Shown in pieces: positions 1 through 64,000 of a DNA stretch of 64,000 nt. Origin of the DNA: Desulfatibacillum sp. (GTDB lineage Bacteria > Desulfobacterota > Desulfobacteria > Desulfobacterales > SpSt-501). The stretch covers positions 267,113 through 331,112 of the forward strand of contig DYEU01000018.1 of the NCBI GenBank assembly GCA_020725555.1. The letters are read 5' to 3'. Under the pieces are notes generated by a model that did no database searches, had not been told where the DNA came from, and saw only the letters and a list, made by a program, of their open reading frames with translations. Numbering within the stretch: position 1 is the stretch's first letter; each line of letters opens with the position of its first letter. The position numbers were made by a program, and so were the translations under genes.

Positions 1-704
1 CCCCTCGCGCAGGTCGCTGCCCACGTCCTTTCCGATCCGCTCGGCCTGGGCCGTGTAGTCGAGCAGATCGTCGGCGATCTGAAAGGCGTGGCCGAGGGCG
101 AGCCCGTAGGCGGCGAGGGCCTCCTCGCTCGAGGCCGGGGCCTCGGCGAGCAGCGCGCTCACGCGGCAGGCCGTCTCGAAGAGCACGGCCGTCTTGCGGC
201 GGATGACCTCGCCGTATTCCTCCTCGCTGAGGCCGGGGTCGCCCTTGCGCTGGAGCTGGTGGACCTCGCCCTGGGACATCTCCTCGGTCAGGCGCGAGAG
301 CACGGCGACGATCCGGGGGTTGCCGGTGGCGGCGGTGAGGGAAAGGGCGCGCGCAAGCAGGAAATCGCCCACGAGCACGGCGATCGCGTTTCCCCAGAGC
401 CGGTGGGCGGCCGGCTTGCCGCGCCGCGTCTCGGCCCCGTCGACCAGGTCGTCGTGCAGGAGGGTCGCCGCGTGCAGGTACTCGAGCGCGGTCGAGAAGG
501 CCGTGTCGTAGCTGCCGCGGTAGCCGCAGAGCCGCGCACCCAGCACCAACAGCAGCGGCCGCATCCGCTTTCCGCCGTTGAAGAGGATGTGGCCCGCGAC
601 CTCGCGCACGAGCTCAAGGTGCGGGGTCAGGTTCGCGACGAGCGCCTCCTCGATCGCCCGGAGATCGGCCTCCACCGCCCCGAGAATCCGTGCCTTCAGG
701 CCGC

Positions 705-708
<4 letters not shown>
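1..708 (-). CDS. ispB: Polyprenyl diphosphate synthase, C-terminus cut by window edge
   Basis: Trans-isoprenyl diphosphate synthase that builds the long polyprenyl chain of respiratory quinones. The 236 visible codons hold the family landmarks: a GGKRMRP motif near residue 45, the first aspartate-rich motif in LLHDDLVDGAETRRG (about residue 75-90), and the second, QIADDLLDY, near residue 215. The gene starts at a GTG whose bases overlap the rimO stop as GTGA, so the two are probably translationally coupled. The last third lies outside the window. Octaprenyl against heptaprenyl or other chain length cannot be told from this part; ispB is used in the general sense. Confidence 0.88.
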
Positions 709-2090
<1,382 letters not shown>

Positions 2091-2132
2091 CCCGATGGGG
2101 TTGCGGATTCGGAAAACGAACGGGTTTATCCC

Positions 2133-2161
2133 AGAGTAAGAAGGGCCCCGGAATCTGTCAA
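2133..2161 (-). promoter_or_regulatory. Promoter candidate for rimO-ispB
   Basis: On the minus strand TTGACA (2161-2156) is followed after 17 bases by TACTCT (2138-2133). The -35 box is perfect and the -10 box is weak. The TGA stop codon of apbE is the TGA inside this TTGACA. It suggests rimO-ispB can be transcribed independently of the hyp operon. Confidence 0.45.
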
Positions 2162-3207
2162 CGCGGCCGGGGCTTGGCCGGCGGCGGGAACCCGGAGGTC
2201 GCCCGCTCGAGGAGCCCGCCCTCGGCCGTCTCCACGAGGATCAGGCCCTCGACGTTCTCCAGGCGCTCGAGCAGCGCGATCCCCTCCTCGGCGCCGAGCA
2301 CCATGACGGCCGTCGCCAGGGCATCGGCGGTCATGCAGTCGGGGGCGAGGACCGAGGCGCTCACGACCCCGCGGGCGACCGGCCGGCCGCTCTGCGGGTC
2401 GACGACGTGGCTGTAGCGCCGGCCTTCGTGCACGAAGAACTGCCGGTAGTCGCCGCTGGTCGCGAGCGCCGCGTCGGAGAGGGCGACCACGCGGTAGACC
2501 TCGTCGGGCCGGGCGCGGCTGTCGGGCCGGGCGATGCCGATGTGCCAGGGGGCCCCGTCCCGCCGCCGGCCCGCGGCGAAGACCTCGCCGCCGATCTCGA
2601 CCAGGAAATCGCGCCAGCCGGCCTCCCGCAGGAGGCGGGCCACCTCGTCGACCCCGTAGCCCTTGGCGACGGCCGAAAAGTCGAGGCTGACCCGCGGGTC
2701 CTCCTTCACCAGCCCCGCCTCGCCGCGAAGCGAGACCCGCGAGAGCCCGACTGCGGCGCGCGCGCGGGCGATCTCCTCCTCCGAGGGCGGCTCGGCGCGC
2801 GGTTTGCCCCGGCCGAAGCCCCAGAGATCGACGAGCGGCCCCACGGTGGGGTCGAACGCCCCGCCCGACCAGCCGTGGACCCGCTGCGCGGCCTCGAAGA
2901 CGCGCCGGAAATCGGCGGAGACGGCGAAGGCCTCGCCCGCGGCGGCGAAGCGGTTGAAGCGGCTGATCTCGCTTTCGGGCAGGAAGGGCGAAAGGCTGCG
3001 GTTGAGCTCCGCAAGCCGCCGGTCGATCTTTTTCTGCAGCGCCTCCGTCCCGCTCCAGGGCCGGCCGACCAGCTTCACGCTGTAGGTCGTCCCCATCGTG
3101 CGCCCCGAAAGGACGTGCTCGGCGCGCGGGTCACAGCCGGCCGCCCCCGCGGCGAGGAGCAGGAGCGCGCTCAGGGCCCGAAACGGAAGGCTGCGGGAAG
3201 AGCGCAT
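2158..3207 (-). CDS. apbE: FAD:protein FMN transferase (ApbE family), lipoprotein
   Basis: ApbE covalently attaches FMN, taken from FAD, to a threonine of exported flavoproteins such as Rnf or Nqr subunits. The 349-residue protein begins with a basic, hydrophobic signal peptide ending in GAAGC, so Cys25 is probably lipidated and the protein sits in the periplasm on a membrane. The family motif GRTMGTTYSVKL follows near residue 34. The central KGYGVDEVARLL and the C-terminal DALATAVMVLG block are also typical. The start ATG lies 10 bases after the hypE stop, so it belongs to the tail of the hyp operon. The flavoprotein it serves is not in this window. A longer N-terminal extension into hypE is open but has no reason to be used. 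Confidence 0.93.
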   Translation of the reverse strand: MRSSRSLPFRALSALLLLAAGAAGCDPRAEHVLSGRTMGTTYSVKLVGRPWSGTEALQKKIDRRLAELNRSLSPFLPESEISRFNRFAAAGEAFAVSADFRRVFEAAQRVHGWSGGAFDPTVGPLVDLWGFGRGKPRAEPPSEEEIARARAAVGLSRVSLRGEAGLVKEDPRVSLDFSAVAKGYGVDEVARLLREAGWRDFLVEIGGEVFAAGRRRDGAPWHIGIARPDSRARPDEVYRVVALSDAALATSGDYRQFFVHEGRRYSHVVDPQSGRPVARGVVSASVLAPDCMTADALATAVMVLGAEEGIALLERLENVEGLILVETAEGGLLERATSGFPPPAKPRPR

Positions 3208-3217
3208 GGCGGGCGGC

Positions 3218-4234
<1,017 letters not shown>

Positions 4235-4238
4235 GCCG

Positions 4239-5342
4239 TCACCCTCCGGCGGAGGCGTCGTGGTAGCGGAAGTAGGCCGCGCAGGTCCCCTCGCTCGAAA
4301 CCATGCAGGGGCCCACGGGGTCCGAGGGCGTGCAGCGGATCCCGTAGAGCGGGCATTCGGGCGGGGTCTTGCGCGCGGTGAGGATCTCCCCGCACGAGCA
4401 GCCCCGGGGCTCGGGGGCCGGCGCCAGCTCGAGGGGGAAGCGCCGGGAGGCGTCGAACGCCGCGTAAGCCTCCCGGATCTCAAGCCCGCTCGCGGGGATG
4501 ACGCCGATCCCCCGCCAGCGCGCGTCGGCCGGCTCGAAGACCGCCGCGAGCACCCGCTGCGCGGCGGGGTTGCCCTCCTCGGCGACCGCGCGGCGGTAGA
4601 CGTTCTCCACCTGCGGGCGTTCGGTCTCGGCCTGGGCGACGAGGGCGGCCACCGCCTGCAGGATGTCGACCGGCTCGAAGCCGGCGATCGCGCAGGGAAG
4701 CCGGGTGCGCTCGAAGAACGGGAGGTAGGCCCTGCGGCCGATCACGACCGAGACGTGGCCCGGCAGCAGAAAGGCGTCGATCCTCAGGTCGCCGGCCGCG
4801 GTGAGCGCGGCGAGCGCCGGCGGGACCGTCTTGTGCAGGCAGAGCACGCTGAAGTTGCCGAGCCCCGCCTGCCGCGCGGCAAGCACGGCCGCGGCCACGG
4901 TGGGGGCCGTCGTCTCGAAGCCGATGCCGAGAAAGACGACCTCCCGGCCGGGGGTCTGCCGCGCGAGCGCGACGGCATCAAGCGCGGAGTAGACGATCCT
5001 CACCTCGCACCCCGCGGCCCGCTCGCGCTCGAGCGAGGAGCGGCTTCCCGGGACGCGCAGCAGGTCGCCGAAGGTGGCGATGACGACCCCGGGCCGCCGG
5101 GCGAGCTCGATCGCGGCGTCGATCTCGGCCGTGTCGGTCACGCAGACCGGGCAGCCCGGGCCGGAGAGCAGCGTGATCGTCTCCGGCAGCAGGCTGCGGA
5201 TCCCGTGGCGGAAGATCGACACCGTGTGCGTGCCGCAGACCTCCATGATGCGCAGCGGCCGGCGGCTCAGGCGGCGGATCCTCGAGGAAAGCTCCTGGAC
5301 CAGGTGTCGGTCGCGGTATTCGGCGCTGTGGCGGGTGGCCAT
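4239..5342 (-). CDS. hypD: Hydrogenase maturation protein HypD
   Basis: HypD is the iron-sulfur scaffold on which, with HypC, the Fe(CN)2CO centre of [NiFe] hydrogenase is assembled. In 367 residues it shows CGTHT (Cys36), GPGCPVC (Cys64 and Cys67), the GFETTAP motif, and a C-terminal four-cysteine cluster site within CSCGEIL...CPLYGIRC...CMVSSEGTC. A good ribosome-binding site (AAGGAG) precedes the ATG. It sits 36 bases after hypF and 4 bases before hypE. Confidence 0.97.
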   Translation of the reverse strand: MATRHSAEYRDRHLVQELSSRIRRLSRRPLRIMEVCGTHTVSIFRHGIRSLLPETITLLSGPGCPVCVTDTAEIDAAIELARRPGVVIATFGDLLRVPGSRSSLERERAAGCEVRIVYSALDAVALARQTPGREVVFLGIGFETTAPTVAAAVLAARQAGLGNFSVLCLHKTVPPALAALTAAGDLRIDAFLLPGHVSVVIGRRAYLPFFERTRLPCAIAGFEPVDILQAVAALVAQAETERPQVENVYRRAVAEEGNPAAQRVLAAVFEPADARWRGIGVIPASGLEIREAYAAFDASRRFPLELAPAPEPRGCSCGEILTARKTPPECPLYGIRCTPSDPVGPCMVSSEGTCAAYFRYHDASAGG

Positions 5343-5378
5343 GGGGGGCTCCTTCCTCCGGGCGGCTCCGGCGCCTCG

Positions 5379-7652
5379 TCAATTCCGGGACGCCGCGACC
5401 AGCGCCTGGCCGAGGGCGATGCCGCCGTCGTTCGCCGGGACCTGCTCGTGGCTGTACACCGCGAAGCCCGCGGCGGCAAGCCCGCGGAGGAGGCCCTCGA
5501 GGAGGCGCGCGTTCTGGAACACCCCCCCGCTCAGGACGACGCGCGCAAGCCCGCGCTCCTCGCGGATGCGGCGGCACAGGCGCACGAAGAGCCGCACCAG
5601 GCCGTTGTGGAAGCGGGCGCTGATCTCGGCGGCGGGGCGGCCCCGCAGGAGGTCCTCCACCACCGCGCGGACGAGCGGCGCAGGCAGGATGCGCCGCGGC
5701 TCCCCCTCCTCCCATTCCGTGTCGTAGGCCTCCTCCACGCCCTCGGCCGCTTCCATCTCGAGCTCCATCGCCGCCTGCCCCTCGAAGGCCACGCGGCGGC
5801 GCAGCCCCAGGATCGCGGCGACGGCGTCGAAGAGCCGCCCCAGGCTCGAGGTGAGCGGGGCGTTGACGCCGCCCGCGGCCATGGCCGCCGCGACGCGCAC
5901 CCGCTCCTCCCCCGTCTCCGAGAGAACGGGCAGATCGAGCCGCGAAAACCCGCTCCCGTAAGCCGCCTGCAGGTGGCTGACCGCCATGCGCCAGGGCTCG
6001 CGGATCGCGGCCGCCCCGCCCGGCATGGGAACACAGGCGAAGTGCGCCAGGCGCTCGAAGCGGGCGGCGTCGGCGGCGAGCACCTCCCCGCCCCAGACCG
6101 TCCCGTCGGGGCCGTAGCCCGTGCCGTCGCAGGCGATGCCGATCACCGGGCCCGTAAGCCCGTGCTCGGCCATGCAGGCGGCGACGTGGGCGTGGTGGTG
6201 CTGCACGCGCCGGAGGAGGAGCCCCCGCTGCTCCTCGGCCCAGCGGGTGCTCAGGTAGTCGGGGTGGAGGTCGCAGGCGAGGATCTCGGGGCGGATGTCG
6301 AGGATGCGTTCGAGGTGCGCGATCGTCTCGCAGAAGGCCTCGTAGGTGGCGAGGTTCTCGAGGTCCCCGATGTGCGGGCTGAGGAAGGCGCGATCGCCCT
6401 TCACGAGGCAGACCGTGTTCTTGAGCTCGGCGCCCACGGCGAGAAGCGGCGGCAGCCGGCGGGCGAGGAAAACCGGCCGCGGCACGTATCCCCGCGCCCG
6501 GCGCACAACACGCGTCTTGCCGGCGACCCGCCGCACGACCGAGTCGTCGCAGCGGCGCACGATGCCGCGGTCGTGGAGGAGAAAGGCGTCGGCGATCCCG
6601 GAGAGCCGCGCGAGCGCCTCCTCGTTGCCCGCGGCGATCGGCTCCTCGCTGAGGTTGCCGCTCGTCATGACGAGGGCGGGGAAGCCCTCGGCGAGGAGCA
6701 GGTGATGGAGCGGCGTGTAGGGGAGCAGCACCCCGACCCAGCGGTTGCGCGGGGCGACCCCGGCGGCGAGCGGGCCGGCGGGCCGCTTGCGCAGGAGCAC
6801 GATCGGCCGCTCCGGGGCGGAAAGCAGTCGGGCTTCCTCCTCCGTGACGAAGGCGTAGGTGCGGACCGCCGCGAGATCGGGCGACATGACCGCCAGCGGT
6901 TTCTCCTCGCGGCGCTTGCGCGCGCGCAGCCGCGCGACCGCCTCGGGGTCGAAGGCGTCGACCGCGAGGTGGAAACCCCCCAGCCCCTTCACGGCGAGGA
7001 TGGCCCCTTCCCGCAGCAGGGCGGCGGCGGCGGCGACGGGGTCGGCGGCGGCGACGGGGTCGCCCGCGGCGTTGTGCAGCGCAAGCCGCGGCCCGCAGGC
7101 CGGGCAGGCGTTCGGCTGGGCGTGGAAGCGGCGGTCGGCGGGGTGTTCGTACTCGGCGCGGCAGGCCGGGCACATCGCGAAATCGCGCATCGAGGTCTTC
7201 GGCCGGTCGTAGGGGATGTCCTCGATGATCGTGTAGCGGGGCCCGCAGTTGGTGCAGTTGATGAAGGGGTAGCGGAAGCGGCGGTCGCGCGGGTCGAAGA
7301 GCTCGGCCAGGCAGTCCTCGCAGACGGCGACATCGGGCGGAATGAGCGTCTCCATCGAGGCGCCGCGGCGGCTCTCCACGATGCGGAAGCCTGCGGCGCC
7401 GCGCGGCTCCCGCTCGGTCGCGCGCACCTCGGTGATCCGGGCGAGCGGCGGGGTGCGCGAGACGAGCTCGGCCTCGAAGGCGTCCAGACGTTCGGGGGCG
7501 CCCTCGATGTCGATCAGCACCCCCTCGGAGGTGTTGGCGACCTCGCCCTTCAGGCCGTGGCGCAGCGCGAGCTGGTAGACGAAGGGCCGGAAACCCACCC
7601 CCTGGACGATGCCGTTCACCAGCAGCCGGCGCGCCGCAAGCCGCGCGTCCAT
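5379..7652 (-). CDS. hypF: Carbamoyltransferase HypF
   Basis: HypF activates carbamoyl phosphate as carbamoyl-adenylate and transfers the carbamoyl group to HypE, the source of cyanide ligands. Domain order over 757 residues: acylphosphatase-like (VQGVGFRPF at 16-24), a zinc region with four CxxC pairs (Cys111/114, 133/136, 161/164, 183/186), a YrdC-like domain, and a Kae1-like domain with the metal-binding QHHHAH at 484-489. The ATG at 7652 was chosen because it lies 4 bases after the hypC stop and begins directly at the acylphosphatase domain; a longer start would run into hypC. Confidence 0.97.
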   Translation of the reverse strand: MDARLAARRLLVNGIVQGVGFRPFVYQLALRHGLKGEVANTSEGVLIDIEGAPERLDAFEAELVSRTPPLARITEVRATEREPRGAAGFRIVESRRGASMETLIPPDVAVCEDCLAELFDPRDRRFRYPFINCTNCGPRYTIIEDIPYDRPKTSMRDFAMCPACRAEYEHPADRRFHAQPNACPACGPRLALHNAAGDPVAAADPVAAAAALLREGAILAVKGLGGFHLAVDAFDPEAVARLRARKRREEKPLAVMSPDLAAVRTYAFVTEEEARLLSAPERPIVLLRKRPAGPLAAGVAPRNRWVGVLLPYTPLHHLLLAEGFPALVMTSGNLSEEPIAAGNEEALARLSGIADAFLLHDRGIVRRCDDSVVRRVAGKTRVVRRARGYVPRPVFLARRLPPLLAVGAELKNTVCLVKGDRAFLSPHIGDLENLATYEAFCETIAHLERILDIRPEILACDLHPDYLSTRWAEEQRGLLLRRVQHHHAHVAACMAEHGLTGPVIGIACDGTGYGPDGTVWGGEVLAADAARFERLAHFACVPMPGGAAAIREPWRMAVSHLQAAYGSGFSRLDLPVLSETGEERVRVAAAMAAGGVNAPLTSSLGRLFDAVAAILGLRRRVAFEGQAAMELEMEAAEGVEEAYDTEWEEGEPRRILPAPLVRAVVEDLLRGRPAAEISARFHNGLVRLFVRLCRRIREERGLARVVLSGGVFQNARLLEGLLRGLAAAGFAVYSHEQVPANDGGIALGQALVAASRN

Positions 7653-7656
7653 GGCC

Positions 7657-7911
7657 TCATTCCCCGGCGGGGGGCTCCCCGCCGGGGGCGCCGCCCGCAA
7701 GGGCCGCCGCCTCCCGCAGCAGGGAGAGCGTTTCGCGGGCGGCCTCCTCGTCGATGCGCGAGATGGCGAATCCCGCGTGCACGATGACCCAGTCGCCGAC
7801 GGCGGCGTCCTCGAGGAGAAGCAGGCTGCACTCGCGCCGCACGCCGTCCACGTCGATCACGGCCATGCGGTCCTTGATCTCAACGATGCGCGAAGGGATC
7901 GCCAGACACAT
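7657..7911 (-). CDS. hypC: Hydrogenase assembly chaperone HypC
   Basis: Small chaperone that carries the Fe(CN)2CO unit with HypD and docks on the hydrogenase large-subunit precursor. The 84-residue protein starts MCLAIPSRI, with the essential Cys2 after the initiator Met. The fold segments VDGVRRE and VGDWVIVHAGFAISRID match the family. The start lies 32 bases inside the end of the upstream endopeptidase gene, which implies coupled translation. No strong ribosome-binding site is visible, consistent with that. Confidence 0.96.
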   Translation of the reverse strand: MCLAIPSRIVEIKDRMAVIDVDGVRRECSLLLLEDAAVGDWVIVHAGFAISRIDEEAARETLSLLREAAALAGGAPGGEPPAGE

Positions 7912-8440
7912 CTGCGGAAGAATCCTTGCGGCTCCAACGGACGCCCAGCCGTTCGAGCTCGGCCAGGACAAGCCGGATCACGGGTTCGACCTGCGCGGCC
8001 ACGGGAGGCGAAAGCGCAAGCCCGAGCGTTTCGACATCCAGCGGCTCCACCCCCAAGATCACCGTCCGCGGCACGTTGTCAAGGGCCTGGCAGAGGGTCA
8101 GGGCCTCGAGGAAATCGACCTGGTGGAGCGAGTTCTTGGCGCGGATGCGCGCCGGGATCTCCTCGTGGTCGATGCGGTGCAGGTCCCCGGGCTTTCCCCG
8201 GTTGCGCACGGCGTCGACCACGATCAGGTGCCGCGGCTTGGAGATCACCCCCAGGAGGTTGACCCCCAGCACCCCGCCGTCGACCACGTGCACGCGGTCC
8301 GGGAAGGTGTACTCGGCCTCCAGGCGCCGCACCACGTGAATCCCGAAGCCGTCGTCGGAGAAGAGCAGCGAGCCGATCCCCAGGACGAGGATCTCGGGGG
8401 CGTTTGCGGCGTCGAAGGGGTTTTCGGAGGCGTCCGCCAT
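7880..8440 (-). CDS. Hydrogenase maturation endopeptidase (HyaD/HybD family)
   Basis: Nickel-dependent endopeptidase that removes the C-terminal peptide of the large subunit once the NiFe centre is in place. The 186-residue protein carries the family signature GIGSLLFSDDGFG near 20-33 and VVDAVRNRGKPG in the middle. The usual GN after the first glycines is GS, and the metal-ligand region reads DDG; both occur in related proteases. Its likely substrate is the adjacent large subunit (8508-10163), which has a cleavable tail after DPCIACAVH. The gene lies just after a strong terminator and overlaps hypC by 32 bases. Confidence 0.92.
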   Translation of the reverse strand: MADASENPFDAANAPEILVLGIGSLLFSDDGFGIHVVRRLEAEYTFPDRVHVVDGGVLGVNLLGVISKPRHLIVVDAVRNRGKPGDLHRIDHEEIPARIRAKNSLHQVDFLEALTLCQALDNVPRTVILGVEPLDVETLGLALSPPVAAQVEPVIRLVLAELERLGVRWSRKDSSADVSGDPFAHR

Positions 8441-8448
8441 GGCCCATG

Positions 8449-8492
8449 AAAAAAGCCTCCGGCCGCCCGGGGATCCCGGGCGGCGCGGAGGC
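8449..8492 (-). terminator. Rho-independent terminator after the hydrogenase large subunit
   Basis: On the minus strand a GC-rich stem built from GCCTCC and CCGCCCGGG pairs with CCCGGGCGG and GGAGGC, followed directly by six T. It lies 15 bases past the large-subunit stop and before the endopeptidase start. It should cut transcription between structural and maturation genes, leaving the hyp genes to read-through. Confidence 0.85.
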
Positions 8493-8507
8493 CGGTCGGG
8501 ATCCGCC

Positions 8508-10163
8508 TCAGGCGACGCGGACCTTGTAGACCTCGTTGGAGTCCGGATCGATCACGTGCACGGCGCAGGCGATGCAGGGATCGTAGGAATGCACCGTGCG
8601 CAGGATCTCCAGCGGCCGCTTGGGATCGGCGATCGGAGTCCCGATGAGGGCCTCCTCCACCGGGCTCATCTTGCCGGCCGCGCAGCGGGGAGCCAGGTTC
8701 CACGTCGAGGGCACGACGTACTGGTAGTTCTTGATCTTCTTGTTCTCGATCACGATCCAGTGGCCGAGGGCGCCGCGGGGGACGTCGTTTAAGCCCACGC
8801 CCTGGGCCTTGTCGGGCATTTCGTAGGGCTCGTAGGTCTTCGTGTCGCCCTTCTTGATGTTCTCCACGAGCTCCATCACCCAGCCCTGCATGGCCTCGCC
8901 GATGACGAGGGTTTCGATCCCCCGCGCCGCGGTGCGGCCGAGGGTCGAGAAGAGCGCCTCGGCGGGGATGTTCAGGGTCTTCAGGACGTGATCGACGGGC
9001 TGTTTCCACTCCTTCTGACCGTACGCGTAGCCCACGAGCACGTGGGAGAGCGGTCCGACCTCGCAAGGCTCGCCCTCGTAGCGCGGGGCCTTGAGCCAGG
9101 AGTAGCGGCCGTCCTTCGAGTCGGTGTCGTACTTCGGGTCGCCCTGGATCGGCTTGGTCTCGCCCTGGTAGGGGTGCCGCGCCTGGGCGCCTTCGTACCA
9201 GGAGCGCGCGACGTGCTCGGTCACCTTCCCCGGGTCGGCCATGACCGGCTTCTCGAGGTTGCGTTTGAAGATCACGCCGCGCGGCATGAAGAGGCTCTCG
9301 GGCTCCTTGTCGCTTGCCGGGAAATCGCCCCAGGCGAGGAAGTTCGTCGTGCGGCCGATCCCGCCCCAGTCCTTGTAGAAAGAGGCGACCGCGAGCAGGT
9401 CGGGGATATAGACGTTTTTGACGAACTCGTGGGTTTCCTTGGTGATGTAGAGGAACTCGGCGATGCGCTCGGCCGTCAGGTCCGCCGCGCAGGTGACCCC
9501 GCCCACGACGAGCGACTGGGGATGCGGGTTCTTGCCGCCGAAGATGGCGTGCATGCGGGCGGCCTTCGCCTGCAGGCGCAGGGCCTCGATGTAGTGCGCC
9601 GCGGCGAGCAGGTTCGCCTCCGGCGGCAGCTTGTAGGCCGGGTGGCCCCAGTAGGCGTTGGCGAAGGGGCCGAGTTGCCCGCTTTCGACGAAGGTCTTGA
9701 GCCGCTGCTGGACGTTCTTGAAATAGTTCGTCCCGCCCCAGGGCGCGTTGCTCACGTTGTCGGAAAGCGCGGCCGTCTTGGCCGGGTCGGCCTTGAGGGC
9801 GCTCACCACGTCCACCCAATCGAGCGCGTGGAGGTGGTAGAAATGGACGATGTGGTCGTGCTGGTACTGGGCGCCGAGGAGCAGGTTGCGGATCAGGCGG
9901 GCATTTTTGGGGATCTTCACCTTGACGGCATCGTCCACCGCGCGCACGGAGGCGATGGAATGCACGTAGGTGCAGACGCCGCAGGAGCGCTGGACGAAAT
10001 GGTGGGCGTCGCGGGGGTCCCGCCCCTGCAGGATGACCTCAATCCCGCGGAACATCTGGCCCGAGCTCCAGGCGTTCACCACCTTGCCGCCGGACACTTC
10101 GACCTCGATGCGCAGATGCCCCTCAATCCGGGTGATCGGATCGACGATGATGCGTTCGGCCAT
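8508..10163 (-). CDS. hynA: [NiFe] hydrogenase large subunit, periplasmic uptake type
   Basis: Catalytic subunit of a group 1 [NiFe] hydrogenase; splits H2 at the NiFe(CN)2CO centre. The four nickel-ligating cysteines are present: RSCGVC near the N-terminus (Cys61, Cys64) and DPCIACAVH at the C-terminus (Cys530, Cys533). His536 marks the cleavage site, leaving a 15-residue tail to be removed by the protease encoded next. There is no signal peptide, so it is co-exported with the Tat-tagged small subunit. A GGAGGAG ribosome-binding site precedes the ATG. Naming of subunits (HynA/HynB/HydB) varies between organisms. Confidence 0.96.
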   Translation of the reverse strand: MAERIIVDPITRIEGHLRIEVEVSGGKVVNAWSSGQMFRGIEVILQGRDPRDAHHFVQRSCGVCTYVHSIASVRAVDDAVKVKIPKNARLIRNLLLGAQYQHDHIVHFYHLHALDWVDVVSALKADPAKTAALSDNVSNAPWGGTNYFKNVQQRLKTFVESGQLGPFANAYWGHPAYKLPPEANLLAAAHYIEALRLQAKAARMHAIFGGKNPHPQSLVVGGVTCAADLTAERIAEFLYITKETHEFVKNVYIPDLLAVASFYKDWGGIGRTTNFLAWGDFPASDKEPESLFMPRGVIFKRNLEKPVMADPGKVTEHVARSWYEGAQARHPYQGETKPIQGDPKYDTDSKDGRYSWLKAPRYEGEPCEVGPLSHVLVGYAYGQKEWKQPVDHVLKTLNIPAEALFSTLGRTAARGIETLVIGEAMQGWVMELVENIKKGDTKTYEPYEMPDKAQGVGLNDVPRGALGHWIVIENKKIKNYQYVVPSTWNLAPRCAAGKMSPVEEALIGTPIADPKRPLEILRTVHSYDPCIACAVHVIDPDSNEVYKVRVA

Positions 10164-10205
10164 GTCATCTCCTCCTTGAAGATATTGGAATCGCCGTCCG
10201 GCGGA

Positions 10206-11150
10206 TCAGAGTTCCTGGTAAAAGGGGGTGAACTTGTCCCAGAATTCCGGCTGGCTGCACCCGATGCAGGGCGCCCCGGCCTGGACCGGCCAGCTGCAGC
10301 CGCTGTTGAACTTCACGATGCCGCAGTTGTTGTAGGTCTCCGGGCCCCGGCAGCCGACCTTGTAGAGGCAGTAGCCCAGCGCCGCTTCCTTGGAGCCGAA
10401 TTCCTCGACGAACTCGCCGTTTTCGAAGTGCCCCCGCCGCGGGCAGTTGTCGTGGATCGTCTGGCCGTAGGCGAAGAGCGGCCGGCCCAGGTCGTCCAAT
10501 GCGGGCAGCTTGCCGAGGAGGAGGTAGTTGACCACCGTGCCCACGAAGTTGATGGGGTTGGGCGGGCAGCCGGCGATGTTCACGGTCTTGATGCCGAGCG
10601 CCTCGCCGACCCCCTTGTAGCCGCCGGGGTTGGGTTTCGCCGCCGGGATGTTCCCGAAGGCCGAGCAGCTGCCGATGCAGATCACGCCGGCCGCCTTGGG
10701 GCAGACCTCCTTGGCGATCTGGAGAAAGCTCTTGCCGCCGACCTTGCCGTAGCCGCCGTTGTACTTGGTCGCGATCGCCCCCTCGACCACGCAGATGAAC
10801 TGCCCCTTGTTCTTCTCGACCGCCTCGTGCAGGGCCTCCTCGGCCTGGTGTCCGGCCGCGGCCATGATCGTCTCGTGGTAGGCGACGTCCAGGACCTCGA
10901 GGACCAGCTCGTCGATCCAGGGGTACATGCTGCGCAGCAGGGCCTCCGAGCAGCCCGTGCACTCGCCGAAGTGCAGCCACACGACCGTCGGCCGCTTGGC
11001 CGGAGCCGCGAAGACCTCGGCGACCTTGGGCACGAAGGAGGAGGAAAGCCCCATCGTCGCCGTGAGAAAGGTGCAAAACTTCATGAAATCCCGCCGGGTG
11101 ACGCCCTTCTGTGCCAGCCTTTCGTAGAACGCCTTCTCCTGGTTGACCAT
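10206..11150 (-). CDS. hynB: [NiFe] hydrogenase small subunit with Tat signal
   Basis: Electron-transfer subunit with three iron-sulfur clusters. The 314-residue precursor has a twin-arginine motif TRRDFMKF (Arg19-Arg20) followed by a hydrophobic stretch, so the enzyme is exported folded. Proximal-cluster cysteines start at ECTGC (Cys64, Cys67). The two supernumerary cysteines of oxygen-tolerant enzymes (the CTCC pattern) are absent. Distal and medial ligands lie in HDNCPRRG and the cysteine-rich C-terminal region ending PCIGC. There is no C-terminal membrane anchor and no cytochrome b gene next door, so a soluble periplasmic enzyme feeding a cytochrome c is likely. The ATG at 11150 is preferred over an upstream GTG that overlaps the GGAGG site. 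Confidence 0.95.
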   Translation of the reverse strand: MVNQEKAFYERLAQKGVTRRDFMKFCTFLTATMGLSSSFVPKVAEVFAAPAKRPTVVWLHFGECTGCSEALLRSMYPWIDELVLEVLDVAYHETIMAAAGHQAEEALHEAVEKNKGQFICVVEGAIATKYNGGYGKVGGKSFLQIAKEVCPKAAGVICIGSCSAFGNIPAAKPNPGGYKGVGEALGIKTVNIAGCPPNPINFVGTVVNYLLLGKLPALDDLGRPLFAYGQTIHDNCPRRGHFENGEFVEEFGSKEAALGYCLYKVGCRGPETYNNCGIVKFNSGCSWPVQAGAPCIGCSQPEFWDKFTPFYQEL

Positions 11151-11156
11151 TTGCAC

Positions 11157-11349
11157 CTCCTTGATGCGCTTGTGGATCGTACCCCGGGCCCGGCTTCGGC
11201 CGGATCGTTGTCGCCTCCCGACGGAAACCCTCCGGCGGGAGGGGCAGAGACTCCCACGACCTCCGCGGCGTACCCCGCTGCGCGCTGTCGGCCCGCTGCG
11301 GGGGCCTCAAAGCACGACGCCCGGCCGTCGGCCGGGCGTCGCTGCGCGG
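11157..11349 (-). other. Structured leader region upstream of the hydrogenase operon
   Basis: These 193 bases hold no gene. On the plus strand they include a perfect 12-bp hairpin (11315-11341), a CCCTCC/GGAGGG hairpin (11228-11243) and several smaller palindromes. I see no convincing sigma-70 or sigma-54 promoter for the hydrogenase here, although one is expected. Confidence 0.5.
11315..11341 (-). terminator. Hairpin after the 158-residue acidic protein gene
   Basis: Perfect 12-bp stem (CGACGCCCGGCC with its complement) and a 3-base loop, 8 bases past the stop codon. Only a short T-rich patch (TGCTTT) follows on the minus strand, so termination may be partial and help separate this gene from the hydrogenase operon. 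Confidence 0.55.
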
Positions 11350-11826
11350 TCAACTCTCGTCGTCGATGTCGACGAACTCGTCGTCTTCGATCTTGAGCGA
11401 GGAGTCGATCTTGCTCACCTCTTCGCCCTCCTCGAACTTCTCCTCCTCGAGACCGGCGTCGAGCAGCTCGTCGATCTCGGGGACCTCGGCCTCGTAGACG
11501 ACGGCCGCGGCCGCGGTGTCGGGCGCACGGGAGAGAAATTCCAGGTCGTCGAACACGAGCTCGGCGGTTTCCGGGCCGCGGCTCCCGAGCATCTGGGCCA
11601 CCTGGTCCGCGATCCGGCCGGCGTAGAGGGAGGGGGGATAGAGGTTCTTGGTGCGCAGGGCGCGGATCAGCGCCTCGCGGCCGGCCGCTTGGGCCGCCTT
11701 GAGGGTTTTGCGCTCGTAGCTTTCCTCGCAAAGAAGCGACATCACGTCCTTGTCGAGCTCGGCGTATTCGCGGATGAGGATGCGCCGCCCGTCGTCGTCC
11801 TTCAATATCTCGTACTTCTGCTTCAT
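11350..11826 (-). CDS. Conserved-looking acidic protein of unknown function (158 aa)
   Basis: I do not recognise this protein. It is soluble, with a mixed alpha-helical N-terminal half that starts MKQKYEILKDDD and contains the basic patch ESYERKTLKAAQAAGREAL. The C-terminal 45 residues are extremely acidic (many Glu and Asp, ending DIDDES). There is one cysteine and no signal peptide or membrane segment. Codon use matches its neighbours. It has a promoter candidate (11888-11914) and a terminator hairpin, so it appears to be a single-gene unit between the hydrogenase operon and the tRNA-Ser pair. Confidence 0.75.
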   Translation of the reverse strand: MKQKYEILKDDDGRRILIREYAELDKDVMSLLCEESYERKTLKAAQAAGREALIRALRTKNLYPPSLYAGRIADQVAQMLGSRGPETAELVFDDLEFLSRAPDTAAAAVVYEAEVPEIDELLDAGLEEEKFEEGEEVSKIDSSLKIEDDEFVDIDDES

Positions 11827-11887
11827 GAGGGTTCTGTCCTTGACGAAGTGCCTGTGAAATCGGGAGATCGGAGGAATGCAAGCGCCT

Positions 11888-11914
11888 TCTATACCGTTCT
11901 CCCGCCCCTGTCAA
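11888..11914 (-). promoter_or_regulatory. Promoter candidate for the 158-residue protein
   Basis: Minus-strand TTGACA (11914-11909) and TATAGA (11893-11888), with a rather short 15-base spacer. Both boxes are good matches, and the gene start lies about 60 bases downstream. Confidence 0.5.
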
Positions 11915-12010
11915 CCGGGGGAGCCATTGAACGGCTCGGGGGGTAAAAGAGGCCCGGGATGCCGGGAGCGCTCGCGGCCCGAGGGGCCCCGCGCGATCGG
12001 GCCCGTCGCC

Positions 12011-12038
12011 TTGACCTTGCCGCCCCGGGGATGATAGA
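12011..12038 (+). promoter_or_regulatory. Promoter candidate for the tRNA-Ser pair
   Basis: TTGACC (12011-12016) and GATAGA (12033-12038) with a 16-base spacer, 15 bases ahead of the first tRNA. Position fits a tRNA promoter. Confidence 0.5.
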
Positions 12039-12053
12039 AGAGAAAATTCAGCC

Positions 12054-12141
12054 GGAGGGATGGCTGAGCGGTCGATAGCGGCGGTCTTGAAAACCGCTTC
12101 CCGGAAACGGGACGCAGGTTCGAATCCTGCTCCCTCCGCCA
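12054..12141 (+). tRNA. tRNA-Ser (anticodon UGA)
   Basis: Full class II cloverleaf of 88 bases with encoded CCA. Acceptor arm GGAGGGA pairs with TCCCTCC. The anticodon loop CTTGAAA gives UGA. A long variable arm (CCCGGAAACGGG) and the TTCGAAT T-loop are present. It reads UCA and, by wobble, other UCN serine codons. Confidence 0.97.
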
Positions 12142-12155
12142 GAGAATGCGCCCAC

Positions 12156-12248
12156 GGAGAGATGGCCGAGTAGGTCGAAGGCGCTCGCCTGCTAAGCGAG
12201 TATACTCCGAAAGGGGTATCCCGGGTTCGAATCCCGGTCTCTCCGCCA
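12156..12248 (+). tRNA. tRNA-Ser (anticodon GCU)
   Basis: Class II tRNA of 93 bases with encoded CCA, 14 bases after the first. Acceptor arm GGAGAGA pairs with TCTCTCC. Anticodon loop CTGCTAA gives GCU for AGC/AGU serine codons. It has a long variable arm and a TTCGAAT T-loop. Probably co-transcribed with tRNA-Ser(UGA). Confidence 0.97.
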
Positions 12249-12282
12249 CCCCTCTCTTGTTGCCGCGGCCCTCCCCGCCTCG

Positions 12283-13020
12283 TTAGAGCTTCATCCGCAG
12301 CGCATGGACGCGTCCGCTCGCCGCCTCGCGGATCTGCAGCCGCAGGGTGTCCGCCGAGGCCGCCTCGCCGGGGAAGAACAGAAACCCGAAGGAGAGCCCC
12401 TGGGGGTCGACCGCGCGGTTTTCGAGCGATTTGCGGTTGAGATCCTGGATGATCTTGCGGCGGGCCTCGTCCGAGGTGTAGCCCTTCGCCCCGCCTAAGG
12501 TCGCCCCTGCGGCGCCGCCCACGGCGGCACCCTTTCCCGTCGCGACGGCGACGTTCTCGCCGGTGACGATGCCCACGGCCGCCCCGATGATCGCGCCGGC
12601 GGCCGCCCCCAGAACGCCGTGGTAGGCCCCCTCGCTGACGATCTCCTTGGTCTGCGCGTAACGCGTGGCCCGCTCGTAGGCCGTGTCGCGGTCAAGCAGC
12701 GGCCAGATGTTCCCCTGCCCGTCCTCGAGGAAGGTCTGGCCGGAGACGATCTCGAGCGGCTGGGTCCCGCGGTGGTCGAAGATCACCTGCACCGGGAGCA
12801 TGCCCGCCTCGCGGATGTCGAACCCGAAGGCCTCCCGCGCCAGGGCGGGGTCGGCGAAGGACTCGGCCGCCACCGTGGCCCCGGCAACCTCGACGGCGTT
12901 CGGGTAGGCGGCGGGCGACCGGAAGGGCATCGGCTTGGCGACGTAGGCGGTGGAACACCCGGACACCGCCCAGGCGAGGACCAAGGCGGCGACGGCCGGC
13001 ACTCTGAACGAAGCGTTCAT
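12283..13020 (-). CDS. Glycine-zipper lipoprotein
   Basis: A 245-residue envelope lipoprotein of unknown role. The signal peptide ends in AVSGC (Cys21), a lipobox. The middle, about residues 120-185, is a run of small residues with repeated AxxGAxxGxxxG spacing (GAAAGAIIGAAVG and GGAAGATLGGA), the glycine-zipper pattern of proteins that insert into or span membranes. The N-terminal half resembles an envelope beta domain; the tail ends VHALRMKL. Its own promoter lies at 13074-13102 and an AAGGAG site precedes the ATG. No named homologue is recognised. Confidence 0.8.
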   Translation of the reverse strand: MNASFRVPAVAALVLAWAVSGCSTAYVAKPMPFRSPAAYPNAVEVAGATVAAESFADPALAREAFGFDIREAGMLPVQVIFDHRGTQPLEIVSGQTFLEDGQGNIWPLLDRDTAYERATRYAQTKEIVSEGAYHGVLGAAAGAIIGAAVGIVTGENVAVATGKGAAVGGAAGATLGGAKGYTSDEARRKIIQDLNRKSLENRAVDPQGLSFGFLFFPGEAASADTLRLQIREAASGRVHALRMKL

Positions 13021-13073
13021 GGGGGGGCTCCTTGGGCGGCGGCGGGGTTGCGGTCCGCCGCACGGCATGGCTG

Positions 13074-13102
13074 ATTGTTTCCACGGCGGAAGGCTTTGTC
13101 AA
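13074..13102 (-). promoter_or_regulatory. Promoter for the glycine-zipper lipoprotein
   Basis: Minus-strand TTGACA (13102-13097), 17-base spacer, AACAAT (13079-13074). A strong match, about 55 bases before the ATG. Confidence 0.65.
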
Positions 13103-13159
13103 CCTCCCGGTGTCCCGGGAAACGGCGGAGGCCGCGGGGGGCCGGGGCGGGAACGGCAA

Positions 13160-13181
13160 GGGCCGCCCCGGGGGGCGGCCC
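13160..13181 (-). terminator. Terminator-like hairpin after the sat operon
   Basis: GGGCCGCCCC and its complement form a 10-bp stem with a 2-base gap, about 34 bases past the last gene of the sulfate module. A weak TTG follows, so it may be Rho-assisted or a 3'-end stabiliser. Confidence 0.5.
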
Positions 13182-13214
13182 TGCCTCGATGGTTGCGGCC
13201 CGGGCCGCGCGGTG

Positions 13215-13511
13215 TCAGTAGTTCTTGAGGAAATCGTCCATGATGTCGATCGACTGCTTCTGGACGACGAGGTCGAAGATCTTGTCCTTCACCTGGCGCG
13301 GCAAAAGCTCGATGCTCTTGGTCGTCGCGCTGTCGAACTTGGCGGTCGGGAAGACCTTGAGGATCTTGTCCTTCTGGGCGTCGTTGCAGTACACCTGGAT
13401 GCACTTCAGCCCGGCCAGCATCTCCTGGCACATCGCGGCCAGGCCCGCCTTCTGCAGTTTCTCGTAGCGCTCCTCGTTCACCCACAGATTGATCGGATAT
13501 TTCTCGGACAT
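13215..13511 (-). CDS. Small protein of unknown function linked to sat (98 aa)
   Basis: A 98-residue soluble protein that I cannot name. It starts MSEKYPINLWVNEERY and holds three cysteines (28, 37, 42), a C-terminal run rich in Lys, Asp and Ile, and the ending DDFLKNY. It follows sat by 13 bases and so is co-transcribed with it. The ATG at 13511 is preferred over an upstream GTG because a GGAGG site overlaps that GTG and stands 8 bases before the ATG. Position suggests a role tied to sulfate activation, but the sequence shows no catalytic motif. Confidence 0.85.
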   Translation of the reverse strand: MSEKYPINLWVNEERYEKLQKAGLAAMCQEMLAGLKCIQVYCNDAQKDKILKVFPTAKFDSATTKSIELLPRQVKDKIFDLVVQKQSIDIMDDFLKNY

Positions 13512-13524
13512 ATCGGTCACCTCC

Positions 13525-14784
13525 CTAGGCCAACGGCGGCATCACGAACACCGGGGTGCGTTTCTTCAGGTACTCCTCCTCGACGAAGGGCGAGCCGAAC
13601 CCGTACTTCTCGGCGCATTCCAGCACCAGGTCGAAGACCTCGGGCCGGAAGATCAGCCGCGGCGGTTTGACCCCGTCCTGCACGATGCTGCGGATGAGGG
13701 TTCCCGAAAACTTCTGCCACTCCTTCTTGTGGTTGCAGAGGCTCTCCGAGGTGATCTCGCCGCAGTGCGGGCAGTAGAGCCAGTTCTCGGAATAGACGGG
13801 GACGATGTTGATCTCGCCCTTCAGGCTCTCGAGCAGGCGATGGGCGTCGTAGGCGCCGTAGTAGGTGCCGACCCCCGCGTGGTCGCGGCCGAACATGTGG
13901 TGGGTGAGGCCGAGGTTCGTGCGCAGGGCCGCGTGGAAGACGGCCTCGCGCGGGCCCGCATAGCGCATGTCCCAGAAGGTGAGCGAGGTGAGGTGGTTGT
14001 GGTCGCCGAAGTAGCCCGACTTGCGCAGCTCGTCCTGGGTGAGGATGATCGCCTCGTCGATGTAGTCGCCCTTGCGCTTCTCGCCGATGATCGCGTTGAC
14101 GAGCACCCCGACGTAGGGCTTGTCCATCGGCAGCTCGCCGTAGGTCTGGAACCAGGCGCCCTTCATGAGCCACTCGTGCCCGGTGTGCGGGACGTTGCGC
14201 GTCTGGTGGGCGACGATGCGCTTCCAGCCCTTTTCCTTGAAGATCCTGCGCAGCTCAAGCGGGGGCAGGAAGTAGGGGGTGAAGGGCTCGTTGATCTTGG
14301 GCCGGTTGACGAGCGTGATCTTGCCGCCGACGAACTTGTCCTTGTAGGCGTAGGTGCGGGCGCAGCCGGGGTGCTTCGCCTCGTCGGTGCCGTAGACGTC
14401 CTTGGCGAGCGACTTCTTGTCGTACTCGTAGACCTCCTCGATCTCGAAGATCGCCATGGGGTTCCCGGTGTAGGTGAGCAGAAGGGAGGCCCCGGGCTTG
14501 ACCCCGTACTCGGCGATCTCCTCCTTGGACATGTCGAAGACGATGGGGATGCTCCAGACGGTTTTCCCGTCCTTGAGGCGCATCTTCTTGCAGACCGACT
14601 CCACGTCCGCCTTGCCCATGAAGCCCTCGAGCGGGCTGAAGAAGCCGTAGGCGATGTCGATCACCTCGTTGGCGAGCTGGCTGCGGATCGGGTACTGCTT
14701 CAGGCCCTGGATGCGCTTCTTGGCCTCCGCCGGTTCGAGGATCCTCTCCTTGATCTCCTTGCCGCCATGTCCGATTTCGGCCAT
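13525..14784 (-). CDS. sat: Sulfate adenylyltransferase (dissimilatory ATP sulfurylase)
   Basis: Activates sulfate with ATP to adenosine 5'-phosphosulfate, the first step of sulfate reduction (or the reverse in oxidising or disproportionating metabolism). The 419-residue protein has the catalytic HQTRNVPHTGHE block (Gln194, Asn197, His200, His203), GRDHAG at 298-303, and a probable zinc site with Cys337, Cys340 and Cys349. It is a single-domain bacterial/archaeal type without an APS kinase domain. A strong GAAAGGAGG site precedes the ATG, and a promoter candidate lies at 14869-14897, so it can be expressed apart from qmo. Confidence 0.97.
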   Translation of the reverse strand: MAEIGHGGKEIKERILEPAEAKKRIQGLKQYPIRSQLANEVIDIAYGFFSPLEGFMGKADVESVCKKMRLKDGKTVWSIPIVFDMSKEEIAEYGVKPGASLLLTYTGNPMAIFEIEEVYEYDKKSLAKDVYGTDEAKHPGCARTYAYKDKFVGGKITLVNRPKINEPFTPYFLPPLELRRIFKEKGWKRIVAHQTRNVPHTGHEWLMKGAWFQTYGELPMDKPYVGVLVNAIIGEKRKGDYIDEAIILTQDELRKSGYFGDHNHLTSLTFWDMRYAGPREAVFHAALRTNLGLTHHMFGRDHAGVGTYYGAYDAHRLLESLKGEINIVPVYSENWLYCPHCGEITSESLCNHKKEWQKFSGTLIRSIVQDGVKPPRLIFRPEVFDLVLECAEKYGFGSPFVEEEYLKKRTPVFVMPPLA

Positions 14785-14868
14785 ACCGTGCGTTCCTCCT
14801 TTCTCAGGGTGTCGGATGCGAATTCGCGTGCCCGGGGGCACGGGGCTGCTCGTTCGGGGGGAAGGGAC

Positions 14869-14897
14869 TTTCTACCCCGGCGGCCGGGAAAAGGCAA
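14869..14897 (-). promoter_or_regulatory. Promoter candidate for sat
   Basis: Minus-strand TTGCCT (14897-14892), 17-base spacer, TAGAAA (14874-14869). It lies between qmoC and sat with an 85-base leader. The same TAGAAA -10 is used upstream of tRNA-Gly. Confidence 0.5.
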
Positions 14898-14932
14898 GCC
14901 TATCCGCCGCTTGCCCTCCAGGTCCTGCAGGG

Positions 14933-16081
14933 TCATCGCCTTTCCGCGTACTCCGCGTAGGCCATGGCGACCGTGCGGTAGACGAGGTGGGCGAGCTTCG
15001 AAAAGGGGAGATAGGCGAAGGTGAACCACACGAGCATCAGGTGGATGAAATAGACGGCGTAGGAAACCCCCGCCCAGCCGGCGAGCCGCGTGAGCTGCGC
15101 CCCCATGCCCGTCACCCCCAGGCCGAGGACCAGCCCGAGCAGGAGCCAGTCCTTGTAGACCGATTTCTGGTCGGGCTTGGCGAGCCGCTGCCGGATGAGG
15201 AGGATGCTGCCGACGATGAGCGCGACCCCGCTCACGTTGGCGAGCCACTTCACGGGGTTGAGCTGCGAGTAGGGCCCGTGCTGCTGGAAGACGTAGATCG
15301 CGACGAAGAAGATCGAGGTCACGATGAATAGCCCGATGAAGGAGAGCAGCACCAGCATGTGCGAGACCGCCCGCGCGCGGTTTTCGGTGCACTCGTTGAA
15401 CTTGGCGTGCCGGAGGATCACGGGGATCGTGCGCAGGAGCGCCTGGAGGAACCCGGCGGAGTCGATCGCTTCCTTGGCGGTTTTCCCCTCGGCGAGCGCG
15501 TTGCGGTGGATGTCGCCGAGAAAGCGGCTCACCCCGCGGGCGAACACGGCGACGGCGAAGGCCGCGGCCGAGAGCATCACCACGTCGACGAGCCAGGTGG
15601 ACACCATCTTCGCGTGGACGATCGCCCCCTCGGGGCTGAAATTGAGGAAACGCGCGCCGAAGATCTTCTCCATCAGGAAGCCCATGACGACGAGGTAGAC
15701 GGCGGGGACGAGAAGCAGCACGGGGAGCATCGCCGGCGTGTTCATGGCCCGGGCGAGCGCCCGGGGCGCGGCGTATTCCTCGACCGCCCGCGCGCGGATC
15801 GCGGCGAGCACGTCCCCCGGCTTGGCCTGCCGCGGGCAACGGGTGTTGCAGTCGCCGCAGTTGTGGCAGAGCCAGGGGTCGGCGCTCTGCACCAGACGCT
15901 CTTTCAGGCCCCAGGAGGCGGCGATCATCTCCTTGCGCGGAAAGGGCTTGTTCTGGGGCGAAATCGGGCAGACCACCGAGCAGGTGGCGCACTGGTAGCA
16001 CTTCTTGAGGTCCTCGCCGCCGAGGATCCCCACCTCCCGGATGAAGTCGAGATCGGGTTCCACCACGAGTCGTTCGGTCAT
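14933..16081 (-). CDS. qmoC: Quinone-interacting membrane-bound oxidoreductase subunit QmoC
   Basis: Membrane subunit of Qmo, which passes electrons from menaquinol towards APS reductase. The 382 residues start with a HdrC-like domain with two [4Fe-4S] motifs: Cys28, 31, 34, 38 and Cys72, 75, 78, 82. A HdrE/cytochrome b-like domain follows with about six hydrophobic segments between roughly 113 and 365, for haem and quinone binding. It ends the qmo operon, separated from qmoB by a 78-base gap with a very stable hairpin. Confidence 0.97.
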   Translation of the reverse strand: MTERLVVEPDLDFIREVGILGGEDLKKCYQCATCSVVCPISPQNKPFPRKEMIAASWGLKERLVQSADPWLCHNCGDCNTRCPRQAKPGDVLAAIRARAVEEYAAPRALARAMNTPAMLPVLLLVPAVYLVVMGFLMEKIFGARFLNFSPEGAIVHAKMVSTWLVDVVMLSAAAFAVAVFARGVSRFLGDIHRNALAEGKTAKEAIDSAGFLQALLRTIPVILRHAKFNECTENRARAVSHMLVLLSFIGLFIVTSIFFVAIYVFQQHGPYSQLNPVKWLANVSGVALIVGSILLIRQRLAKPDQKSVYKDWLLLGLVLGLGVTGMGAQLTRLAGWAGVSYAVYFIHLMLVWFTFAYLPFSKLAHLVYRTVAMAYAEYAERR

Positions 16082-16105
16082 CTCCTGAACCTCCTTGATC
16101 GCATC

Positions 16106-16141
16106 GGCCCCCCGGGGCGCTCGCGCGCGCCCCCGGGGGCC
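16106..16141 (-). other. Very stable intergenic mRNA hairpin between qmoB and qmoC
   Basis: GGCCCCC and GGGGCGC pair with GCGCCCC and GGGGGCC around a 6-base loop: 14 GC pairs with one C-C mismatch. No T-run follows, so it is not an ordinary terminator. It may protect the upstream message or slow ribosomes, setting QmoC level against QmoAB. Confidence 0.6.
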
Positions 16142-16159
16142 GGTCCGCCGGCGGCGGGG

Positions 16160-18493
16160 TCAGAAGCCCTTGAAGGGGTTCGGCCCCAGCCCCTCGATCG
16201 TGCCGACGAAATCCTGGATCATCTGCGGAATCTTGTCGTACTCGTCGATCGCCACCTGGAACTGGGCGACGCGCTCGACCTCGAGGGCGAGGCTCGCCAG
16301 GGCCTCGCCGATCTTCTTGACGCGGATCTCGGCGAGCTCGCTGCCCTTGACGAAATGGCACTGGTAGTCGTCGCCGTGCTTGCAGCCCATCAGGAAGACG
16401 CCGTCCATGCCCTGGGAGAGCGCGTCCTTGATCCAGATCACGTTCACCGACCCCAGGCAGCGGACCGGGATGAAGCGCACGTCCGCGTTCCAGGAGAGCC
16501 GGTTGAGCGCCGCGATGTCGAGGGCGGGGTAGGCGTCGTTCTCGCAGACCAGCCCCAGGATGCGCAGCGGCGGCTCGTCGAAGTCGTCGGTCGAGGGCAC
16601 CTTGATCGCCTTGACCATCGAGCTGACGCTGTCGATGCTGTAGTTGGCGAAGTTGATGATGCGCTCGGGGCAGGCCCCCATGCAGGTGCCGCAGCGGCGG
16701 CAGCGGGTGGGGTTGGGCTTGGGGGTGCCGCGCTCGTCGTCGTCGAGCGCCCCGAAGGGGCACTCCTGGGTGCAGCGCTTGCACTGGGTGCAGCGCTGGA
16801 AGAAGAAGTCGGGGAAACTCATGTCCCCGGAACGCGGGTGGACCGAAACGCCGCGGCGGACCGACTCCAGGCACTGGATGGCCTTGAGCGCCGCCCCGGT
16901 CGCATCCTCCATCGCCTCCTCGGCGGTCATGCTGCGCCGCACCCCGCCCGCGGCGTAGATGCCCGTGCGCTGGGTCTCGTAGGGGAAGCAGATGTAGTTC
17001 GAGTCGGCGTAGTCGTCGAAGAGGGCGTTGTCGCGGAACCCGGGCCCCTGGCGGTAGGCCAGGTTGATCACGGGGTCGTCCTTGGTCGCCGGGACCATGC
17101 CGGTGGCCAGCACCACGAGGTCCGCGGGGATCTGGACGGGCTGCCCGAGGAGCGTGTCCTCGGCCTCGACCACGAGGCCCTTGCCGTTGCCGGCGACGCG
17201 GGTGACGCGGGCCTTGGTGAGGAAAACGCCGGGGTCCTGCTGCACCGCCTTGTAGAAGTTCTCGGTCAGCCCCGGGGTCCGCATGTGCTGGTAGAGGATG
17301 TAGGCCTTGCCGTCCGCGTAGTCCTCGCGCACGTAGGTCGCCTGCTTCAAGGCGACGAGGCTGGTGACGGAGGCGGCGTAGGGGAAATCCCGGTCGCCCT
17401 CGGGGCCCGGGCTCTGGACGAAGACCACGGATTTCGCCTCCCGGCCGTCGCTCGGGCGCGTGATCTTCCCGCGGGCGGCGAGCTCCTCGAACTGCTCGTT
17501 GGTGACCACGTCGGGGAGGGTCCCGAAGCCGAGATGCGCGAACTCCCCTTCCGCCGGCCGGTAGGGCCGCCAGCCCGCGGCGAGCACCACGGCCCCGAAT
17601 TTCTCGCCGTGGGGGTCGAAGGTGAGGATGTCCACCTTGCCCTTGTTGTACTCCTTGTAGCGCTCGAGGAGCTGGTCGGCCTCGAGCTCCTTGCCGTTCT
17701 CGTCGACCCGCAGCTCCGGGGGCAGCGGGTAGGGCACGTCGAACTCGATCTGCTCGCCGGGTTTCTTGAAGGTCACGGTGAAATCCCCGGGCTGGCCGGC
17801 GATGCGCGCGACCACGGTGTTCGTGCGCACCGTGATCCGCGGCTCGGCCTCGAGCTCGCGCAGCTTCTCCGCCAGCACCGGAGCGGCCGGCTTGTCGTAG
17901 GGGTACCCCAGGGGGAGCTGCTTGCGCCAGCTGCGCGCGTGCCCGCCGAGGGCGGCCTCCTTTTCGACCACGACCACCTCGTAGCCGGCGCGCGCCGCCT
18001 CGAGGGCGGCCGTGATCCCCGTCAGCCCCCCGCCGATCACCAGGATGCGGCGGCTGAGGGTCTCGAGCCGGTAGGGCTCGGGGAGCTGGATCTTCTCGAC
18101 CTTGGCGAGGCCCATCTTCAGGTAATCGGAGGCCATCATCTGGACGTGGTCGATGAAGCTCGCGTCGTCTTTCTGTTCCTCCGTCGGCGCCGGCCACACC
18201 GAGCGCGGGTGGGACCAGACCACGTGCTCGCGGAGGTTCACCCGCTCGACGATGCAGCCGTCGAAGCGGAAGGTGTCGTGGAGCACGCGGGGCGAGCAGG
18301 CCGCGATCACGAGCGTGTTCACGCCGGAGGCGACCTCCGCCTTAAGCATCGCCACCCCCTCGCGGCCGCAGAGGACGGGCGAGGTCTTGACGGCGTAGCC
18401 CTCGTCGGAGGCGACGGCGCTCAGCTTTTCGATGTCGAGGGCCTCGGCGATGCCGCAGCCCTGGCAGATGTACACACCGATCTTCTTGTTCAT
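16160..18493 (-). CDS. qmoB: Quinone-interacting membrane-bound oxidoreductase subunit QmoB
   Basis: Flavoprotein of the Qmo complex, HdrA-like. Over 777 residues it has an N-terminal CQGCG and ACSPR region, an FAD-binding motif VIGGGLTGITAA near 152, two ferredoxin [4Fe-4S] motifs (CTQCKRCTQECP and CRRCGTCMGACP, about 565-610), and a C-terminal MvhD-like domain including MGCKHGDDYQC. It lies 10 bases after qmoA with a GGAGG site. It is thought to work in the cytoplasm with QmoA against the AprBA reductase. Confidence 0.97.
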   Translation of the reverse strand: MNKKIGVYICQGCGIAEALDIEKLSAVASDEGYAVKTSPVLCGREGVAMLKAEVASGVNTLVIAACSPRVLHDTFRFDGCIVERVNLREHVVWSHPRSVWPAPTEEQKDDASFIDHVQMMASDYLKMGLAKVEKIQLPEPYRLETLSRRILVIGGGLTGITAALEAARAGYEVVVVEKEAALGGHARSWRKQLPLGYPYDKPAAPVLAEKLRELEAEPRITVRTNTVVARIAGQPGDFTVTFKKPGEQIEFDVPYPLPPELRVDENGKELEADQLLERYKEYNKGKVDILTFDPHGEKFGAVVLAAGWRPYRPAEGEFAHLGFGTLPDVVTNEQFEELAARGKITRPSDGREAKSVVFVQSPGPEGDRDFPYAASVTSLVALKQATYVREDYADGKAYILYQHMRTPGLTENFYKAVQQDPGVFLTKARVTRVAGNGKGLVVEAEDTLLGQPVQIPADLVVLATGMVPATKDDPVINLAYRQGPGFRDNALFDDYADSNYICFPYETQRTGIYAAGGVRRSMTAEEAMEDATGAALKAIQCLESVRRGVSVHPRSGDMSFPDFFFQRCTQCKRCTQECPFGALDDDERGTPKPNPTRCRRCGTCMGACPERIINFANYSIDSVSSMVKAIKVPSTDDFDEPPLRILGLVCENDAYPALDIAALNRLSWNADVRFIPVRCLGSVNVIWIKDALSQGMDGVFLMGCKHGDDYQCHFVKGSELAEIRVKKIGEALASLALEVERVAQFQVAIDEYDKIPQMIQDFVGTIEGLGPNPFKGF

Positions 18494-18503
18494 GATCGAC
18501 CTC

Positions 18504-19778
18504 CTACCGTCTCACCACGGTCTGAATCGCTTTGAGGGCCATGCCGGTCGCGTTCTGGTTCGAGGAGACGACGTCGGCCGGTTTCGCGGCACAGCCCGCC
18601 GCGAAGAGGCCGGCCTCGGGCGCGTTCAGGATGAACCCCTCGGGGGTCGTCCTGACCGCGGCCGGCGGCTTGTGCACGGAGGCGGTCGGCTGCATGCCGG
18701 TCGCGAGCACGACGAGCCCGACCGTCTGCTCGATCTTCTCGCCGGTCACGGCGTTCTCCGCGACCACGGTGAGGTCGCCCGTCTTCGGGTCCTCGGAGAC
18801 CTTGGCCACCTTGCCCTTGATGAAATGGACGCGCGGGTCCTGCTTGATCCGGTCGTAGAAGCGCTCGTAGCGGTAGCCCGGCGCGCGCAGGTCGATGTAG
18901 AAGATGTAGATTTCGGCCTCGGGGCATTTTTCGCGCACGTAGGTCGCCTGCTTGAGGCTCGCCATGCAGCAGATGTAGGAGCAGTAGGCGAGGTGGTTCT
19001 CGTCGCGGGAGCCGGCGCACTGGACGAAGGCGACGCTCGCCGGCGGCTTGCCGTCCGAGGGCCGCACGATCGCGCCCGCCGTCGGGCCGTTGAGGGCGGC
19101 CAGGCGCTCCATCATCATGTTGGTGAGGATGTTCTTGTGCCGGCCGAAGCCGAGGTTGTCGATCTTTTTGGCGTCGTAAGGCACCCAGCCCGTGGCCCAG
19201 ACCACGGCCCCCACGTTCAGCCGCAGGCTCTTCGGCTGCATCTCGAGGTCGACGGCGTCGTAGCGGCAGGCCTCCTTCACCCGGGCGGCGTCCTCGGTGC
19301 CGAGAATCCGCGGGTCGATCACGTAGCGCGCGGGGAAGGCCATGGCGAAGGGCAGGTAGGCCGCCTTGACCGTCTTCATGCCGAAGTCGAATTCGCTGGG
19401 GATCTCGGTGCGGCAGGCCTCGGCGCAGGCCCCGCAGCAGGTGCAGTTCTCGTTCACGTAGCGGGGGTGGACCTTCACCGCGACGGTGTAGTCCCCGGGC
19501 TTTCCCTCCACGCGCTCCACCTCGGCCATCGTCAGGACCTGGATCTTCGGGTTGTCCTTGATGCGCCGGAAGTTGATCTCCAGCCCGCAGGTCGGCGGGC
19601 AGAGCTTGGGGAAATACTGGTTCAGCTGGGCGACGCGGCCGCCCAGGTAGGGGTTCTTCTCGACCAGGAAGACCTCGTAGCCGACCTCGGCGGCCTCGAG
19701 CGCGGTGGTGAGCCCGCTGATGCCGCCGCCGACGACCAGGATGGTGCCGCTTGCCGGGGCTGCTTTTTCCTCACTCAT
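18504..19778 (-). CDS. qmoA: Quinone-interacting membrane-bound oxidoreductase subunit QmoA
   Basis: HdrA-like FAD subunit of Qmo, 424 residues. FAD motif VVGGGISGLTTALEA at 15-29, a conserved CPPTCGLEINFRR segment, a cysteine cluster CTCCGACAEAC near 110-120, and a CSYICCMASLKQATYV block. It heads the qmoABC operon. A 230-base gap with the apr terminator and a 14-bp hairpin separates it from aprA, so it should have its own promoter, which I could not identify. Confidence 0.97.
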   Translation of the reverse strand: MSEEKAAPASGTILVVGGGISGLTTALEAAEVGYEVFLVEKNPYLGGRVAQLNQYFPKLCPPTCGLEINFRRIKDNPKIQVLTMAEVERVEGKPGDYTVAVKVHPRYVNENCTCCGACAEACRTEIPSEFDFGMKTVKAAYLPFAMAFPARYVIDPRILGTEDAARVKEACRYDAVDLEMQPKSLRLNVGAVVWATGWVPYDAKKIDNLGFGRHKNILTNMMMERLAALNGPTAGAIVRPSDGKPPASVAFVQCAGSRDENHLAYCSYICCMASLKQATYVREKCPEAEIYIFYIDLRAPGYRYERFYDRIKQDPRVHFIKGKVAKVSEDPKTGDLTVVAENAVTGEKIEQTVGLVVLATGMQPTASVHKPPAAVRTTPEGFILNAPEAGLFAAGCAAKPADVVSSNQNATGMALKAIQTVVRR

Positions 19779-19861
19779 GCCGTTCCTCCGTCCAGAGCCG
19801 GGGGACCCCCCCGGGGATGTGGGTTCGACCGGGCGACGGCCGCCCGGAGTTCGTCCGGATC

Positions 19862-19894
19862 CGCAAGGGCGCCGCGGCGGGCGGCGCCCTTGCG
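19862..19894 (-). other. Hairpin in the qmoA leader
   Basis: Perfect 14-bp stem, CGCAAGGGCGCCGC with its complement, and a 5-base loop, 84 bases before qmoA. No T-run follows on the minus strand, so it looks like a leader structure rather than a terminator. A smaller CCGGGCG/CGCCCGG hairpin (19829-19847) lies closer to the gene. Confidence 0.5.
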
Positions 19895-19926
19895 CAACCG
19901 GAGGGATCTCCCCTCGGCGGCCCGCG

Positions 19927-19967
19927 AAAAAAACCTCCAGGTGCCCTCGGGCACCTGGAGGTTTTTT
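19927..19967 (-). terminator. Bidirectional Rho-independent terminator after aprBA
   Basis: A 13-bp stem (CCTCCAGGTGCCC and complement) has seven A on one side and six T on the other, so it can work on both strands. On the minus strand it lies about 42 bases after aprA and should end the apr transcript before qmoA. Confidence 0.92.
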
Positions 19968-20008
19968 CTCAGGTTCAGCTTCCGCGGATCGGACTCACCG
20001 GCAGATCC

Positions 20009-21985
20009 TTACGGGATGAGCTTGATGTAGTCCTTCTTGAAGATGTCCCACTTGCCCGCCTTGGGATCGTACTTCGAGTTCACGAAGCAGAACCAGTTCG
20101 CGTCGTCCTGGCCGGGGTAATCCATCTGGTAGTAGAAGCCCGGGTAGCGGGTCTCCTTGCGGAACTGGATGTGGCGCAGGTGCGACTCGACGGTCCAGAT
20201 GCGGTGGATGATCTCCCAGGCGCGCATCAGCTCGTGGAGGTCGCCGGCGGCGAGTTTCTCGCAGTCCTCGCGCATCATCTGGAGCATCTCCATGACGATC
20301 TCGAGGTTCTTGTTGTTGGTGGTGTAGAAGGTGGCCGTGCCGGCGCCGTACTCGTGGGTCGCCTTCATCATGCGGTACATCATGCCGTTCGGCTTGATGT
20401 AGTTGGGGTTGATGTCGTCGGCCGTGGTGTAGGCGGCGTACTGCAGGTAGGTGCGCACCGGCTTGTAGACCAGGTCGACGATCTGCTCCTTGGTCATCGG
20501 CAGCTCGGGCTTGAAGTCCGCGTGGTCCTTCGCGTAGCGCACGAGCTGCTTGGCCGCGATGCGCCCCTCGGCGTGCGAGCCGGAGGAGAACTTGTGGCCG
20601 GAGCAGCCGACACCGTCGCCCGCCGTGAAGAGGCCGAAGACGGTCGTCATGCGGTTGTAGACCTTGCCGTTGTCGGCCTTGATCTTGTAGGACTCGGGCA
20701 CCCAGTCGAAGTCCGGGCCCGAGACCCAGAACCCGCAGCAGCCGGAGTGCGACCCGAGGAGGTAGGGCTCGGTCGGCATGATCTCGGAGTTCTTCTTTTC
20801 GGGCTCGGTGTTGGTCGCGCACCAGAGGTTCGCCTGGCCGCAGGTCATGTCGAGGAAGTCCTCCCACGCCTCGGACTCGAGGTGCTTGAGGTCCTTCTTG
20901 TCCATGGTCTTGGCCAGCTCGGCGAGCGCCGTCACCGTGTCCATGAGGATCGGCCCGCGGCCTTCCTTCATCTCAAAGAGCATGAGGTGGTTGCGCAGGC
21001 AGGTCGGGGTGATGGCCGCGGTGCCGTAGGGGGCGTACTTCTGGAGCTCCTTCTTCGCCGCCTCGGAGGCCGCGTAGTTCTCGCCCAGGCCGTTCAGCGA
21101 TTTCGCCTTGAAGAGCAGGTACCAGGCGCCGACCGGGCCGTAGCCGTCCTTGAAGCGCGCCGGCGTGAAGCGGTTTTCCATCATGGAGAGCTCGGCGCCG
21201 ACCTTCATGCCGAGGTAGTAGGTGGAGCCCGAGTTCCACACCGGGTACCATGCGCGGCCCTTGCCCTCGCCGACCGAACGCGGCTGGTAGATGTTCACCG
21301 CGCCGCCGCAGGCGATCAGGCAGCTCTTGCACTTGAGAATGTAGACCTTGTTTTCGCGCACCGAGAACCCGGCCGCGCCGGCGATCTGGTTGGGCCGGTT
21401 CTTGTCCAGGAAGAGCTCGACCACGAAGACGCGCTCGAGGATGTTGGTGTCCCCGATCGCCTTCTTGGCGGCCTCGGCGACGATCCGCTTGTAGGACTCG
21501 CCGTTGATCATGATCTGCCACTTGCCGGTGCGCACCGGCTTGCCCCCCTGCTTCAGGGTGCCCATTTTGAGGCCTTTTTTGCCGTCGAGGGTCTTGCCGG
21601 CCTCGTCCTTCTTCCAGATGGGCAGACCCCACTCCTCGAAGAGCCACACGGAGTCGTCGACGTGGCAGCCCAGGTCGAAGATGAGGTCTTCGCGCACGAT
21701 GCCCATGAGGTCGTTGCGGACCATGCGCACGTAATCGTCGGGGGTGTTCTCGCCGATGTAGGTGTTGATCGCCGAGAGGCCCTGCGCCACCGCGCCGGAG
21801 CGCTCCAGGGCGGCCTTGTCCACCAGGAGCACCGTCTGGTTGGGCTCCATCCACTTGCGCACCTCGAAGGCCGCGCCGCATGCGGCCATGCCGCCGCCGA
21901 TGATGAGGATGTCGACTTCCTTCTCGACCACTTCGGGGTCCTTGACGGCCTTCAGCTCGCCCTTGGGTTTGTTCGGCAATGCCAT
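20009..21985 (-). CDS. aprA: Adenylylsulfate (APS) reductase alpha subunit
   Basis: FAD catalytic subunit that reduces APS to sulfite and AMP. The 658-residue protein shows the fumarate-reductase-type FAD motif DILIIGGGMAACGAAFE near 25-41, SGAVAQGLSAINTY, SCLIACGGAVNIYQP, and HSGCCGFWVSGPD, all hallmarks of AprA. It pairs with AprB, encoded 70 bases upstream in the same operon. Full length; ends DYIKLIP. Confidence 0.98.
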   Translation of the reverse strand: MALPNKPKGELKAVKDPEVVEKEVDILIIGGGMAACGAAFEVRKWMEPNQTVLLVDKAALERSGAVAQGLSAINTYIGENTPDDYVRMVRNDLMGIVREDLIFDLGCHVDDSVWLFEEWGLPIWKKDEAGKTLDGKKGLKMGTLKQGGKPVRTGKWQIMINGESYKRIVAEAAKKAIGDTNILERVFVVELFLDKNRPNQIAGAAGFSVRENKVYILKCKSCLIACGGAVNIYQPRSVGEGKGRAWYPVWNSGSTYYLGMKVGAELSMMENRFTPARFKDGYGPVGAWYLLFKAKSLNGLGENYAASEAAKKELQKYAPYGTAAITPTCLRNHLMLFEMKEGRGPILMDTVTALAELAKTMDKKDLKHLESEAWEDFLDMTCGQANLWCATNTEPEKKNSEIMPTEPYLLGSHSGCCGFWVSGPDFDWVPESYKIKADNGKVYNRMTTVFGLFTAGDGVGCSGHKFSSGSHAEGRIAAKQLVRYAKDHADFKPELPMTKEQIVDLVYKPVRTYLQYAAYTTADDINPNYIKPNGMMYRMMKATHEYGAGTATFYTTNNKNLEIVMEMLQMMREDCEKLAAGDLHELMRAWEIIHRIWTVESHLRHIQFRKETRYPGFYYQMDYPGQDDANWFCFVNSKYDPKAGKWDIFKKDYIKLIP

Positions 21986-22055
21986 ATGTCGTCCTCCTTG
22001 ATCGGAATGGTTGGCTGGGTTTCGCTTCGCGGATCCTCCGGGGCCGGAACCCGGC

Positions 22056-22496
22056 TTACTTCACGAGCTCTTTGGGCCGCGGGATGGCGCGGTTTTCCGC
22101 CTCTTCGGTCGCCAGGAGCGGGCTCTCCAGGTCCTTGCCCTTCAAGGATTCGTAGGCATTGGCCGCCCCCTCGGGAGTGGTCCGGATGGGGAACTTGAAG
22201 CGCTTGATCAGCCCGTTGCGGAACTTGCAGGTCCACATGATGTCCTCGGTGCCGAGCATCGGCATGATGCTGCTCCCCAGGGGAACGAAATCGGCGTACC
22301 CGCGGACCTCGATCGCCTGCGTGGGGCAGATCTTCACGCAGGAGAAGCACTCCCAGCACTGATCGGGCTCCTGGTTGTAGGCCTTCATCGCCACCGGGTC
22401 GAGGACCATGAGGTCGTTGGGGCAGATGTACATGCAGGCGGTCTTCTCGCCGCCCTTGCAGCCGTCACACTTTTCCTGAATGACGAAACTCGGCAT
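22056..22496 (-). CDS. aprB: Adenylylsulfate (APS) reductase beta subunit
   Basis: Electron-transfer subunit of APS reductase with two [4Fe-4S] clusters. The 146 residues start MPSFVIQEKCDGC and continue KTACMYICP, then CWECFSCVKICP for the second cluster, followed by the AprA-binding tail. It heads the apr operon. An AAGGAGGT site lies just before the ATG, and a promoter candidate sits about 240 bases upstream. Confidence 0.98.
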   Translation of the reverse strand: MPSFVIQEKCDGCKGGEKTACMYICPNDLMVLDPVAMKAYNQEPDQCWECFSCVKICPTQAIEVRGYADFVPLGSSIMPMLGTEDIMWTCKFRNGLIKRFKFPIRTTPEGAANAYESLKGKDLESPLLATEEAENRAIPRPKELVK

Positions 22497-22946
22497 GTGG
22501 GTACCTCCTTCGGAGAGTTGGAAAATCGGAAGATACGACGGTTCCCGGGGTCAGAGTGGCTTCGGTCTCGACGCACGCACCTCCCTTCGTCGTGGATATG
22601 AAACACGCCGCAGCGGAACGTCCATCCCATGCCGGTCCATACCCCCGCACCACCGGGCGGAAGCCGCCCCGGCACAGTCTGTCATGGCACACGATTCGAG
22701 AAGTCAAGAGAGGATCCAACGGTTGAGGAAGTTCCCCTCTATCAAAGGGGCTCGCGGCTTGTCAATAACTTTCGCCCCCGCGGCGCGCGCCGGCCGCCCG
22801 CCGGCTCCGCGCGGTTGACAGCGGGGAACAAATCGCGCACCCTCGAGGGGACACGGCCCATCCGGCCGCTTTCCCGGCACCGCCCCGCGCCCCGGCTCAG
22901 GGCCGGAAAAGGGCCCGATCACCGCCCGAGGCAGGTGTTTCTTTTT
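22497..22946. other. 450-base divergent intergenic region between aprB and a YkgJ-like gene
   Basis: No gene seen. It holds a minus-strand promoter candidate for aprBA (22737-22765), giving a leader of about 235 bases with small GC hairpins near 22630-22675. A plus-strand TTGACA (22815-22820) stands 126 bases before the YkgJ-like gene, without a clear -10 box. The stretch 22680-22770 is clearly more AT-rich than its surroundings, as expected for a regulatory core. Confidence 0.6.
22737..22765 (-). promoter_or_regulatory. Promoter candidate for aprBA
   Basis: Minus-strand perfect TTGACA (22765-22760). The -10 is ATAGAG at 17 bases or TAGAGG at 18 bases. The implied leader is about 235 bases, long enough for regulation at the RNA level. 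Confidence 0.55.
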
Positions 22947-23669
22947 ATGGAAGCCGAGCTGATCGCGCTTGCGCCCGAGACGCGTTTCTCCTTCACCTGC
23001 TCGCCCGAGGTCCCCTGTTTCACCCGCTGCTGCCGCGAGCTCGTCCAGGCGCTCACCCCCTACGACGCGCTGCGCCTGGCCGCCGGCCTGGGCCTGAGCG
23101 CGCGGGAGTTCCGGGAGCGCTACACCCGGCTTCACCCCGGCCCGGAGACCGGGCTCCCCATCCTCACCCTCGCCCCCGTGGGCGGGGCCTGCCCCTTCGT
23201 CACCGCGCAGGGCTGCCGGGTCTACGCCGACCGGCCCTCCTCCTGCCGCGCCTACCCCCTCCTGCGCGCGGCCGGCCTGCCGGGGCAGGGACCGCCGGCC
23301 AGCGAGGCGTGGTTTCTGCTGCGCGAGCCCCATTGCCGGGGCTTCGACGGGCCGCCGCGCTGGACGGCCGCCGCCTGGGCCGAGGCCCAGGGGCTGGAGG
23401 CCTACAACCGGGAAAACGACCGCTTGCTCCCGCTGCTGCGGGCCAAGCGGCGCCTCCACCCGGCCCCGCTCGCGGGCGGGCTCGCCGCGCGGGTGGCCGC
23501 CGCCCTCTACGACCCCGAGGCCCTGCGCGAGGAGTTCGCGGCCGGCCGCATCCCCGGCGGGGAGCGGATTCTCGAGCGCCACCCCGGGGCGACGGCGGGG
23601 GAGGGGCTCGCCCTGCTCCACGCCGGTCTGGAGGCCGCGGAGGCGCTCTTGCGGGAGGCGAGCCGATGA
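22947..23669 (+). CDS. YkgJ-like cysteine-cluster (CxxCxxCC-type) protein, 240 aa
   Basis: A protein of the YkgJ/UPF0153 type, thought to bind zinc or an iron-sulfur cluster; function unknown. Cysteines follow the pattern C-x5-C-x3-CC (18, 24, 28, 29), then ACPFVTAQGCRVYADRP and SCRAYPLL. It has an N-terminal core of about 130 residues and a helical tail. A paralogue with the same spacing is encoded at 24507-25298. The ATG at 22947 lies after GAGGCAGG and begins directly at the domain. The stop overlaps the next gene as ATGA. Confidence 0.85.
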   Translation: MEAELIALAPETRFSFTCSPEVPCFTRCCRELVQALTPYDALRLAAGLGLSAREFRERYTRLHPGPETGLPILTLAPVGGACPFVTAQGCRVYADRPSSCRAYPLLRAAGLPGQGPPASEAWFLLREPHCRGFDGPPRWTAAAWAEAQGLEAYNRENDRLLPLLRAKRRLHPAPLAGGLAARVAAALYDPEALREEFAAGRIPGGERILERHPGATAGEGLALLHAGLEAAEALLREASR

Positions 23670-24496
23670 GGCTGGAGGGCAAGGCGGCGCTGGTTCTCGG
23701 CGCGGGCCGCGGAATCGGCCGGGCGATCGCGCTCGCCCTCGCCGGGCAGAAGGCCTCCGTCGCGGCCTGCCTGTTCGACGGCGACGAAGGCGAGGCCTCG
23801 CGCCTGGAGGCCGATCTGCGCCGGGCGGCGAGCCCCTTTCTCCTCCACCGCGCCGATCTGCGCCGGGTCGAGGAGGCGCCGCGGCTCGTCGCCGCGGCGC
23901 TCGCGGCCTTCGGCCGGCTCGACGTCCTCGTCAACAACATCGAGCGGGGGGGGTGGCCCGTGGTCCACGGGCCCTACGTCCAGACCCAGTGGGACCTGGA
24001 GCTGGAAACCACCCTGCGCGCCAAGCGCTGGGTCTTCGCCGCCGCGCTGCCCCACCTCAAGGCGGGGGGGGCGGGCGCGGTGATCAACCTCTCCTCCATC
24101 GCCGGGCTCGTGGGCCGCTCCGGGCCGGCGGCGCCGGTCTTCAACGACGGCTACGCCGCCGCCAGTCGCGCCGTTTCCCTGCTCACGGAGACCTGGGCCC
24201 GCGAGGCCGCCCCCGAGGTGCGGGTGAACGAGATCGTCCTCGGGTTCATCGAAACCCGCCACGGGCCGGGAACCCGCGGCTGGGGCCTGCTGAGCGAGGC
24301 CGAGCGCCGGGCCATCCTCGATCACACGCTCCTCGGCCGCCTCGGGACCCCCGACGACGTGGTGCGGGCCGTCCTTTTCCTCCTGCGCGACGCCCCGTTC
24401 ATGACCGGCGCGGTCCTGCGCCTCGACGGCGGCTACGTGCTGGGGGGCGAGCGGGTCCCGCCGATGCCGAAGGGGGTGCTCGAGGCCGGCGCCTGA
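23666..24496 (+). CDS. SDR-family oxidoreductase with atypical active site
   Basis: Rossmann-fold short-chain dehydrogenase/reductase, 276 residues. The cofactor motif GAGRGIG (12-18) is intact, and the catalytic-serine region NLSS (141-144) is present. The YxxxK motif is not: Tyr163 is followed by AAA-Ser167-Arg168, as if one residue were inserted and Lys replaced by Arg. NNAG reads NNIE (90-93). It may be a weak or non-catalytic SDR, or use another residue. It ends with a conserved-looking C-terminus, LDGGYVLGG. It overlaps the YkgJ-like gene upstream by four bases, so the two are coupled. Confidence 0.85.
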   Translation: MRLEGKAALVLGAGRGIGRAIALALAGQKASVAACLFDGDEGEASRLEADLRRAASPFLLHRADLRRVEEAPRLVAAALAAFGRLDVLVNNIERGGWPVVHGPYVQTQWDLELETTLRAKRWVFAAALPHLKAGGAGAVINLSSIAGLVGRSGPAAPVFNDGYAAASRAVSLLTETWAREAAPEVRVNEIVLGFIETRHGPGTRGWGLLSEAERRAILDHTLLGRLGTPDDVVRAVLFLLRDAPFMTGAVLRLDGGYVLGGERVPPMPKGVLEAGA

Positions 24497-24506
24497 GGGC
24501 CAGCAC

Positions 24507-25298
24507 TCAGCGCCGCGGCGCCGCGAACAGCTCGGCCGCCCGCTCCCCCCAGAGGAACAGCTCGATCCAGGCGAAACCGAAGGCGAGCAGGGCCTCGTCG
24601 TCGGTGCGGATCGCTTCCCGCACCCCCGGCCGCAGGCGGAAGCGCTCGAGGAAACTGCTCTCGAAGACGAAGGCGCGGAAGCGGTCCAAATTATAGGCGG
24701 CCATGAAGGCCATGCGGCCGCGGCGCCCCGCGGGGCCCTCCTCGCCCCAGGGGTTTTCCTGGAAGCGGCGCCACAGCCGCGCCCAGCGCACCGTCATGCG
24801 ATGGTAGGTCTCGGCCTGCTGGTCGGCCCGCCAAGCCTCGACCGTCCACGCGGCGGATTCGTGCCGGCCCTCGCAGAAGGCGGGGGGGCGGTAGAAGAAG
24901 ACCTCCTCGTCGGTCCCCGTCGCCGCATCGTAGAGCAGCCCCTGCTCCAGGGGGAAGCTGCGGCAGGTGTCGGGCCGGTCCGGGTAGACCCGGCAGCCCG
25001 CCTCGCCGAGGAAGGGGCAGGTGCGCTCGTCGTTTTCCGCCATGCGCAGCAGCACGTCGGGGAATACGCCCCCCGGGGAGAGCGCCACCCGGGCATGGCG
25101 CTCGAGGAACTCCTCGGAGGAGACCCCCAGGGCGCGCTTCAAGCGCAGGACGTCGTACGGGTAGAGAAGCAGCCGGAGGTTCCGGCAGCAGCGGTTGAAG
25201 CAGCCGATCCCCGGGTGGCAGCGGAAGCGGAAACGCTCCCCGGGCCGGAGGCGGATTCCCGGCAGACGGCCGGCGTCCTCGGGTGCGCAGAGCTTCAT
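24507..25298 (-). CDS. YkgJ-like cysteine-cluster protein, 263 aa
   Basis: Second member of the same family: Cys27, Cys33, Cys37 and Cys38 (C-x5-C-x3-CC), then TCPFLGEAGCRVYPDRP and TCRSFPLEQG. The PYDVLRLKRALG segment mirrors PYDALRLAAGLG of the 240-residue protein, so the two are paralogues. The C-terminal half is aromatic-rich and differs. Its ATG follows the stop of the third family member after one base (TGAgATG), and it converges with the SDR gene. Metal binding is inferred from the cysteines only. Confidence 0.85.
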   Translation of the reverse strand: MKLCAPEDAGRLPGIRLRPGERFRFRCHPGIGCFNRCCRNLRLLLYPYDVLRLKRALGVSSEEFLERHARVALSPGGVFPDVLLRMAENDERTCPFLGEAGCRVYPDRPDTCRSFPLEQGLLYDAATGTDEEVFFYRPPAFCEGRHESAAWTVEAWRADQQAETYHRMTVRWARLWRRFQENPWGEEGPAGRRGRMAFMAAYNLDRFRAFVFESSFLERFRLRPGVREAIRTDDEALLAFGFAWIELFLWGERAAELFAAPRR

Positions 25299-25299
25299 C

Positions 25300-25866
25300 T
25301 CAGACCGCCTCCGCGGCCAGCATGGCGGCGATGCTCCGCCGCAGCCCCTGCGGGATGCCGAGCCTGCGGCGGCACTCGGCCTCGAGCCGGGCGAGGGCGG
25401 TGTAGTGGGGGGTCCGGTCAAGGCGTTCGCCGCACGGGCCGGGGACCCGGCGGTGGAACGCGGCGCAGCCCGGCCCCTCTCGCGGCGTCCCGTCCGGCAG
25501 GGTGAAGCGGTGGGGCACGCCGTGGAGCCGGCAGATCATGGGCCGGGCGGCGTAGAGGAGGCAGCGGTCGGCCTCCAGGAGGGGGCAGGCCGGGGAGGCC
25601 GCCGCGTCCCGGCGGCGGGCGGCGAGCACCTCCCGGGCCCGCGCCCGGAGCGCGTCGCGGCGATCCCCGGGCAGCCCCGCGAGGGCCTGCCGCAGGTAGA
25701 GGAACTCGATCCAGGTGCGGTGCTCGAAGCGCGAGCGGCAGCAGGTCTCCTCGCATCCCCGGCAGGCGAAGCCGCAGGCGGAGGCGACGGCGGCGTAGTC
25801 CGCGTCCATGGCGGCGTAGAGCCTCTCCAGGGCGGCAGCGAGATCCGGCGGCAGCGGGGCGGGCAT
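25300..25866 (-). CDS. YkgJ/Fe-S-type cysteine-cluster protein, 188 aa
   Basis: Third cysteine-cluster protein, shorter and of a different subtype: CGFACRGCEETCC (Cys31, 35, 38, 42, 43) near the N-terminus, then ACPLLEADRCLLYAARPMICRLHG. Such proteins are annotated as YkgJ-family zinc/iron-chelating proteins of unknown role. The ATG overlaps the dGTPase stop by one base (TGATG) and the gene ends one base before the next start, so dgt and the two YkgJ-like genes form a tight operon. Confidence 0.85.
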   Translation of the reverse strand: MPAPLPPDLAAALERLYAAMDADYAAVASACGFACRGCEETCCRSRFEHRTWIEFLYLRQALAGLPGDRRDALRARAREVLAARRRDAAASPACPLLEADRCLLYAARPMICRLHGVPHRFTLPDGTPREGPGCAAFHRRVPGPCGERLDRTPHYTALARLEAECRRRLGIPQGLRRSIAAMLAAEAV

Positions 25867-26933
25867 CAGAGGCTCTTGCGGGCGAAGGGGGAGGGAAAGA
25901 AGAGTTGCGCGTAGAGGTCGAGCGCGTAGCGGTCGGTCATGCTGGCGATGAAGTCGCAGACCCGCCGCTCGCGGGGCTCGCCCTCCCAGGCCGCCCCGTC
26001 CATCTGCAGGTCGGCGAGGCCGCGCTCGAGGAGAGGGCCGTCGTCGAGGAGGCGGTGGTAGAGCTCGGCGAGGATCTTCTTCGATTTCTCGAAGTCCTGC
26101 TCGAGGCGGGGGGAGCGGTAGACGCGCTCGAAAAGAAAGAGCCGCAGCTCGGCCATCGCCTCGCGGACCTCCGGGCCGGGCGAGAGCCGGAGCCTGCCGT
26201 CCTCGGCCCGTGTCGCGGCGATCAGGTCGCGGATCATCGTCGTCGCGCGCTCCGCGTGGGTCTCGCCCAGGACGCGCAGGCAGGCGCGGGGGACGTCGCC
26301 GGCGCGGATGATGCCGCTGCGGATCGCGTCCTCGAGGTCGTGGTTCAGGTAGGCCATGAAGTCGGCGATGCGCACGACGCGGCCCTCGTAGGTCGCGGCG
26401 AGCTCCTCGGGGTCGTCGGGCAGCACGCGGCCGTAGCCCTTGGAGTGCTTGAGGATCCCGTCCAGCACCTCCGGGGTCAGGTTGAGCCCCCGGCCGCGGT
26501 TCTCCAACCGCGTCACCACGCGCAGGCTCTGCTCGCTGTGGGAGAAGTCCGCCGCGTAGATCTCGCGCAGCACGGCCTCCCCGCTGTGCCCGAAGGGGGT
26601 GTGGCCGAGGTCGTGGCCGAGGGCGATCGCCTCGGTCAGGTCCTCGTTGAGCCGCAACGCGCGGGCGATCGCCCGGGCCATCTGCGACACCTCGAGGGTG
26701 TGGGTGAGGCGGGTCCGCGTGTCGTCGATCAGGGGGGAGAGAAAGACCTGGGTCTTGTGCTTGAGCCGGCGGAAGGCGTTGCTGTAGACGATGCGGTCGC
26801 GGTCGACCTGGAAGGCCGTGCGCACGGGGCAGGGGCCCTCGGGTTCGGCCCGGCCCCCCGAGCGCGCGCTCGGGCAGGCGAAGGGCGAGAGGAAGGATCG
26901 CTCGCGCCGCTCGAATTCTTCCCGGATGGACAA
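25866..26933 (-). CDS. dgt: dGTP triphosphohydrolase-like HD protein
   Basis: Deoxyguanosinetriphosphate triphosphohydrolase-like protein, 355 residues; releases triphosphate from dNTPs. The HD-domain ligands are His78 (TRLTHTLEV), His107-Asp108 in GHDLGHTPFGHSGE, and a later Asp in RIADFMAYLNHD. The N-terminal KHKTQVF is typical of Dgt type 2. It appears to start at TTG: no ATG lies in frame before residue 85, and the conserved N-terminus begins just after this TTG, with GAGGG upstream. It heads an operon with two YkgJ-like genes. Confidence 0.92.
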   Translation of the reverse strand: MSIREEFERRERSFLSPFACPSARSGGRAEPEGPCPVRTAFQVDRDRIVYSNAFRRLKHKTQVFLSPLIDDTRTRLTHTLEVSQMARAIARALRLNEDLTEAIALGHDLGHTPFGHSGEAVLREIYAADFSHSEQSLRVVTRLENRGRGLNLTPEVLDGILKHSKGYGRVLPDDPEELAATYEGRVVRIADFMAYLNHDLEDAIRSGIIRAGDVPRACLRVLGETHAERATTMIRDLIAATRAEDGRLRLSPGPEVREAMAELRLFLFERVYRSPRLEQDFEKSKKILAELYHRLLDDGPLLERGLADLQMDGAAWEGEPRERRVCDFIASMTDRYALDLYAQLFFPSPFARKSL

Positions 26934-26982
26934 GGCCGCCCTCGGCTCCTCTCCCGCCCGCGCCGCCGCGGGCCATCGGTGT

Positions 26983-27012
26983 ATCTTAGCGGGTGCCCCC
27001 CGGCCTTGTAAA
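26983..27012 (-). promoter_or_regulatory. Promoter candidate for dgt operon
   Basis: Minus-strand TTTACA (27012-27007), 18-base spacer, TAAGAT (26988-26983), about 50 bases before the TTG start. It is divergent from the promoter at 27032-27061. Confidence 0.6.
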
Positions 27013-27031
27013 GCGGGCCCGGGCGCCCCAT

Positions 27032-27061
27032 TTGCCCGCAGGGGCCCTGCTGGGGTAGAAT
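27032..27061 (+). promoter_or_regulatory. Promoter candidate for the HsdR_N-like gene
   Basis: TTGCCC (27032-27037), 18-base spacer, TAGAAT (27056-27061). The ATG of the gene starts 7 bases after the -10 box, where transcription itself should start. Confidence 0.6.
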
Positions 27062-27067
27062 GCTTCC

Positions 27068-27667
27068 ATGTCCGGACACCACCTCATCCTCGGGACACTC
27101 ACCGACCGCATCACCGGCGAGACCCTCGACGACACCCTCGATGAGCGCTACCGGCAGCGGATCGCGACCCTGCTGATCGACCGGCTGGGCTTTCGGCCCG
27201 AGGAGATCCGACCCCGGGTGGAGGTGCTCCTTGCCGCCGGCGAGCGGCGCGCCGTCGTGCGCCTCGACTTCCTGGTCGTGCTGGCGGGCCGGCCCGCCAT
27301 GGTCATCCGCTTCGGGCCGGGTTCGATCGTCTCCCGCGAGCGGCCGGCGCTCTCCTTCTCGCGGCTCGTCGCCCCGGTCCAGGTGCCGGTCGCCGTGGCG
27401 ACCAACGGCGAGGACGCCGCCATCCTGGAGGGCGGCAGCGGAAAACTCCTCGCCCGCGGCCTGGAGGCGATCCCTTCGCGGGCGGCCCTCGCCCGGATCC
27501 TCGAGGCCGCCCCCCCGCAGCCGATCCCCCCGGAGCGGGCGGAGCGGGAGGCGCGGATCGCCTACTGCTACGAGGTGGACGGCGCCTGTCCCTGCGACGA
27601 CACGATCTGCCGCCTGGACCCCGCCCCGGCCGCTGAGGGCGGCCCGCCCGCAGGGGGTGCGCGGTGA
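27068..27667 (+). CDS. HsdR N-terminal-like nuclease-fold protein, probably leaderless
   Basis: A 199-residue protein resembling the type I restriction enzyme R N-terminal domain (HSDR_N_2 type), common as a lone gene in deltaproteobacteria. Features: RYRQRIATLLIDRLGF, then the nuclease-core-like VVRLDFLVVLAGRPAMVIRFG and VPVAVATNGEDAAIL. The tail has CPCDDTICR, a possible metal site. No helicase or methylase genes are nearby, so it is not part of a restriction system here. There is no ribosome-binding site, and the start codon coincides with the predicted transcription start. It overlaps tadA by four bases (GTGA). Confidence 0.8.
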   Translation: MSGHHLILGTLTDRITGETLDDTLDERYRQRIATLLIDRLGFRPEEIRPRVEVLLAAGERRAVVRLDFLVVLAGRPAMVIRFGPGSIVSRERPALSFSRLVAPVQVPVAVATNGEDAAILEGGSGKLLARGLEAIPSRAALARILEAAPPQPIPPERAEREARIAYCYEVDGACPCDDTICRLDPAPAAEGGPPAGGAR

Positions 27668-28167
27668 CGGCCGAGGAGCGCTTCATGGACGAGGCGTTGC
27701 GGCAGGCCGCGGCGGCGCTCGCGCAGGGGGAGTTCCCGGTGGGCTGCGTGCTCGTCCGCGGCGAGCGCATCGTCGCCGCCGGCGCGCGCCGGGGAAGCCG
27801 CGCCGCCGCGGGTCGGGAGCTCGGCCACGCCGAGATGGTCGCCTTGGAGGCCCTCTCCGGCGGGGCAGAGGACCCCGCGCCGCTTCGCGCCTTCGTCACC
27901 CTGGAGCCCTGCCTGATGTGTTTCGCCGCCCTGCTGCTCCACGGGACCTCCGAGATCGTCTTCGCCTTCGAGGACGTCATGGGCGGGGCGGCCTCGATGG
28001 ACCGCACGGCGCTCGCGCCCCTCTACCGGGAGGCCCCGCTCCGCGTGCGGGGGGGGCTGCGGCGTCGCGAAAGCCTGCGGCTGCTAAAGGCCTTCTACCG
28101 CGACCCGCGCAACGACTACTGGCGGGAAAGCCTGCTCGCGCGGCACATCCTCTCCCAGCCCGCCTGA
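27664..28167 (+). CDS. tadA: tRNA-specific adenosine deaminase-like protein
   Basis: Cytidine-deaminase-fold zinc enzyme that converts A34 to inosine in tRNA-Arg(ACG). The 167 residues have the HAE motif (His55, Glu57) and EPCLMC (Cys83, Cys86). The usual CxGA after PCxMC reads CFAA and the tail is somewhat longer, so a related nucleoside deaminase is possible. GTG start overlaps the upstream stop. It ends 167 bases before infC. Confidence 0.85.
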   Translation: MTAEERFMDEALRQAAAALAQGEFPVGCVLVRGERIVAAGARRGSRAAAGRELGHAEMVALEALSGGAEDPAPLRAFVTLEPCLMCFAALLLHGTSEIVFAFEDVMGGAASMDRTALAPLYREAPLRVRGGLRRRESLRLLKAFYRDPRNDYWRESLLARHILSQPA

Positions 28168-28198
28168 GGGCGCCCGCGCGGGCCCTTTCATTTTCTAC

Positions 28199-28227
28199 TT
28201 GCATTTCTGCGCGTTGTCGGTTACAAG
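28199..28227 (+). promoter_or_regulatory. Promoter candidate for the infC operon
   Basis: TTGCAT (28199-28204), 17-base spacer, TACAAG (28222-28227), in the only AT-richer stretch between tadA and infC. The leader would be about 100 bases with a long hairpin. Confidence 0.45.
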
Positions 28228-28248
28228 ACCGATCCGGATTGGGGAGCC

Positions 28249-28298
28249 GGCCGGAAAAGCGGGCCGCCGCGCACGCGGCGCGGGCCGTCTTTCCGGCC
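28249..28298 (+). promoter_or_regulatory. Long hairpin in the infC leader, possible attenuator
   Basis: GGCCGGAAA pairs with TTTCCGGCC, enclosing a second GC stem (GGCCGCCGC with GCGGC and GGCC). It ends 24 bases before the ribosome-binding site of infC. infC-rpmI-rplT operons are often controlled in the leader by L20 or by attenuation; here that is inference from position. Confidence 0.5.
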
Positions 28299-28334
28299 CC
28301 TTCGTTCAACGGACAGACCACAGGAGGTGCCGGC

Positions 28335-28877
28335 ATAGCGCTCATCCATCGATCCATGCGGCCGACCCGGCCGGCGGACCGGACGAACATCAACCAGGAG
28401 ATCCGGGCGCGCCAGGTGCGGACCATCGATCCCGAGGGCCGTCAGCTCGGCATTCTGCCCATCGAGCAGGCGCTCGCCGCGGCGGCCGAATTCGGCCTCG
28501 ACCTGGTCGAAGTCTCGCCCAACGCGGACCCCCCGGTCTGCAAGATCATGGACTACGGCCGGTACCGCTACGAGCAGACGAAGAAGAAGCAGGAAGCCAA
28601 GAAAAAGCAAGCGTCCTTCCGTGTGAAGGAAATCAAGGTGCGGCCCAAGACCGGCCCCCACGACCTCGAGGTGAAGACGGGCCGCATCCGCGAGTTCCTC
28701 GCTAAGAAGGACAAGGTGAAGGTCACGGTGATGTTCCGCGGCCGCGAGATTTCCCTCACCCAGATGGGGATGGACCTGCTGCAGAAGATCGCCGCCTCCC
28801 TCGAGGACGTGGCCGCGGTCGAGCAGGCGCCGAAATTCGACAACCGCACCCTGTTCATGGTGCTCACCCCCAAGTGA
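28335..28877 (+). CDS. infC: Translation initiation factor IF-3, apparent AUA start
   Basis: IF-3 binds the 30S subunit and checks start codon and initiator tRNA. The protein shows INQEIRARQVR, the LGILPIEQAL and VEVSPNADPPVCKIMDYG motifs, a Lys-rich linker (KKKQEAKKKQ) and the C-terminal domain with MFRGRE. The first ATG (28356) has no ribosome-binding site. A perfect AGGAGGT (28322-28328) instead stands 6 bases before an in-frame ATA at 28335, giving 180 residues. Non-AUG starts are a known self-regulation device of infC, so I place the start at the ATA. If wrong, the start is 28356 and the protein has 173 residues. Confidence 0.9.
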   Translation: MALIHRSMRPTRPADRTNINQEIRARQVRTIDPEGRQLGILPIEQALAAAAEFGLDLVEVSPNADPPVCKIMDYGRYRYEQTKKKQEAKKKQASFRVKEIKVRPKTGPHDLEVKTGRIREFLAKKDKVKVTVMFRGREISLTQMGMDLLQKIAASLEDVAAVEQAPKFDNRTLFMVLTPK

Positions 28878-29055
28878 GGACCCCCGGCGTCCCGGGCCTT
28901 CTCCGAGGAAACCGCGGCTTGTAGGCCGCAGCCAACCCCCGATTTCTGGGAAACGCCCGGATGGCGTGGGCCGATCGCGTCGCCCGCGCCATCTGTTTTG
29001 CGACGGCCGGCCCGCCGCCGGCGAGCCTGCCCGAAGAAAGGAAGGACAGCAGGCC

Positions 29056-29259
29056 ATGGCCAAGCTCAAGATCAAGACCAACCGCTCCGCCGCCAAGCGG
29101 TTCAAGCGCACGGGAACGGGAAAGTACCGCTACCACAAATCGTTCGGCAGCCACATCCTGAGCACCAAGTCCCGCAAGCGCAAACGCGCCCTGCGCAAGA
29201 ACCCGCTCGTGCACCGCAGCAACCTGAGGATGCTCCGGCTCCTGTTGCCCAACGGCTGA
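29056..29259 (+). CDS. rpmI: 50S ribosomal protein L35
   Basis: The 67-residue basic protein starts [17 protein letters not shown] and has the family ending region LRKNPLVH...[25 protein letters not shown] site precedes the ATG. It lies between infC and rplT as in most bacteria. Confidence 0.97.
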
Positions 29260-29311
29260 GCCGTGTGCGGCCCCGCGGCGGGCCCGAGAACTTCCGGAAA
29301 GGAACCGTGCC

Positions 29312-29662
29312 ATGCGTGTGAAACGCGGATTCAAGGCCAGACACCGGCGCCGCAAGGTGCTCCAGCTCGCCAAGGGCTACCGCGGCGCCCGCAGCAAACT
29401 CTTCCGCACGGCGGCGGGGACCGTCGACCGCGCCCTGCGCTACGCCTACCGGGACCGCAAGGTGCGCAAGCGCGACCTGCGCTCCCTGTGGATCGTCCGC
29501 CTCAACGCGGCCGTGCGGATGCACGATCTCTCCTACAGCCGCTTCATCCACGGGTTGAAGCAGGCCGGGGTCGCCCTCGACCGCAAGGTGCTCGCCGAGC
29601 TCGCGGTGTCGGATCCCGCGGGCTTCGCGCGCCTGGTTCAGCTCGCCAGGCCGTCGGCCTGA
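29312..29662 (+). CDS. rplT: 50S ribosomal protein L20
   Basis: The 116-residue basic protein starts [15 protein letters not shown] and contains [16 protein letters not shown] and [14 protein letters not shown], all typical. It is an early 23S rRNA assembly protein, and in many bacteria L20 represses its own operon. It lies 52 bases after rpmI with a GGAAAGGAA site. Confidence 0.98.
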
Positions 29663-29712
29663 CCCCCCGCGGCCGGGACCGGGACGGAGGCTCCCCCGGA
29701 GGAGACGAGCGC

Positions 29713-30720
29713 GTGGACGCCGAGTTGCGACAGATCGAGGCCGAGACCCTGGGGGAGATCGAGGCCGCCCGCGGGGACCGCGAGGCCCTGCAGGCGCTTC
29801 AGGTGCGCGTGCTGGGGAGAAAGGGGCTCCTCACCCAGCGGCTGCGGGCGATCGCCTTGCTGCCGCCGGAGAAGCGCCCCGAAGCCGGCCGCGAGGCGAA
29901 CCGGGTCAAGGAGCGCCTGCTCGCGGCCTTCGCCGCGGCGCTGCGCGCCTGCGAGGAGGCCGCACCGGCCTCCGGGCGCCTCGACGTCACCCTGCCGGGC
30001 CGCATGGAGCCCCGCGGCCGGCTGCACCCCATCACCCGCGTGACCGAGGAGATCTGTGCGATCTTCTCGCGCATGGGCTTCGAGCGCGTCGAGGGCCCCG
30101 AGGTCGAAACCGACTACTACAACTTCGAGGCCCTCAACATCCCCAAGAACCACCCCGCGCGCGACATGCAGGACACCTTTTTCGTGTCCGCCGACGTCGT
30201 GCTGCGCACCCACACCTCGCCCCTCCAGGTGCGCACCATGGAGCGCCGCCGCCCGCCGGTGCGCGTGATCGCCCCGGGCCGGGTCTTCCGGCGCGACTCC
30301 GACCAGACCCACACCCCCATGTTCCACCAGGTCGAGGGGCTGTGGGTGGACGAAGGCGTCTCTTTCGGCGACCTCAAGGGAACCCTCACCGCCTTCGTGC
30401 AGCGCATGTTCGACGAGGAGACCCGGCTGCGCTTCCGGCCGAGCTTCTTCCCCTTCACCGAGCCGAGCGCCGAGGTGGACATCCTGTGCGTGATCTGCCG
30501 CGGCGCGGGCTGCCGGGTCTGCAAGGGGACGGGGTGGCTGGAAATCCTGGGCTCGGGCATGGTGCACCCGGCCGTCTTCGAGAACGTGGGCTACGACCCC
30601 GCCCGCGTCTCCGGCTTCGCCTTCGGTTTGGGGGTCGAGCGGGTGGCGATGCTCAAGTACGGGATCGACGACCTGCGCCGCTTCTTCGAAAACGACCTGC
30701 GCTTTCTTTCCCAGTTCTGA
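29713..30720 (+). CDS. pheS: Phenylalanine-tRNA ligase alpha subunit
   Basis: Catalytic alpha subunit of the tetrameric PheRS, which charges tRNA-Phe. The 335 residues begin with a coiled-coil arm for tRNA contact (about 1-85). The class II core follows with HPITRV, a motif 2 [20 protein letters not shown], the cysteine-rich [19 protein letters not shown] seen in many bacterial PheS, and motif 3 GFGLGVER-type [13 protein letters not shown]. The start is GTG at 29713, with GGAGGAG 8 bases upstream; no in-frame ATG fits. Confidence 0.96.
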
Positions 30721-30742
30721 CGGTGGAGGCGGTCGGCGCGCC

Positions 30743-33163
30743 ATGAAGATCAGCCTGAGCTGGCTTTCCGAATACACCCCGATCCGACGCTCCCCGCAGG
30801 AGATCGCCGAGGGGCTCACCCGCGCGGGGATCGCCGTCGACGCCGTCACCGACCGCTTCCAGGCCCTGGAGCGCGTGCGCGTGGGCCGGGTCGTCGATTT
30901 CGCCCCGCACCCGGCCTCCGCACGGTTGCGGGTCTGCCGCGTTGCGGCCGGGGGCGAGGGGCTGCGCACGATCGTCTGCGGCGCCCCCAACCTGCGGGCC
31001 GGCATGCTCGCCCCGCTGGCCCTTCCGGGTGCGGTCCTCTCCGACGGCACGGTCGTCGCGGAGGCCTCCGTGCGCGGGGTGCCCTCCGCGGGCATGCTCT
31101 GCAGCGCCGCCGAACTGGGGCTCGGCACCGACCGCGGCGGCCTGCTCGAGCTGGCGGACGGCCTGCCCGAGGGCGAGCCCCTGAACCGGGCGCTCGGCCT
31201 GTCGGACCCCGTCCTCGAGCTCGACCTCACCCCCAACCGCGGCGACTGCCTGAGCCTGATCGGGGTCGCGCGCGAGGTGGCGGCCTTCCAGGGGACGCGC
31301 CTGCGCCTGCCCCGGGTGCGCCTCGCCGAAAGCGACCCCCCGGCGGCGGAGCGCGCCGCGGTGACGATCGAGGCGCCGGAGGCCTGCCCGCGCTACGCGG
31401 CGCGCGTGGTCGAGGGGGTGGCCGTGGGGCCCTCGCCCTTCTGGCTCCAGGAGCGGCTGCTTTCGGTGGGGATGCGGCCGATCAACAACATCGTCGATGT
31501 CACCAACTTCGTCATGCTCGAATGCGGGCAGCCGCTGCACGCCTTCGACCTCGACCGCCTCGAGGAGCAGCGCATCGTCGTGCGCCCGGCGCGCGCCGGC
31601 GAGCGCTTCGTCACGCTGGACGGCAAGGAACGCACGCTCGAGGAGGGGATGCTCCTCATCTGCGACGGCCGCAAGCCGGTGGCCGTCGCCGGGGTCATGG
31701 GCGGGATCAACTCGGAGATCGGGGAGGCGACCCGCCGGGTGCTGATCGAGAGCGCCTGCTTCGAGGCCTCGGGCATCCGGCGCACCTCGAAGCGGCTGGG
31801 GCTTCCGACCGAGGCCTCGCGGCGCTTCGAGAAGGGGGTCGACCCGACGGGCACGGTGCGCGCGGCCGACCGGGCCGCCCAGCTCATGGTGCAGGTGGCC
31901 GGCGGCCGGGTCGCCCGCGGGGTGATCGACGTCCGTCCCCGCCCCTGGCGGCCGCGGCCGATCCGGCTCGATCTCGAACGGACGGCCCGCTTCCTCGGCG
32001 CGGGGTTCCCCCGGGCGAAGGTCCGGCGGCTGCTGAAATCCATCGCCTTCGAGGTCGCCCCCGGCCCCTCGCGCCGCGAGCTCGAGGTGACCCCTCCCCC
32101 CTTCCGCCCCGACGTCGCCCGGCCCGAGGACCTGGCCGAAGAAATCGCCCGGCTGGCCGGCTACGACACGATCCCGGTCACCTTCCCCACGCTCCCCGCG
32201 GCGGGGGTCCGGCCGCTTGCGCGCGAGGAGACGCGCCGCCGGGTGCGCGGCGTCCTGAACGGGCTGGGGTTCTCGGAGGTGATCACCTACAGCTTCATCG
32301 ACGCCGGCGACGGCGAGCGGATGCGGTTTGCCGCCGAGGACCCGCGCCGCCGGGGCCTGACCCTCCTCAACCCGATCGCCGAGGACCAGGCCGTGCTGCG
32401 GACGAGCCTGTGGCCGGGGCTGCTCCACACCCTGCGCTTCAACCTCGACCAGCAGAACCGGAGGGTCAAGATCTTCGAGGTGGGCAAGGTCTTCCTGCCC
32501 CGGGCGGGGCAGGAGCTGCCCGAGGAGCCCGAGCGCCTGGCCGGCCTCTGGAGCGGGCCGCGCGGGATCCTCTCCTGGCACGAGCGGGAAACCCCCTGCG
32601 ACTTCTACGACCTCAAGGGCGCGCTCGAGGCCCTGGCCGACGCCCTCCACGTGGAGGAGCTCCGCTTCGAGGCGCTGCCGGATGCGGCCTGCACGGCGAC
32701 GCGCCCCGGCCGCTCGGCGCGGGTCCTGGCCGGTGAGCGGCTTCTCGGCGTCGCCGGCGAGCTCCACCCCCGGGTGCAGGCGGCCTTTGACCTGAAAGCG
32801 GAGGCCTTCGTCTTCGAGTTCGACCTGGAGGCGCTGGAGGAGGCCGTCGTCGGCCCGCGGCACCGGTTGCGGGTGCTGCGCTTCCCGGCCGCCGTGCGCG
32901 ACCTGACGGTGATCCTCGACGCCGCCGTCGAGGCGCGCGAGGTGCTCGCCGCGCTGCGGGACTCCGGCCCGCCCTGGATGGAGGGCGCCTTCCTGATCGA
33001 CGTCTTCGCCGGGCCGCCGATCCCGCCGGGGCAGCGCAGCCTCACCTTCCGCATCAGCTACCGCTCGGAGGAGCGCACCCTGGAGGATGCCGCGGTCAAC
33101 GCCGCCCATGCGGAGATGACCGCCCGGGTGCTGCAGCGCTTCGGGGGCCGACTGCCCGGCTGA
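30743..33163 (+). CDS. pheT: Phenylalanine-tRNA ligase beta subunit
   Basis: Beta subunit of PheRS, 806 residues, the normal length. Domain order: N-terminal segment KISLSWL, tRNA-binding OB domain (about 40-155), B3/B4 editing domain (NNIVDVTNFVMLE near 250-262), B5 DNA-binding-like domain, the inactive catalytic-like core (LLNPIAEDQAVLRTSLWPGLL), and the C-terminal ferredoxin-like anticodon domain (FPAAVRDLTVILD). It directly follows pheS. Confidence 0.97.
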   Translation: MKISLSWLSEYTPIRRSPQEIAEGLTRAGIAVDAVTDRFQALERVRVGRVVDFAPHPASARLRVCRVAAGGEGLRTIVCGAPNLRAGMLAPLALPGAVLSDGTVVAEASVRGVPSAGMLCSAAELGLGTDRGGLLELADGLPEGEPLNRALGLSDPVLELDLTPNRGDCLSLIGVAREVAAFQGTRLRLPRVRLAESDPPAAERAAVTIEAPEACPRYAARVVEGVAVGPSPFWLQERLLSVGMRPINNIVDVTNFVMLECGQPLHAFDLDRLEEQRIVVRPARAGERFVTLDGKERTLEEGMLLICDGRKPVAVAGVMGGINSEIGEATRRVLIESACFEASGIRRTSKRLGLPTEASRRFEKGVDPTGTVRAADRAAQLMVQVAGGRVARGVIDVRPRPWRPRPIRLDLERTARFLGAGFPRAKVRRLLKSIAFEVAPGPSRRELEVTPPPFRPDVARPEDLAEEIARLAGYDTIPVTFPTLPAAGVRPLAREETRRRVRGVLNGLGFSEVITYSFIDAGDGERMRFAAEDPRRRGLTLLNPIAEDQAVLRTSLWPGLLHTLRFNLDQQNRRVKIFEVGKVFLPRAGQELPEEPERLAGLWSGPRGILSWHERETPCDFYDLKGALEALADALHVEELRFEALPDAACTATRPGRSARVLAGERLLGVAGELHPRVQAAFDLKAEAFVFEFDLEALEEAVVGPRHRLRVLRFPAAVRDLTVILDAAVEAREVLAALRDSGPPWMEGAFLIDVFAGPPIPPGQRSLTFRISYRSEERTLEDAAVNAAHAEMTARVLQRFGGRLPG

Positions 33164-33197
33164 GGCGGGCCCCGGGGGCCGCGCGGGGGGGTGCCGC

Positions 33198-33620
33198 ATG
33201 AGAAGACGTCCGCCGCGGGCGCCGGAGGCGGAGATCCCCGAGAAGCTCTATTTCGGGATCGGCGAGGCGAGCCGCATCGCCCGGGTCCCGCCCCACGTCC
33301 TCAGGTTCTGGGAAAGCGCCATCCCGCAAATCGCCCCGCAACGCACCCCCTCCGGCCGCCGCCGCTACACCCGGCGGGACCTCGAGCGCATCCTGCTCCT
33401 CAAGGAGCTGCTCTACCGGAAGCGCTACACCCTCGAGGGGGCGCGCCGGGCGCTGCGCGAAGGCCCCGCGGAGGCCGACCCCGAGCGGCGGGAGGCGACC
33501 GGGCTGCTCGAGGAGATCCGCGCCGAGCTGCTCGCCCTGCGCCGCCTGCTCGAGGACGGCCCGCCGGCCGAAGAGGCGCCCCGCCCCGGGGGCGAGACCC
33601 CCCCCGCAAAATTCTGTTGA
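33198..33620 (+). CDS. MerR-family transcriptional regulator
   Basis: A 140-residue DNA-binding regulator. The winged HTH reads YFGIGEASRIARVPPHVLRFWE (about 18-39) and RRRYTRRDLERILLLKELL, typical of MerR. A short coiled coil (about 90-115) and a disordered Pro-rich end follow. No metal-ligand cysteine set is visible; the one cysteine is the last residue. MerR genes directly after pheT are common in deltaproteobacteria. Its target is unknown. The stop TGA is embedded in the -35 box of the tRNA-Gly promoter. Confidence 0.92.
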   Translation: MRRRPPRAPEAEIPEKLYFGIGEASRIARVPPHVLRFWESAIPQIAPQRTPSGRRRYTRRDLERILLLKELLYRKRYTLEGARRALREGPAEADPERREATGLLEEIRAELLALRRLLEDGPPAEEAPRPGGETPPAKFC

Positions 33621-33645
33621 CAAAGGGAGGCGCTTGACGTAGAAA
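33617..33645 (+). promoter_or_regulatory. Promoter for tRNA-Gly
   Basis: TTGACA (33617-33622), 17-base spacer, TAGAAA (33640-33645), 14 bases before the tRNA. Very good match. The TGA in the -35 box is the merR stop codon. Confidence 0.75.
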
Positions 33646-33659
33646 ATCCGGCCGGATGA

Positions 33660-33735
33660 GCGGGCATAGCTCAGCTGGTAGAGTACAAGCTTCCCAAGCT
33701 TGGTGTCGCGAGTTCGAATCTCGTTGCCCGCTCCA
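33660..33735 (+). tRNA. tRNA-Gly (anticodon CCC)
   Basis: 76-base cloverleaf with encoded CCA. Acceptor GCGGGCA pairs with TGCCCGC; the anticodon stem CAAGC/GCTTG carries loop TTCCCAA, giving CCC; the T-loop is TTCGAAT. It reads GGG. Confidence 0.97.
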
Positions 33736-33861
33736 TCCTTTCCACCGTTTGCTCGAACGGTTTGGGTAGGGGCGTTGTTCGACGCGGATGCCAGGGAATC
33801 GACATGACTCCATGACCGGATAACTTTCCGATCCACCGCAGGCGTTCCACCCAAACGGGAG

Positions 33862-33890
33862 AAAACGGGCTTCTTGCCCGTTTTTTATTT
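33862..33890 (+). terminator. Rho-independent terminator after tRNA-Gly
   Basis: AAAACGGGC pairs with GCCCGTTTT around a 5-base loop, followed by more T. It ends the tRNA transcript 127 bases past the CCA. The bases between hold a CCGTT/AACGG hairpin and an 8-base GTTTGGGT/ACCCAAAC repeat that could fold together; no gene is seen there. Confidence 0.85.
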
Positions 33891-33916
33891 CAACGAGAAA
33901 GGGACAGCCGGGCACC

Positions 33917-34504
33917 ATGCGCAAAGAGGCCTCCACGGACCGGGCTCCCCGCCGGCCCGAACGCGCGGAGGGGGCCGGCCCCCTCGCCTGGGGGGACCCC
34001 CTCGCCGAGCGGGTGCGCGCGCTCGCCGAGCCGCTCTGCGAGGCCCAGGGCGTCGAGCTGGTCCACGCCGAGTGCCTGCGCGGCCCGGGGGGAAGGCTCC
34101 TGCGGATCACGCTCGACCGGCCCGGGGGGATCACCCTCGACGATTGCACCGCCGTCAGCCGCGAGCTGGGCGACCTGCTCGACGTCTACCTCCCCGGCCT
34201 GCCCGCCTACCGCCTGGAGGTTTCCTCCCCCGGGCCGCAGCGCCGCCTGAGCCGGCCCGGCGACTTCGAACGCTTCCGCGGCCGGCGCGCCCGCATCCAT
34301 CTCCGCCGGCCGCTCGAGGGCCGCAAGACCTTCAGCGGCATCCTCGCCGGGCTCGCCCCGGGGGGGGCGGTCTGCCTGGAGGCGGAGGGGCAGGTGCGGA
34401 GGTTCTCCTTCGAGGCCATCGCCAAAGCTCATCTCGTCGATTCGGAGCCCGCGGCCCCCGGCGGGGGCGCGCTCCGCACTCACCGAGGAGACGCTCCATG
34501 CTGA
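33917..34504 (+). CDS. rimP: Ribosome maturation factor RimP
   Basis: Needed for 30S assembly. The 195-residue protein has the N-terminal alpha/beta domain with GVELVHAECLRGPGGRLLRI and DRPGGITLDDCTAVSREL (about 46-87), VSSPGPQRRLSRPGDFERF (about 103-121), and the C-terminal SH3-like domain. The first 27 residues are a disordered basic extension. It overlaps nusA by 7 bases, the classical rimP-nusA-infB order. Confidence 0.95.
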   Translation: MRKEASTDRAPRRPERAEGAGPLAWGDPLAERVRALAEPLCEAQGVELVHAECLRGPGGRLLRITLDRPGGITLDDCTAVSRELGDLLDVYLPGLPAYRLEVSSPGPQRRLSRPGDFERFRGRRARIHLRRPLEGRKTFSGILAGLAPGGAVCLEAEGQVRRFSFEAIAKAHLVDSEPAAPGGGALRTHRGDAPC

Positions 34505-35952
34505 TGTCGGAAATCAAACGGGTCATCGACCAGGTCAGCCGCGACAAGGGCATCGACCGCAAGGTGCTGATCGAGGCGCTCGAAGAGGCGCTCAAGTCCG
34601 CCGCGCGCAAGAAATACGGGCCGCAGATCGACATCGAGGTCCGCTACAACGAGGAATCCGGGGAGCTCGAAGTCTTCCAGTTCAAGGAAGTCGCCGAGAC
34701 CGTCGAAGACCCGATGCTGCAGATCAGCCTGGAGGAAGGACGCCTGCTCGACGAGGAATGCGAGATCGGCGACAGCCTGGGGACGAAGATGGACACCGCG
34801 ACCTTCGGCCGCATCGCCGCCCAGTCGGCCAAGCAGGTGATCATCCAGAAGCTCAAGGACGCGGAGAAGGAGGCGGTCTACCGGAACTTCATCGGCCGCA
34901 AGGGCGAAATCATCAACGGCATCGTCCAGCGCATCGACCGCGGGGACATCATCGTCAACCTCGGGCAGACCGAGGGGGTCCTGCCCGTGCGCGAGCAGGT
35001 GCCGCGGGAGAACTACCGCCGCGGGGACCGCATCCGGGCCCTGATCCTCGAGGTGCTGCCCGACGCGCGCGGCCCCCAGGTGGTGCTCTCGCGGACCCAT
35101 CCCCAGTTCCTCACGGTGCTCTTCCGCACCGAGGTCCCCGAGATCAGCGAAGGCATCGTCACCATCATGGGCGCGGCCCGCGAGCCGGGCGTGCGGGCCA
35201 AGATCGCCGTCGCCTCGAACAACTCCGACATCGACCCCGTGGGCGCCTGCGTCGGCATGAAGGGCAGCCGCGTCCAGAACGTGGTCCAGGAGCTGCGCGG
35301 GGAAAAGATCGACATCATCCCCTGGCACATCGACCCCGCCAAGTTCGTCTGCAACGCCCTCTCGCCGGCGGAGATCTCGCGGGTCATCATCGACGAGGAA
35401 AACAAGTCGATGGAGGTCATCGTCCCCGACGAGTACCTCTCCATCGCCATCGGCAAGAAGGGCCAAAACGTGAGGCTCGCCTCCAAGCTGACCGGCTGGC
35501 ACCTCGACGTGAAGAGCGAGAGCGCCTACAACCAGGCCATGCAGGCCGGCTACAACTCCCTCATGGCGCTGCCGGGGGTGACGATCAGTTTGGCCGATGC
35601 GCTCTACGAAAAGGGCTTTTACTCCGCGGGCGAAATCGCCAAGGCCTCCGTCGAGGACCTGCTGCAGATCCGGGGCATGGAGGAGGAGACGGCCCGCGGC
35701 CTGATCGAGGCCGCCCGGCTGCAGCTCGAGCAGGCCGCTGCCGAAGCCGCCGCGGCCGCCGCGGAGGAGCAGGCGGCGGAAGCGGAGGAGGAGCCCGGCA
35801 CCGCCCCCGCGGCCGAAGCCGGGGAAGCCGCGGCGGAGGAGCCGGCGGCGGGGCAGGACGAGGCCGGCGCCGCCCCCGCGGAGGAGCCCGGCCCCCCGCC
35901 GGAACCGCCCGCGGCGGCCGGCTCCGGGGAGCCCTCGCCGGCGGAGGCCTGA
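34498..35952 (+). CDS. nusA: Transcription termination/antitermination factor NusA
   Basis: Binds RNA polymerase and modulates pausing, termination and antitermination. Over 484 residues: N-terminal polymerase-binding domain (about 1-130), S1 domain (GIVQRIDRGDIIVNLGQTEGVLP), two KH domains (GACVGMKGSRVQNV and SIAIGKKGQNVRLA), and one helix-hairpin-helix-like region (about 355-410). In place of a second acidic repeat there is an Ala/Glu/Pro-rich tail of about 70 residues. The ATG at 34498 has GAGGAG 7 bases upstream; an ATG two codons later is possible. Confidence 0.97.
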   Translation: MLMSEIKRVIDQVSRDKGIDRKVLIEALEEALKSAARKKYGPQIDIEVRYNEESGELEVFQFKEVAETVEDPMLQISLEEGRLLDEECEIGDSLGTKMDTATFGRIAAQSAKQVIIQKLKDAEKEAVYRNFIGRKGEIINGIVQRIDRGDIIVNLGQTEGVLPVREQVPRENYRRGDRIRALILEVLPDARGPQVVLSRTHPQFLTVLFRTEVPEISEGIVTIMGAAREPGVRAKIAVASNNSDIDPVGACVGMKGSRVQNVVQELRGEKIDIIPWHIDPAKFVCNALSPAEISRVIIDEENKSMEVIVPDEYLSIAIGKKGQNVRLASKLTGWHLDVKSESAYNQAMQAGYNSLMALPGVTISLADALYEKGFYSAGEIAKASVEDLLQIRGMEEETARGLIEAARLQLEQAAAEAAAAAAEEQAAEAEEEPGTAPAAEAGEAAAEEPAAGQDEAGAAPAEEPGPPPEPPAAAGSGEPSPAEA

Positions 35953-35997
35953 GGCGCGCGGCGGGGGATCGACGGTCGGGAAAGACGAGAGGGAACC

Positions 35998-38550
35998 ATG
36001 GCGAAAATCCGGGTCTACGAACTGGCGCGTGAGCTCAGCCTGACCAACAAGTCGCTGATGGACAAGCTGGAGCACCTGGGCATCCGCGTCGGAAGCCACA
36101 TGAGCTCGCTCGACGACGAGGCCGTCGCGCGGGTGAAGGCCTTGCTGTTCGCGAAAAAGGGCGCGGCGGTTCAAGACACCCGCGTGAAACCGACGGTGAT
36201 CCGCCGGCGCCGCCGCGTCGAAGCGCCCGCGGAAGCGCCGGCCGAGGCCCCCGCCCCGGCCGAGGTTGCGCCCGCCGAGGCCGCCGAAGCCGCACCCCAG
36301 ACGCCCGCCGCGGCGAGGCCCGAACCCGCCGCCCCGGCCGAGGCCGCCCCCGCCGAGGCGCCGGCCGAGGCCCCCGCCCCGGCCGAGGCCGCCCCCGCCG
36401 CGGCCGCGGCGGAGGCGAAGCCCGCACGCAAGGTCCGGCGCGAGGAGCCCGCGCGCATCATCAAGCTGCCGACCGGGCCCACGGCCGGCCTCCTGCGGCG
36501 CCGCCCCGAGCCCGCCTCCCCGGCCGCCGTGCGGCCGGCCCCCAAGCCGGCCCCGGCGCCCATGACCGCCGAGGAGATCGAGCGCGAGGCCAAGCGCAAG
36601 AAGAAGAAGACCAAGGCCGAGGAGGCCGAGACCGAAAAGAAATTCATCAAGAAGAAGATCACCTTCCGCAAGAAGGCGGTGATCGAGGCCGAGGAGCTCT
36701 ACGACGACCTGCGCGCCCGCAAGGCCCGCAAGGGGACCCGGGGCAAGCGGGACGCCGCGCTCGCGGCGGCGACGGCCGCCCCCACCAAAGCCATCAAGCG
36801 ACGCATCAAAATGGACGAAACCATCCAGCTCTCCGATCTGGCCAAGCGCATGGGCGTGAAGGCGGGCGAACTGATCCAGGCCCTCATGGGCATGGGCGTC
36901 ATGGCGACCGTCAACCAGGCCCTCGACTTCGAAACCGCAGCCCTCCTCGCCCAGGAATTCCACTACGAGGTGGAACGGGCCGCCTTCGAGGAAGAGACCT
37001 TTCTCAAGACGGCCGCGGAAGAGGATCCCGAAGCGCGGGTTCCCCGGCCTCCCGTCGTCACCATCATGGGCCATGTCGATCACGGGAAGACCTCGCTGCT
37101 CGACAGCATCCGCAACAGCCGGATCGCCGCCAGCGAGGCGGGCGGCATCACCCAGCACATCGGCGCCTACCACGTCCGCACCCCCCGCGGGGCGGTCGCC
37201 TTCCTGGACACGCCCGGCCACGAGGCCTTCACCGCCATGCGCGCCCGCGGCGCCAAGGTGACCGACCTCGTGGTGCTCGTGGTCGCGGCCGACGACGGGG
37301 TCATGCCGCAGACGGTGGAGGCCATCCACCACGCGCGGGCGGCCAACGTGCCGATCCTCGTCGCCGTGAACAAGATCGACAAGCCCGGGGCCGACCCGGA
37401 CCGCGTGCGGCGGGCGCTCGTCGAACACGGGCTCACCCCGGAGGAGTGGGGCGGGGAGACGATTTTCGTGAACGTCTCGGCCAAGCAGAACGTGGGCATC
37501 GACCAGCTGCTCGAGATGATCCTGCTCCAGGCCGAGCTCATGGAGCTGCGGGCCAACCCGAACCAGCCGGCCCGCGGCCACGTGGTCGAAGCGAAGATCG
37601 ACTCCGGGCGCGGCCCGGTGGCGACCGTGCTCGTGCGCGAGGGCACGCTCCGGACCGGGGACCCCGTCGTCTGCGGCGTCCACTTCGGCAAGGTCCGGGC
37701 CATGCTGGACGACCGCGGCCAGCCCGTGGAAGAGGCCGGCCCCTCGATCCCGGTCGAGATCCTGGGGCTCTCGGGGGTCCCCGAGGCCGGCGACGAGCTG
37801 GCGGTCGTGGCCGACGAGAAAACGGCCAAGCAGATCAGCCTGCACCGCATGCAGAAACAGCGCGCGCGCGACCTGCAGCAGGCCGCCCGGCCCAGCCTGG
37901 AGAGCCTCTTCGAGCGCATGAAGCAGGGAGCGGCCAAGGAGCTCAACCTCATCCTCAAGGCCGACGTGCAAGGCTCGATCGAGGCCCTCTCCGAGGCGCT
38001 GACGCGCCTCTCCAACGAGGAGGTGCGCGTCAACATCGTGCACGCCGCGCCGGGGACGATCAGCGAGTCCGACATCTCGCTCGCCGCCGTCTCCCAGGCG
38101 ATCGTCATCGGCTTCAACGTCCGGCCGGCCCCCAAGGTCCAGGCGCTCGCCGCCGAGGAGCGGATCGACCTGCGCTACTACAACGTCATCTACGACGTGA
38201 TCCAGGACATCCAGGCCGCCCTGACGGGCATGATGGCCTCGCGGTTCGAGGAGCGCGTCCTCGGCTCGGCGGAGGTGCGCGAGGTCTTCATGATCCCCAA
38301 GGTGGGGGCGGTGGCGGGCTGCTACGTCACCGACGGCCGCGTGGAACGCGGCCGCAACGTGCGGCTCATCCGCGACGGAGTGGTGGTGTTCGAGGGCCGC
38401 AACGCCTCGTTGCGCCGTTTCAAGGAGGACGTCAAGGACGTCCAGGCGGGCTACGAGTGCGGCATCGGCATCGAGAACTTCAACGACATCAAGGTGGGCG
38501 ACCGGATCGAGTTTTACACCCTGGAGGAGATCAAGCCCGGGGCCGCCTGA
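35998..38550 (+). CDS. infB: Translation initiation factor IF-2
   Basis: GTPase that brings initiator tRNA to the 30S subunit. The 850-residue protein has an N-terminal IF2_N domain ([19 protein letters not shown]), a long disordered Ala/Pro/Glu-rich region (about 70-200), a Lys-rich patch, a second IF2_N ([18 protein letters not shown]), the G domain (GHVDHGKTS at about 358, [12 protein letters not shown]), and domains II-IV. It is the longest gene of the translation block. Confidence 0.98.
36235..36387 (+). repeat. Internal direct repeat in the IF-2 linker
   Basis: A 30-base unit beginning GCGCCGGCCGAGG is found identically at 36235-36264 and 36358-36387, within a longer Ala-Pro-Glu coding stretch. 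It encodes [10 protein letters not shown] and probably arose by slippage in low-complexity coding DNA. Confidence 0.7.
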
Positions 38551-38576
38551 GTCCGCCCGCCCGGAGGCCGCATCCC

Positions 38577-38864
38577 ATGGTCGTCGGTGTCGGCCGCGTC
38601 ACCCTGCGGTTGCACGCGTGCCATTCGCTCAAGGACAAGCGGCGCGTGGTCAAGGCCGTCATCGCGCGCATGCGCAACCATTTCAACGCCTCCGTGGCCG
38701 AGGTCGACGACAACGACCTGACCCAGCGCGCGGCCGTGGGGTTTTCGCTCGTGGGCAACGACCGCAGCCTGATCAACTCGAAGATCGACAAGCTCTTCAA
38801 CTTCGTCGAGGAGCTGGGCCTGGCCGAGGTGATCGACTCGGAAATGGAGATCCTCACGCTGTGA
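38577..38864 (+). CDS. ylxP: DUF503 (YlxP-like) protein
   Basis: The 95-residue protein starts [26 protein letters not shown] and has [17 protein letters not shown] and the [15 protein letters not shown] segment, the DUF503 signature. Small proteins of this family sit between infB and rbfA in many bacteria and are suspected to help ribosome assembly; the function is not proven. The stop overlaps the GTG of rbfA (GTGA). Confidence 0.92.
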
Positions 38865-39241
38865 AGCGCCCCTCCCCGCGCGCCGAGCGGGTCGGCGTCC
38901 TCATCCAGGAGGTGCTGGCCGAGCTGCTCGTGCGGGAAATTCACGACCCGCGCCTCCGGCGGGCGACCGTCACGCGGGTGCGGATGACGCGCGACCTGCG
39001 GCTGGCCCGCGTCTATTTCACCGGCGCCGCGGACGATGCCGCCGCCCTCGAGGCGGTTGCCGGCTTCCGCAGCGCCGCGGGCTTCATCAAGCGCCGCCTG
39101 GGCCCCGTGCTTGGGTTGCGCTACATGCCCGATCTCGAGTTCCGGCTGGACGAGGCCTACGATGCGGAGGCGCGCATCGACCGGCTGCTCCACGGACGCG
39201 ACGACGCCCGGGGCCATGGAGAAGATCCTGCGCACGATTGA
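38861..39241 (+). CDS. rbfA: Ribosome-binding factor A
   Basis: Late 30S maturation factor, KH-like fold, 126 residues. Motifs: [19 protein letters not shown] near the start, [15 protein letters not shown], and the ending [21 protein letters not shown] start, overlapping the DUF503 gene by four bases. The last 26 bases overlap the next gene in another frame. Confidence 0.95.
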
Positions 39242-40187
39242 GTCGGCCCGGCGCCTGCTGGTGACCGCGCATGCCGAGCCCGACGGCGACGCCGTGGGCT
39301 CGATGCTCGCGCTGGGGCTGGCGCTCGAGCGGACGGGCCGTGAGGTGGTGTTCTACAACGAAAGCCCGATCCCGGCGGTCTACCGGTTTCTGCCGGGGGT
39401 CGAGCGGATTGAGCGGCGCCTGCCGGAGGGGGCGGCGCCGGAGACGGCGGTGATCCTCGATTGCGCCGGCTTCGAGCGCGTGGGCCAAGCGGCGGCGGCG
39501 ATCGCCCGCATCCCCTGCGTGATCAACATCGACCACCACGCCTCGAACCCCGGGTTCGGCACCCTCTGCCTGATCGACGAGACCGCCTGCGCCACGGCGG
39601 AGATCGTCTTCCGGCTCATCGGCGCCCTGGGCATCGCACCGGACCGGCGGATCGCGACCTGCCTGTACACGGGCATCCTGACGGACACGGGCTCCTTTCG
39701 CTTTTCGAACACCAACGAGGCCGCCTTCGCCGTCAGCCTCACGCTGGTCCGCTGCGGGGTCAACCCCTCCGAGGTCGCCCAGCACGTCTACGGCTCCTAC
39801 TCGCTCGGCCGCATCAAGCTGCTCAACCTCGCGCTCGACTCGATCGAGATCTCCCCCAACGGGAAGCTCTCGATGATGACCGTCACCCGGGCCATGCTTG
39901 CCGAGACCCGCACCCAGCCGGAGGACGCCGACGGGCTGATCAACTACGCCCGCCGGATCAAGGATGTCCGGGTGGCGGCGCTGATCCAGGAGCAGCCGCC
40001 GAACGGCACCGAGGGCGAGCGGCCGCGGCTGCACGTGAGCCTGCGCTCCGACGGCAGCGTGGATGTGGCCGAGTACGCGGCGGCCTTCGGCGGCGGCGGC
40101 CACCGCCGCGCCGCCGGCTTCCAGATCGACGCCGGGCTCGCGGAGGTCAAGGCCCGCCTGCTCGGCTGGGCCGAGCGCATGGGATGA
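39216..40187 (+). CDS. nrnA: DHH-family phosphoesterase (NrnA-like nanoRNase/pAp phosphatase)
   Basis: Bifunctional oligoribonuclease and 3'-phosphoadenosine 5'-phosphate phosphatase type, 323 residues. Metal ligands: His19, Asp23 and Asp25 in HAEPDGD, an Asp in LDCAG (about 82), and the DHH motif at 106-108. The C-terminal DHHA1 domain has [11 protein letters not shown]. In a sulfate reducer, pAp hydrolysis may be minor and nanoRNA turnover the main role; that is inference. The gene starts inside rbfA and its stop overlaps truB (ATGA). Confidence 0.92.
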
Positions 40188-41131
40188 GCCGTCCCGGGGA
40201 TCCCGCGGCCTTCCCCGTGGAGGGCCTGGTCGTGCTGGACAAGCCGGAGGGCCTCTCCTCGGCGCAGGCGACGGCGCGGGTGCGCCGCCTGTTCGGCGCC
40301 CGCAAGGCCGGCCACACCGGAACGCTCGACCCCGCCGCCCGCGGGGTTCTCGTCTGCTGCCTGGGGCGGGCCACGCGGCTGGCGTCGGCTCTGCTCGCGC
40401 GGCCGAAGACCTACGAGGCGGTGCTCACCCTCGGCGTCGAGACCGACACCCAGGACGCCGCGGGGCGGGTGGTCGCCGAGCGGCCCGTGCCGGAGCTCAG
40501 CCCCGAGGCCCTGGAGGAGGTCTTTCGCCGCTTCACCGGCGAAATCCTCCAGGCGCCGCCGGCCTACTCGGCGCTCAAGCACGAGGGGCTGCCGCTGTAT
40601 GCGCACGCGCGGCGCGGGCGGATGATCCGCAAACCGCCCCGGCCGGTGGTCGTCTACGCACTCGCGCTGCGCGGGATCGAGCCGCCGCGGGTGCGTTTCG
40701 CGGTGCGCTGCTCGGCCGGGACCTACGTCCGCACGCTCGCCGCGGACATCGGCGCCGCCCTGGGGTGCGGCGGCCACTTAAGCGGCCTGGTGCGCACCGA
40801 GTGCGCCGGCTTCCGCCTGGAGGAGGCCTGCGGCCTCGCCGACCTCGAGAACCGCTTCCGGCAGGGGGAGGACCTCCGGCCGCGGCTGATCCCCCTCGAG
40901 CGGGCCTTGCGAGGGGTCCCCGGCACCGCCGTCGCCGACGATCTGGCGGAGCGGATCCGCCAGGGCAGGCCGCTTGCGCGCTCCGAGCTCGGCCCCGCCG
41001 CGCCGCAGGGGGCCGGGCTGCTCCAGATCCTCGACCGCCGGGGAACGCTCCTCGCCCTGGTCGAGGCCAGCCCCGGGTCGGCGCGGCTGATCTATCGCGC
41101 CGTTTTCGCCGGGCCGGGGCCCGCGCCATGA
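40184..41131 (+). CDS. truB: tRNA pseudouridine(55) synthase
   Basis: Makes pseudouridine 55 in the T-loop of tRNAs. The 315 residues have GLVVLDKPEGLSS, the catalytic motif AGHTGTLDP with Asp49, the PPAYSALKHEG segment, and CSAGTYVRTLAADIG. The C-terminal region (about 230-315) matches the PUA-like end of bacterial TruB. Start overlaps the upstream stop. Confidence 0.96.
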   Translation: MSRPGDPAAFPVEGLVVLDKPEGLSSAQATARVRRLFGARKAGHTGTLDPAARGVLVCCLGRATRLASALLARPKTYEAVLTLGVETDTQDAAGRVVAERPVPELSPEALEEVFRRFTGEILQAPPAYSALKHEGLPLYAHARRGRMIRKPPRPVVVYALALRGIEPPRVRFAVRCSAGTYVRTLAADIGAALGCGGHLSGLVRTECAGFRLEEACGLADLENRFRQGEDLRPRLIPLERALRGVPGTAVADDLAERIRQGRPLARSELGPAAPQGAGLLQILDRRGTLLALVEASPGSARLIYRAVFAGPGPAP

Positions 41132-41140
41132 CGATTTTTA

Positions 41141-41169
41141 TTGCACTGCAGGCCGGCTTGCTTTAGGCT
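41141..41169 (+). promoter_or_regulatory. Promoter candidate for rpsO-pnp
   Basis: TTGCAC (41141-41146), 17-base spacer, TAGGCT (41164-41169). The 99 bases between truB and rpsO are clearly more AT-rich than their surroundings, which supports a promoter here. The exact boxes are uncertain. Confidence 0.4.
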
Positions 41170-41230
41170 TGTAAGTTACGGTTACTACAAAGAACGGGAC
41201 GTTGGCACGAGGCAAGGAGGATCGGGCAAG

Positions 41231-41500
41231 GTGACGCTCTCAGCGCAGGAAAAGAAAGAATTGATCTCGCGGTACAAACTCCACGACACCGACACGGGTT
41301 CCCCGGAGGTCCAGGTGGGGCTGCTCACGCGGCGCATCGACTCGCTGACCGAGCACCTGAAGACGCACAAAAAGGACCATCATTCCCGGCGCGGGCTGCT
41401 GATGCTCGTCGGCCGTCGCCGGAGACTGCTCAATTACATGAAATACAAGGACATCGCCCGCTACCGGGCCATCCTCGAGTCCCTCGGGCTGAAAAAATAA
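41231..41500 (+). CDS. rpsO: 30S ribosomal protein S15
   Basis: The 89-residue S15 has [38 protein letters not shown] and [18 protein letters not shown]. It starts at GTG with an AAGGAGG site 10 bases upstream; the usual MSLT start is VTLS here. Followed by pnp as in many bacteria. Confidence 0.97.
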
Positions 41501-41525
41501 GGCGCGCGGCGCCGCGGGCGCTTTT
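41501..41525 (+). terminator. Hairpin with T-run between rpsO and pnp
   Basis: A GC palindrome (GGCGCGCGGC and GCCGCGGGCGC, with a bulge) is followed by TTTT directly after the rpsO stop. It resembles the partial terminator between rpsO and pnp in other bacteria, allowing S15 to be made in excess. Confidence 0.45.
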
Positions 41526-41627
41526 CCGCCGTGCGGCCGCGGGGAGCGGCTTCCTTTCGCGGCGTCCGACGAGGGGACGTCCCGCCCCGCCCGCCGTGTT
41601 GCGCCACGCGCGCCAAGGAGCGTTCTC

Positions 41628-43727
41628 ATGGAAATTCTCTTGAAAGAAGACATCGGCGGCAAGACCTGGAGCATCCAGACCGGCAAGGTCGCCAAGCAGG
41701 CCTCCGGCGCCGCGGTCGTCCGCTACGGGGACACGATGGTCCTCGTGACGGTCGTTTCCTCCCGCGAGGAGCGGGCGGCGGACTTTCTGCCGCTGCAGGT
41801 CGAGTACCAGGAAAAGATCTACGCCGCAGGCCGCATTCCCGGCAACTACTTCCGCCGCGAGATCGGCCGCCCCAGCGAGAAGGAAACCCTCACCTCGCGC
41901 CTGATCGACCGCCCCCTGCGGCCCCTGTTCCCCAAAGGGTACCGCTGCGAGACGCAGGTGATCGCGACCGTGCTCTCGATGGACCAGGAAAACGACCCCG
42001 ACGTCCTCGCCATGGTCGGGGCCTCCGCCGCGCTGCACCTCTCCGACGTGCCCTTCGCCGGGCCCATCGCGGCGGTGCGCGTCGGGCGGTTAAACGGCCA
42101 GTTCAAGGTGAACCCCCCCATCCAGGATTGGGAGCGCTGCGACATCAACATCATCGTCGCCGGCTCGAAGACGGGGGTCGTCATGGTCGAAGGCGGCGCC
42201 GGCATCGTCCCCGAGGCGGACATGCTGGAGGCGATCTACTTCGGCCACCGCGCCATGCAGCCGCTGATCGACATGCAGGTCAAGCTGCGGGAGTTGGTGG
42301 GGGTGCCGAAGCGGCCCTTCACCCCGCGGGAGCCGGACCCCGAGCTGCGCGCCCGGGTGGCCGAGGCGGCGGGCGGCCGCCTGCGCGAAGCCCTGCTGCA
42401 CGCCGGCAAGACGGTCCGCCAGCAGGCCGTGCGGGAACTCCGCGCCGACATCCTGGAGCGCCTGGGCCCCGAGGCCGAGGGCCGCCGCGAGGAGGTCCTC
42501 GAGATCCTCGACGAGCTCAAGCGGCGCGAGCTGCGCCGGCTCATCCTGGAAGAAGGCCGCCGCGTCGACGGCCGCGGGCCCGAGGACATCCGGCCGATCA
42601 GCTGCGAGGTGGCGGTGCTGCCCCGCACGCACGGCAGCGCCCTCTTCACCCGCGGGGAGACCCAGGTGCTGGGCGTGCTCACCCTGGGCTCGGCCCAGGA
42701 CGAGCAGCGGGTCGAAACCCTCTACGGCGAGGAAATGCGGCCCTTCATGCTGCACTACAACTTCCCCCCCTTCTCGGTGGGCGAGGTCAAGCGCATCGCC
42801 GGTCCCACGCGGCGCGACATCGGCCACGGCGGCCTTTCGACCCGCGCCCTGGAAAAGATCCTGCCGCCCAAGGAAACTTTCGACTACACGATCCGCCTCG
42901 TCTCCGAGGTCCTCGAATCGAACGGCTCCTCCTCCATGGGCACGGTCTGCTCCTGCTGCCTCGCCCTGATGGACGGCGGGGTGCCGATCAAGGCGCCGGT
43001 GGCGGGGATCGCCATGGGGCTGATCAGCGAGGGCGACCGCACCGTCGTGCTCTCGGACATCCTGGGCGACGAGGACCATTGCGGGGACATGGACTTCAAG
43101 GTGGCCGGCACCCGCGAGGGCGTGACCGCCCTGCAGATGGACATCAAGATCCACGAGCTCTCGCGCGAGGTGCTCGGGCGCGCCCTCGAGCAGGCGCGGC
43201 GCGGGCGGCTTTTCATCCTGGACAAGATGCTCGAGGCGCTCGCCGCCCCGCGCAAGCAGATCTCGCCCTACGCGCCCACGATCACCACGATCACCATCCC
43301 GCCGGAGAAGATCCGCGAGGTGATCGGCCCGGGCGGCAAGGTCATCCGCGCGATCCAGAGCGAAACCAACACCTCGATCGAAATCGAGGACTCCGGGGCC
43401 GTCAAGATCGCGGCTTTTTCCAAGCAGGAGGCCGAGAAGGCCGTCTCCCTCATCCAGCAGATCATCGCCGACCCCGAGGTCGGCGCGGTCTACGAGGGGA
43501 CCGTGGTCAAGATCACCGACTTCGGCGCCTTCGTGAACATCCTGCCGGGGACCGACGGCCTGGTGCACATCTCCCAGCTTGCCAACCGCCGCGTCACCAA
43601 GGTTTCCGACATCGTCAAGGAAGGCGACCGGATCAAGGTCAAGGTGCTCGAAGTCGGCCGCGACGGCAAGATCCGCCTGAGCCACAAGGCCGCCCTCGAA
43701 GAGGACCATGGACGTCCCGGTCGGTAA
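41628..43727 (+). CDS. pnp: Polyribonucleotide nucleotidyltransferase
   Basis: PNPase, a phosphorolytic 3'-5' exoribonuclease of the degradosome, 699 residues. Two RNase PH-like domains (FPKGYR region near 100; [21 protein letters not shown] near 435), a helical linker, a KH domain ([13 protein letters not shown]) and a C-terminal S1 domain ([20 protein letters not shown]). A catalytic Asp lies in the [15 protein letters not shown] segment. Overlaps the next gene by 20 bases. Confidence 0.98.
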
Positions 43728-44985
43728 AACCGTGCTCGCCAACGGCGTGCGCATCCTCACCCAACCGATGCCGCACGCCCGCTCGGTTTCCCTCGGGGTG
43801 TGGGTGGACGTCGGCGCGCGCGACGAATCCGACGCCGAAAGCGGCATCTCCCACTTCATCGAGCACATGATCTTCAAGGGGACCGAGCGCCGCAGCGCCT
43901 ACCAGATCGCGCGCGAATTCGACGCCGTCGGCGGTCAGACCAACGCCTTCACCTCCATGGAGCACACCTGCTACCATGCCCGCGTGCTCGACGAGCGGCT
44001 GGAGACGATGGTCGACATCCTGACGGACATCTTTCTGCACTCCGTGTTCGACCCGCAGGAGGTGGAGCGCGAGCGGCCCGTCATCCTCCAGGAGATCGGC
44101 ATGGTCGAGGACCTGCCGGAGGAGCACGTGCATGTCCTGGCCGGCCGGACCTTCTGGGACGGCCACCCGCTGGGCCGCTCGATCCTGGGCACGCGCGAAA
44201 CCGTCTCCGCCCTGGACTCGGCCTCGATCCGCCGTTTCTTTCGCCGGCGCTACCAGCCCGGGCGCATCGTGATCGCCGCGGCGGGCCGCTTCGAGCCCGG
44301 CCGGCTTCTGGACCTCCTGGGCCCGGCCTTCGCCTCGCTCCCGCCGGGCGACGGCTTCCCCGCCCGCACCCCGCCCCGCTCCCGGCCGCGGGTCGCCGTC
44401 CACCCGCGCGGGCTGGAGCAGGCGCACCTGCTGCTCCTCACGGAGGGGCTCCCGGTCGGGGACCCGCGGCGGTACGGGATGGCCCTGCTGAACACGATCC
44501 TCGGCGGCAACATGAGCTCGCGGCTCTTCCAGGAGATCCGCGAAAAGCGCGGCCTCGCCTACACCGTCTACTCCTTCGTCACCTCCCACGCCGACGCCGG
44601 GATGTTCGGCGTCTACCTCGCCGTCGCCCCCGAACACGTCTCCGAGGCCGTCTCCCGCGTCGTCGCCGAGATGGCCCGCATGGCGCGCGAGCCGGTTTCG
44701 GCCTCCGAGCTCGCCGGCGCGGTCGAGTACCTGCGCGGCGGGCTGCTGCTCGCGGCCGAGAGCACCGACGCGCAGATGGTGCGCATCGCCCAAAACGAGC
44801 TGCATTTCGGCGAGGAGCAACCCGTCGCGCGCGTCCTCGAGCGGGTCGCGGCCGTCACCCCCGCGGAGCTTTGCGGGCTCGCCGCCGGCCTCTTCCGCAG
44901 ACCCCACGCCGCCCTCACCCTGCTCGGCCCGGTCGACGAGCCGCCCGAGCGCCTGGAGCGGCTGCTCGACCCCCTCGACGCCTGA
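43708..44985 (+). CDS. M16-family zinc peptidase (processing-peptidase-like)
   Basis: A 425-residue pitrilysin-type metallopeptidase, alone like the B. subtilis MlpA/YmxG type found next to pnp and dut. The inverted zinc motif is HFIEH (His49, Glu52, His53) and the third ligand is Glu129, 76 residues later, in [16 protein letters not shown]. The C-terminal half has the inactive M16_C domain with the [20 protein letters not shown] motif. All ligands are present. The substrate is unknown. Confidence 0.95.
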
Positions 44986-44989
44986 GCCC

Positions 44990-45442
44990 ATGGAGGTCCT
45001 CGTCCGCATCCGCCGCCTGCGGCCGGAAGAAGACGCCGACCTGCCGCTGCCCCGCTACCTCACCCCCGCCGCCGCGGGCCTGGACCTCTGCGCCGCGGTC
45101 CCGGGCGACACCCGCATCGAGCGCGGGGCGATCGCCGTGGTGCCGACCGGGTTCGCGATCGAGCTGCCCTGCGGCTACGAGGCGCAGATCCGGCCGCGCA
45201 GCGGCCTGGCCGCCCGCCACGGGATCGGCCTCATCAACTCCCCCGGGACGATCGACGCCGACTACCGCGGCGAGGTCCGCGTCGCCCTGATCAACCTGGG
45301 CAGCGGGCCCTACGTGATCCGGCGCGGGGACCGCATCGCCCAGATGGTCGTCCAGCCGGTCTGCCGCGTGCGGCTGGAGGAAGTCCCGGCGCTCTCCCGC
45401 ACCGAACGCGAAGACGGCGGCTTCGGCCACACCGGGCGCTGA
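44990..45442 (+). CDS. dut: dUTP diphosphatase
   Basis: Trimeric dUTPase, which removes dUTP and supplies dUMP. The 150 residues hold all five motifs: [31 protein letters not shown] and the C-terminal GGFGHTGR, with His in place of the more common Ser. It starts 4 bases after the M16 gene. Confidence 0.96.
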
Positions 45443-45462
45443 AGGGCGGGACACGGAACTCC

Positions 45463-46278
45463 ATGGGGCGGGAACAACCACCGGGGGCGGCGGCGGGCGG
45501 CGGGAAGGCGCTCTGCGTCTGCGTGCTGGGCAGCGGCAGCCGGGGAAACGCCCTCTTCGTCTCCGACGGCGCAACCTCGCTTCTCGTGGATGCCGGCCTC
45601 TCGGCCCGGGACACCGCACGCCGCCTCGCGTCGCGGGGGCTGGCCCTCGAGGGAATCCAGGCGCTGCTCCTCACCCACGAGCACAGCGACCACACGCGGG
45701 GGGTGGAGCGCCTGGTGCGCCGCCGCCGCATGCCGGTCTACCTGACCGCGGGCACCTGGAAGGCCGCCCCCGAGCTGCGCGATCTCCCGGAGGTCTTCCC
45801 GATCGCCTGCGGCCGACCGCTCCGGATCGGCACCCTGACGGTGGAGCCCTTCGCCGTCTCCCACGACGCGCGCGAACCCGCGGGGTTCGCGATCACCGCG
45901 GCGGCGGGGCGGGTCGGGATCGCCACCGACCTCGGGTGCGCGACCGATGAGGTGCGGGAGCACCTTCGCGGCTGCCGGCTGCTCGTGCTCGAGGCGAACC
46001 ACGACCCCGAGATGCTGCGGGCGGGACCCTACCCGCCGTTCCTCAAGCAGCGCATCGCCGGCGGACGGGGCCACCTCGCCAACGGCGAAACGGGGCGGCT
46101 GCTCGCCGCCCTGATCCACGGCGGGCTCGAGCAGGTGATCCTCGCCCACCTCAGCCGGACGAACAACACCCCCGAGCGGGCCCTCGCCGGGGTCGCCCCC
46201 TTCCTGGAGGGCCTTCCCGTGCGGCTCGCGGCGGCGGGCCAGGATGAGCCCTCGCCCCTCTTCCGGCTGCCCGCCTGA
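45463..46278 (+). CDS. MBL-fold metallo-hydrolase (YycJ/WalJ-like)
   Basis: A 271-residue metallo-beta-lactamase-fold protein. The zinc motif is THEHSDH (His72, His74, Asp76, His77). LGSGSRGNALFV near 22-33 and the later VSHDAREPAGF and LEANHDPEML match the YycJ family, exonuclease-like proteins implicated in DNA repair. The end LAHLSRTNNTPE carries the final His. It ends the plus-strand block and converges on a lipoprotein gene. Confidence 0.9.
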   Translation: MGREQPPGAAAGGGKALCVCVLGSGSRGNALFVSDGATSLLVDAGLSARDTARRLASRGLALEGIQALLLTHEHSDHTRGVERLVRRRRMPVYLTAGTWKAAPELRDLPEVFPIACGRPLRIGTLTVEPFAVSHDAREPAGFAITAAAGRVGIATDLGCATDEVREHLRGCRLLVLEANHDPEMLRAGPYPPFLKQRIAGGRGHLANGETGRLLAALIHGGLEQVILAHLSRTNNTPERALAGVAPFLEGLPVRLAAAGQDEPSPLFRLPA

Positions 46279-46288
46279 AACCGGGGGT

Positions 46289-46307
46289 GCCGGGCCCGAG
46301 GCCCGGC
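46289..46307. terminator. Hairpin between convergent genes
   Basis: GCCGGGCC and GGCCCGGC pair around CGA just after the MBL gene. No T-run. It could end both convergent transcripts with Rho. Confidence 0.4.
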
Positions 46308-46351
46308 CCCCCCGGAGGCCCTCCCCGCGCGGCAGGCGCTGTCCCCCGGCT

Positions 46352-46879
46352 TCAGCGGTCGGGGCAGACGTCGTCGATCCAGAACTCCTGCCCGCCGACG
46401 CTGAACCCCTGGATCGGGCCCTGCAGGACCATCTCGCCGCGGATGCTGCTCACGTCCTGCACGGCCGTGACCTGGACCAGGACGCCGCCGACGGTTGTGT
46501 TGTGCAGGCCGAGGAAGTTGGCGACGTTGCGGAAGTCGTTGTTGATCTTGAGGTTCTCGTTTCCCCCGAAATCGGCGAATTTGAAGGAGAGCCGCTGCAG
46601 GGGGTAGTTCAACTGGAAGTTGAGGTTGGCGTTGTTCGTGCGCAGCTCAGGGGCCGTGCCGCCCGCCAGCTGCGAGCCGTCCACCCGGGCGTAGCCGTTG
46701 TTTGTCCAGGTGCCGTTCGACCACTGGAAGGGCTCGACCCGGACGGTCTTCCGGTCGGTCGTGAACACCGCGCCCACCGGGACCTGGGTGCCCGGGGCGA
46801 GATCGTTGAACTTGAGGCAGCAGCCGGTCAGCACGACCGCTGCGGCGACCGCCGCGATGCGTTGCAGGACGGGTGTCAT
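46352..46879 (-). CDS. Lipoprotein of unknown function (175 aa)
   Basis: Starts MTPVLQRIAAVAAAVVLTGC, a signal peptide with lipobox LTGC (Cys20), followed by a beta-rich domain with many Asn and Gly (YARVDGSQLAGG, ELRTNNANLNFQL, FADFGGNENLKI, WIDDVCPDR). I recognise no named family; the style resembles carbohydrate- or adhesion-type beta-sandwich lipoproteins. Codon use in the middle is less GC-biased than its neighbours because of many Asn codons. A GGAGGT site lies just before the ATG, and a GC hairpin (46952-46971) lies upstream. Confidence 0.75.
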   Translation of the reverse strand: MTPVLQRIAAVAAAVVLTGCCLKFNDLAPGTQVPVGAVFTTDRKTVRVEPFQWSNGTWTNNGYARVDGSQLAGGTAPELRTNNANLNFQLNYPLQRLSFKFADFGGNENLKINNDFRNVANFLGLHNTTVGGVLVQVTAVQDVSSIRGEMVLQGPIQGFSVGGQEFWIDDVCPDR

Positions 46880-46951
46880 GGGGACCTCCTCGGGCTCGAG
46901 CCGGAGGGTCTCGGGAAGCCGCCGCATGAGACCCTCTGCAAAGGGATGGAG

Positions 46952-46971
46952 GCGGGGCGGGGGCGCCCCGC
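46952..46971 (-). terminator. Hairpin downstream of the HD-domain gene
   Basis: GCGGGGCG pairs with CGCCCCGC around a 4-base G loop, 57 bases past the HD gene stop on the minus strand. No T-run, so a weak candidate. Confidence 0.35.
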
Positions 46972-47027
46972 TGCGGCGCCTGCGCGGCAACGTAAGGCGG
47001 CCCGGCGCGATGCGCAAGACCGCCCGC

Positions 47028-48191
47028 TCAGCTCGCCTCGATCCCCGCCGCGCGGATGCCGCGCACGTAGTAGGCCGGGTCGTGGAGAAAGCTCAGGAAG
47101 ATCACCAGGAAAGCGATGCAGCCCTCGACCATAAGCGGCTTGTTGGCATAGAGCAGATCGAGTTGCTGCCGGAGCCGGTCGCCGTCGGCCGGGGCGAAGT
47201 AGATCGTGAACAGGCCGTCCAGCATGCGCCTGCCGTCGGGCCGGGTGACGAGGTCGCTGCGGCCGCTGTGGCAGTATTCCATGGCGTCCAGGACGAGCGC
47301 GCGTTGCCGCCCCAGGTCCTTCAGGTGGTAGCCGAGCAGGTGCATGAGCGAGCGCTGGGCCTCACGCAGGCTGGCCTGGGCGAGGGCGTCGAAGAGCGCC
47401 CCCCGCCCCGCGCTCTCCGGGAGGGCCGGCGCCTGGCGGATCAGCGAGAGCAGGACCGCGTTCTTGAAGAGCTGGTGGAGGCGGCGGGCGCCGTTCATCA
47501 CCGTCGCCGGCGCGTGCTCCGACCGCGGGCGGTAGCCGGGGTAGTGCGGGACGAAGAGCAGCTCGAAGAGGTGCTGGAAGCAGTCGATGCCCGCAAGCGG
47601 GTCCTCGAGGTCGATGCGCATGTCGAGGGTGTTGTCCAGCCGGTCGGCGAGCTTCACCTCGACGAGATCGGGGCACCCGCCGGCGGCGTTCTCGAGCAGC
47701 CGGCCGATGTAGGCCGTGTAGGGCTCGCCGGCGATCCTCGTGAGCCCCTGCAGGCGTCTGACGAGCCCGGCCTCGTCCCCCGGCGGCAGCCGGTCGAGCA
47801 TCTCGTAGAGCGTCTCCTCCAGCTCGCGCCATTCGCGGGGCTCGAAATCCACGGGCTTCACGTCCTCCTGGATGTCGTGGAAGAGCACCGCGAGCAGGCT
47901 CTCGACGCGGGGGGTCTCCTGGGCCCGGGCCATCAGGGCGCAGGCCCGCAGGGGGTGCAGGACGGCCATCGGCCCCAGGCGCCGGCGCTTGTGGCTGTAA
48001 GCCCGGTAGAGGTAGCCCAGGGCCTCCATCAGCAGGGCCCGCCGGGCGCGGTCGCCCTCCTCGGCCGCATCGAGCCGCTTGCCCGCGAGAATGTAGGCGA
48101 CCACGTTGGAGCGGTTGAGCGCAGCCGCGCTGAGGTTGTAGTGGAGCACCGCGGAAAGCTGGAAAAACTCGTTCAGGTCGAAGAGCGCCAT
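47028..48191 (-). CDS. RelA/SpoT-like HD-domain protein without synthetase domain (387 aa)
   Basis: The N-terminal half matches the HD fold of RelA/SpoT hydrolases: His79 in VLHPLRACALM, FHDIQED with His105-Asp106 and Glu109-Asp110, and VKLADRLDN with Asp183. The ligand set looks complete, so a hydrolase is likely. No synthetase, TGS or ACT domain follows. The C-terminal 190 residues are helical and unrecognised, ending with a hydrophobic GCIAFLVIFLSFL stretch. It follows an HDOD gene by 8 bases. The ATG at 48191 with GAGGTG upstream is preferred. Alarmone or nucleotide hydrolysis is a guess from the fold. Confidence 0.8.
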   Translation of the reverse strand: MALFDLNEFFQLSAVLHYNLSAAALNRSNVVAYILAGKRLDAAEEGDRARRALLMEALGYLYRAYSHKRRRLGPMAVLHPLRACALMARAQETPRVESLLAVLFHDIQEDVKPVDFEPREWRELEETLYEMLDRLPPGDEAGLVRRLQGLTRIAGEPYTAYIGRLLENAAGGCPDLVEVKLADRLDNTLDMRIDLEDPLAGIDCFQHLFELLFVPHYPGYRPRSEHAPATVMNGARRLHQLFKNAVLLSLIRQAPALPESAGRGALFDALAQASLREAQRSLMHLLGYHLKDLGRQRALVLDAMEYCHSGRSDLVTRPDGRRMLDGLFTIYFAPADGDRLRQQLDLLYANKPLMVEGCIAFLVIFLSFLHDPAYYVRGIRAAGIEAS

Positions 48192-48199
48192 GGGGCACC

Positions 48200-49042
48200 T
48201 CACGGCCGCGGGGGGTCCAGGCCGTCCAGGTCGCCTCCCACCGCCGCAGCGAGCGCGCGCAGCTCGGCGGACGCGAGCCCGAGGAATTCCCGCGCGCCCG
48301 GCTCGAAGGGGTCCTCCCCCGGGGCGATCCCGGGGCAGCCCGCGAGGCAGGCCACGCCGTGGCCGGCGTGCACCAGGAAGGCGAGCGCGCTTCGCTCCGA
48401 GCGCGAAGGCGCGTGGTGGTGCTGGATCGCCTTGACCAGGGATTCGGGATAGCGCCAGAAGCGGCAGGCGAGCGCCATGACCTCGGCGTGGTCCAGGCCG
48501 AGCCGCTCGCGCTCGAAGGCCGGGGTCACGGCCCCGGCCGCGGCCGGCCCCGGGCCGGCCTCGCCGAGGAAGGGGTCGAGGATCACCTTGCCGGCATCGT
48601 GCAGCAGGGCGGCCACGAAGGCCTCCTCCTCGGCCCCCGGGAAGCGGGCGCGCGCCAGCCGCCGGGCGGCCAGGGCGCTGGCGAGCGCGTGGCGCCAGAG
48701 GTCGCGGGGGGCGATGCGGTAGCTTTCGAGCTCGCGCTCCATCCAGACCGAGGCCGCCGAGAGCGTGAGCAGGTCGGACAGGGTGCGGAAGCCGAGCAGG
48801 AGCGCGGCGTGGGTGACGGAGGCCACCTGGCCGCCGACCCCGAAATAGGCGGAATTGGCGAGGGCGAGCGTCTTGGCGACGAGCGCGGGGTCCTGTTCGA
48901 TGACGCGGACGAGGTCCCGGCTCCCGGCGTCGGGGTCGGCGAGAAGTTCCCGCGCCTTGAGGATCGCCTGCGGCATGGGCGGGAGTCGGACGAGGCGGCG
49001 GAGGATTTCGCTTTTCAGGTTCCCCGGCCTGGGGTGTTCCAC
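48200..49042 (-). CDS. HDOD-domain protein (280 aa)
   Basis: HDOD proteins are signalling relatives of HD domains. The N-terminus has LVRLPPMPQAILKARELL and ALANSAYFGV; AALLHDAGKV (His148-Asp149) is retained, and HHHAP follows later, so parts of the HD site survive. GTG start with a GGAGGGG site 5 bases upstream. It heads a two-gene unit with the RelA/SpoT-like HD protein. Target unknown. Confidence 0.9.
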   Translation of the reverse strand: MEHPRPGNLKSEILRRLVRLPPMPQAILKARELLADPDAGSRDLVRVIEQDPALVAKTLALANSAYFGVGGQVASVTHAALLLGFRTLSDLLTLSAASVWMERELESYRIAPRDLWRHALASALAARRLARARFPGAEEEAFVAALLHDAGKVILDPFLGEAGPGPAAAGAVTPAFERERLGLDHAEVMALACRFWRYPESLVKAIQHHHAPSRSERSALAFLVHAGHGVACLAGCPGIAPGEDPFEPGAREFLGLASAELRALAAAVGGDLDGLDPPRP

Positions 49043-49105
49043 GCTGCCCCTCCCGCCCGGCCGCTCCCGCGGGGGAACCGGCGCCCGGGCCTTTCCCCGG
49101 GATCT

Positions 49106-49134
49106 CGATTAAGCCAGGGGAAGGCGGAAGTCAA
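49106..49134 (-). promoter_or_regulatory. Promoter candidate for the HDOD-HD unit
   Basis: Minus-strand TTGACT (49134-49129), 17-base spacer, TAATCG (49111-49106). Good -35, weak -10. Confidence 0.4.
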
Positions 49135-49166
49135 CGACGCCCACGGTGGCGTTTGGGCCCGGCCGC

Positions 49167-49196
49167 TTGACGGCCGGGCCGCAGGCGTCGCATAGT
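49167..49196 (+). promoter_or_regulatory. Promoter candidate for pepD
   Basis: TTGACG (49167-49172), 18-base spacer, CATAGT (49191-49196), 47 bases before the ATG. Confidence 0.55.
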
Positions 49197-49242
49197 GCGC
49201 CGGCGCGTCGTTCGGCCGAAGCCCGCAAGCAAGGAGACCCCC

Positions 49243-50691
49243 ATGACGGACCCCGGCAACGTTCTCCGGATCTTCGAGGAAATCAGCCGCATCCCCCGCT
49301 GCTCGGGAAACGAGGAGCAGGCCGCGCGCTGGTTCGAGCGTCGGGCCGCCGCCCGCGGCTGGGCGAGCCGGCGGGACGCCGCCGGCAACCTCCTCATCCG
49401 CGTGCCCGCCTCGGCCGGCCGGGAGCGCGCGCCGGCGGTCGTGCTCCAGGCCCACCTGGACATGGTCTGCGAAAAGACGCCCGACTCGCCCCACGACTTC
49501 ACCCGCGACCCGCTGCGGCTCGTGCGCGAGGGGGACTGGCTGCGGGCCGAAGGCACGACCCTCGGCGCGGACAACGGCGCCGGCCTCGCCCTCGCCGCCG
49601 CGCTTGCCGAGCGCGAGGCGCTCGACCACCCGCCGCTCGAGCTCCTCTTCACGGTGGACGAGGAAACCGGCCTGAGCGGGGCCAAGCGCCTGGAGCCGGG
49701 CTTCCTCACGGGGCGGCTCCTCGTGAACCTGGACTCGGAAACCGAGGGTGTCTTCACCGTCGGCTGCGCGGGAGGGGTGGAGAGCCGGATCGGGCTTCCC
49801 CTGGAGCGGCAGGCGGAGCCCGCGGGCGGGGTGTGCCGCGCCCTCGTCGTCGGCGGGCTGCGCGGCGGCCATTCGGGCATCGACATCCACCGCCCGCGGG
49901 CCAACGCGATCCGCATCCTCGCCCGGCTGCTCGACGAGGTCGCCGACCTGCCGGGGGCGGCCGTGTTCGCGCTCGCGGGCGGAAGCCGCCGCAACGCCAT
50001 CGCGCGGGACGCCCGGGCCGAGATCGCCTGCCGCCCCGAGGACGAGGGGCCCCTCGCGCAGCGGCTGGCCGAGGCGGAAAAGCGCCTGCGCGGCCTCTAC
50101 GCCGAGGAGAGCGGGATCTTCTGCAGGCTGGGTCCCCCGGCGGCTCCGCCGCCGGGGGAGCGGCCGCTCGCCCGGCCCTTTCTGCGCCGGGCGCTCGACC
50201 TGCTCCTCGCCCTGCCGCACGGGGCGCTCCTGCCGGAGGCCGGCTTCGAGGGCCTCGTGCACAGCTCCGCCAACCTCGCCGTGGTCGAAACCGCCGCCGC
50301 GGGCCTCACCGTGGTCACCAGCCAGCGCAGCCTCTCCCGCGAAGGGCTCGCGGAGGCCTCGAGCCGCGTGCGGGCGGCCGCCGCGCTCGCCGGGGCCCGG
50401 GTCTCCTTCGAAGCCGAATACCCGCCGTGGACGCCCGACCCCGACTCCGCGCTGCTCGCCCGCTGCCGCCGGGTCTATTCCCGCTGCTTCGGCTCCGAGG
50501 CGCGCGTGCGCGCGATCCATGCCGGCCTCGAATGCGCCTGGATCGGCGCGATCTACCCCGGCATGGACATGGTCTCCGTCGGGCCGACGACCGAGAACGC
50601 CCATTCGCCGAGCGAGCGGCTTCACCTGCCCTCGCTCACCCGGCTCGAGGCGTTCCTCGCGGCGCTGCTTGCCGATCTCGCCTCCGCCTAG
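49243..50691 (+). CDS. pepD: Aminoacyl-histidine dipeptidase (M20 family)
   Basis: Cytosolic non-specific dipeptidase of the PepD type, 482 residues. Motifs: EISRIPRCSGNEEQ near the start, the zinc site AHLDMVCEK (about 73-81), TLGADNGAGLA, the catalytic VDEETGLSGAKRL, and SETEG. The lid domain contains GGHSGIDIH. A clear AAGGAG precedes the ATG. Its TAG stop shares CTAG with the opposite-strand LonB stop. Confidence 0.95.
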   Translation: MTDPGNVLRIFEEISRIPRCSGNEEQAARWFERRAAARGWASRRDAAGNLLIRVPASAGRERAPAVVLQAHLDMVCEKTPDSPHDFTRDPLRLVREGDWLRAEGTTLGADNGAGLALAAALAEREALDHPPLELLFTVDEETGLSGAKRLEPGFLTGRLLVNLDSETEGVFTVGCAGGVESRIGLPLERQAEPAGGVCRALVVGGLRGGHSGIDIHRPRANAIRILARLLDEVADLPGAAVFALAGGSRRNAIARDARAEIACRPEDEGPLAQRLAEAEKRLRGLYAEESGIFCRLGPPAAPPPGERPLARPFLRRALDLLLALPHGALLPEAGFEGLVHSSANLAVVETAAAGLTVVTSQRSLSREGLAEASSRVRAAAALAGARVSFEAEYPPWTPDPDSALLARCRRVYSRCFGSEARVRAIHAGLECAWIGAIYPGMDMVSVGPTTENAHSPSERLHLPSLTRLEAFLAALLADLASA

Positions 50692-52949
50692 CCCGCCGCC
50701 GCGCCCCGCCGCGCCAGGGTCTCCAGGTCCCGGCGGATCCGCTCGGCCATGCGCGCCTCGAGCGCCTCGCGGTCGATGCCCATGAGGATGTGGTAGGCGT
50801 TGTATTTCGTCTTGCAGAAGAAGACGTCGAAGGGCAGGCTTCTCCCCGCGCCGCGGTAGATGCGGATCCCCGGCACGTCCCCGCGGCGGATGAACTCGGC
50901 CTCGGCGTTCACCAGAAGCGGCTCCACGTCGTGCTTGTTCAGCCAGGGCACGCAGGCCCCCTCCATGCCGAGATCGGGGTCGAGGATGGAGCGGATCTTC
51001 TCGGCCACCCCGCCCACGGCGAGGATGATCTCCCCGGTCAGCGAACCCGTGACCCCGTAGCGGGGGTTCACCGGCTGGCGGATGAAATCCGACACGAGCG
51101 CGATGTCCATCGCCACCGAGGCGGAATCCCCCTCCACGCCGTCGTGGGCCTGGATGTATTCGACGTGCATCTCGTAGCCCACGCCGGCCGCGCCGAGGGC
51201 GTCGAGCACGCGCTTGATCGAGGCGCGCACGTTCTGCGCCGCCGCCTTGGCGATCTCCCCCATCCTGCCCGGGGCGGTCACGCGGTCGGCGCCGCCCGCG
51301 GTCACCTGGCCGTGGATGGGCAGCGGCTGGCCGAACATCTGCCCGCTCGCCGTGCTGTGGATGACGGCCAGCCCCACGACGTAGCCGATCGAATCGCTCA
51401 GGGCGGCGATGTATTTCTTGAGGTACTTGCGATGCTCGATCAGCTCGCGCGCCAGCCCGCCCTCCAGGCTGAGGTGCTCGCCGAGGGCGCGCCGGATGTG
51501 GGCGGGCTCGACGCGCGGGGCGTTTTCGAAAATGGCGGCGAACTCGGCGGCGAGGAGGACGCCGTTGATCGGCCGCAGGATCGCGCTCAGCTTGCCGTCC
51601 GAGGCGCGGCAGCGCAGCTCGCGGACGATCTCCATGACCGCGGCGCGCGAGAGCGGGCGGGCCTCCATGCGGAACTCCCCCGGCAGCGGCCGGCCGAAGA
51701 TGTGCTCGCAGCGGCGGCGCACGCCCTCGTGCCCCTCGGCGGCGAGCACCTCCCCCCAGCAGCGCCGGAACTCCCCCTCCAGGCGGCGGACCTCCTGGGC
51801 GGCGTACTGCGCCACGGCGCGCACCGCCTGCGGGGTCTCGGGGACCGCGCTCTCCATGTGCACGATCTCCCCCTTGTCCTCGATGCGCGAGAGAAACGCC
51901 CCGTCCCCCTCCTGCTGCAGGGCGGCCAGGGTGTCGTGGTTGCAGCAGGCGATGAGGATGTTCTCGGCCCGCAGGGGGTTCTCCGAGCGGTCGGCCGCGC
52001 CGCTGCCGGAGTTTCGCCCGCCCTCGAGGTAGTACTTGCGGTTCTGCATCACCTCGAGCAGCTCGGCCAGGTACCCCACGCGCACGAGGGTCTTCAGCTC
52101 GTCGATGTAGAGGATGGGGGCGGTCGCGTGGGCGCCGAGAAAGGCCCGCTTGTGGCAGGGGGTGTGGAGGTTGCCGGACTGGTAGGGGTCGTGGCGGAAG
52201 CCGCCCTTCATGTTGCGCGCGCTCGGCTCCGCGATCCGCGCCATGAGGCGCTGTTCCTTGCGCGGGTCGTGGAGCACCTCGGGGATCTGGTCCAGCAGGG
52301 GCTTGAGGTCGTGGCGGCCGCCCCCGGCGTTGTCCTGCTGGATCTTCTCCTGGACCCGGATCTGGGTTTCCTGGAGGTAGAGAAAGACGGCCCCCATGCC
52401 CGCCAGCCCGGCCGCGATCCAGGCCGCGGGGTGGACGAAGCCCCCGGCCGCGGCCGCCAGCCCGGCGGCGAGCAGGCCCCGGCGCACGCGCCGCACCGCC
52501 CGGCGCGTCTCCTCGAGGCTGAATTCCTCGACGCTTCCCTGCGCGGTCTCCACCGCGCGGCGGATCTCGGCCAGCGCGCGGTCGAGCGCCTCCGGCGCTT
52601 CGTAGGCGACGCGGATGTGGTTGCGGTCCTTGCCGGGAAAGGCGGCGATCGCCTCGCGCGGCCGCAGGATGTCGCCGAGCGAGCGGTCGAGCACCTCCTC
52701 GAACATCTCCGCCAGCAGCGACTTCCCCGTGCCGGGGCGGCCGACGAGGAGAAGGTGCCCGCGGTTCTGCGCGACCTTGCGGATGGCCGACTTCGCCCGC
52801 TCCTGGAAGATCACGCGCTCGATGGGGTCCGCGGGGAGGGTCACCTCGGAGGTGTCCTCGAAGAAGGCGAGGCGCTCCTCGAGGCTCCGGGGGTAATCGA
52901 GCAGCTCGCGGATCCACTCGTAGTCGCTCGGGCGGTAGTCACTCGACAT
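50688..52949 (-). CDS. lonB: Membrane-anchored LonB-type ATP-dependent protease
   Basis: A 753-residue AAA+ serine protease of the archaeal LonB type, here in a bacterium. Walker A GRPGTGKS (70-77); an insertion in the ATPase domain with two hydrophobic segments (about 158-192) that should anchor it in the membrane; Walker B-like ILYIDELKTL (279-288); and a C-terminal Lon domain with the Ser609 (EGDSAS) and Lys651 (GGVAEK) dyad. It lacks the N-terminal substrate domain of LonA. It is last in an operon with an ATPase, an HDOD protein and an unknown protein, overlapping the latter by 11 bases. Bacterial proteins of this type are often annotated as Lon protease. Confidence 0.93.
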   Translation of the reverse strand: MSSDYRPSDYEWIRELLDYPRSLEERLAFFEDTSEVTLPADPIERVIFQERAKSAIRKVAQNRGHLLLVGRPGTGKSLLAEMFEEVLDRSLGDILRPREAIAAFPGKDRNHIRVAYEAPEALDRALAEIRRAVETAQGSVEEFSLEETRRAVRRVRRGLLAAGLAAAAGGFVHPAAWIAAGLAGMGAVFLYLQETQIRVQEKIQQDNAGGGRHDLKPLLDQIPEVLHDPRKEQRLMARIAEPSARNMKGGFRHDPYQSGNLHTPCHKRAFLGAHATAPILYIDELKTLVRVGYLAELLEVMQNRKYYLEGGRNSGSGAADRSENPLRAENILIACCNHDTLAALQQEGDGAFLSRIEDKGEIVHMESAVPETPQAVRAVAQYAAQEVRRLEGEFRRCWGEVLAAEGHEGVRRRCEHIFGRPLPGEFRMEARPLSRAAVMEIVRELRCRASDGKLSAILRPINGVLLAAEFAAIFENAPRVEPAHIRRALGEHLSLEGGLARELIEHRKYLKKYIAALSDSIGYVVGLAVIHSTASGQMFGQPLPIHGQVTAGGADRVTAPGRMGEIAKAAAQNVRASIKRVLDALGAAGVGYEMHVEYIQAHDGVEGDSASVAMDIALVSDFIRQPVNPRYGVTGSLTGEIILAVGGVAEKIRSILDPDLGMEGACVPWLNKHDVEPLLVNAEAEFIRRGDVPGIRIYRGAGRSLPFDVFFCKTKYNAYHILMGIDREALEARMAERIRRDLETLARRGAAAG

Positions 52950-54093
52950 GGCCGACCCCCGTGCTCTCTTCCAGCACGTACAGGCGACCCGCCTCGGTCG
53001 GGACGGCCCGCCGGCTGATCTCCGCGTAGACCGACGGCAGCGTGCGGCGCAGCGGCTCGAGCGCCCGCAGGTCGTGGAGCACGCAGCGGATGAAGACCAG
53101 CTCCTCGCCGCCGTCGGCCGCGGGCCGGAGCCCGCTCAGGGTGACCGCCGTGCGCATCGTCTGGAGGGCCGGGCGGATCAGGCTCCCGAAGCGGGCGGGC
53201 CCCGCCTCCCCGGGCAGGAGCTCCCGGAAGATCGGCGGCAGCGCGGTTTCGGCCTCGGCGGCCACCGCGGCGGCCGGCTCGAAGGCGAGCCGCAGCGGCC
53301 GGAGCGCGCCCTCCCGGAGGGACGCCAACGCCCGGCACATCTCCCGGCACTGCCGCAGGCTCGCTTCCAGGAGCATCAGGTAGCGCACCTCCTCGGCCGC
53401 GGCGAGCCGGAAATCGAGCCTCCCCGAGGGCGTCAGGACGCAGGCCGCGGCCTGCCCCGCCCGGCCGTAGGCCACGAGCGGCACCCATCCCCCGTCCCCG
53501 AAGGCGCCCGGCGGGCAGGCGCGCAGCTCGAAGACCCCCTCGGCGCTGTGGGCGCGGTGCACCACGATGCGCACCTCACGGCCGACGTTCGCGGCGAGGT
53601 AGTGCAGCCGCTCCTCGGTCGTCCCCAGGAGCTTGAGGTAGGTGTAGCCGTTTCCCGGGTCCTCGCAGACCCCGACGACGTGGGCGAGCCGCCGCGGGTC
53701 GAGGCGGGCGAGCCGCCGCTGGAAGGGGTCGTAGGGGCGGAGCGCATCGGCCAGCTGCTCGAGGTGCGCCCGGAGGTCGGGGTCGCGAAGCGTCGGGAGC
53801 CTGAGGCGCAGCCCGGAAAGGAGGAGCTCCCCCGAGGGCGGCCTTCCCTGGAGCCGGCGCGTGAGCCGCGGGAAGCGCAGGCCGCGCCGCGCCGCGTGGA
53901 TTTCGGCGCCGATCAGCCGCTTGCGGATCTCGATCGGCCCGGGGTGAAGCAGGTAGCGCGCCAAGGGGGAGATGCGGTAGGCCTTGGCCGGCCCCGGGTC
54001 GGCTTCGGGGTCGATCGCCCGGAGGTCGGCATCGAACCGGCGCGGCTCGCTGATCACCCACGGCCCGCCGGACGTAGCGGCGCTCTCCCGCAT
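52939..54093 (-). CDS. Unknown protein between HDOD and LonB genes (384 aa)
   Basis: I recognise no family. The protein is soluble and rich in Arg, Leu and Ala. After the start MRESAATSGG there is a basic segment (IRKRLIGAEIHAARRGLRF), then a mixed alpha/beta region with GVCEDPGNGYTYLKLLGT, the part least like random sequence, and a C-terminal half with PIFRELLPGEAG and VYAEISRRAVPTE. No signal peptide or membrane segment. It begins 8 bases after the HDOD gene and ends 11 bases inside lonB, so it should be co-expressed with both. It could be an adaptor or substrate-selecting factor for LonB; that is only guilt by association. Confidence 0.78.
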   Translation of the reverse strand: MRESAATSGGPWVISEPRRFDADLRAIDPEADPGPAKAYRISPLARYLLHPGPIEIRKRLIGAEIHAARRGLRFPRLTRRLQGRPPSGELLLSGLRLRLPTLRDPDLRAHLEQLADALRPYDPFQRRLARLDPRRLAHVVGVCEDPGNGYTYLKLLGTTEERLHYLAANVGREVRIVVHRAHSAEGVFELRACPPGAFGDGGWVPLVAYGRAGQAAACVLTPSGRLDFRLAAAEEVRYLMLLEASLRQCREMCRALASLREGALRPLRLAFEPAAAVAAEAETALPPIFRELLPGEAGPARFGSLIRPALQTMRTAVTLSGLRPAADGGEELVFIRCVLHDLRALEPLRRTLPSVYAEISRRAVPTEAGRLYVLEESTGVGHVE

Positions 54094-54101
54094 GCCTTCC
54101 C

Positions 54102-54950
54102 TCACGACCGGGATCCCAAAAGAGGCGAATCCTCGAGCTCGATTTCGAGCCGGGCGAGATCGATCTCCGAGACCCTGAGGGCCCTCGCCTCCGGCGTCGC
54201 CGCCGGCGCCTCGGTCGGGGGCGGCGCAAGGCCTAAGCCCGCCTTGTTGCAGACGCGGTCGGCCAACCGCACCAGCTGGAGCAGCGCCGGGTCGCCCTCG
54301 CCGGCGGGCCGGTGATGATCGCGCACGACACCCGCGTAGACCTCGGGGAGGTCCCAATGCTGCATCAGGCGGTAGCCTTCCGCGGCGTGCAGCCGGTCCA
54401 TGGCCTCCTCGAGGAGGGCCGCGGAGAGGGGGGCCGCCTGCGGTGCGGGGCGGGGCAGTTCCTCGATCACGGTGAGCACGAAGAGCTTGCCGACGTCGTG
54501 CAGCAGGCCGGCGAAAAACGCCTCGTGCACCAGGGCATGCAGCCCGCAGGTGCGCGCCAGCCAGTGGGCGGCGATCGCCGCGCCGAGGGCATGCCGCCAG
54601 AGCTTGCGCATCAGGCCGTGAACGAGGGGGTTCGCCGAGCGGAACTGGTTCTCGTGGGTCACGGTCATGACGATGTTCGCCACCTCGTTCACCCCGAGCC
54701 GCACGATCGCGTTGCGCACCGTGGTGACCTGGTTCAACCCCTTGTAGAAGGCGGAGTTCGAAAACCGCAGCACCTCGGCCGTGAGGGCCTGGTCGCTGCC
54801 CACCAGCTGCTCGATGCGCCGCGGGTCGGGGTCCTCCTTGGAGATCTCCTGCTGGATGCGGGCCGCGGTGGCGTGAAAGACCGGAAGCCGCGCCTGGCCC
54901 GAGACGATGCGTTGTGCCACGAGGTCCACCAGGGAGGGTCCCGTTCGCAT
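54102..54950 (-). CDS. HDOD-domain protein (282 aa)
   Basis: Second HDOD protein of the window, more complete than the first. LPVFHATAARIQQEI and VLRFSNSAFYKGL define the N-terminal helices; HEAFFAGLLHDVGKLFVL (His-Asp pair) and RDHHRPAGEGD retain HD-like residues. A C-terminal segment (about 240-282) is disordered and acidic. The start is at ATG 54950, with GGAGG inside the end of the upstream ATPase gene, so translation is coupled (2-base gap). Confidence 0.92.
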   Translation of the reverse strand: MRTGPSLVDLVAQRIVSGQARLPVFHATAARIQQEISKEDPDPRRIEQLVGSDQALTAEVLRFSNSAFYKGLNQVTTVRNAIVRLGVNEVANIVMTVTHENQFRSANPLVHGLMRKLWRHALGAAIAAHWLARTCGLHALVHEAFFAGLLHDVGKLFVLTVIEELPRPAPQAAPLSAALLEEAMDRLHAAEGYRLMQHWDLPEVYAGVVRDHHRPAGEGDPALLQLVRLADRVCNKAGLGLAPPPTEAPAATPEARALRVSEIDLARLEIELEDSPLLGSRS

Positions 54951-54952
54951 GG

Positions 54953-56860
54953 TCAAACCTCCAGCAGACGGCTCACCTCGGAAAGCGGCCGCGGCCGGCA
55001 AAGTCGCGGCAGGCATCGCTGCACTTCCTCGAGGGTCGTCGTGCCCCGGGCCGCCTTGAGCAGCCCGTCCTCGAAGAGCGTCGCCAGCCCCGCGGTCTCG
55101 AGCGCCATTCGCCGCAGCTCCCGCGCGCCGCGCCGCTCGATCACCGCGCCCCGCAGCTCCTCGTTCAGCACCAGGAGTTCGAAGACGCCCACCCGCCCCT
55201 GGTAGCCGCTGTAGCGGCATTGCGCGCAGCCGCGGCCGCGGCGGAAGGCCGCGGGGGAGGCCTCCTCCGGGGCGATCCCCAGGCGCTGGAGCGTCGCGGC
55301 GGCGCCGCGGTCGGGCTCGGCGCACGCCGGGCACACCCGCCGCAGCAGCCGCTGGGTGATCAGCGCGCTCACCGTGGAGGCGATCAGGTAGGCCTCGAGG
55401 TTCATGTGCAGCAGGCGGATGAGCCCCCCGATCGTGTCCTCGGCGTGGAAGGTGGTGAGCACCTTATGGCCGGTCAGGGCGGCCTGCACCGCGGTCTCGG
55501 CCGAAAAGGCGTCGCGCACCTCGCCGATGAAGAGGACGTCGGGGTCCTGCCGCACGATGTGGCGCAGGGTCTCCTCGTAGGTGAGCTGGATGCGCGGGTT
55601 GATGGAGCACTGGGAGATCCCGTCGATCAGGGCCTCGACGGGCTCCTCGGCCGTGAGGATGCTGACCTGGGGGTCGTTCAGGTGGCGGATGCAGCTGTAG
55701 ACGGTCGTGGTCTTCCCCGAGCCGGTCGGCCCGGTCACCAGGATCACCCCGCCGGGGAGGCTCAGGGCCTCCTCGCGGAAGCGCTCGAGCAGCCGCGGGG
55801 CGAGCCCCAGCTCCTCGAGCGGAATCAGGGCGCCGCGGCGGTTGAGCAGCCGCAGGGCGATCTTCTCCCCGTGGACGGTCACGTAGAACGAGGCCCGCAG
55901 ATCGAGGGAGGCGCCGTTGTGCTCGAAGGTGAAGCGCCCCCCCTGGTGGCGGCGTTTCTCGGTGATGTCGACGTCGCACATCACCTTGAGCCGGTTGGTG
56001 ACCGCGCCCATCAGGGCGGCGGGGAAGTCCTCGACGTGCACGAGGACGCCGTCCTCGCGGAAGCGCACGCGGGCGTGCTCGGCGAAGGGTTCGATGTGCA
56101 CGTCGCTCGCCCCGCGGGCGACGGCCGCCGCGAGGATGCGGTGGACCAGGGCGATGACGCCCTGCTCGTCGGCCGGGGAGATCTTCTCGCGCTGCCGCGC
56201 GAGCCGGGCACGGCGGACCGCCCGCTCGACCGCGCCGCGCCGGGCGATGGCCACGATCAGCTGCGGGCCGAAGAGCTCGCGGGCGGCGGCGAGATCCCCC
56301 GCGTCCAGGGGGTCGACGAAGGCGACCAGGGGAAGTCCGTTTTCGAACCGCAGGGGCACGAATCCCGGGGCGGCGGTCCAGGCAGGGGGCATCCGCTGGA
56401 ACAGGCGCGGGTCGATCTCGGCGAAGTCGGGCTCGACGAAGGGATAGCCCAGCTGCAGGGACAGGACCTCGATCAGGGTGCGCTCCTCGACGAGGCGCCG
56501 CTCGAGCAGCACGTCGACCAGGCGCCGGGGGGGCCGGGCGTCGCGCTGCGCGGCCCGCGCCGCCTCGAGCGCCTCGCGCGTGAGGATCCCGAGCTCGGCG
56601 AGGAGGACCCCGAGATCGAGGGGCCCGGCCGCGGCGCGGATCAACTCCCGGATCTGCTCCTCGCCGACGAGGCGCAGCTCCTTGAGAATCTCGATCAGGG
56701 GCCGCGGGGTCTCGAGCTTGGCCTGGACGCGGCGGGCGTAGGCCACCTGTTCGGCGGACACCCGGCCGGAGGCGACCAGGCGTTCCACGATGTCAAACGC
56801 GGCGCCCTGGCCGCCGGCCGCCGGCCGGGCCTCGCCGGGCAGCGTCCTGCCTGCGGGCAT
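54953..56860 (-). CDS. PilB/GspE-family secretion ATPase without pilus neighbours
   Basis: A 635-residue AAA ATPase of the type IV pilus/type II secretion class. Three N-terminal repeats resemble MshEN-type domains (about 51-75, 80-100, 112-140), a class known to bind cyclic di-GMP. The NTPase core has Walker A TGPTGSGKT (376-384), an Asp box, Walker B DPDVLFIGEVRD (439-450) and the His box near 466-472. A zinc site follows with Cys510, Cys513, Cys545 and Cys548. No pilin, platform, or secretin gene is near. ATG at 56860 is preferred over GTG at 56866. It heads the HDOD-unknown-LonB operon. Confidence 0.94.
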   Translation of the reverse strand: MPAGRTLPGEARPAAGGQGAAFDIVERLVASGRVSAEQVAYARRVQAKLETPRPLIEILKELRLVGEEQIRELIRAAAGPLDLGVLLAELGILTREALEAARAAQRDARPPRRLVDVLLERRLVEERTLIEVLSLQLGYPFVEPDFAEIDPRLFQRMPPAWTAAPGFVPLRFENGLPLVAFVDPLDAGDLAAARELFGPQLIVAIARRGAVERAVRRARLARQREKISPADEQGVIALVHRILAAAVARGASDVHIEPFAEHARVRFREDGVLVHVEDFPAALMGAVTNRLKVMCDVDITEKRRHQGGRFTFEHNGASLDLRASFYVTVHGEKIALRLLNRRGALIPLEELGLAPRLLERFREEALSLPGGVILVTGPTGSGKTTTVYSCIRHLNDPQVSILTAEEPVEALIDGISQCSINPRIQLTYEETLRHIVRQDPDVLFIGEVRDAFSAETAVQAALTGHKVLTTFHAEDTIGGLIRLLHMNLEAYLIASTVSALITQRLLRRVCPACAEPDRGAAATLQRLGIAPEEASPAAFRRGRGCAQCRYSGYQGRVGVFELLVLNEELRGAVIERRGARELRRMALETAGLATLFEDGLLKAARGTTTLEEVQRCLPRLCRPRPLSEVSRLLEV

Positions 56861-56978
56861 GGTCACGGATCCTCCTCGACACGGGCGTCGGCCGCCGCAG
56901 GCAAAAGGGGCCCCCGGAGGCCACGGCCTTCCTCTGGAGGAGGCTATCGGCCGGATTCGCCCCGGCCTTGAGGACGTC

Positions 56979-57008
56979 TTGCCAGAGGGATCGCCCGCGG
57001 CCTATAAT
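56979..57008 (+). promoter_or_regulatory. Promoter for the aminotransferase/trxB operon
   Basis: TTGCCA (56979-56984), 18-base spacer, perfect TATAAT (57003-57008). Transcription should start near 57015, just before a small hairpin. Confidence 0.7.
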
Positions 57009-57021
57009 GCTTCGAGTGCAC

Positions 57022-57039
57022 GGACCCTTTTGAGGGTCC
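57022..57039 (+). other. Small hairpin at the 5' end of the aminotransferase mRNA
   Basis: GGACCCT and AGGGTCC pair around TTTG, right after the predicted transcription start and 25 bases before the ATG. It may protect the 5' end. Confidence 0.4.
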
Positions 57040-57064
57040 CGAACCTCGCGGGAGGCGCGCGCCG

Positions 57065-57913
57065 ATGGGCAATGTCTATTTCATGGACGGCGAGTTCGTC
57101 GCCGAGGCCGAAGCCCGGGTCCCGGTGAACGATCTCGCCCTGCTCCGCGGTTTCGGCTGCTTCGACTTCATGCGCACCTACGGCGGCAAGGTCCTCTTTT
57201 TGCGCGACCACGTCCGCCGGCTGCTGCGCTCGGCCGGCCGCCTGGGCATCGAGCTGCCGCTCGGCGAAGCGGAGCTCATGGGGCTGGTCGAGGAGACGCT
57301 GCGCCGCAACCCGCCGGGCGAGGCGAGCGTGCGCATTCTCGTGACCGGCGGCCCGAGCCCCGACTTCATCACCCCGCAGGGGAGGCCGCGGCTGATGATC
57401 CTGGTCGCCCCCCTCGCCTCCTACCCCGCCTCCTGGTACGCGGAGGGGGCGGCGGTGATCACCGTCCCCTACGAGCGGGCGATCCCCGAGGCGAAGACGA
57501 TCGACTACGCCCGGGCCATCCTCGCCCTGGCCGAGGCCCGGCGGAAGGGGGCGATCGAGGCGCTCTACGTGGACTCCCGGAACCGGGTGCGCGAGGGGAC
57601 GACGAGCAACGTCTTCTGCTTCCTGGGTGAGCGCCTCGTGACCCCCGGGGAAGGCCTCCTCGAGGGGATCACCCGCGGCAAGGTGCTCGCGCTCGCCCGC
57701 AAGCAGCACCCGGTCGAGATCCGCGACCTCGCGCGCCGCGAGCTCGCGGCCGCCGACGAGGTCTTTCTCACCTCCTCGAACCGCCTCATCGTCCCCATCG
57801 TCCGCGTGGACGAGGACCGGATCGGCTCCGGGGAACCGGGGCCCCGCACGCGGGCGCTGATGGAGGCCTTTGCCGCCTACACCCGCAGCCTCGCCGCCGG
57901 AGAAACCCCGTGA
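57065..57913 (+). CDS. Class IV PLP-dependent aminotransferase
   Basis: Fold type IV transaminase of 282 residues (branched-chain, D-amino acid or aminodeoxychorismate lyase type). PLP lysine is Lys144 in PEAKTIDYARA, and Glu177 in REGTTSNVF is the cofactor-contacting residue. LRGFGCFDFMRTYGGK near 27-42 and LLEGITRGKV later are also diagnostic. The sequence does not decide between ilvE, dat and pabC. It has a strong promoter and overlaps trxB by 4 bases. Confidence 0.88.
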   Translation: MGNVYFMDGEFVAEAEARVPVNDLALLRGFGCFDFMRTYGGKVLFLRDHVRRLLRSAGRLGIELPLGEAELMGLVEETLRRNPPGEASVRILVTGGPSPDFITPQGRPRLMILVAPLASYPASWYAEGAAVITVPYERAIPEAKTIDYARAILALAEARRKGAIEALYVDSRNRVREGTTSNVFCFLGERLVTPGEGLLEGITRGKVLALARKQHPVEIRDLARRELAAADEVFLTSSNRLIVPIVRVDEDRIGSGEPGPRTRALMEAFAAYTRSLAAGETP

Positions 57914-58893
57914 ACTGCGAAGGGCTGATCGACCTGGTCATCGTCGGCGGCGGTCCCGCCGGGCTCACGGCGGGCATCTACGCCATGCGCGCCGCCTTGC
58001 ACACCGTGCTCCTCGAGCGCTCCGCCCCCGGCGGGCAGGTCAACCTCTCCGAGGCCGTCGAAAACTGGCCGGGCGAACCCCACATCGGCGGCGGCGAACT
58101 CGCGGCGAAGATGCTCGAACACGCGCGCACCTACGGCCTCGAGATCCGCTCCGAGGAGGTCGTGGCCGTGGAGCCGGGCCTGGAGTGCCACACGGTCCGG
58201 CTCGCCGGCGGGGAGGCGATCCGCACCCACGCGGTGATCCTGGCGACGGGCGGCAGCCCGCGCAAGCTCGGCATCCCGGGCGAGCTCGAGTACTACGGGA
58301 AAGGGGTCTCCTACTGCGCCGTCTGCGACGGGTTCTTCTTCCGGGGAAAGACCGTCGCCGTCGTGGGCGGCGGGGACTCGGCCGTCGAGGAGTCGCTCTA
58401 CCTCGCCAAGCTCGCGCGGCAGGTCTACCTCGTCCACCGCCGCGACCAGTTGCGCGCCAGCATGATCCTCCAACAGCGGGCGCGGGCCGAGTGCAAGATC
58501 GCCTTCGTGTGGAACTCGCTCGTCACCGGAATCCGCGCCGACGCGGGCGGGGTCCAGGCGGTGGAGATCGAAAACCGGCTGTCGGGCGACCGGCAAGTGC
58601 TCGCGGTGGACGGGCTCTTCGTCTTCATCGGCTTCGAGCCCAACAACGCGCTCGTCCCGGCCGGGGTGCGCATGAACGCCGAAGGCTACGTCATCACGGA
58701 CGAAACCTGCGCGACGAACCTCCCCGGCATCTACGCCGTGGGCGACCTGCGGGCAAAGTACGCCCGCCAGATCGTGATCGCCGCCGCCGACGGGTGCACC
58801 GCCGCCCTGGCCGCCGCGCACTACGTCGAGTCCCGCAAGGCGGCCGGCGTGTGCGCCGTGCCCCCCCCGGACGGCGGCGGCAAGCTCCGCTAG
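57910..58893 (+). CDS. trxB: Thioredoxin-disulfide reductase
   Basis: NAD(P)H-dependent flavoprotein that reduces thioredoxin, 327 residues. FAD motif IVGGGPAGLTAG (11-22), redox motif CAVC (Cys136, Cys139) in SYCAVCDG, NADPH motif VVGGGDSAVEE (about 154-164), and the C-terminal FAD-binding NLPGIYAVGDLR. GTG start overlapping the aminotransferase stop (GTGA). The C-terminal tail is Pro/Gly-rich. Confidence 0.94.
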   Translation: MNCEGLIDLVIVGGGPAGLTAGIYAMRAALHTVLLERSAPGGQVNLSEAVENWPGEPHIGGGELAAKMLEHARTYGLEIRSEEVVAVEPGLECHTVRLAGGEAIRTHAVILATGGSPRKLGIPGELEYYGKGVSYCAVCDGFFFRGKTVAVVGGGDSAVEESLYLAKLARQVYLVHRRDQLRASMILQQRARAECKIAFVWNSLVTGIRADAGGVQAVEIENRLSGDRQVLAVDGLFVFIGFEPNNALVPAGVRMNAEGYVITDETCATNLPGIYAVGDLRAKYARQIVIAAADGCTAALAAAHYVESRKAAGVCAVPPPDGGGKLR

Positions 58894-58915
58894 GCGCCGC
58901 CAGGAGCCCTCCCCC

Positions 58916-60052
58916 ATGGCTTCCGCGCCGCAGCCCCCCTCCCGCGGGGCCCTCGCCACGCTCCTCGCCTGGGCGGCCCTCCTCGCCGCCGCGCCCCTCC
59001 TCGGCGCCGCGGCGGCCGGCTCCCTGAGCGCCGAGCGCTTCGCGATCCCCCCCCGGCCCGGCGGCGCGGCGCAGGCCTCCTTCTCCTGGCCCGCCTTCAT
59101 CGCCGTCGCCGCCCTCGGGGGGGCGGTCCTCGGCCCCGTCGCCCGCCGCGCCGCCGCCTCCTTCCGCCGCAGCCCGGCGGTCCCCGCGCCGCCCGCCCGG
59201 CCCTTCCCCGCCTGGGGCTGGGGCGCGCTCGGAGTCGGGGCGCTCGCCTGGGCGATCGCCTGGAGCGATGCGCCGCGCTTCGCCGCGCTGCGGCCCTACA
59301 CCTTCACCCCCCTCTGGCTCGCCTATGTCCTGGTCATGAACGCCCTGTGCGTGCGGGCGACGGGGAGCTCGCCGGCCACGCGGGAGCCCGGCTTCTTCTT
59401 CGCCCTCTTCCCCGCGAGCGCCCTCTTCTGGTGGGCGTTCGAATACCTGAACCGCTTCGTCGGCAACTGGAGCTACGAGGGCGAACGCTTCGGCCCCCTG
59501 GGCTACGTGGGGCTCGCCTCGCTTTGTTTCTCGACCGTCCTGCCGGCCGTGTGGAGCACCCGCGCGTGGCTTCTCTCCCGGGTCGGTCTCCGCCGCGCCT
59601 TCGGCCGCATCGACCCCCTTCCCCCCCGCTTCGGCCGCATTCCGCCCCGGGCGGCCGCGCTGCTCGCATTCGCCCTGCTCGCGGCGACCGCGGCCTGGCC
59701 CGCCGGGTTGTACCCCCTCCTCTGGGTCGCCCCGCTGGTGCTGCTCTGCGCGCTGGCCGCGCGCCGCGGCAGCCCCCAGATCCTCGGGCCGCTCCGCGGC
59801 GAGGACTGGACCGCGCCGGCCGCGGCCGCCCTCGCCGGGCTCGTCTGCGGGTTGTTCTGGGAAATGTGGAACGCCTATAGCCTGCTGCGCTGGGTCTATC
59901 ACATCCCCGGCGTCGACCGCTTCCGCGTCTTCGAGATGCCGCTGCTCGGCTACCTGGGCTACCTGCCCTTCGGCCTGCTCTGCGCCGCGGTGGGGGATCT
60001 GGTGCGGGAGCCCTTCGCCGCGCGGGCACAAGGAGCCGGCCGTGGCCTTTGA
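58916..60052 (+). CDS. Multi-pass membrane protein of unknown function (378 aa)
   Basis: Inner-membrane protein with about eight to ten hydrophobic segments between residues 12 and 365, and aromatic motifs FFFALFPASALFWWAFEYLNRF and LFWEMWNAYSLLRW. The paired W-E and F-W patterns suggest a conserved membrane family, but I cannot name it. It lies 22 bases after trxB with AGGAG upstream, and overlaps the next small gene by 11 bases. Confidence 0.8.
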   Translation: MASAPQPPSRGALATLLAWAALLAAAPLLGAAAAGSLSAERFAIPPRPGGAAQASFSWPAFIAVAALGGAVLGPVARRAAASFRRSPAVPAPPARPFPAWGWGALGVGALAWAIAWSDAPRFAALRPYTFTPLWLAYVLVMNALCVRATGSSPATREPGFFFALFPASALFWWAFEYLNRFVGNWSYEGERFGPLGYVGLASLCFSTVLPAVWSTRAWLLSRVGLRRAFGRIDPLPPRFGRIPPRAAALLAFALLAATAAWPAGLYPLLWVAPLVLLCALAARRGSPQILGPLRGEDWTAPAAAALAGLVCGLFWEMWNAYSLLRWVYHIPGVDRFRVFEMPLLGYLGYLPFGLLCAAVGDLVREPFAARAQGAGRGL

Positions 60053-60260
60053 ACGGATCGCCGGCATCCCGGGGAAGTGCTACCGCCCCGAGGGCCGCGG
60101 TCGCCGCAAGCACCCCTGCCGCGACTGCTTTTCCTGCCAGCTTTGCAGCGAGGAGCGCTGTGCCCTCTGCCGGGCGGGATGCCGCGGGGGAGGGGACGAC
60201 GGAACGGCGGGACGGCGCGCGGGCGGGGAAGGCCCCGGCCGCACGCCGCGAGAGGATTAG
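60042..60260 (+). CDS. Small cysteine-rich protein (72 aa)
   Basis: A tiny basic protein with eight cysteines in 35 residues: CYRPEGRG, then [14 protein letters not shown] and a final C. This looks like a zinc or iron-sulfur knuckle. GTG start with AAGGAG upstream. It overlaps the membrane protein gene by 11 bases and its TAG stop overlaps the htpX TAA stop on the other strand. The dense, regular CxxC spacing argues that it is a real gene. Function unknown. Confidence 0.72.
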
Positions 60261-61195
60261 CGTTTTCCGGAAAGCCGCTCCCAGAGTTCGCGCGCCGCGG
60301 CCTGGGGGTCCCCGGCGGCCGGGGGGCTTTCGCCGCCGGCGCGGGAGCCCCCCCGCAGCCCGCGCAGGCGGGCAATCCGCTCTTCGAGCGGCGGGTGGGT
60401 GGAAAAGAGGCTCATCAGGCTTCCGCCGGAGAGCGGGTTCACGATGAACATGTGCGCCGTCGCCGGTTCGGCGTTCATCGGGATCCGCCGCGACCAGGCG
60501 CCCAACTTTTCCAGCGCCCGCGCCAGCCCCTCGGGCGAGCCCGTGAAGGAGGCGCCGGTTGCGTCCGCCAGGTACTCGCGCGATCGCGAGATCGCCATCT
60601 GGATGAGCATCGCCCCGATCGGCGCGAGGATCGCGGTCAGGATCAAGCCCAGCCCCCCGCCCCCGCCGCCTTCCTCGTCGCGGCGGCCGCCGCCGAAGAC
60701 CGCCGCCCAGCGGGCCATGTTGGCGAGCATGAGGACGGCGCCCGCCAGGGTGGCCGCGATGCTGCCGATCAGAATGTCGCGGTTTCTCACGTGGGCGAGC
60801 TCGTGGGCGAGAACGCCGGCCAGCTCCTCGCGGTTCATCAGGCGGAGCAGCCCCTCGGTGACCGCGACCGCGGCGTGCTCGGGGTTGCGCCCCGTGGCGA
60901 AGGCGTTGGGGGCCTCGGAGGGGATGAGGCAGACCCGGGGCATGGGCAGGTTGGCCCGGCGGCAGAGTTCCTGCACCATGCCGTAGAGCTCGGGAGCCTC
61001 CGCGGGGCCGACCTCCCGGGCGCCGTAGAGACGCAGGACGATGCGGTCGGAGAACCAGTAGCTGAAGAAGTTCATCGCCGCGGCGGCAAACAGAGCGACC
61101 ACCATGCCGTCGCGGCCCCCGATCATCTGGCCGATGACGAGGATCAACCCGGTCAGCAGCCCAAGCAGCAGCGTGGTGCGGATGCGGTTGTTCAT
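60257..61195 (-). CDS. htpX: Protease HtpX homologue
   Basis: Membrane zinc metalloprotease for quality control of membrane proteins, 312 residues. Two N-terminal membrane segments (about 7-45), the zinc motif HELAH (131-135), two further hydrophobic segments (about 143-165 and 183-205) separated by a Gly-rich loop, and the third ligand Glu in [11 protein letters not shown]. The last 30 residues form a flexible tail. Confidence 0.96.
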
Positions 61196-61232
61196 CGCGC
61201 TGGAATCCCCCTGCGTTTTGCCGTTTTTCCAA

Positions 61233-61263
61233 ATAAAATGAATCCTGGACGGCCCCTTGTCAA
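61233..61263 (-). promoter_or_regulatory. Promoter candidate for htpX
   Basis: Minus-strand perfect TTGACA (61263-61258). The -10 is either CATTTT at 17 bases or TTTTAT at 19 bases, in a short AT-rich patch. About 38 bases upstream of the start. Confidence 0.45.
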
Positions 61264-61370
61264 CGGATGTTGACGGCCGGGCCGCGCGCCCCGGGTGCCT
61301 TGCGGCCCCGCCGCGGTCAAAGCCGCAATCGCCGGCGCAGGTTAGATTTCGATCAGTCCAGCGATTTCCC

Positions 61371-61399
61371 TTGCCAGAAGGGTTGCGGCCTGCTATGAA
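61371..61399 (+). promoter_or_regulatory. Promoter for the PilZ protein gene
   Basis: TTGCCA (61371-61376), 17-base spacer, TATGAA (61394-61399). The leader is about 85 bases. Confidence 0.6.
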
Positions 61400-61491
61400 A
61401 TCAGCCTCTCAATCGAGGACAATTTTTTTCCGAACCGAACGACGTCCTGAGGCCGGGGGCCCGGCCGGGAACGCGGGGCCCGGGGGGAAAC

Positions 61492-63618
61492 ATGACGCAC
61501 GGCGGTTCCGAGCTGAAGGAGGGTCGCGAGGAAGCCCCGTCCGCGAACGAGGGGGAAACCGCGGTCACCGCCGAGGAAAAACGGCTTCTTCTTTCCCCGC
61601 CGCCCCCGCCACGGCCGCAGCCGGGACGAAACACCCCGCCCCCGCGCATCGGCCGGGAACTGCTCATCAACCGCATCCATCTCGCCCATTTCCGCGATCA
61701 GCCGCTGGCCATCGAGTTCACGCACCGCCGGTTCGGCAGCGTCGTCCGGCTCGCCGTGCGGCCCCTGCCCGTGGTGGGCGGCGTCCTCGAATGCCTCTGG
61801 GTGGATGCGCCGGCCGCCGCCGGGGTCCTCTCCTCCCATGCCCTCACGGCGCTCATCGTGCCGCGGGGTGAGCGTCACCTGCGCGCCGAGGTCCGGGTGC
61901 TGGCCGCCGACGGCCGGGGCTTGCGGCTGGAGCTCCCCGATTCCGCCCTCGAGATCAACGAACGCCGGATCGACCGCCTGCCCGCATGCGAGGTCGCGGC
62001 CCGGGTCCTCCAGAACTCGGGCTCCTTTGCGGGCCGGCTGATCGATTTCAACGCCCTCTCCTTCCGGGTGGCGCTCGTCGCCGCCTCGCCCCAGACCTTC
62101 GCCTGGATCGACCCCGAGCAACCCGTGCATGCCGTTCTCTTCCGCGGCGAGCAGACTTTCTTCGCCGGAGAATGCCGCATCACCCGCCTCGAGCGCGAGG
62201 CGGAAGGCGGCACCTGCGTCCTCGTGCCCGCGCACCGCCACAGCCGGCGCTTCCGGCGGGACGAAGTCCGCAGCCAGCGCCTGGTGCTCGTCCCTTCCCC
62301 GAACCTCGTCTTCCTTCACCCCTTCACGGGAAAGCGCGTCGAGCTCAAGGTCACCGACCTTTCGGGCTCGGGCTTCGCCGTGGAGGAGGAGCTCTCCCGC
62401 GCCGTGCTGCTCCCCGGCCTGATGCTGCCCGAGGCGCAGCTCGATTTCGCCGGGAGCTTCCAGATCGCCCTGAGCGCCCAGGTGGTCTTCCAGCGCCTCC
62501 CCGCCGGCGGCGGCGAGGCCGGGCTCGTGCGCTGCGGCCTCGCGCTGCTCGACATGCCCCCCGGCGACCACGTCCGGCTGCTCGCCCTCCTCAACCAGAG
62601 CCGGGACCGCAACGCCTACCTCTGCAAGGAGGTCGACCTCGAGGCCCTCTGGGATTTCTTCTTCGAGACGGGCTTCATCTACCCCGACAAGTACGCGCTG
62701 ATCGAAAAACACAAGGGGGAAATCCGCGAGACCTGCGCCAAGCTCTACACGCGCAGCCCGGAAATCGCCCGGACCTTCCTCTACCAGAAAGGGGGGGTCA
62801 TCCTCGGGCACCTGGCGATGATCCGCTTCTGGCCCTCGGCCTGGCTGATCCATCACCACGCCGCCCGAAAATCCGCCCTCAACCGGGCCGGCCTGAACGT
62901 GCTCGACCAGCTCTGCCGCTTCATCCACGACGGGTTGCGCTTCCGCAGCCTGCACATGGAGCACCTCGTCTGCTACTACCGCCCCCAGAACCGCTTCCCG
63001 CAGCGGGTCTTCGGGGGGTTCGCCGAGGAGACCGGCGACCGCCGGGTCTGTTCCGTGGATCCCTTCGCCTACCTCACCCTCGGCGAAACGCCCGCCGCCG
63101 AGGGGGCCCTGCCCGCGGGCTGGGTTCTCGCCGCCGCCGAAGACCCGGATCTCCTGGAGATGAACCGCTTCTACGCGCACGCCTCCGGCGGCCTGATGGC
63201 GGAGGCCTTCGACCTCACGCCGGGCAGCCGGCGCGACGAGGAGCTCGCGGAGCTCTTCCGCCGCCTCGGCCTGCGGCGCGAGCGCCGCCGCTTCGCCCTG
63301 CGGTTCCGCGGCCGGCTGAAGGCCCTGATCGTGGCCCACCTCTCCGACATCGGCCTCAACTTCTCCGAACTCACCCACTGCCTGACGATCCTGGTGACCG
63401 ACCCCGAAGGCATCGACGCGATGGTCCTGCGCTCGGCGCTGCAGGCCGCCGCCCGCCGGGCGGGCCTCACGGAGATCGTGGCCCTCGTCTACCCGGAGAC
63501 GGCCGTGGAGCGCGCCGGGCTTGCGGCCGGCAAGGGCTATCACCTCTGGATCGTGCGCACCTACGAAGCCGAGCAGCCGTTCCAGAAATACCTCAAGCGC
63601 TTGACGCGCATGCCCTGA
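61492..63618 (+). CDS. PilZ-domain protein with C-terminal acyltransferase-like region (708 aa)
   Basis: A large soluble protein. After a Pro-rich start (about 30-55) there is a degenerate first PilZ/YcgR-like domain (RRIDRL near 158, DFNALS near 185). A canonical cyclic-di-GMP PilZ domain follows, with RxxxR at 256-260 and DLSGSG at 289-294. The C-terminal half (about 380-708) has FFETGFIYPDKY, HHHAARKSALNRAGLN and an ending resembling an N-acyltransferase fold; the last is uncertain. It has a strong promoter and no close neighbours. A cyclic-di-GMP-controlled enzyme or regulator is likely. Confidence 0.85.
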   Translation: MTHGGSELKEGREEAPSANEGETAVTAEEKRLLLSPPPPPRPQPGRNTPPPRIGRELLINRIHLAHFRDQPLAIEFTHRRFGSVVRLAVRPLPVVGGVLECLWVDAPAAAGVLSSHALTALIVPRGERHLRAEVRVLAADGRGLRLELPDSALEINERRIDRLPACEVAARVLQNSGSFAGRLIDFNALSFRVALVAASPQTFAWIDPEQPVHAVLFRGEQTFFAGECRITRLEREAEGGTCVLVPAHRHSRRFRRDEVRSQRLVLVPSPNLVFLHPFTGKRVELKVTDLSGSGFAVEEELSRAVLLPGLMLPEAQLDFAGSFQIALSAQVVFQRLPAGGGEAGLVRCGLALLDMPPGDHVRLLALLNQSRDRNAYLCKEVDLEALWDFFFETGFIYPDKYALIEKHKGEIRETCAKLYTRSPEIARTFLYQKGGVILGHLAMIRFWPSAWLIHHHAARKSALNRAGLNVLDQLCRFIHDGLRFRSLHMEHLVCYYRPQNRFPQRVFGGFAEETGDRRVCSVDPFAYLTLGETPAAEGALPAGWVLAAAEDPDLLEMNRFYAHASGGLMAEAFDLTPGSRRDEELAELFRRLGLRRERRRFALRFRGRLKALIVAHLSDIGLNFSELTHCLTILVTDPEGIDAMVLRSALQAAARRAGLTEIVALVYPETAVERAGLAAGKGYHLWIVRTYEAEQPFQKYLKRLTRMP

Positions 63619-63633
63619 CCGAAGCGGCTTGCC

Positions 63634-63651
63634 GGGCGTTCGCGGACGCCC
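63634..63651 (+). terminator. Hairpin after the PilZ gene
   Basis: GGGCGT and ACGCCC pair around a 6-base loop, 16 bases past the stop. No T-run. Weak candidate. Confidence 0.35.
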
Positions 63652-63663
63652 CCCCGGCCCCGC

Positions 63664-63692
63664 TTGTGCCGGCCGCCGGTTTCTGGTAAAGG
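63664..63692 (+). promoter_or_regulatory. Promoter candidate for the S1-domain protein
   Basis: TTGTGC (63664-63669), 17-base spacer, TAAAGG (63687-63692), 45 bases before the ATG. Confidence 0.4.
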
Positions 63693-63736
63693 AGCGTTTT
63701 CGTTTCCGCCATCCCCCTCGAAGGAGCCCGACACCC

Positions 63737-64000
63737 ATGACCGATCCCACCGCCTCCGCCCCCGCGGAAGAAGAAAATTTCGCCTCGATGCTCGAGAATT
63801 TCTGCCCCTCGGACCGGCGCGAGGTCCGCCCCGGCGAGCGGGTCCGCGGCCGCGTGCTCGCCGTCGGCAAGGACCTCGTCTACATCGACGCCGGCATGAA
63901 GATCGACGCCGTGGTCGAACGCGCGGAGCTCACCGACGCCGAGGGGAACCTCCTCTGCGCCGAGGGCGACGAGCTTGAGCTCTTCGTGACCCGCGTGGCC
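63737..64000 (+). CDS. S1 RNA-binding-domain protein, cut by window edge
   Basis: Only the first 88 codons are visible. After an acidic start (EEENFASMLENFC) an S1 domain begins: PGERVRGRVLAVGKDLVYIDAGMKIDAVVERAEL. This is the usual start of a 30S ribosomal protein S1-like protein (RpsA or a short S1 paralogue). A GAAGGAG site precedes the ATG. Whether it is true RpsA depends on the missing repeats. Confidence 0.85.
   Translation, partial: MTDPTASAPAEEENFASMLENFCPSDRREVRPGERVRGRVLAVGKDLVYIDAGMKIDAVVERAELTDAEGNLLCAEGDELELFVTRVA

Follow-up and report, generated by a model that had tools for sequence, protein, structure and literature searches.

A DUF6955 protein encoded directly behind sat is a candidate accessory protein for a particular group of ATP sulfurylases

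In a 64,000-nucleotide stretch of DNA from Desulfatibacillum sp. (contig DYEU01000018.1), hereafter the window, the gene directly behind sat encodes a 98-residue protein of the Pfam family DUF6955. We found that this protein and its closest relatives pair with sat, and with one group of Sats rather than with Sat in general, two observations that are both well supported. On balance, sequence comparisons make it probable, with modest confidence, that the type A protein found in the window is a dedicated accessory protein that would bind and modulate an archaeal-type Sat with the signature QxRN-VP-HxGH. The family was already known as a Pfam DUF; what is new here is its division into sat-linked types A and A2 and a type B found near dsr genes, together with the tie to one Sat group. 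An unnamed DUF thereby becomes a testable part of a central sulfur-cycle pathway.

A conserved gene closing the sulfate module

The sulfate module occupies the minus strand of the window and has the transcription order aprB, aprA, qmoA, qmoB, qmoC, sat and DUF6955 gene. It begins with aprB (22056..22496), which encodes the 146-aa beta subunit of APS reductase and was assigned from its reading frame and from homologues adjoining aprA in relatives, and aprA (20009..21985), an ORF for the alpha subunit, supported by a TIGR02061 match of genome G000 at the corresponding place. The HdrA-like qmoA (18504..19778) was named by its domains and gene order, and the HdrA2-like qmoB (16160..18493), with its FlpD domain, by domains and position between qmoA and qmoC, while qmoC itself (14933..16081) matches NF038018 with 474 bits, over a cut-off of 300. 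The 419-aa Sat (13525..14784) is over the cut-offs of both NF003166 and TIGR00339, and its start was placed, with a ribosome-binding site, at the ATG following AAAGGAGGAACGCACGGT; the longest ORF would begin at 14841.

As an earlier note on this DNA had described, the module ends with a gene for a 98-residue, three-cysteine protein (Cys28, Cys37 and Cys42), which runs on the minus strand from an ATG at 13511 to 13215. The 13 bases separating the sat stop codon from this ATG, starting GGAGGTGA, confirm the spacing given in that note and supply the ribosome-binding site it mentioned, a Shine-Dalgarno-like GGAGGT (13519..13524, minus strand). Codon use is normal, as also claimed: the codon adaptation index (CAI) of the ORF is 0.733, and the five genes used as the reference set (sat, qmoC, qmoB, qmoA and aprA) score 0.715-0.841 against themselves. 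Operon-like codon use is confined to this frame: the two alternative frames on the same strand have CAI values of 0.061-0.085, and those on the opposite strand 0.044-0.46. Natural read-through from sat is impossible in the window, since the 13-base gap shifts the frame, and an apparent sat-DUF6955 fusion in one relative (G129, a 558-aa open frame) was rejected because its upstream frame differs from that of sat.

Downstream of the gene lies a G+C-rich hairpin (13155..13185, minus strand) which, having no T run, is only possibly the end of the operon; an intrinsic terminator is not supported, as the terminator scan has no entry for this hairpin and its folding z-score against shuffles is -1.33. 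The next gene on the same strand (12283-13020) encodes a glycine-zipper lipoprotein-like protein, and a similar gene flanks a sat of the other kind at locus L266. Two tandem tRNA-Ser genes (anticodons TGA and GCT) are found nearby on the plus strand (12054-12248).

The whole length of the protein matches Pfam family PF22271 (DUF6955; profile positions 1-91 of 91), with 117.5 bits against a cut-off of 27 and an E-value of 3.1e-34. Among its homologues, dN/dS ranges from 0.018 to 0.119 (median 0.059) in the 15 of 20 pairs that were measurable, the other five being saturated at synonymous sites and left out, which at the sequence level indicates strong purifying selection on the protein. Because of this low dN/dS and the Pfam match, the ORF is a real gene and not a chance one. 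The description of the protein as one of unknown function stands insofar as the Pfam entry carries no function, but the family had already been named. NCBIfam gave no match for the window protein, and a sequence search of the PDB gave only chance matches, with E-values of 1.2 and above. A literature search, with most subscription journals outside its scope, returned no paper naming DUF6955 and no report of a gene that follows sat or lies within a sat-aprBA cluster.

The best of five AlphaFold2 models, built from 18 sequences, has a mean pLDDT of 92.7 (78.2-92.7 across the five) and a pTM of 0.84. It consists, in order, of a strand, a helix, two strands, a helix, a long loop, a helix and a short helix. 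Against the PDB, the best Foldseek match of this model has an E-value of 0.4, with none at or below 0.001, and the best VIA-align Z-score is 2.6; these fold matches give no hint at a mechanism. The three cysteines, put forward as a feature in the earlier note, proved to be no family trait. Among 34 type A sequences, Cys28 is present in 17, Cys42 in 14 and Cys37 in one; beyond type A, Cys37 occurs in three of 27 A2 sequences, and neither Cys28 nor Cys42 was seen in A2 or B. A cysteine-based redox or metal protein was rejected on account of this variability. The most conserved stretch is instead F54-P71 (window numbering), which includes a conserved Thr/Ser/Lys-rich segment (A57-S66) and D60, a residue kept in all A and A2 sequences and in 19 of 20 B sequences.

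Pairing with sat and with one group of Sats

We searched 395 genomes from the phylum for DUF6955 and obtained matches in 75, of which 74 are over the cut-off. By alignment, the 81 loci over the cut-off fall into 34 of type A (the window's kind), 27 of type A2, whose proteins are longer (118-134 aa), and 20 of type B; a weak 82nd, in G206, is below the Pfam cut-off and was excluded from these counts. The gene lies directly behind a same-strand sat in 60 of the 61 A/A2 loci, with a gap of 11-95 bases, and the 61st locus is cut by a contig end. Five further loci (G397, G404, G418, G426 and G436) show the same arrangement. The starts of the homologues were picked with a preference for Shine-Dalgarno-like sequences, whose presence is thus partly circular and not evidence. 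On the other side of the gene, aprB follows directly in 27 of the 61 loci; elsewhere sat and the DUF6955 gene stand alone within the 6 kb examined or, as in the window, lie behind qmoC, and in G418, G426 and G436 the pair is tail to tail with qmoC. Since sat is constant and the downstream neighbors vary, the constant unit is sat plus DUF6955.

Of the 58 genomes with A/A2, 57 have sat and 57 have aprA (counted at or above about 1e-150, which gives 161 genomes, 159 of them over the curated cut-off). One miss is G298, in which aprB comes after the gene, close to where the contig ends; the other is G163, whose gene is itself located at a contig end. A/A2 occurs in none of the 164 genomes lacking both sat and aprA, and among the 70 with sat and no aprA match only G298 does; the Fisher test on this distribution treats related genomes as independent. 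A separate search of the genome_contigs set, in which the organisms partly overlap, found sat directly upstream in 16 of 17 loci, the 17th starting at a contig end. Therefore, the synteny with sat that the earlier note had proposed to examine was found across the phylum, and the pattern it had named as speaking against a partner of sulfate activation, homologues mainly away from sat or in organisms without sulfate metabolism, was not seen for A/A2. Its suggestion that the protein would be such a partner if found beside sat elsewhere is partly supported, by the 60 loci and by the near-constant presence of aprA, but has to be narrowed to one Sat group and does not extend to paralogue B, which lies off sat.

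Outside the phylum set, 14 control genomes were searched, and only that of Sulfolobus acidocaldarius was over the DUF6955 cut-off. This genome carries sat and gave no match to aprA at 1e-60. The viral contigs searched gave no DUF6955 match. The plasmid collection yielded a single one, 81.5% identical, in an unannotated 21.8-kb record filed as a Klebsiella pneumoniae plasmid (NZ_CP061967.1:19001-19276); this contig was probably misassigned and comes from a sulfate reducer. The 1998 description of the Archaeoglobus fulgidus locus reportedly places orf2, a hypothetical protein of about 117 residues, between sat and aprBA; its length and place would fit type A2. QmoD of Desulfovibrio was likewise considered as a relative; the f50 genomes G040 and G076 gave no DUF6955 match. 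In Thermosulfurimonas dismutans, sat has locus tag 1516 and aprA/aprB have 1513/1514, with one tag in between (PMC4911364), a spacing that would fit sat-DUF6955-aprBA.

The proteins co-vary as well. Across the 26 loci with aprA at hand (14 A and 12 A2), the partial rank correlation of DUF6955 distances with those of Sat, beyond AprA, is 0.77, a value reached in 0 of 1000 permutations, and the correlation with AprA beyond Sat is -0.10. For the 12 A2 loci alone the corresponding values are 0.87 and -0.17, and for the 14 A loci 0.40 and 0.42, which gives no separation.

DUF6955 A/A2 pairs with a particular group of Sats. In a first tree of 108 rows, from which G094 and G182b were left out, the 59 DUF-linked Sats (33 A and 26 A2) form one side of a single branch (length 1.72, SH-aLRT 100), inside which A-linked and A2-linked Sats separate; none of the 49 Sats without DUF6955 falls within this group. 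Because these 49 were mostly high scorers, we built a second tree with low scorers added (126 rows, again without G094 and G182b, and without the fragments n_G316x, n_G047 and n_G142 and 11 near-identical rows). It places 52 DUF-linked Sats on one side of a branch of length 1.6 (SH-aLRT 100) and none of 74 Sats without DUF6955 inside the group, which the n_G251 Sat adjoins on a very long branch. Both are quick trees in which SH-aLRT is the sole support and long branches meet, and they include only a sample of the Sats without DUF6955. Searched against 71 genomes without A/A2, the window Sat found a match in 67, none above 40% identity; A2-type Sats are themselves merely 37-42% identical to it, and identity alone is therefore no sorter of Sat kinds.

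Specific residues do distinguish the group, in which 28 Sat columns are nearly invariant that are rare outside it. At the clearest of these, position 203 within the active-site motif, all 59 DUF-linked rows have V, whereas all 77 others have P. The window Sat reads QTRN-VP-HTGHE at this motif, and the VP signature of the group recurs in all five additional DUF-linked sat loci and in none of 110 other sat loci, of which 76 have P in place of V and 34 are off-pattern. In the closest solved Sat, that of Methanothermococcus, the motif is QTRNVPHLGHE, which places this enzyme in the same archaeal-like kind. In genome data, DUF6955 may serve to mark one Sat kind out of two or more.

These kinds replace each other even within the window's genus, for which seven genomes were compared. 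Two of them (G000 and G397) have sat and DUF6955 behind qmoC, and four (G395, G396, G398 and G399) have at the same site an oppositely oriented sat of the other kind and no A/A2; the seventh (G400) gives no answer. Where the contigs hold the genes, identity is 83-85% for qmoB (G395, G396 and G398) and 91-92% for aprA (G396 and G398), and by eye the far-side genes of G398 resemble those at 11350-11826 and 12283-13068 of the window. This pattern implies exchange of the pair as a single cassette, the aprBA-qmoABC locus around it being otherwise conserved. The swap of two Sat kinds at one qmoC-flanking site can be seen by setting loci L266, L267, L268 and L269 beside window positions 13215-16081. 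Duplicates tell of the pairing too: three genomes (G074, G107 and G136) each have two sats of the DUF-linked group, every one with its own DUF6955, and in G129 and G211 an extra Sat of the other kind adjoins aprBA with no DUF6955 there.

Possible roles of the DUF6955 protein

Sat carries out the first step of dissimilatory sulfate reduction, a reaction that is strongly uphill and inhibited by its own products, and a constant partner may explain what drives this step or how its APS is handed on. The DUF6955 gene, lying directly after sat, is presumably part of the same transcript, and its product would bind Sat, which we propose because binding is the simplest reason for such a pairing. Binding would then modulate the enzyme, perhaps through the conserved F54-P71 stretch as a working surface; the most likely effect would be faster turnover, or quicker APS release and hand-over towards AprAB, the direction of the effect being presumed. 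This reading is modeled on DsrD, an allosteric activator of DsrAB (PMC10591310). We favor a modulating effect on turnover or APS release because the Sat reaction is uphill and product-inhibited, because DsrD sets a precedent in the same pathway and because DUF-linked Sats differ around the active-site motif. Against an accessory role stands the fact that other Sats work without DUF6955. The recombinant Methanothermococcus Sat is active on its own, forming a homodimer; a coupled assay in which pyrophosphatase was limiting gave 0.07 U/mg (PMC10322725). Hence DUF6955 cannot be a general requirement for basic catalysis across this kind of Sat.

Like DUF6955, DsrD is small and its gene accompanies that of a key enzyme of dissimilatory sulfate reduction; it also offers a precedent for an accessory activator (PMC10591310). 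It differs in its partner, DsrAB rather than Sat, and the two sequences are unrelated: DsrD (PF08679) is absent from the Pfam matches of the window protein up to an E-value of 1, whereas a true DsrD, at locus L143, matches at 2.3e-33. Another accessory of an ATP sulfurylase belongs to a different enzyme. CysN is the GTPase partner and accessory subunit of CysD, an ATP sulfurylase of a family other than PF01747; in contrast, DUF6955 is no GTPase by Pfam, and the window Sat belongs to PF01747.

The same pairing could also arise if DUF6955 were an assembly or stability factor that aids Sat folding, zinc binding or stability and has no part in catalysis. This would suit the C..C..C zinc-type motif found in 59 of 59 DUF-linked Sats and in 57 of 77 others, and the many A2 genomes that are small and Thermodesulfobacteria-like (a name presumed from their gene content and size). 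We nonetheless consider it unlikely, as DUF6955 has no conserved metal ligands, its cysteines being variable, and as the homologous methanogen Sat folds and is active when produced alone (PMC10322725). Also unlikely is a carrier or adaptor, which would bind APS or some other sulfur oxyanion, or else link Sat to AprAB, with APS passed on instead of released. The conserved Thr/Ser/Lys-rich segment, the presence of aprA in nearly all A/A2 genomes and the placing of aprB directly next in 27 loci speak for it, the last of these being compatible with a function at the Sat-Apr contact or one involving AprAB; type B copies near dsr genes, in 13 of 20 loci, would fit oxyanion handling at both ends of the pathway. 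Yet the protein is tied to Sat rather than Apr: 60 of 61 loci have sat beside the gene, against 27 with aprB directly behind, the AprA correlation vanishes once Sat is accounted for (-0.10), and Sulfolobus has DUF6955 and sat with no aprA match.

An operon passenger, or a regulator that makes no contact with Sat, such as a sensor tuning expression of the module, seems highly improbable. It draws on the small size of the protein, on B copies sited elsewhere and on a Sat link read from sequence, but a neutral passenger would leave unexplained the joint exchange with Sat at a conserved locus, the paired copies in the three genomes with two DUF-linked sats and a dN/dS near 0.06, and no DNA-binding family in Pfam matches the protein.

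Type B copies near dsr genes

None of the 20 type B copies lies behind sat. The 13 loci with dsr genes within 6 kb belong to seven families, and dsrA, dsrB or dsrD is nearby in 12 of them, the remaining one (G368) having only a dsrN-like gene on a short contig; no dsr gene is found in any of the 61 A/A2 contexts. The window's own genome has a B copy, with no dsr gene nearby in the 18 kb examined. By location, this paralogue ties DUF6955 to the sulfite reductase step, and a broader and more tentative reading is that DUF6955 proteins might be small activators or sulfur-oxyanion handlers used twice, with A/A2 serving Sat at the start of dissimilatory sulfate reduction and B, next to dsrAB, serving the reduction of sulfite. 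On this view a protein partner would be required by archaeal-type Sat and would have been missed in decades of work because the enzymes studied lack DUF6955; we regard this reading as possible, though doubtful.

Seven B loci (L148 at 9718-14182, L098, L141, L145, L146, L151 and L154) share a one-strand order of ferredoxin, B, a 113-aa protein, a TPR protein, dsrA and dsrB. The 113-aa protein (L148:10539-10880) has no match in Pfam or NCBIfam and is 64-96% conserved in the six other loci of this order.

Follow-up and report, generated by a model that had tools for sequence, protein, structure and literature searches.

A co-encoded candidate partner of a divergent LonB-type membrane protease in Desulfobacterota and Nitrospirota

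In an operon of Desulfatibacillum sp., the gene of an uncharacterised protein, here named X, directly precedes the gene of a LonB-type protease with a predicted membrane anchor. We assign a probability of about 55% to the reading that these genes form a two-gene core, in which X would be a cytosolic protein dedicated to a divergent, membrane-anchored enzyme of the LonB type, and would most likely act as its regulator or as a substrate adaptor. That X acts together with LonB is well supported. The operon is genuine, yet made up of two conserved pairs, X-LonB and ATPase-HDOD. They are separable, since each occurs without the other.

Structure of the operon

The window, that is, the whole analysed stretch of 64,000 nucleotides, has a GC content of 70.9% and belongs to contig 12 of a genome of 3.59 Mb. 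The features considered are listed in Table 1. The preliminary description reported four close-set minus-strand genes, and the gene calls agree with it in coordinates, gaps (2 nt between the ATPase and HDOD genes, 8 nt between the HDOD and X genes) and overlap (11 nt between X and LonB). The range given there, 52939-56860, was right as to the gene positions but left the LonB gene outside, and the second HDOD gene with the HD gene after it, relatives of which are found near X-LonB elsewhere, went unmentioned. The identities of the components were borne out by Pfam: T2SSE and MshEN in the ATPase, HDOD in its partner, Lon_C and AAA in the protease, and no family in X. The start of the ATPase gene was called at an ATG; a GTG at 56866 has a better Shine-Dalgarno box. 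The run is bordered by a divergent aminotransferase gene (57065, plus strand) and a convergent gene ending at 50691, thus the co-directional unit comprises exactly four genes. The set is not an accident of one genome, as the four genes are found together in all five members of the genus with enough contig.

Table 1. Genes of the operon and associated neighbours in the window
Feature	Coordinates	Strand	Remarks
PilB/GspE-family ATPase	54953-56860	-	635 aa; Pfam T2SSE 4.6e-107, MshEN 1.3e-12
HDOD-domain protein, ATPase partner	54102-54950	-	282 aa; Pfam HDOD 1.3e-45
Protein X, uncharacterised family	52939-54093	-	384 aa; 11-nt overlap with LonB gene
LonB-type membrane-anchored ATP-dependent protease (predicted)	50688-52949	-	753 aa; Pfam Lon_C 1e-10 and AAA
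Second HDOD protein	48200-49042	-	280 aa; associated neighbour, outside the four-gene run
Protein with weak HD-domain match	47028-48191	-	387 aa; associated neighbour, next after second HDOD

Three further observations concern the surroundings of the operon. The second HDOD gene and the HD gene (47028-49042) lie 1.6 kb past LonB, and an H...HD..ED pattern in the HD gene is reminiscent of SpoT-type hydrolases. The region 61492-63618 encodes a genus-conserved protein of 708 residues having no Pfam match, whose motifs RRDEVR and DLSGSG (RxxxR and DxSxxG-like) recall PilZ. A gene at 60257-61195, HtpX-like (M48) membrane protease by eye, is conserved near the operon in the genus.

Distribution and linkage of X and LonB

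The presence of X and that of LonB coincide. In the sample of the order (146 genomes), 37 had X and 36 had a LonB relative at E 1e-60 or better; the two sets agree bar one genome, where X is cut by the contig end (Fisher p about 2e-33, n=146, uncorrected for kinship). The X and LonB searches match the same eight of 297 genomes sampled across Desulfobacterota and the same five of 198 in the Nitrospirota sample, including one very divergent pair. Thus about 630 genomes (same order, Desulfobacterota, Nitrospirota) contain both genes or neither, save for the X at the contig end; these counts are from samples, and the LonB searches scored the best few candidates per genome. The host genome has further Lon-type genes elsewhere, and X at this locus only.

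A scan of public genome contigs yielded 62 X loci, whose labels were Desulfobacterales, Deltaproteobacteria, Nitrospirota, Deferribacteres or Proteobacteria. At the 60 loci where the contig reaches, LonB is without exception the next gene after X. At 55 of these the two frames overlap, the stop codon of X lying beyond the start of LonB, in most cases by 8 or 11 nt. No natural fusion of the two was seen among the 60 loci, and none of the other neighbouring genes is present throughout. X evolves about 2.5 times as fast as LonB (mean pairwise identity 38% and 67%, respectively), and the distances of the two proteins correlate (r 0.876, uncorrected for shared ancestry).

The preliminary description had proposed an undescribed system. 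This stands for X-LonB, a conserved unit of which no description was found in the open-access papers searched on LonB in sulfate reducers and on HDOD proteins with pilus ATPases. It does not stand for one fixed four-gene system, as the pairs are separable.

Features of protein X

Nothing consistent was found for X in Pfam, NCBIfam, PADLOC or PHROGs, and no Pfam family consistently matches the 26 aligned members. A PHROG phosphatase match of one member, at 0.006, was judged to be due to chance, and a defence system was rejected because the PADLOC matches are generic P-loop or HD only. A profile search of PDB with X gave nothing at E below 0.5. No transmembrane segment is predicted.

The AlphaFold2 model of X is a mixed alpha/beta structure with pLDDT 84.6 (88.8 for the C-terminal half alone). 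The best fold match of the whole model by VIA is ribosomal protein uL3, at Z 7.3 over 87 residues, and that of the C-terminal half is a designed cystatin fold, at Z 5.6. The score of the whole model is in the range common for matchless models, neither match is convincing, and a new fold is not claimed.

Conservation in X is highest in two stretches, EYRISDxARYLLxP towards the N-terminus and SEAGRFYLLDSIxG near the C-terminus. Invariant polar residues are few (S42, Y47, C143, H340, Y372), and this makes it less likely that X is an enzyme. A fast-evolving protein having neither transmembrane segments nor a family match would fit a specificity factor better.

Proteins proposed to act in an analogous way are SmiA, HspQ and LarA, each a dedicated protein directing or activating a Lon protease; passages of PMC10665427 name these as the few known Lon modulators. 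X differs from them in having no family match (by Pfam and NCBIfam searches), in being strictly co-encoded, and in its partner, which is of the LonB type rather than a LonA enzyme. In the passages of PMC10665427 about them, none of the three is presented as a partner that is always encoded together with a LonB-type protease.

One alternative is that LonB has X as its principal, regulated substrate, destroyed until a signal stops this and itself acting as the effector. The strict linkage and the frame overlap would also fit an X that is the main substrate of LonB or a protein that LonB keeps low; the fast evolution of X and the conserved SEAGRFYLLDSIxG, at a common degron position, point the same way. 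However, no such LonB is found without X in about 630 genomes, which fits a required partner better, and X has no match among DNA-binding or enzyme families by which an effector role could be explained. We consider a substrate role unlikely.

Features of the protease

The protease has Walker A at residues 70-77 and Walker B near 279-284, both conserved throughout the family. About 200 residues separate the two motifs, and the insertion there has one strong hydrophobic stretch in all sampled members, by predicted topology; in the protein of the window this is a hydrophobic hairpin at about 155-193. The catalytic residues are Ser609 (GDSAS) and Lys651, and a C-terminal extension follows after about residue 676. 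D608, S609 and K651 are invariant in all 56 aligned sequences, with Asp directly preceding the catalytic Ser.

The distance between the catalytic Ser and Lys is 41 residues in each of the 56 sequences, whereas the rule for LonB is exactly 42 (PMC9569914). The score against the curated LonB model TIGR00764 is 236.5 bits, below the cut-off of 516.6. The best PDB match is archaeal LonB of Thermococcus onnurineus (3k1j, 2.6e-52). By these sequence features the protease is of the LonB type, but, given the spacing and the sub-cut-off score, it is classified as divergent and not filed as a standard LonB.

A B-type centre together with an inserted anchor marks true archaeal LonB, and bacterial members of the group have no anchor domain (PMC9569914). 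Like archaeal LonB, the protein of the window combines an AAA+ module with a Lon protease domain behind it, carries an Asp in front of the catalytic Ser, and has a hydrophobic insertion located between the two Walker motifs. Unlike it, the protein is bacterial, has the 41-residue spacing and about 75 extra C-terminal residues, and is always accompanied by X. In Haloferax volcanii, lonB is co-transcribed with a CAAX-protease-like gene (PMC9263693), whereas the genes considered here are paired with X. LonBA of Bacillus subtilis is also a membrane-associated bacterial Lon lacking the LonA N-terminal domain; however, it has an A-type (Pro-Ser) centre and no inserted anchor (PMC9569914), as opposed to the B-type centre and hydrophobic insertion seen here.

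The ATPase-HDOD pair

The ATPase (T2SSE, 358 bits) contains Walker A (GPTGSGKTT), Walker B and a tetracysteine motif, CxxC...CxxC. Three MshEN-like N-terminal repeats had been claimed, and three repeats of a degenerate MshEN type indeed start near residues 22, 82 and 113. The scores against the PilB and GspE models are nearly tied and both below the cut-off (435.8 bits against 675.65 and 432.3 against 630.25, respectively). In the tree, which included no characterised PilB of other organisms, the ATPase falls in a clade apart from the GspE, PilB-like and TPR-type ATPases of the host genome (split support 1.00). By these scores and this placement it is not an ordinary PilB or GspE. The T2SSE core with its three motifs and the MshEN-type N-terminus are shared with PilB, MshE and GspE, whereas the degenerate cyclic-di-GMP motifs, the HDOD partner and the lack of platform or pilin genes alongside are not. 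As had been noted before, no pilin or platform gene lies beside the ATPase; the platform (T2SSF) genes of the genome occupy other contigs. As PilT/PilU, PilC-type platform and other PilB-type genes occur elsewhere in the genome, it is possible that the ATPase powers a pilus encoded elsewhere.

The HDOD protein matches PF08668 with 155.7 bits (cut-off 22.9). Its ortholog (E 1e-40 or better) was found in 23 genomes of the order, in 19 of them directly downstream of a T2SSE ATPase gene; one more has an ATPase relative with a broken Walker A (GTESSAKTS, locus L163). The absence of the Walker A consensus from this gene (L163:4559-6520), which also lies beside the HDOD ortholog, suggests a non-motor role in that lineage.

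Several genomes with ATPase-HDOD have no X-LonB, and many with X-LonB have no ATPase-HDOD. Both pairs occur together in 14 genomes, more than expected (Fisher p 8e-5, and 0.006 at the family level, uncorrected for kinship).

Neighbourhoods of X-LonB in other lineages

MshEN or PilT-family ATPase genes lie beside X-LonB in at least three settings. ATPase-HDOD is 3 kb from X-LonB in L049 and L052. In L060, L086 and L100, X and LonB are followed by the gene of an ATPase from another clade, which carries MshEN and cyclic-nucleotide-binding domains, and then by a zinc-ribbon HDOD gene. In L063, LonB faces a convergent PilT gene, behind which comes an MshEN-like gene; the convergent PilT gene is also seen in L062, as far as the contig reaches. 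The chance of three independent cases among 15-30 lineages is roughly 0.005-0.03, an estimate that is post hoc, assumes about eight ATPase genes per 3.6 Mb, and counts lineages on a LonB tree that was built quickly and where the taxonomy of the bins is not reliable. A motor ATPase gene is absent from the surroundings of most X-LonB loci, and the link to motors is therefore not a general one.

In several clades, HDOD genes are no more than about 3.5 kb away from X-LonB. In other lineages, relatives of the second HDOD gene are situated downstream of LonB at a distance of 0.1-2.6 kb. The second HDOD gene is followed by the weak-HD gene also in L041 and L050, in the latter directly after LonB.

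Some neighbours are recorded as separate observations. The PilB-type ATPases just downstream of LonB that combine MshEN with a C-terminal cyclic-nucleotide-binding domain are L060:5419-8720, L086:3589-6887 and L100:10989-14287. In L071, L073, L087 and L099, X-LonB is preceded by MotA/MotB-like genes, at about 0.1-2 kb from X, and followed by genes for a histidine kinase and a zinc-ribbon HDOD protein. L097, taken by gene size for a locus with neighbouring ATPase-HDOD, actually has topoisomerase and DprA genes.

Another possibility, with a probability as low as that of the substrate role, is that the four products form one system, either with the ATPase and HDOD proteins controlling X-LonB, or with X-LonB controlling an ATPase-powered pilus or secretion motor. 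The constancy of the four genes in the genus, the three settings above and the family-level co-occurrence of the pairs are consistent with it. On the other hand, it is opposed by the genomes with either pair alone and by the post hoc nature of the clustering estimate. It is very improbable that X is an unrelated housekeeping enzyme grouped with LonB by transcription only: operon membership by itself is no proof of common function, but the patchy yet perfectly matched presence and absence across phyla, the constant order and overlap, and the few invariant polar residues of X argue against it.

The weakest alternative is a cyclic-di-GMP-responsive operon with the ATPase N-terminus as the sensor, as the preliminary description had suggested: the Pfam MshEN match and a sub-threshold match to the NCBIfam model of the cyclic-di-GMP motif (33.4 bits, cut-off 38) are in its favour, but the ATPase fails both the strict and the relaxed patterns of PMC5013675 (two 24-residue motifs with a 5-residue spacer) in both motifs, and this makes it very improbable. 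Motif 1 starts with DLG, not RLG, with Asp for the first Arg; motif 2 reads RLV, with Val and Arg replacing two Gly, the Arg at a position that calls for Gly or some other small residue; and the spacer is seven residues. Some ATPase orthologs pass motif 1 and one passes motif 2, but none of the listed relatives passes both. Thus binding of cyclic-di-GMP by the ATPase of the window is unlikely, as both motifs fail even the relaxed pattern.

Possible mechanism and significance

Under the preferred reading, with X as the dedicated partner of LonB, the two proteins would be made together from overlapping frames; the overlap suggests translational coupling, and X would then be present in proportion to LonB. 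X may bind LonB as an adaptor or activator, and either gate it or feed it selected membrane or membrane-proximal proteins, the target being probably located at the membrane. A role in membrane-protein turnover is plausible, judging from sequence. In the genus, X-LonB appears to have been joined into one operon with the other, separately conserved pair, in which a PilB-family ATPase of the MshEN type is accompanied by an HDOD protein, and the target or signal may involve this pair; in other lineages a similar connection uses different ATPase and HDOD genes. More tentatively, the link could be that components of a surface-filament or secretion motor, or its signalling proteins, are degraded in a regulated manner. 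The role of X as adaptor, activator or substrate, and any pilus link, are what we infer from these data.

A bolder version, which we regard as doubtful, is that X founds a new family of obligate partners making a LonB-type membrane protease signal-gated, repeatedly wired in several lineages to MshEN-type pilus or secretion motors and HDOD signalling proteins, so that proteolysis of a surface-motor complex would be controlled.

X-LonB is found in sulfate reducers and Nitrospirota, and the membrane LonB type is usually archaeal. A LonB-type enzyme with an anchor insertion is thereby documented in bacteria, whose LonB-group members are described as lacking it (PMC9569914). The number of known Lon adaptors and dedicated regulators is called surprisingly small in PMC10665427. 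If the proposed role of X is true, a never-separated, co-encoded partner of a bacterial membrane-anchored LonB would be a new, directly testable form of Lon control.
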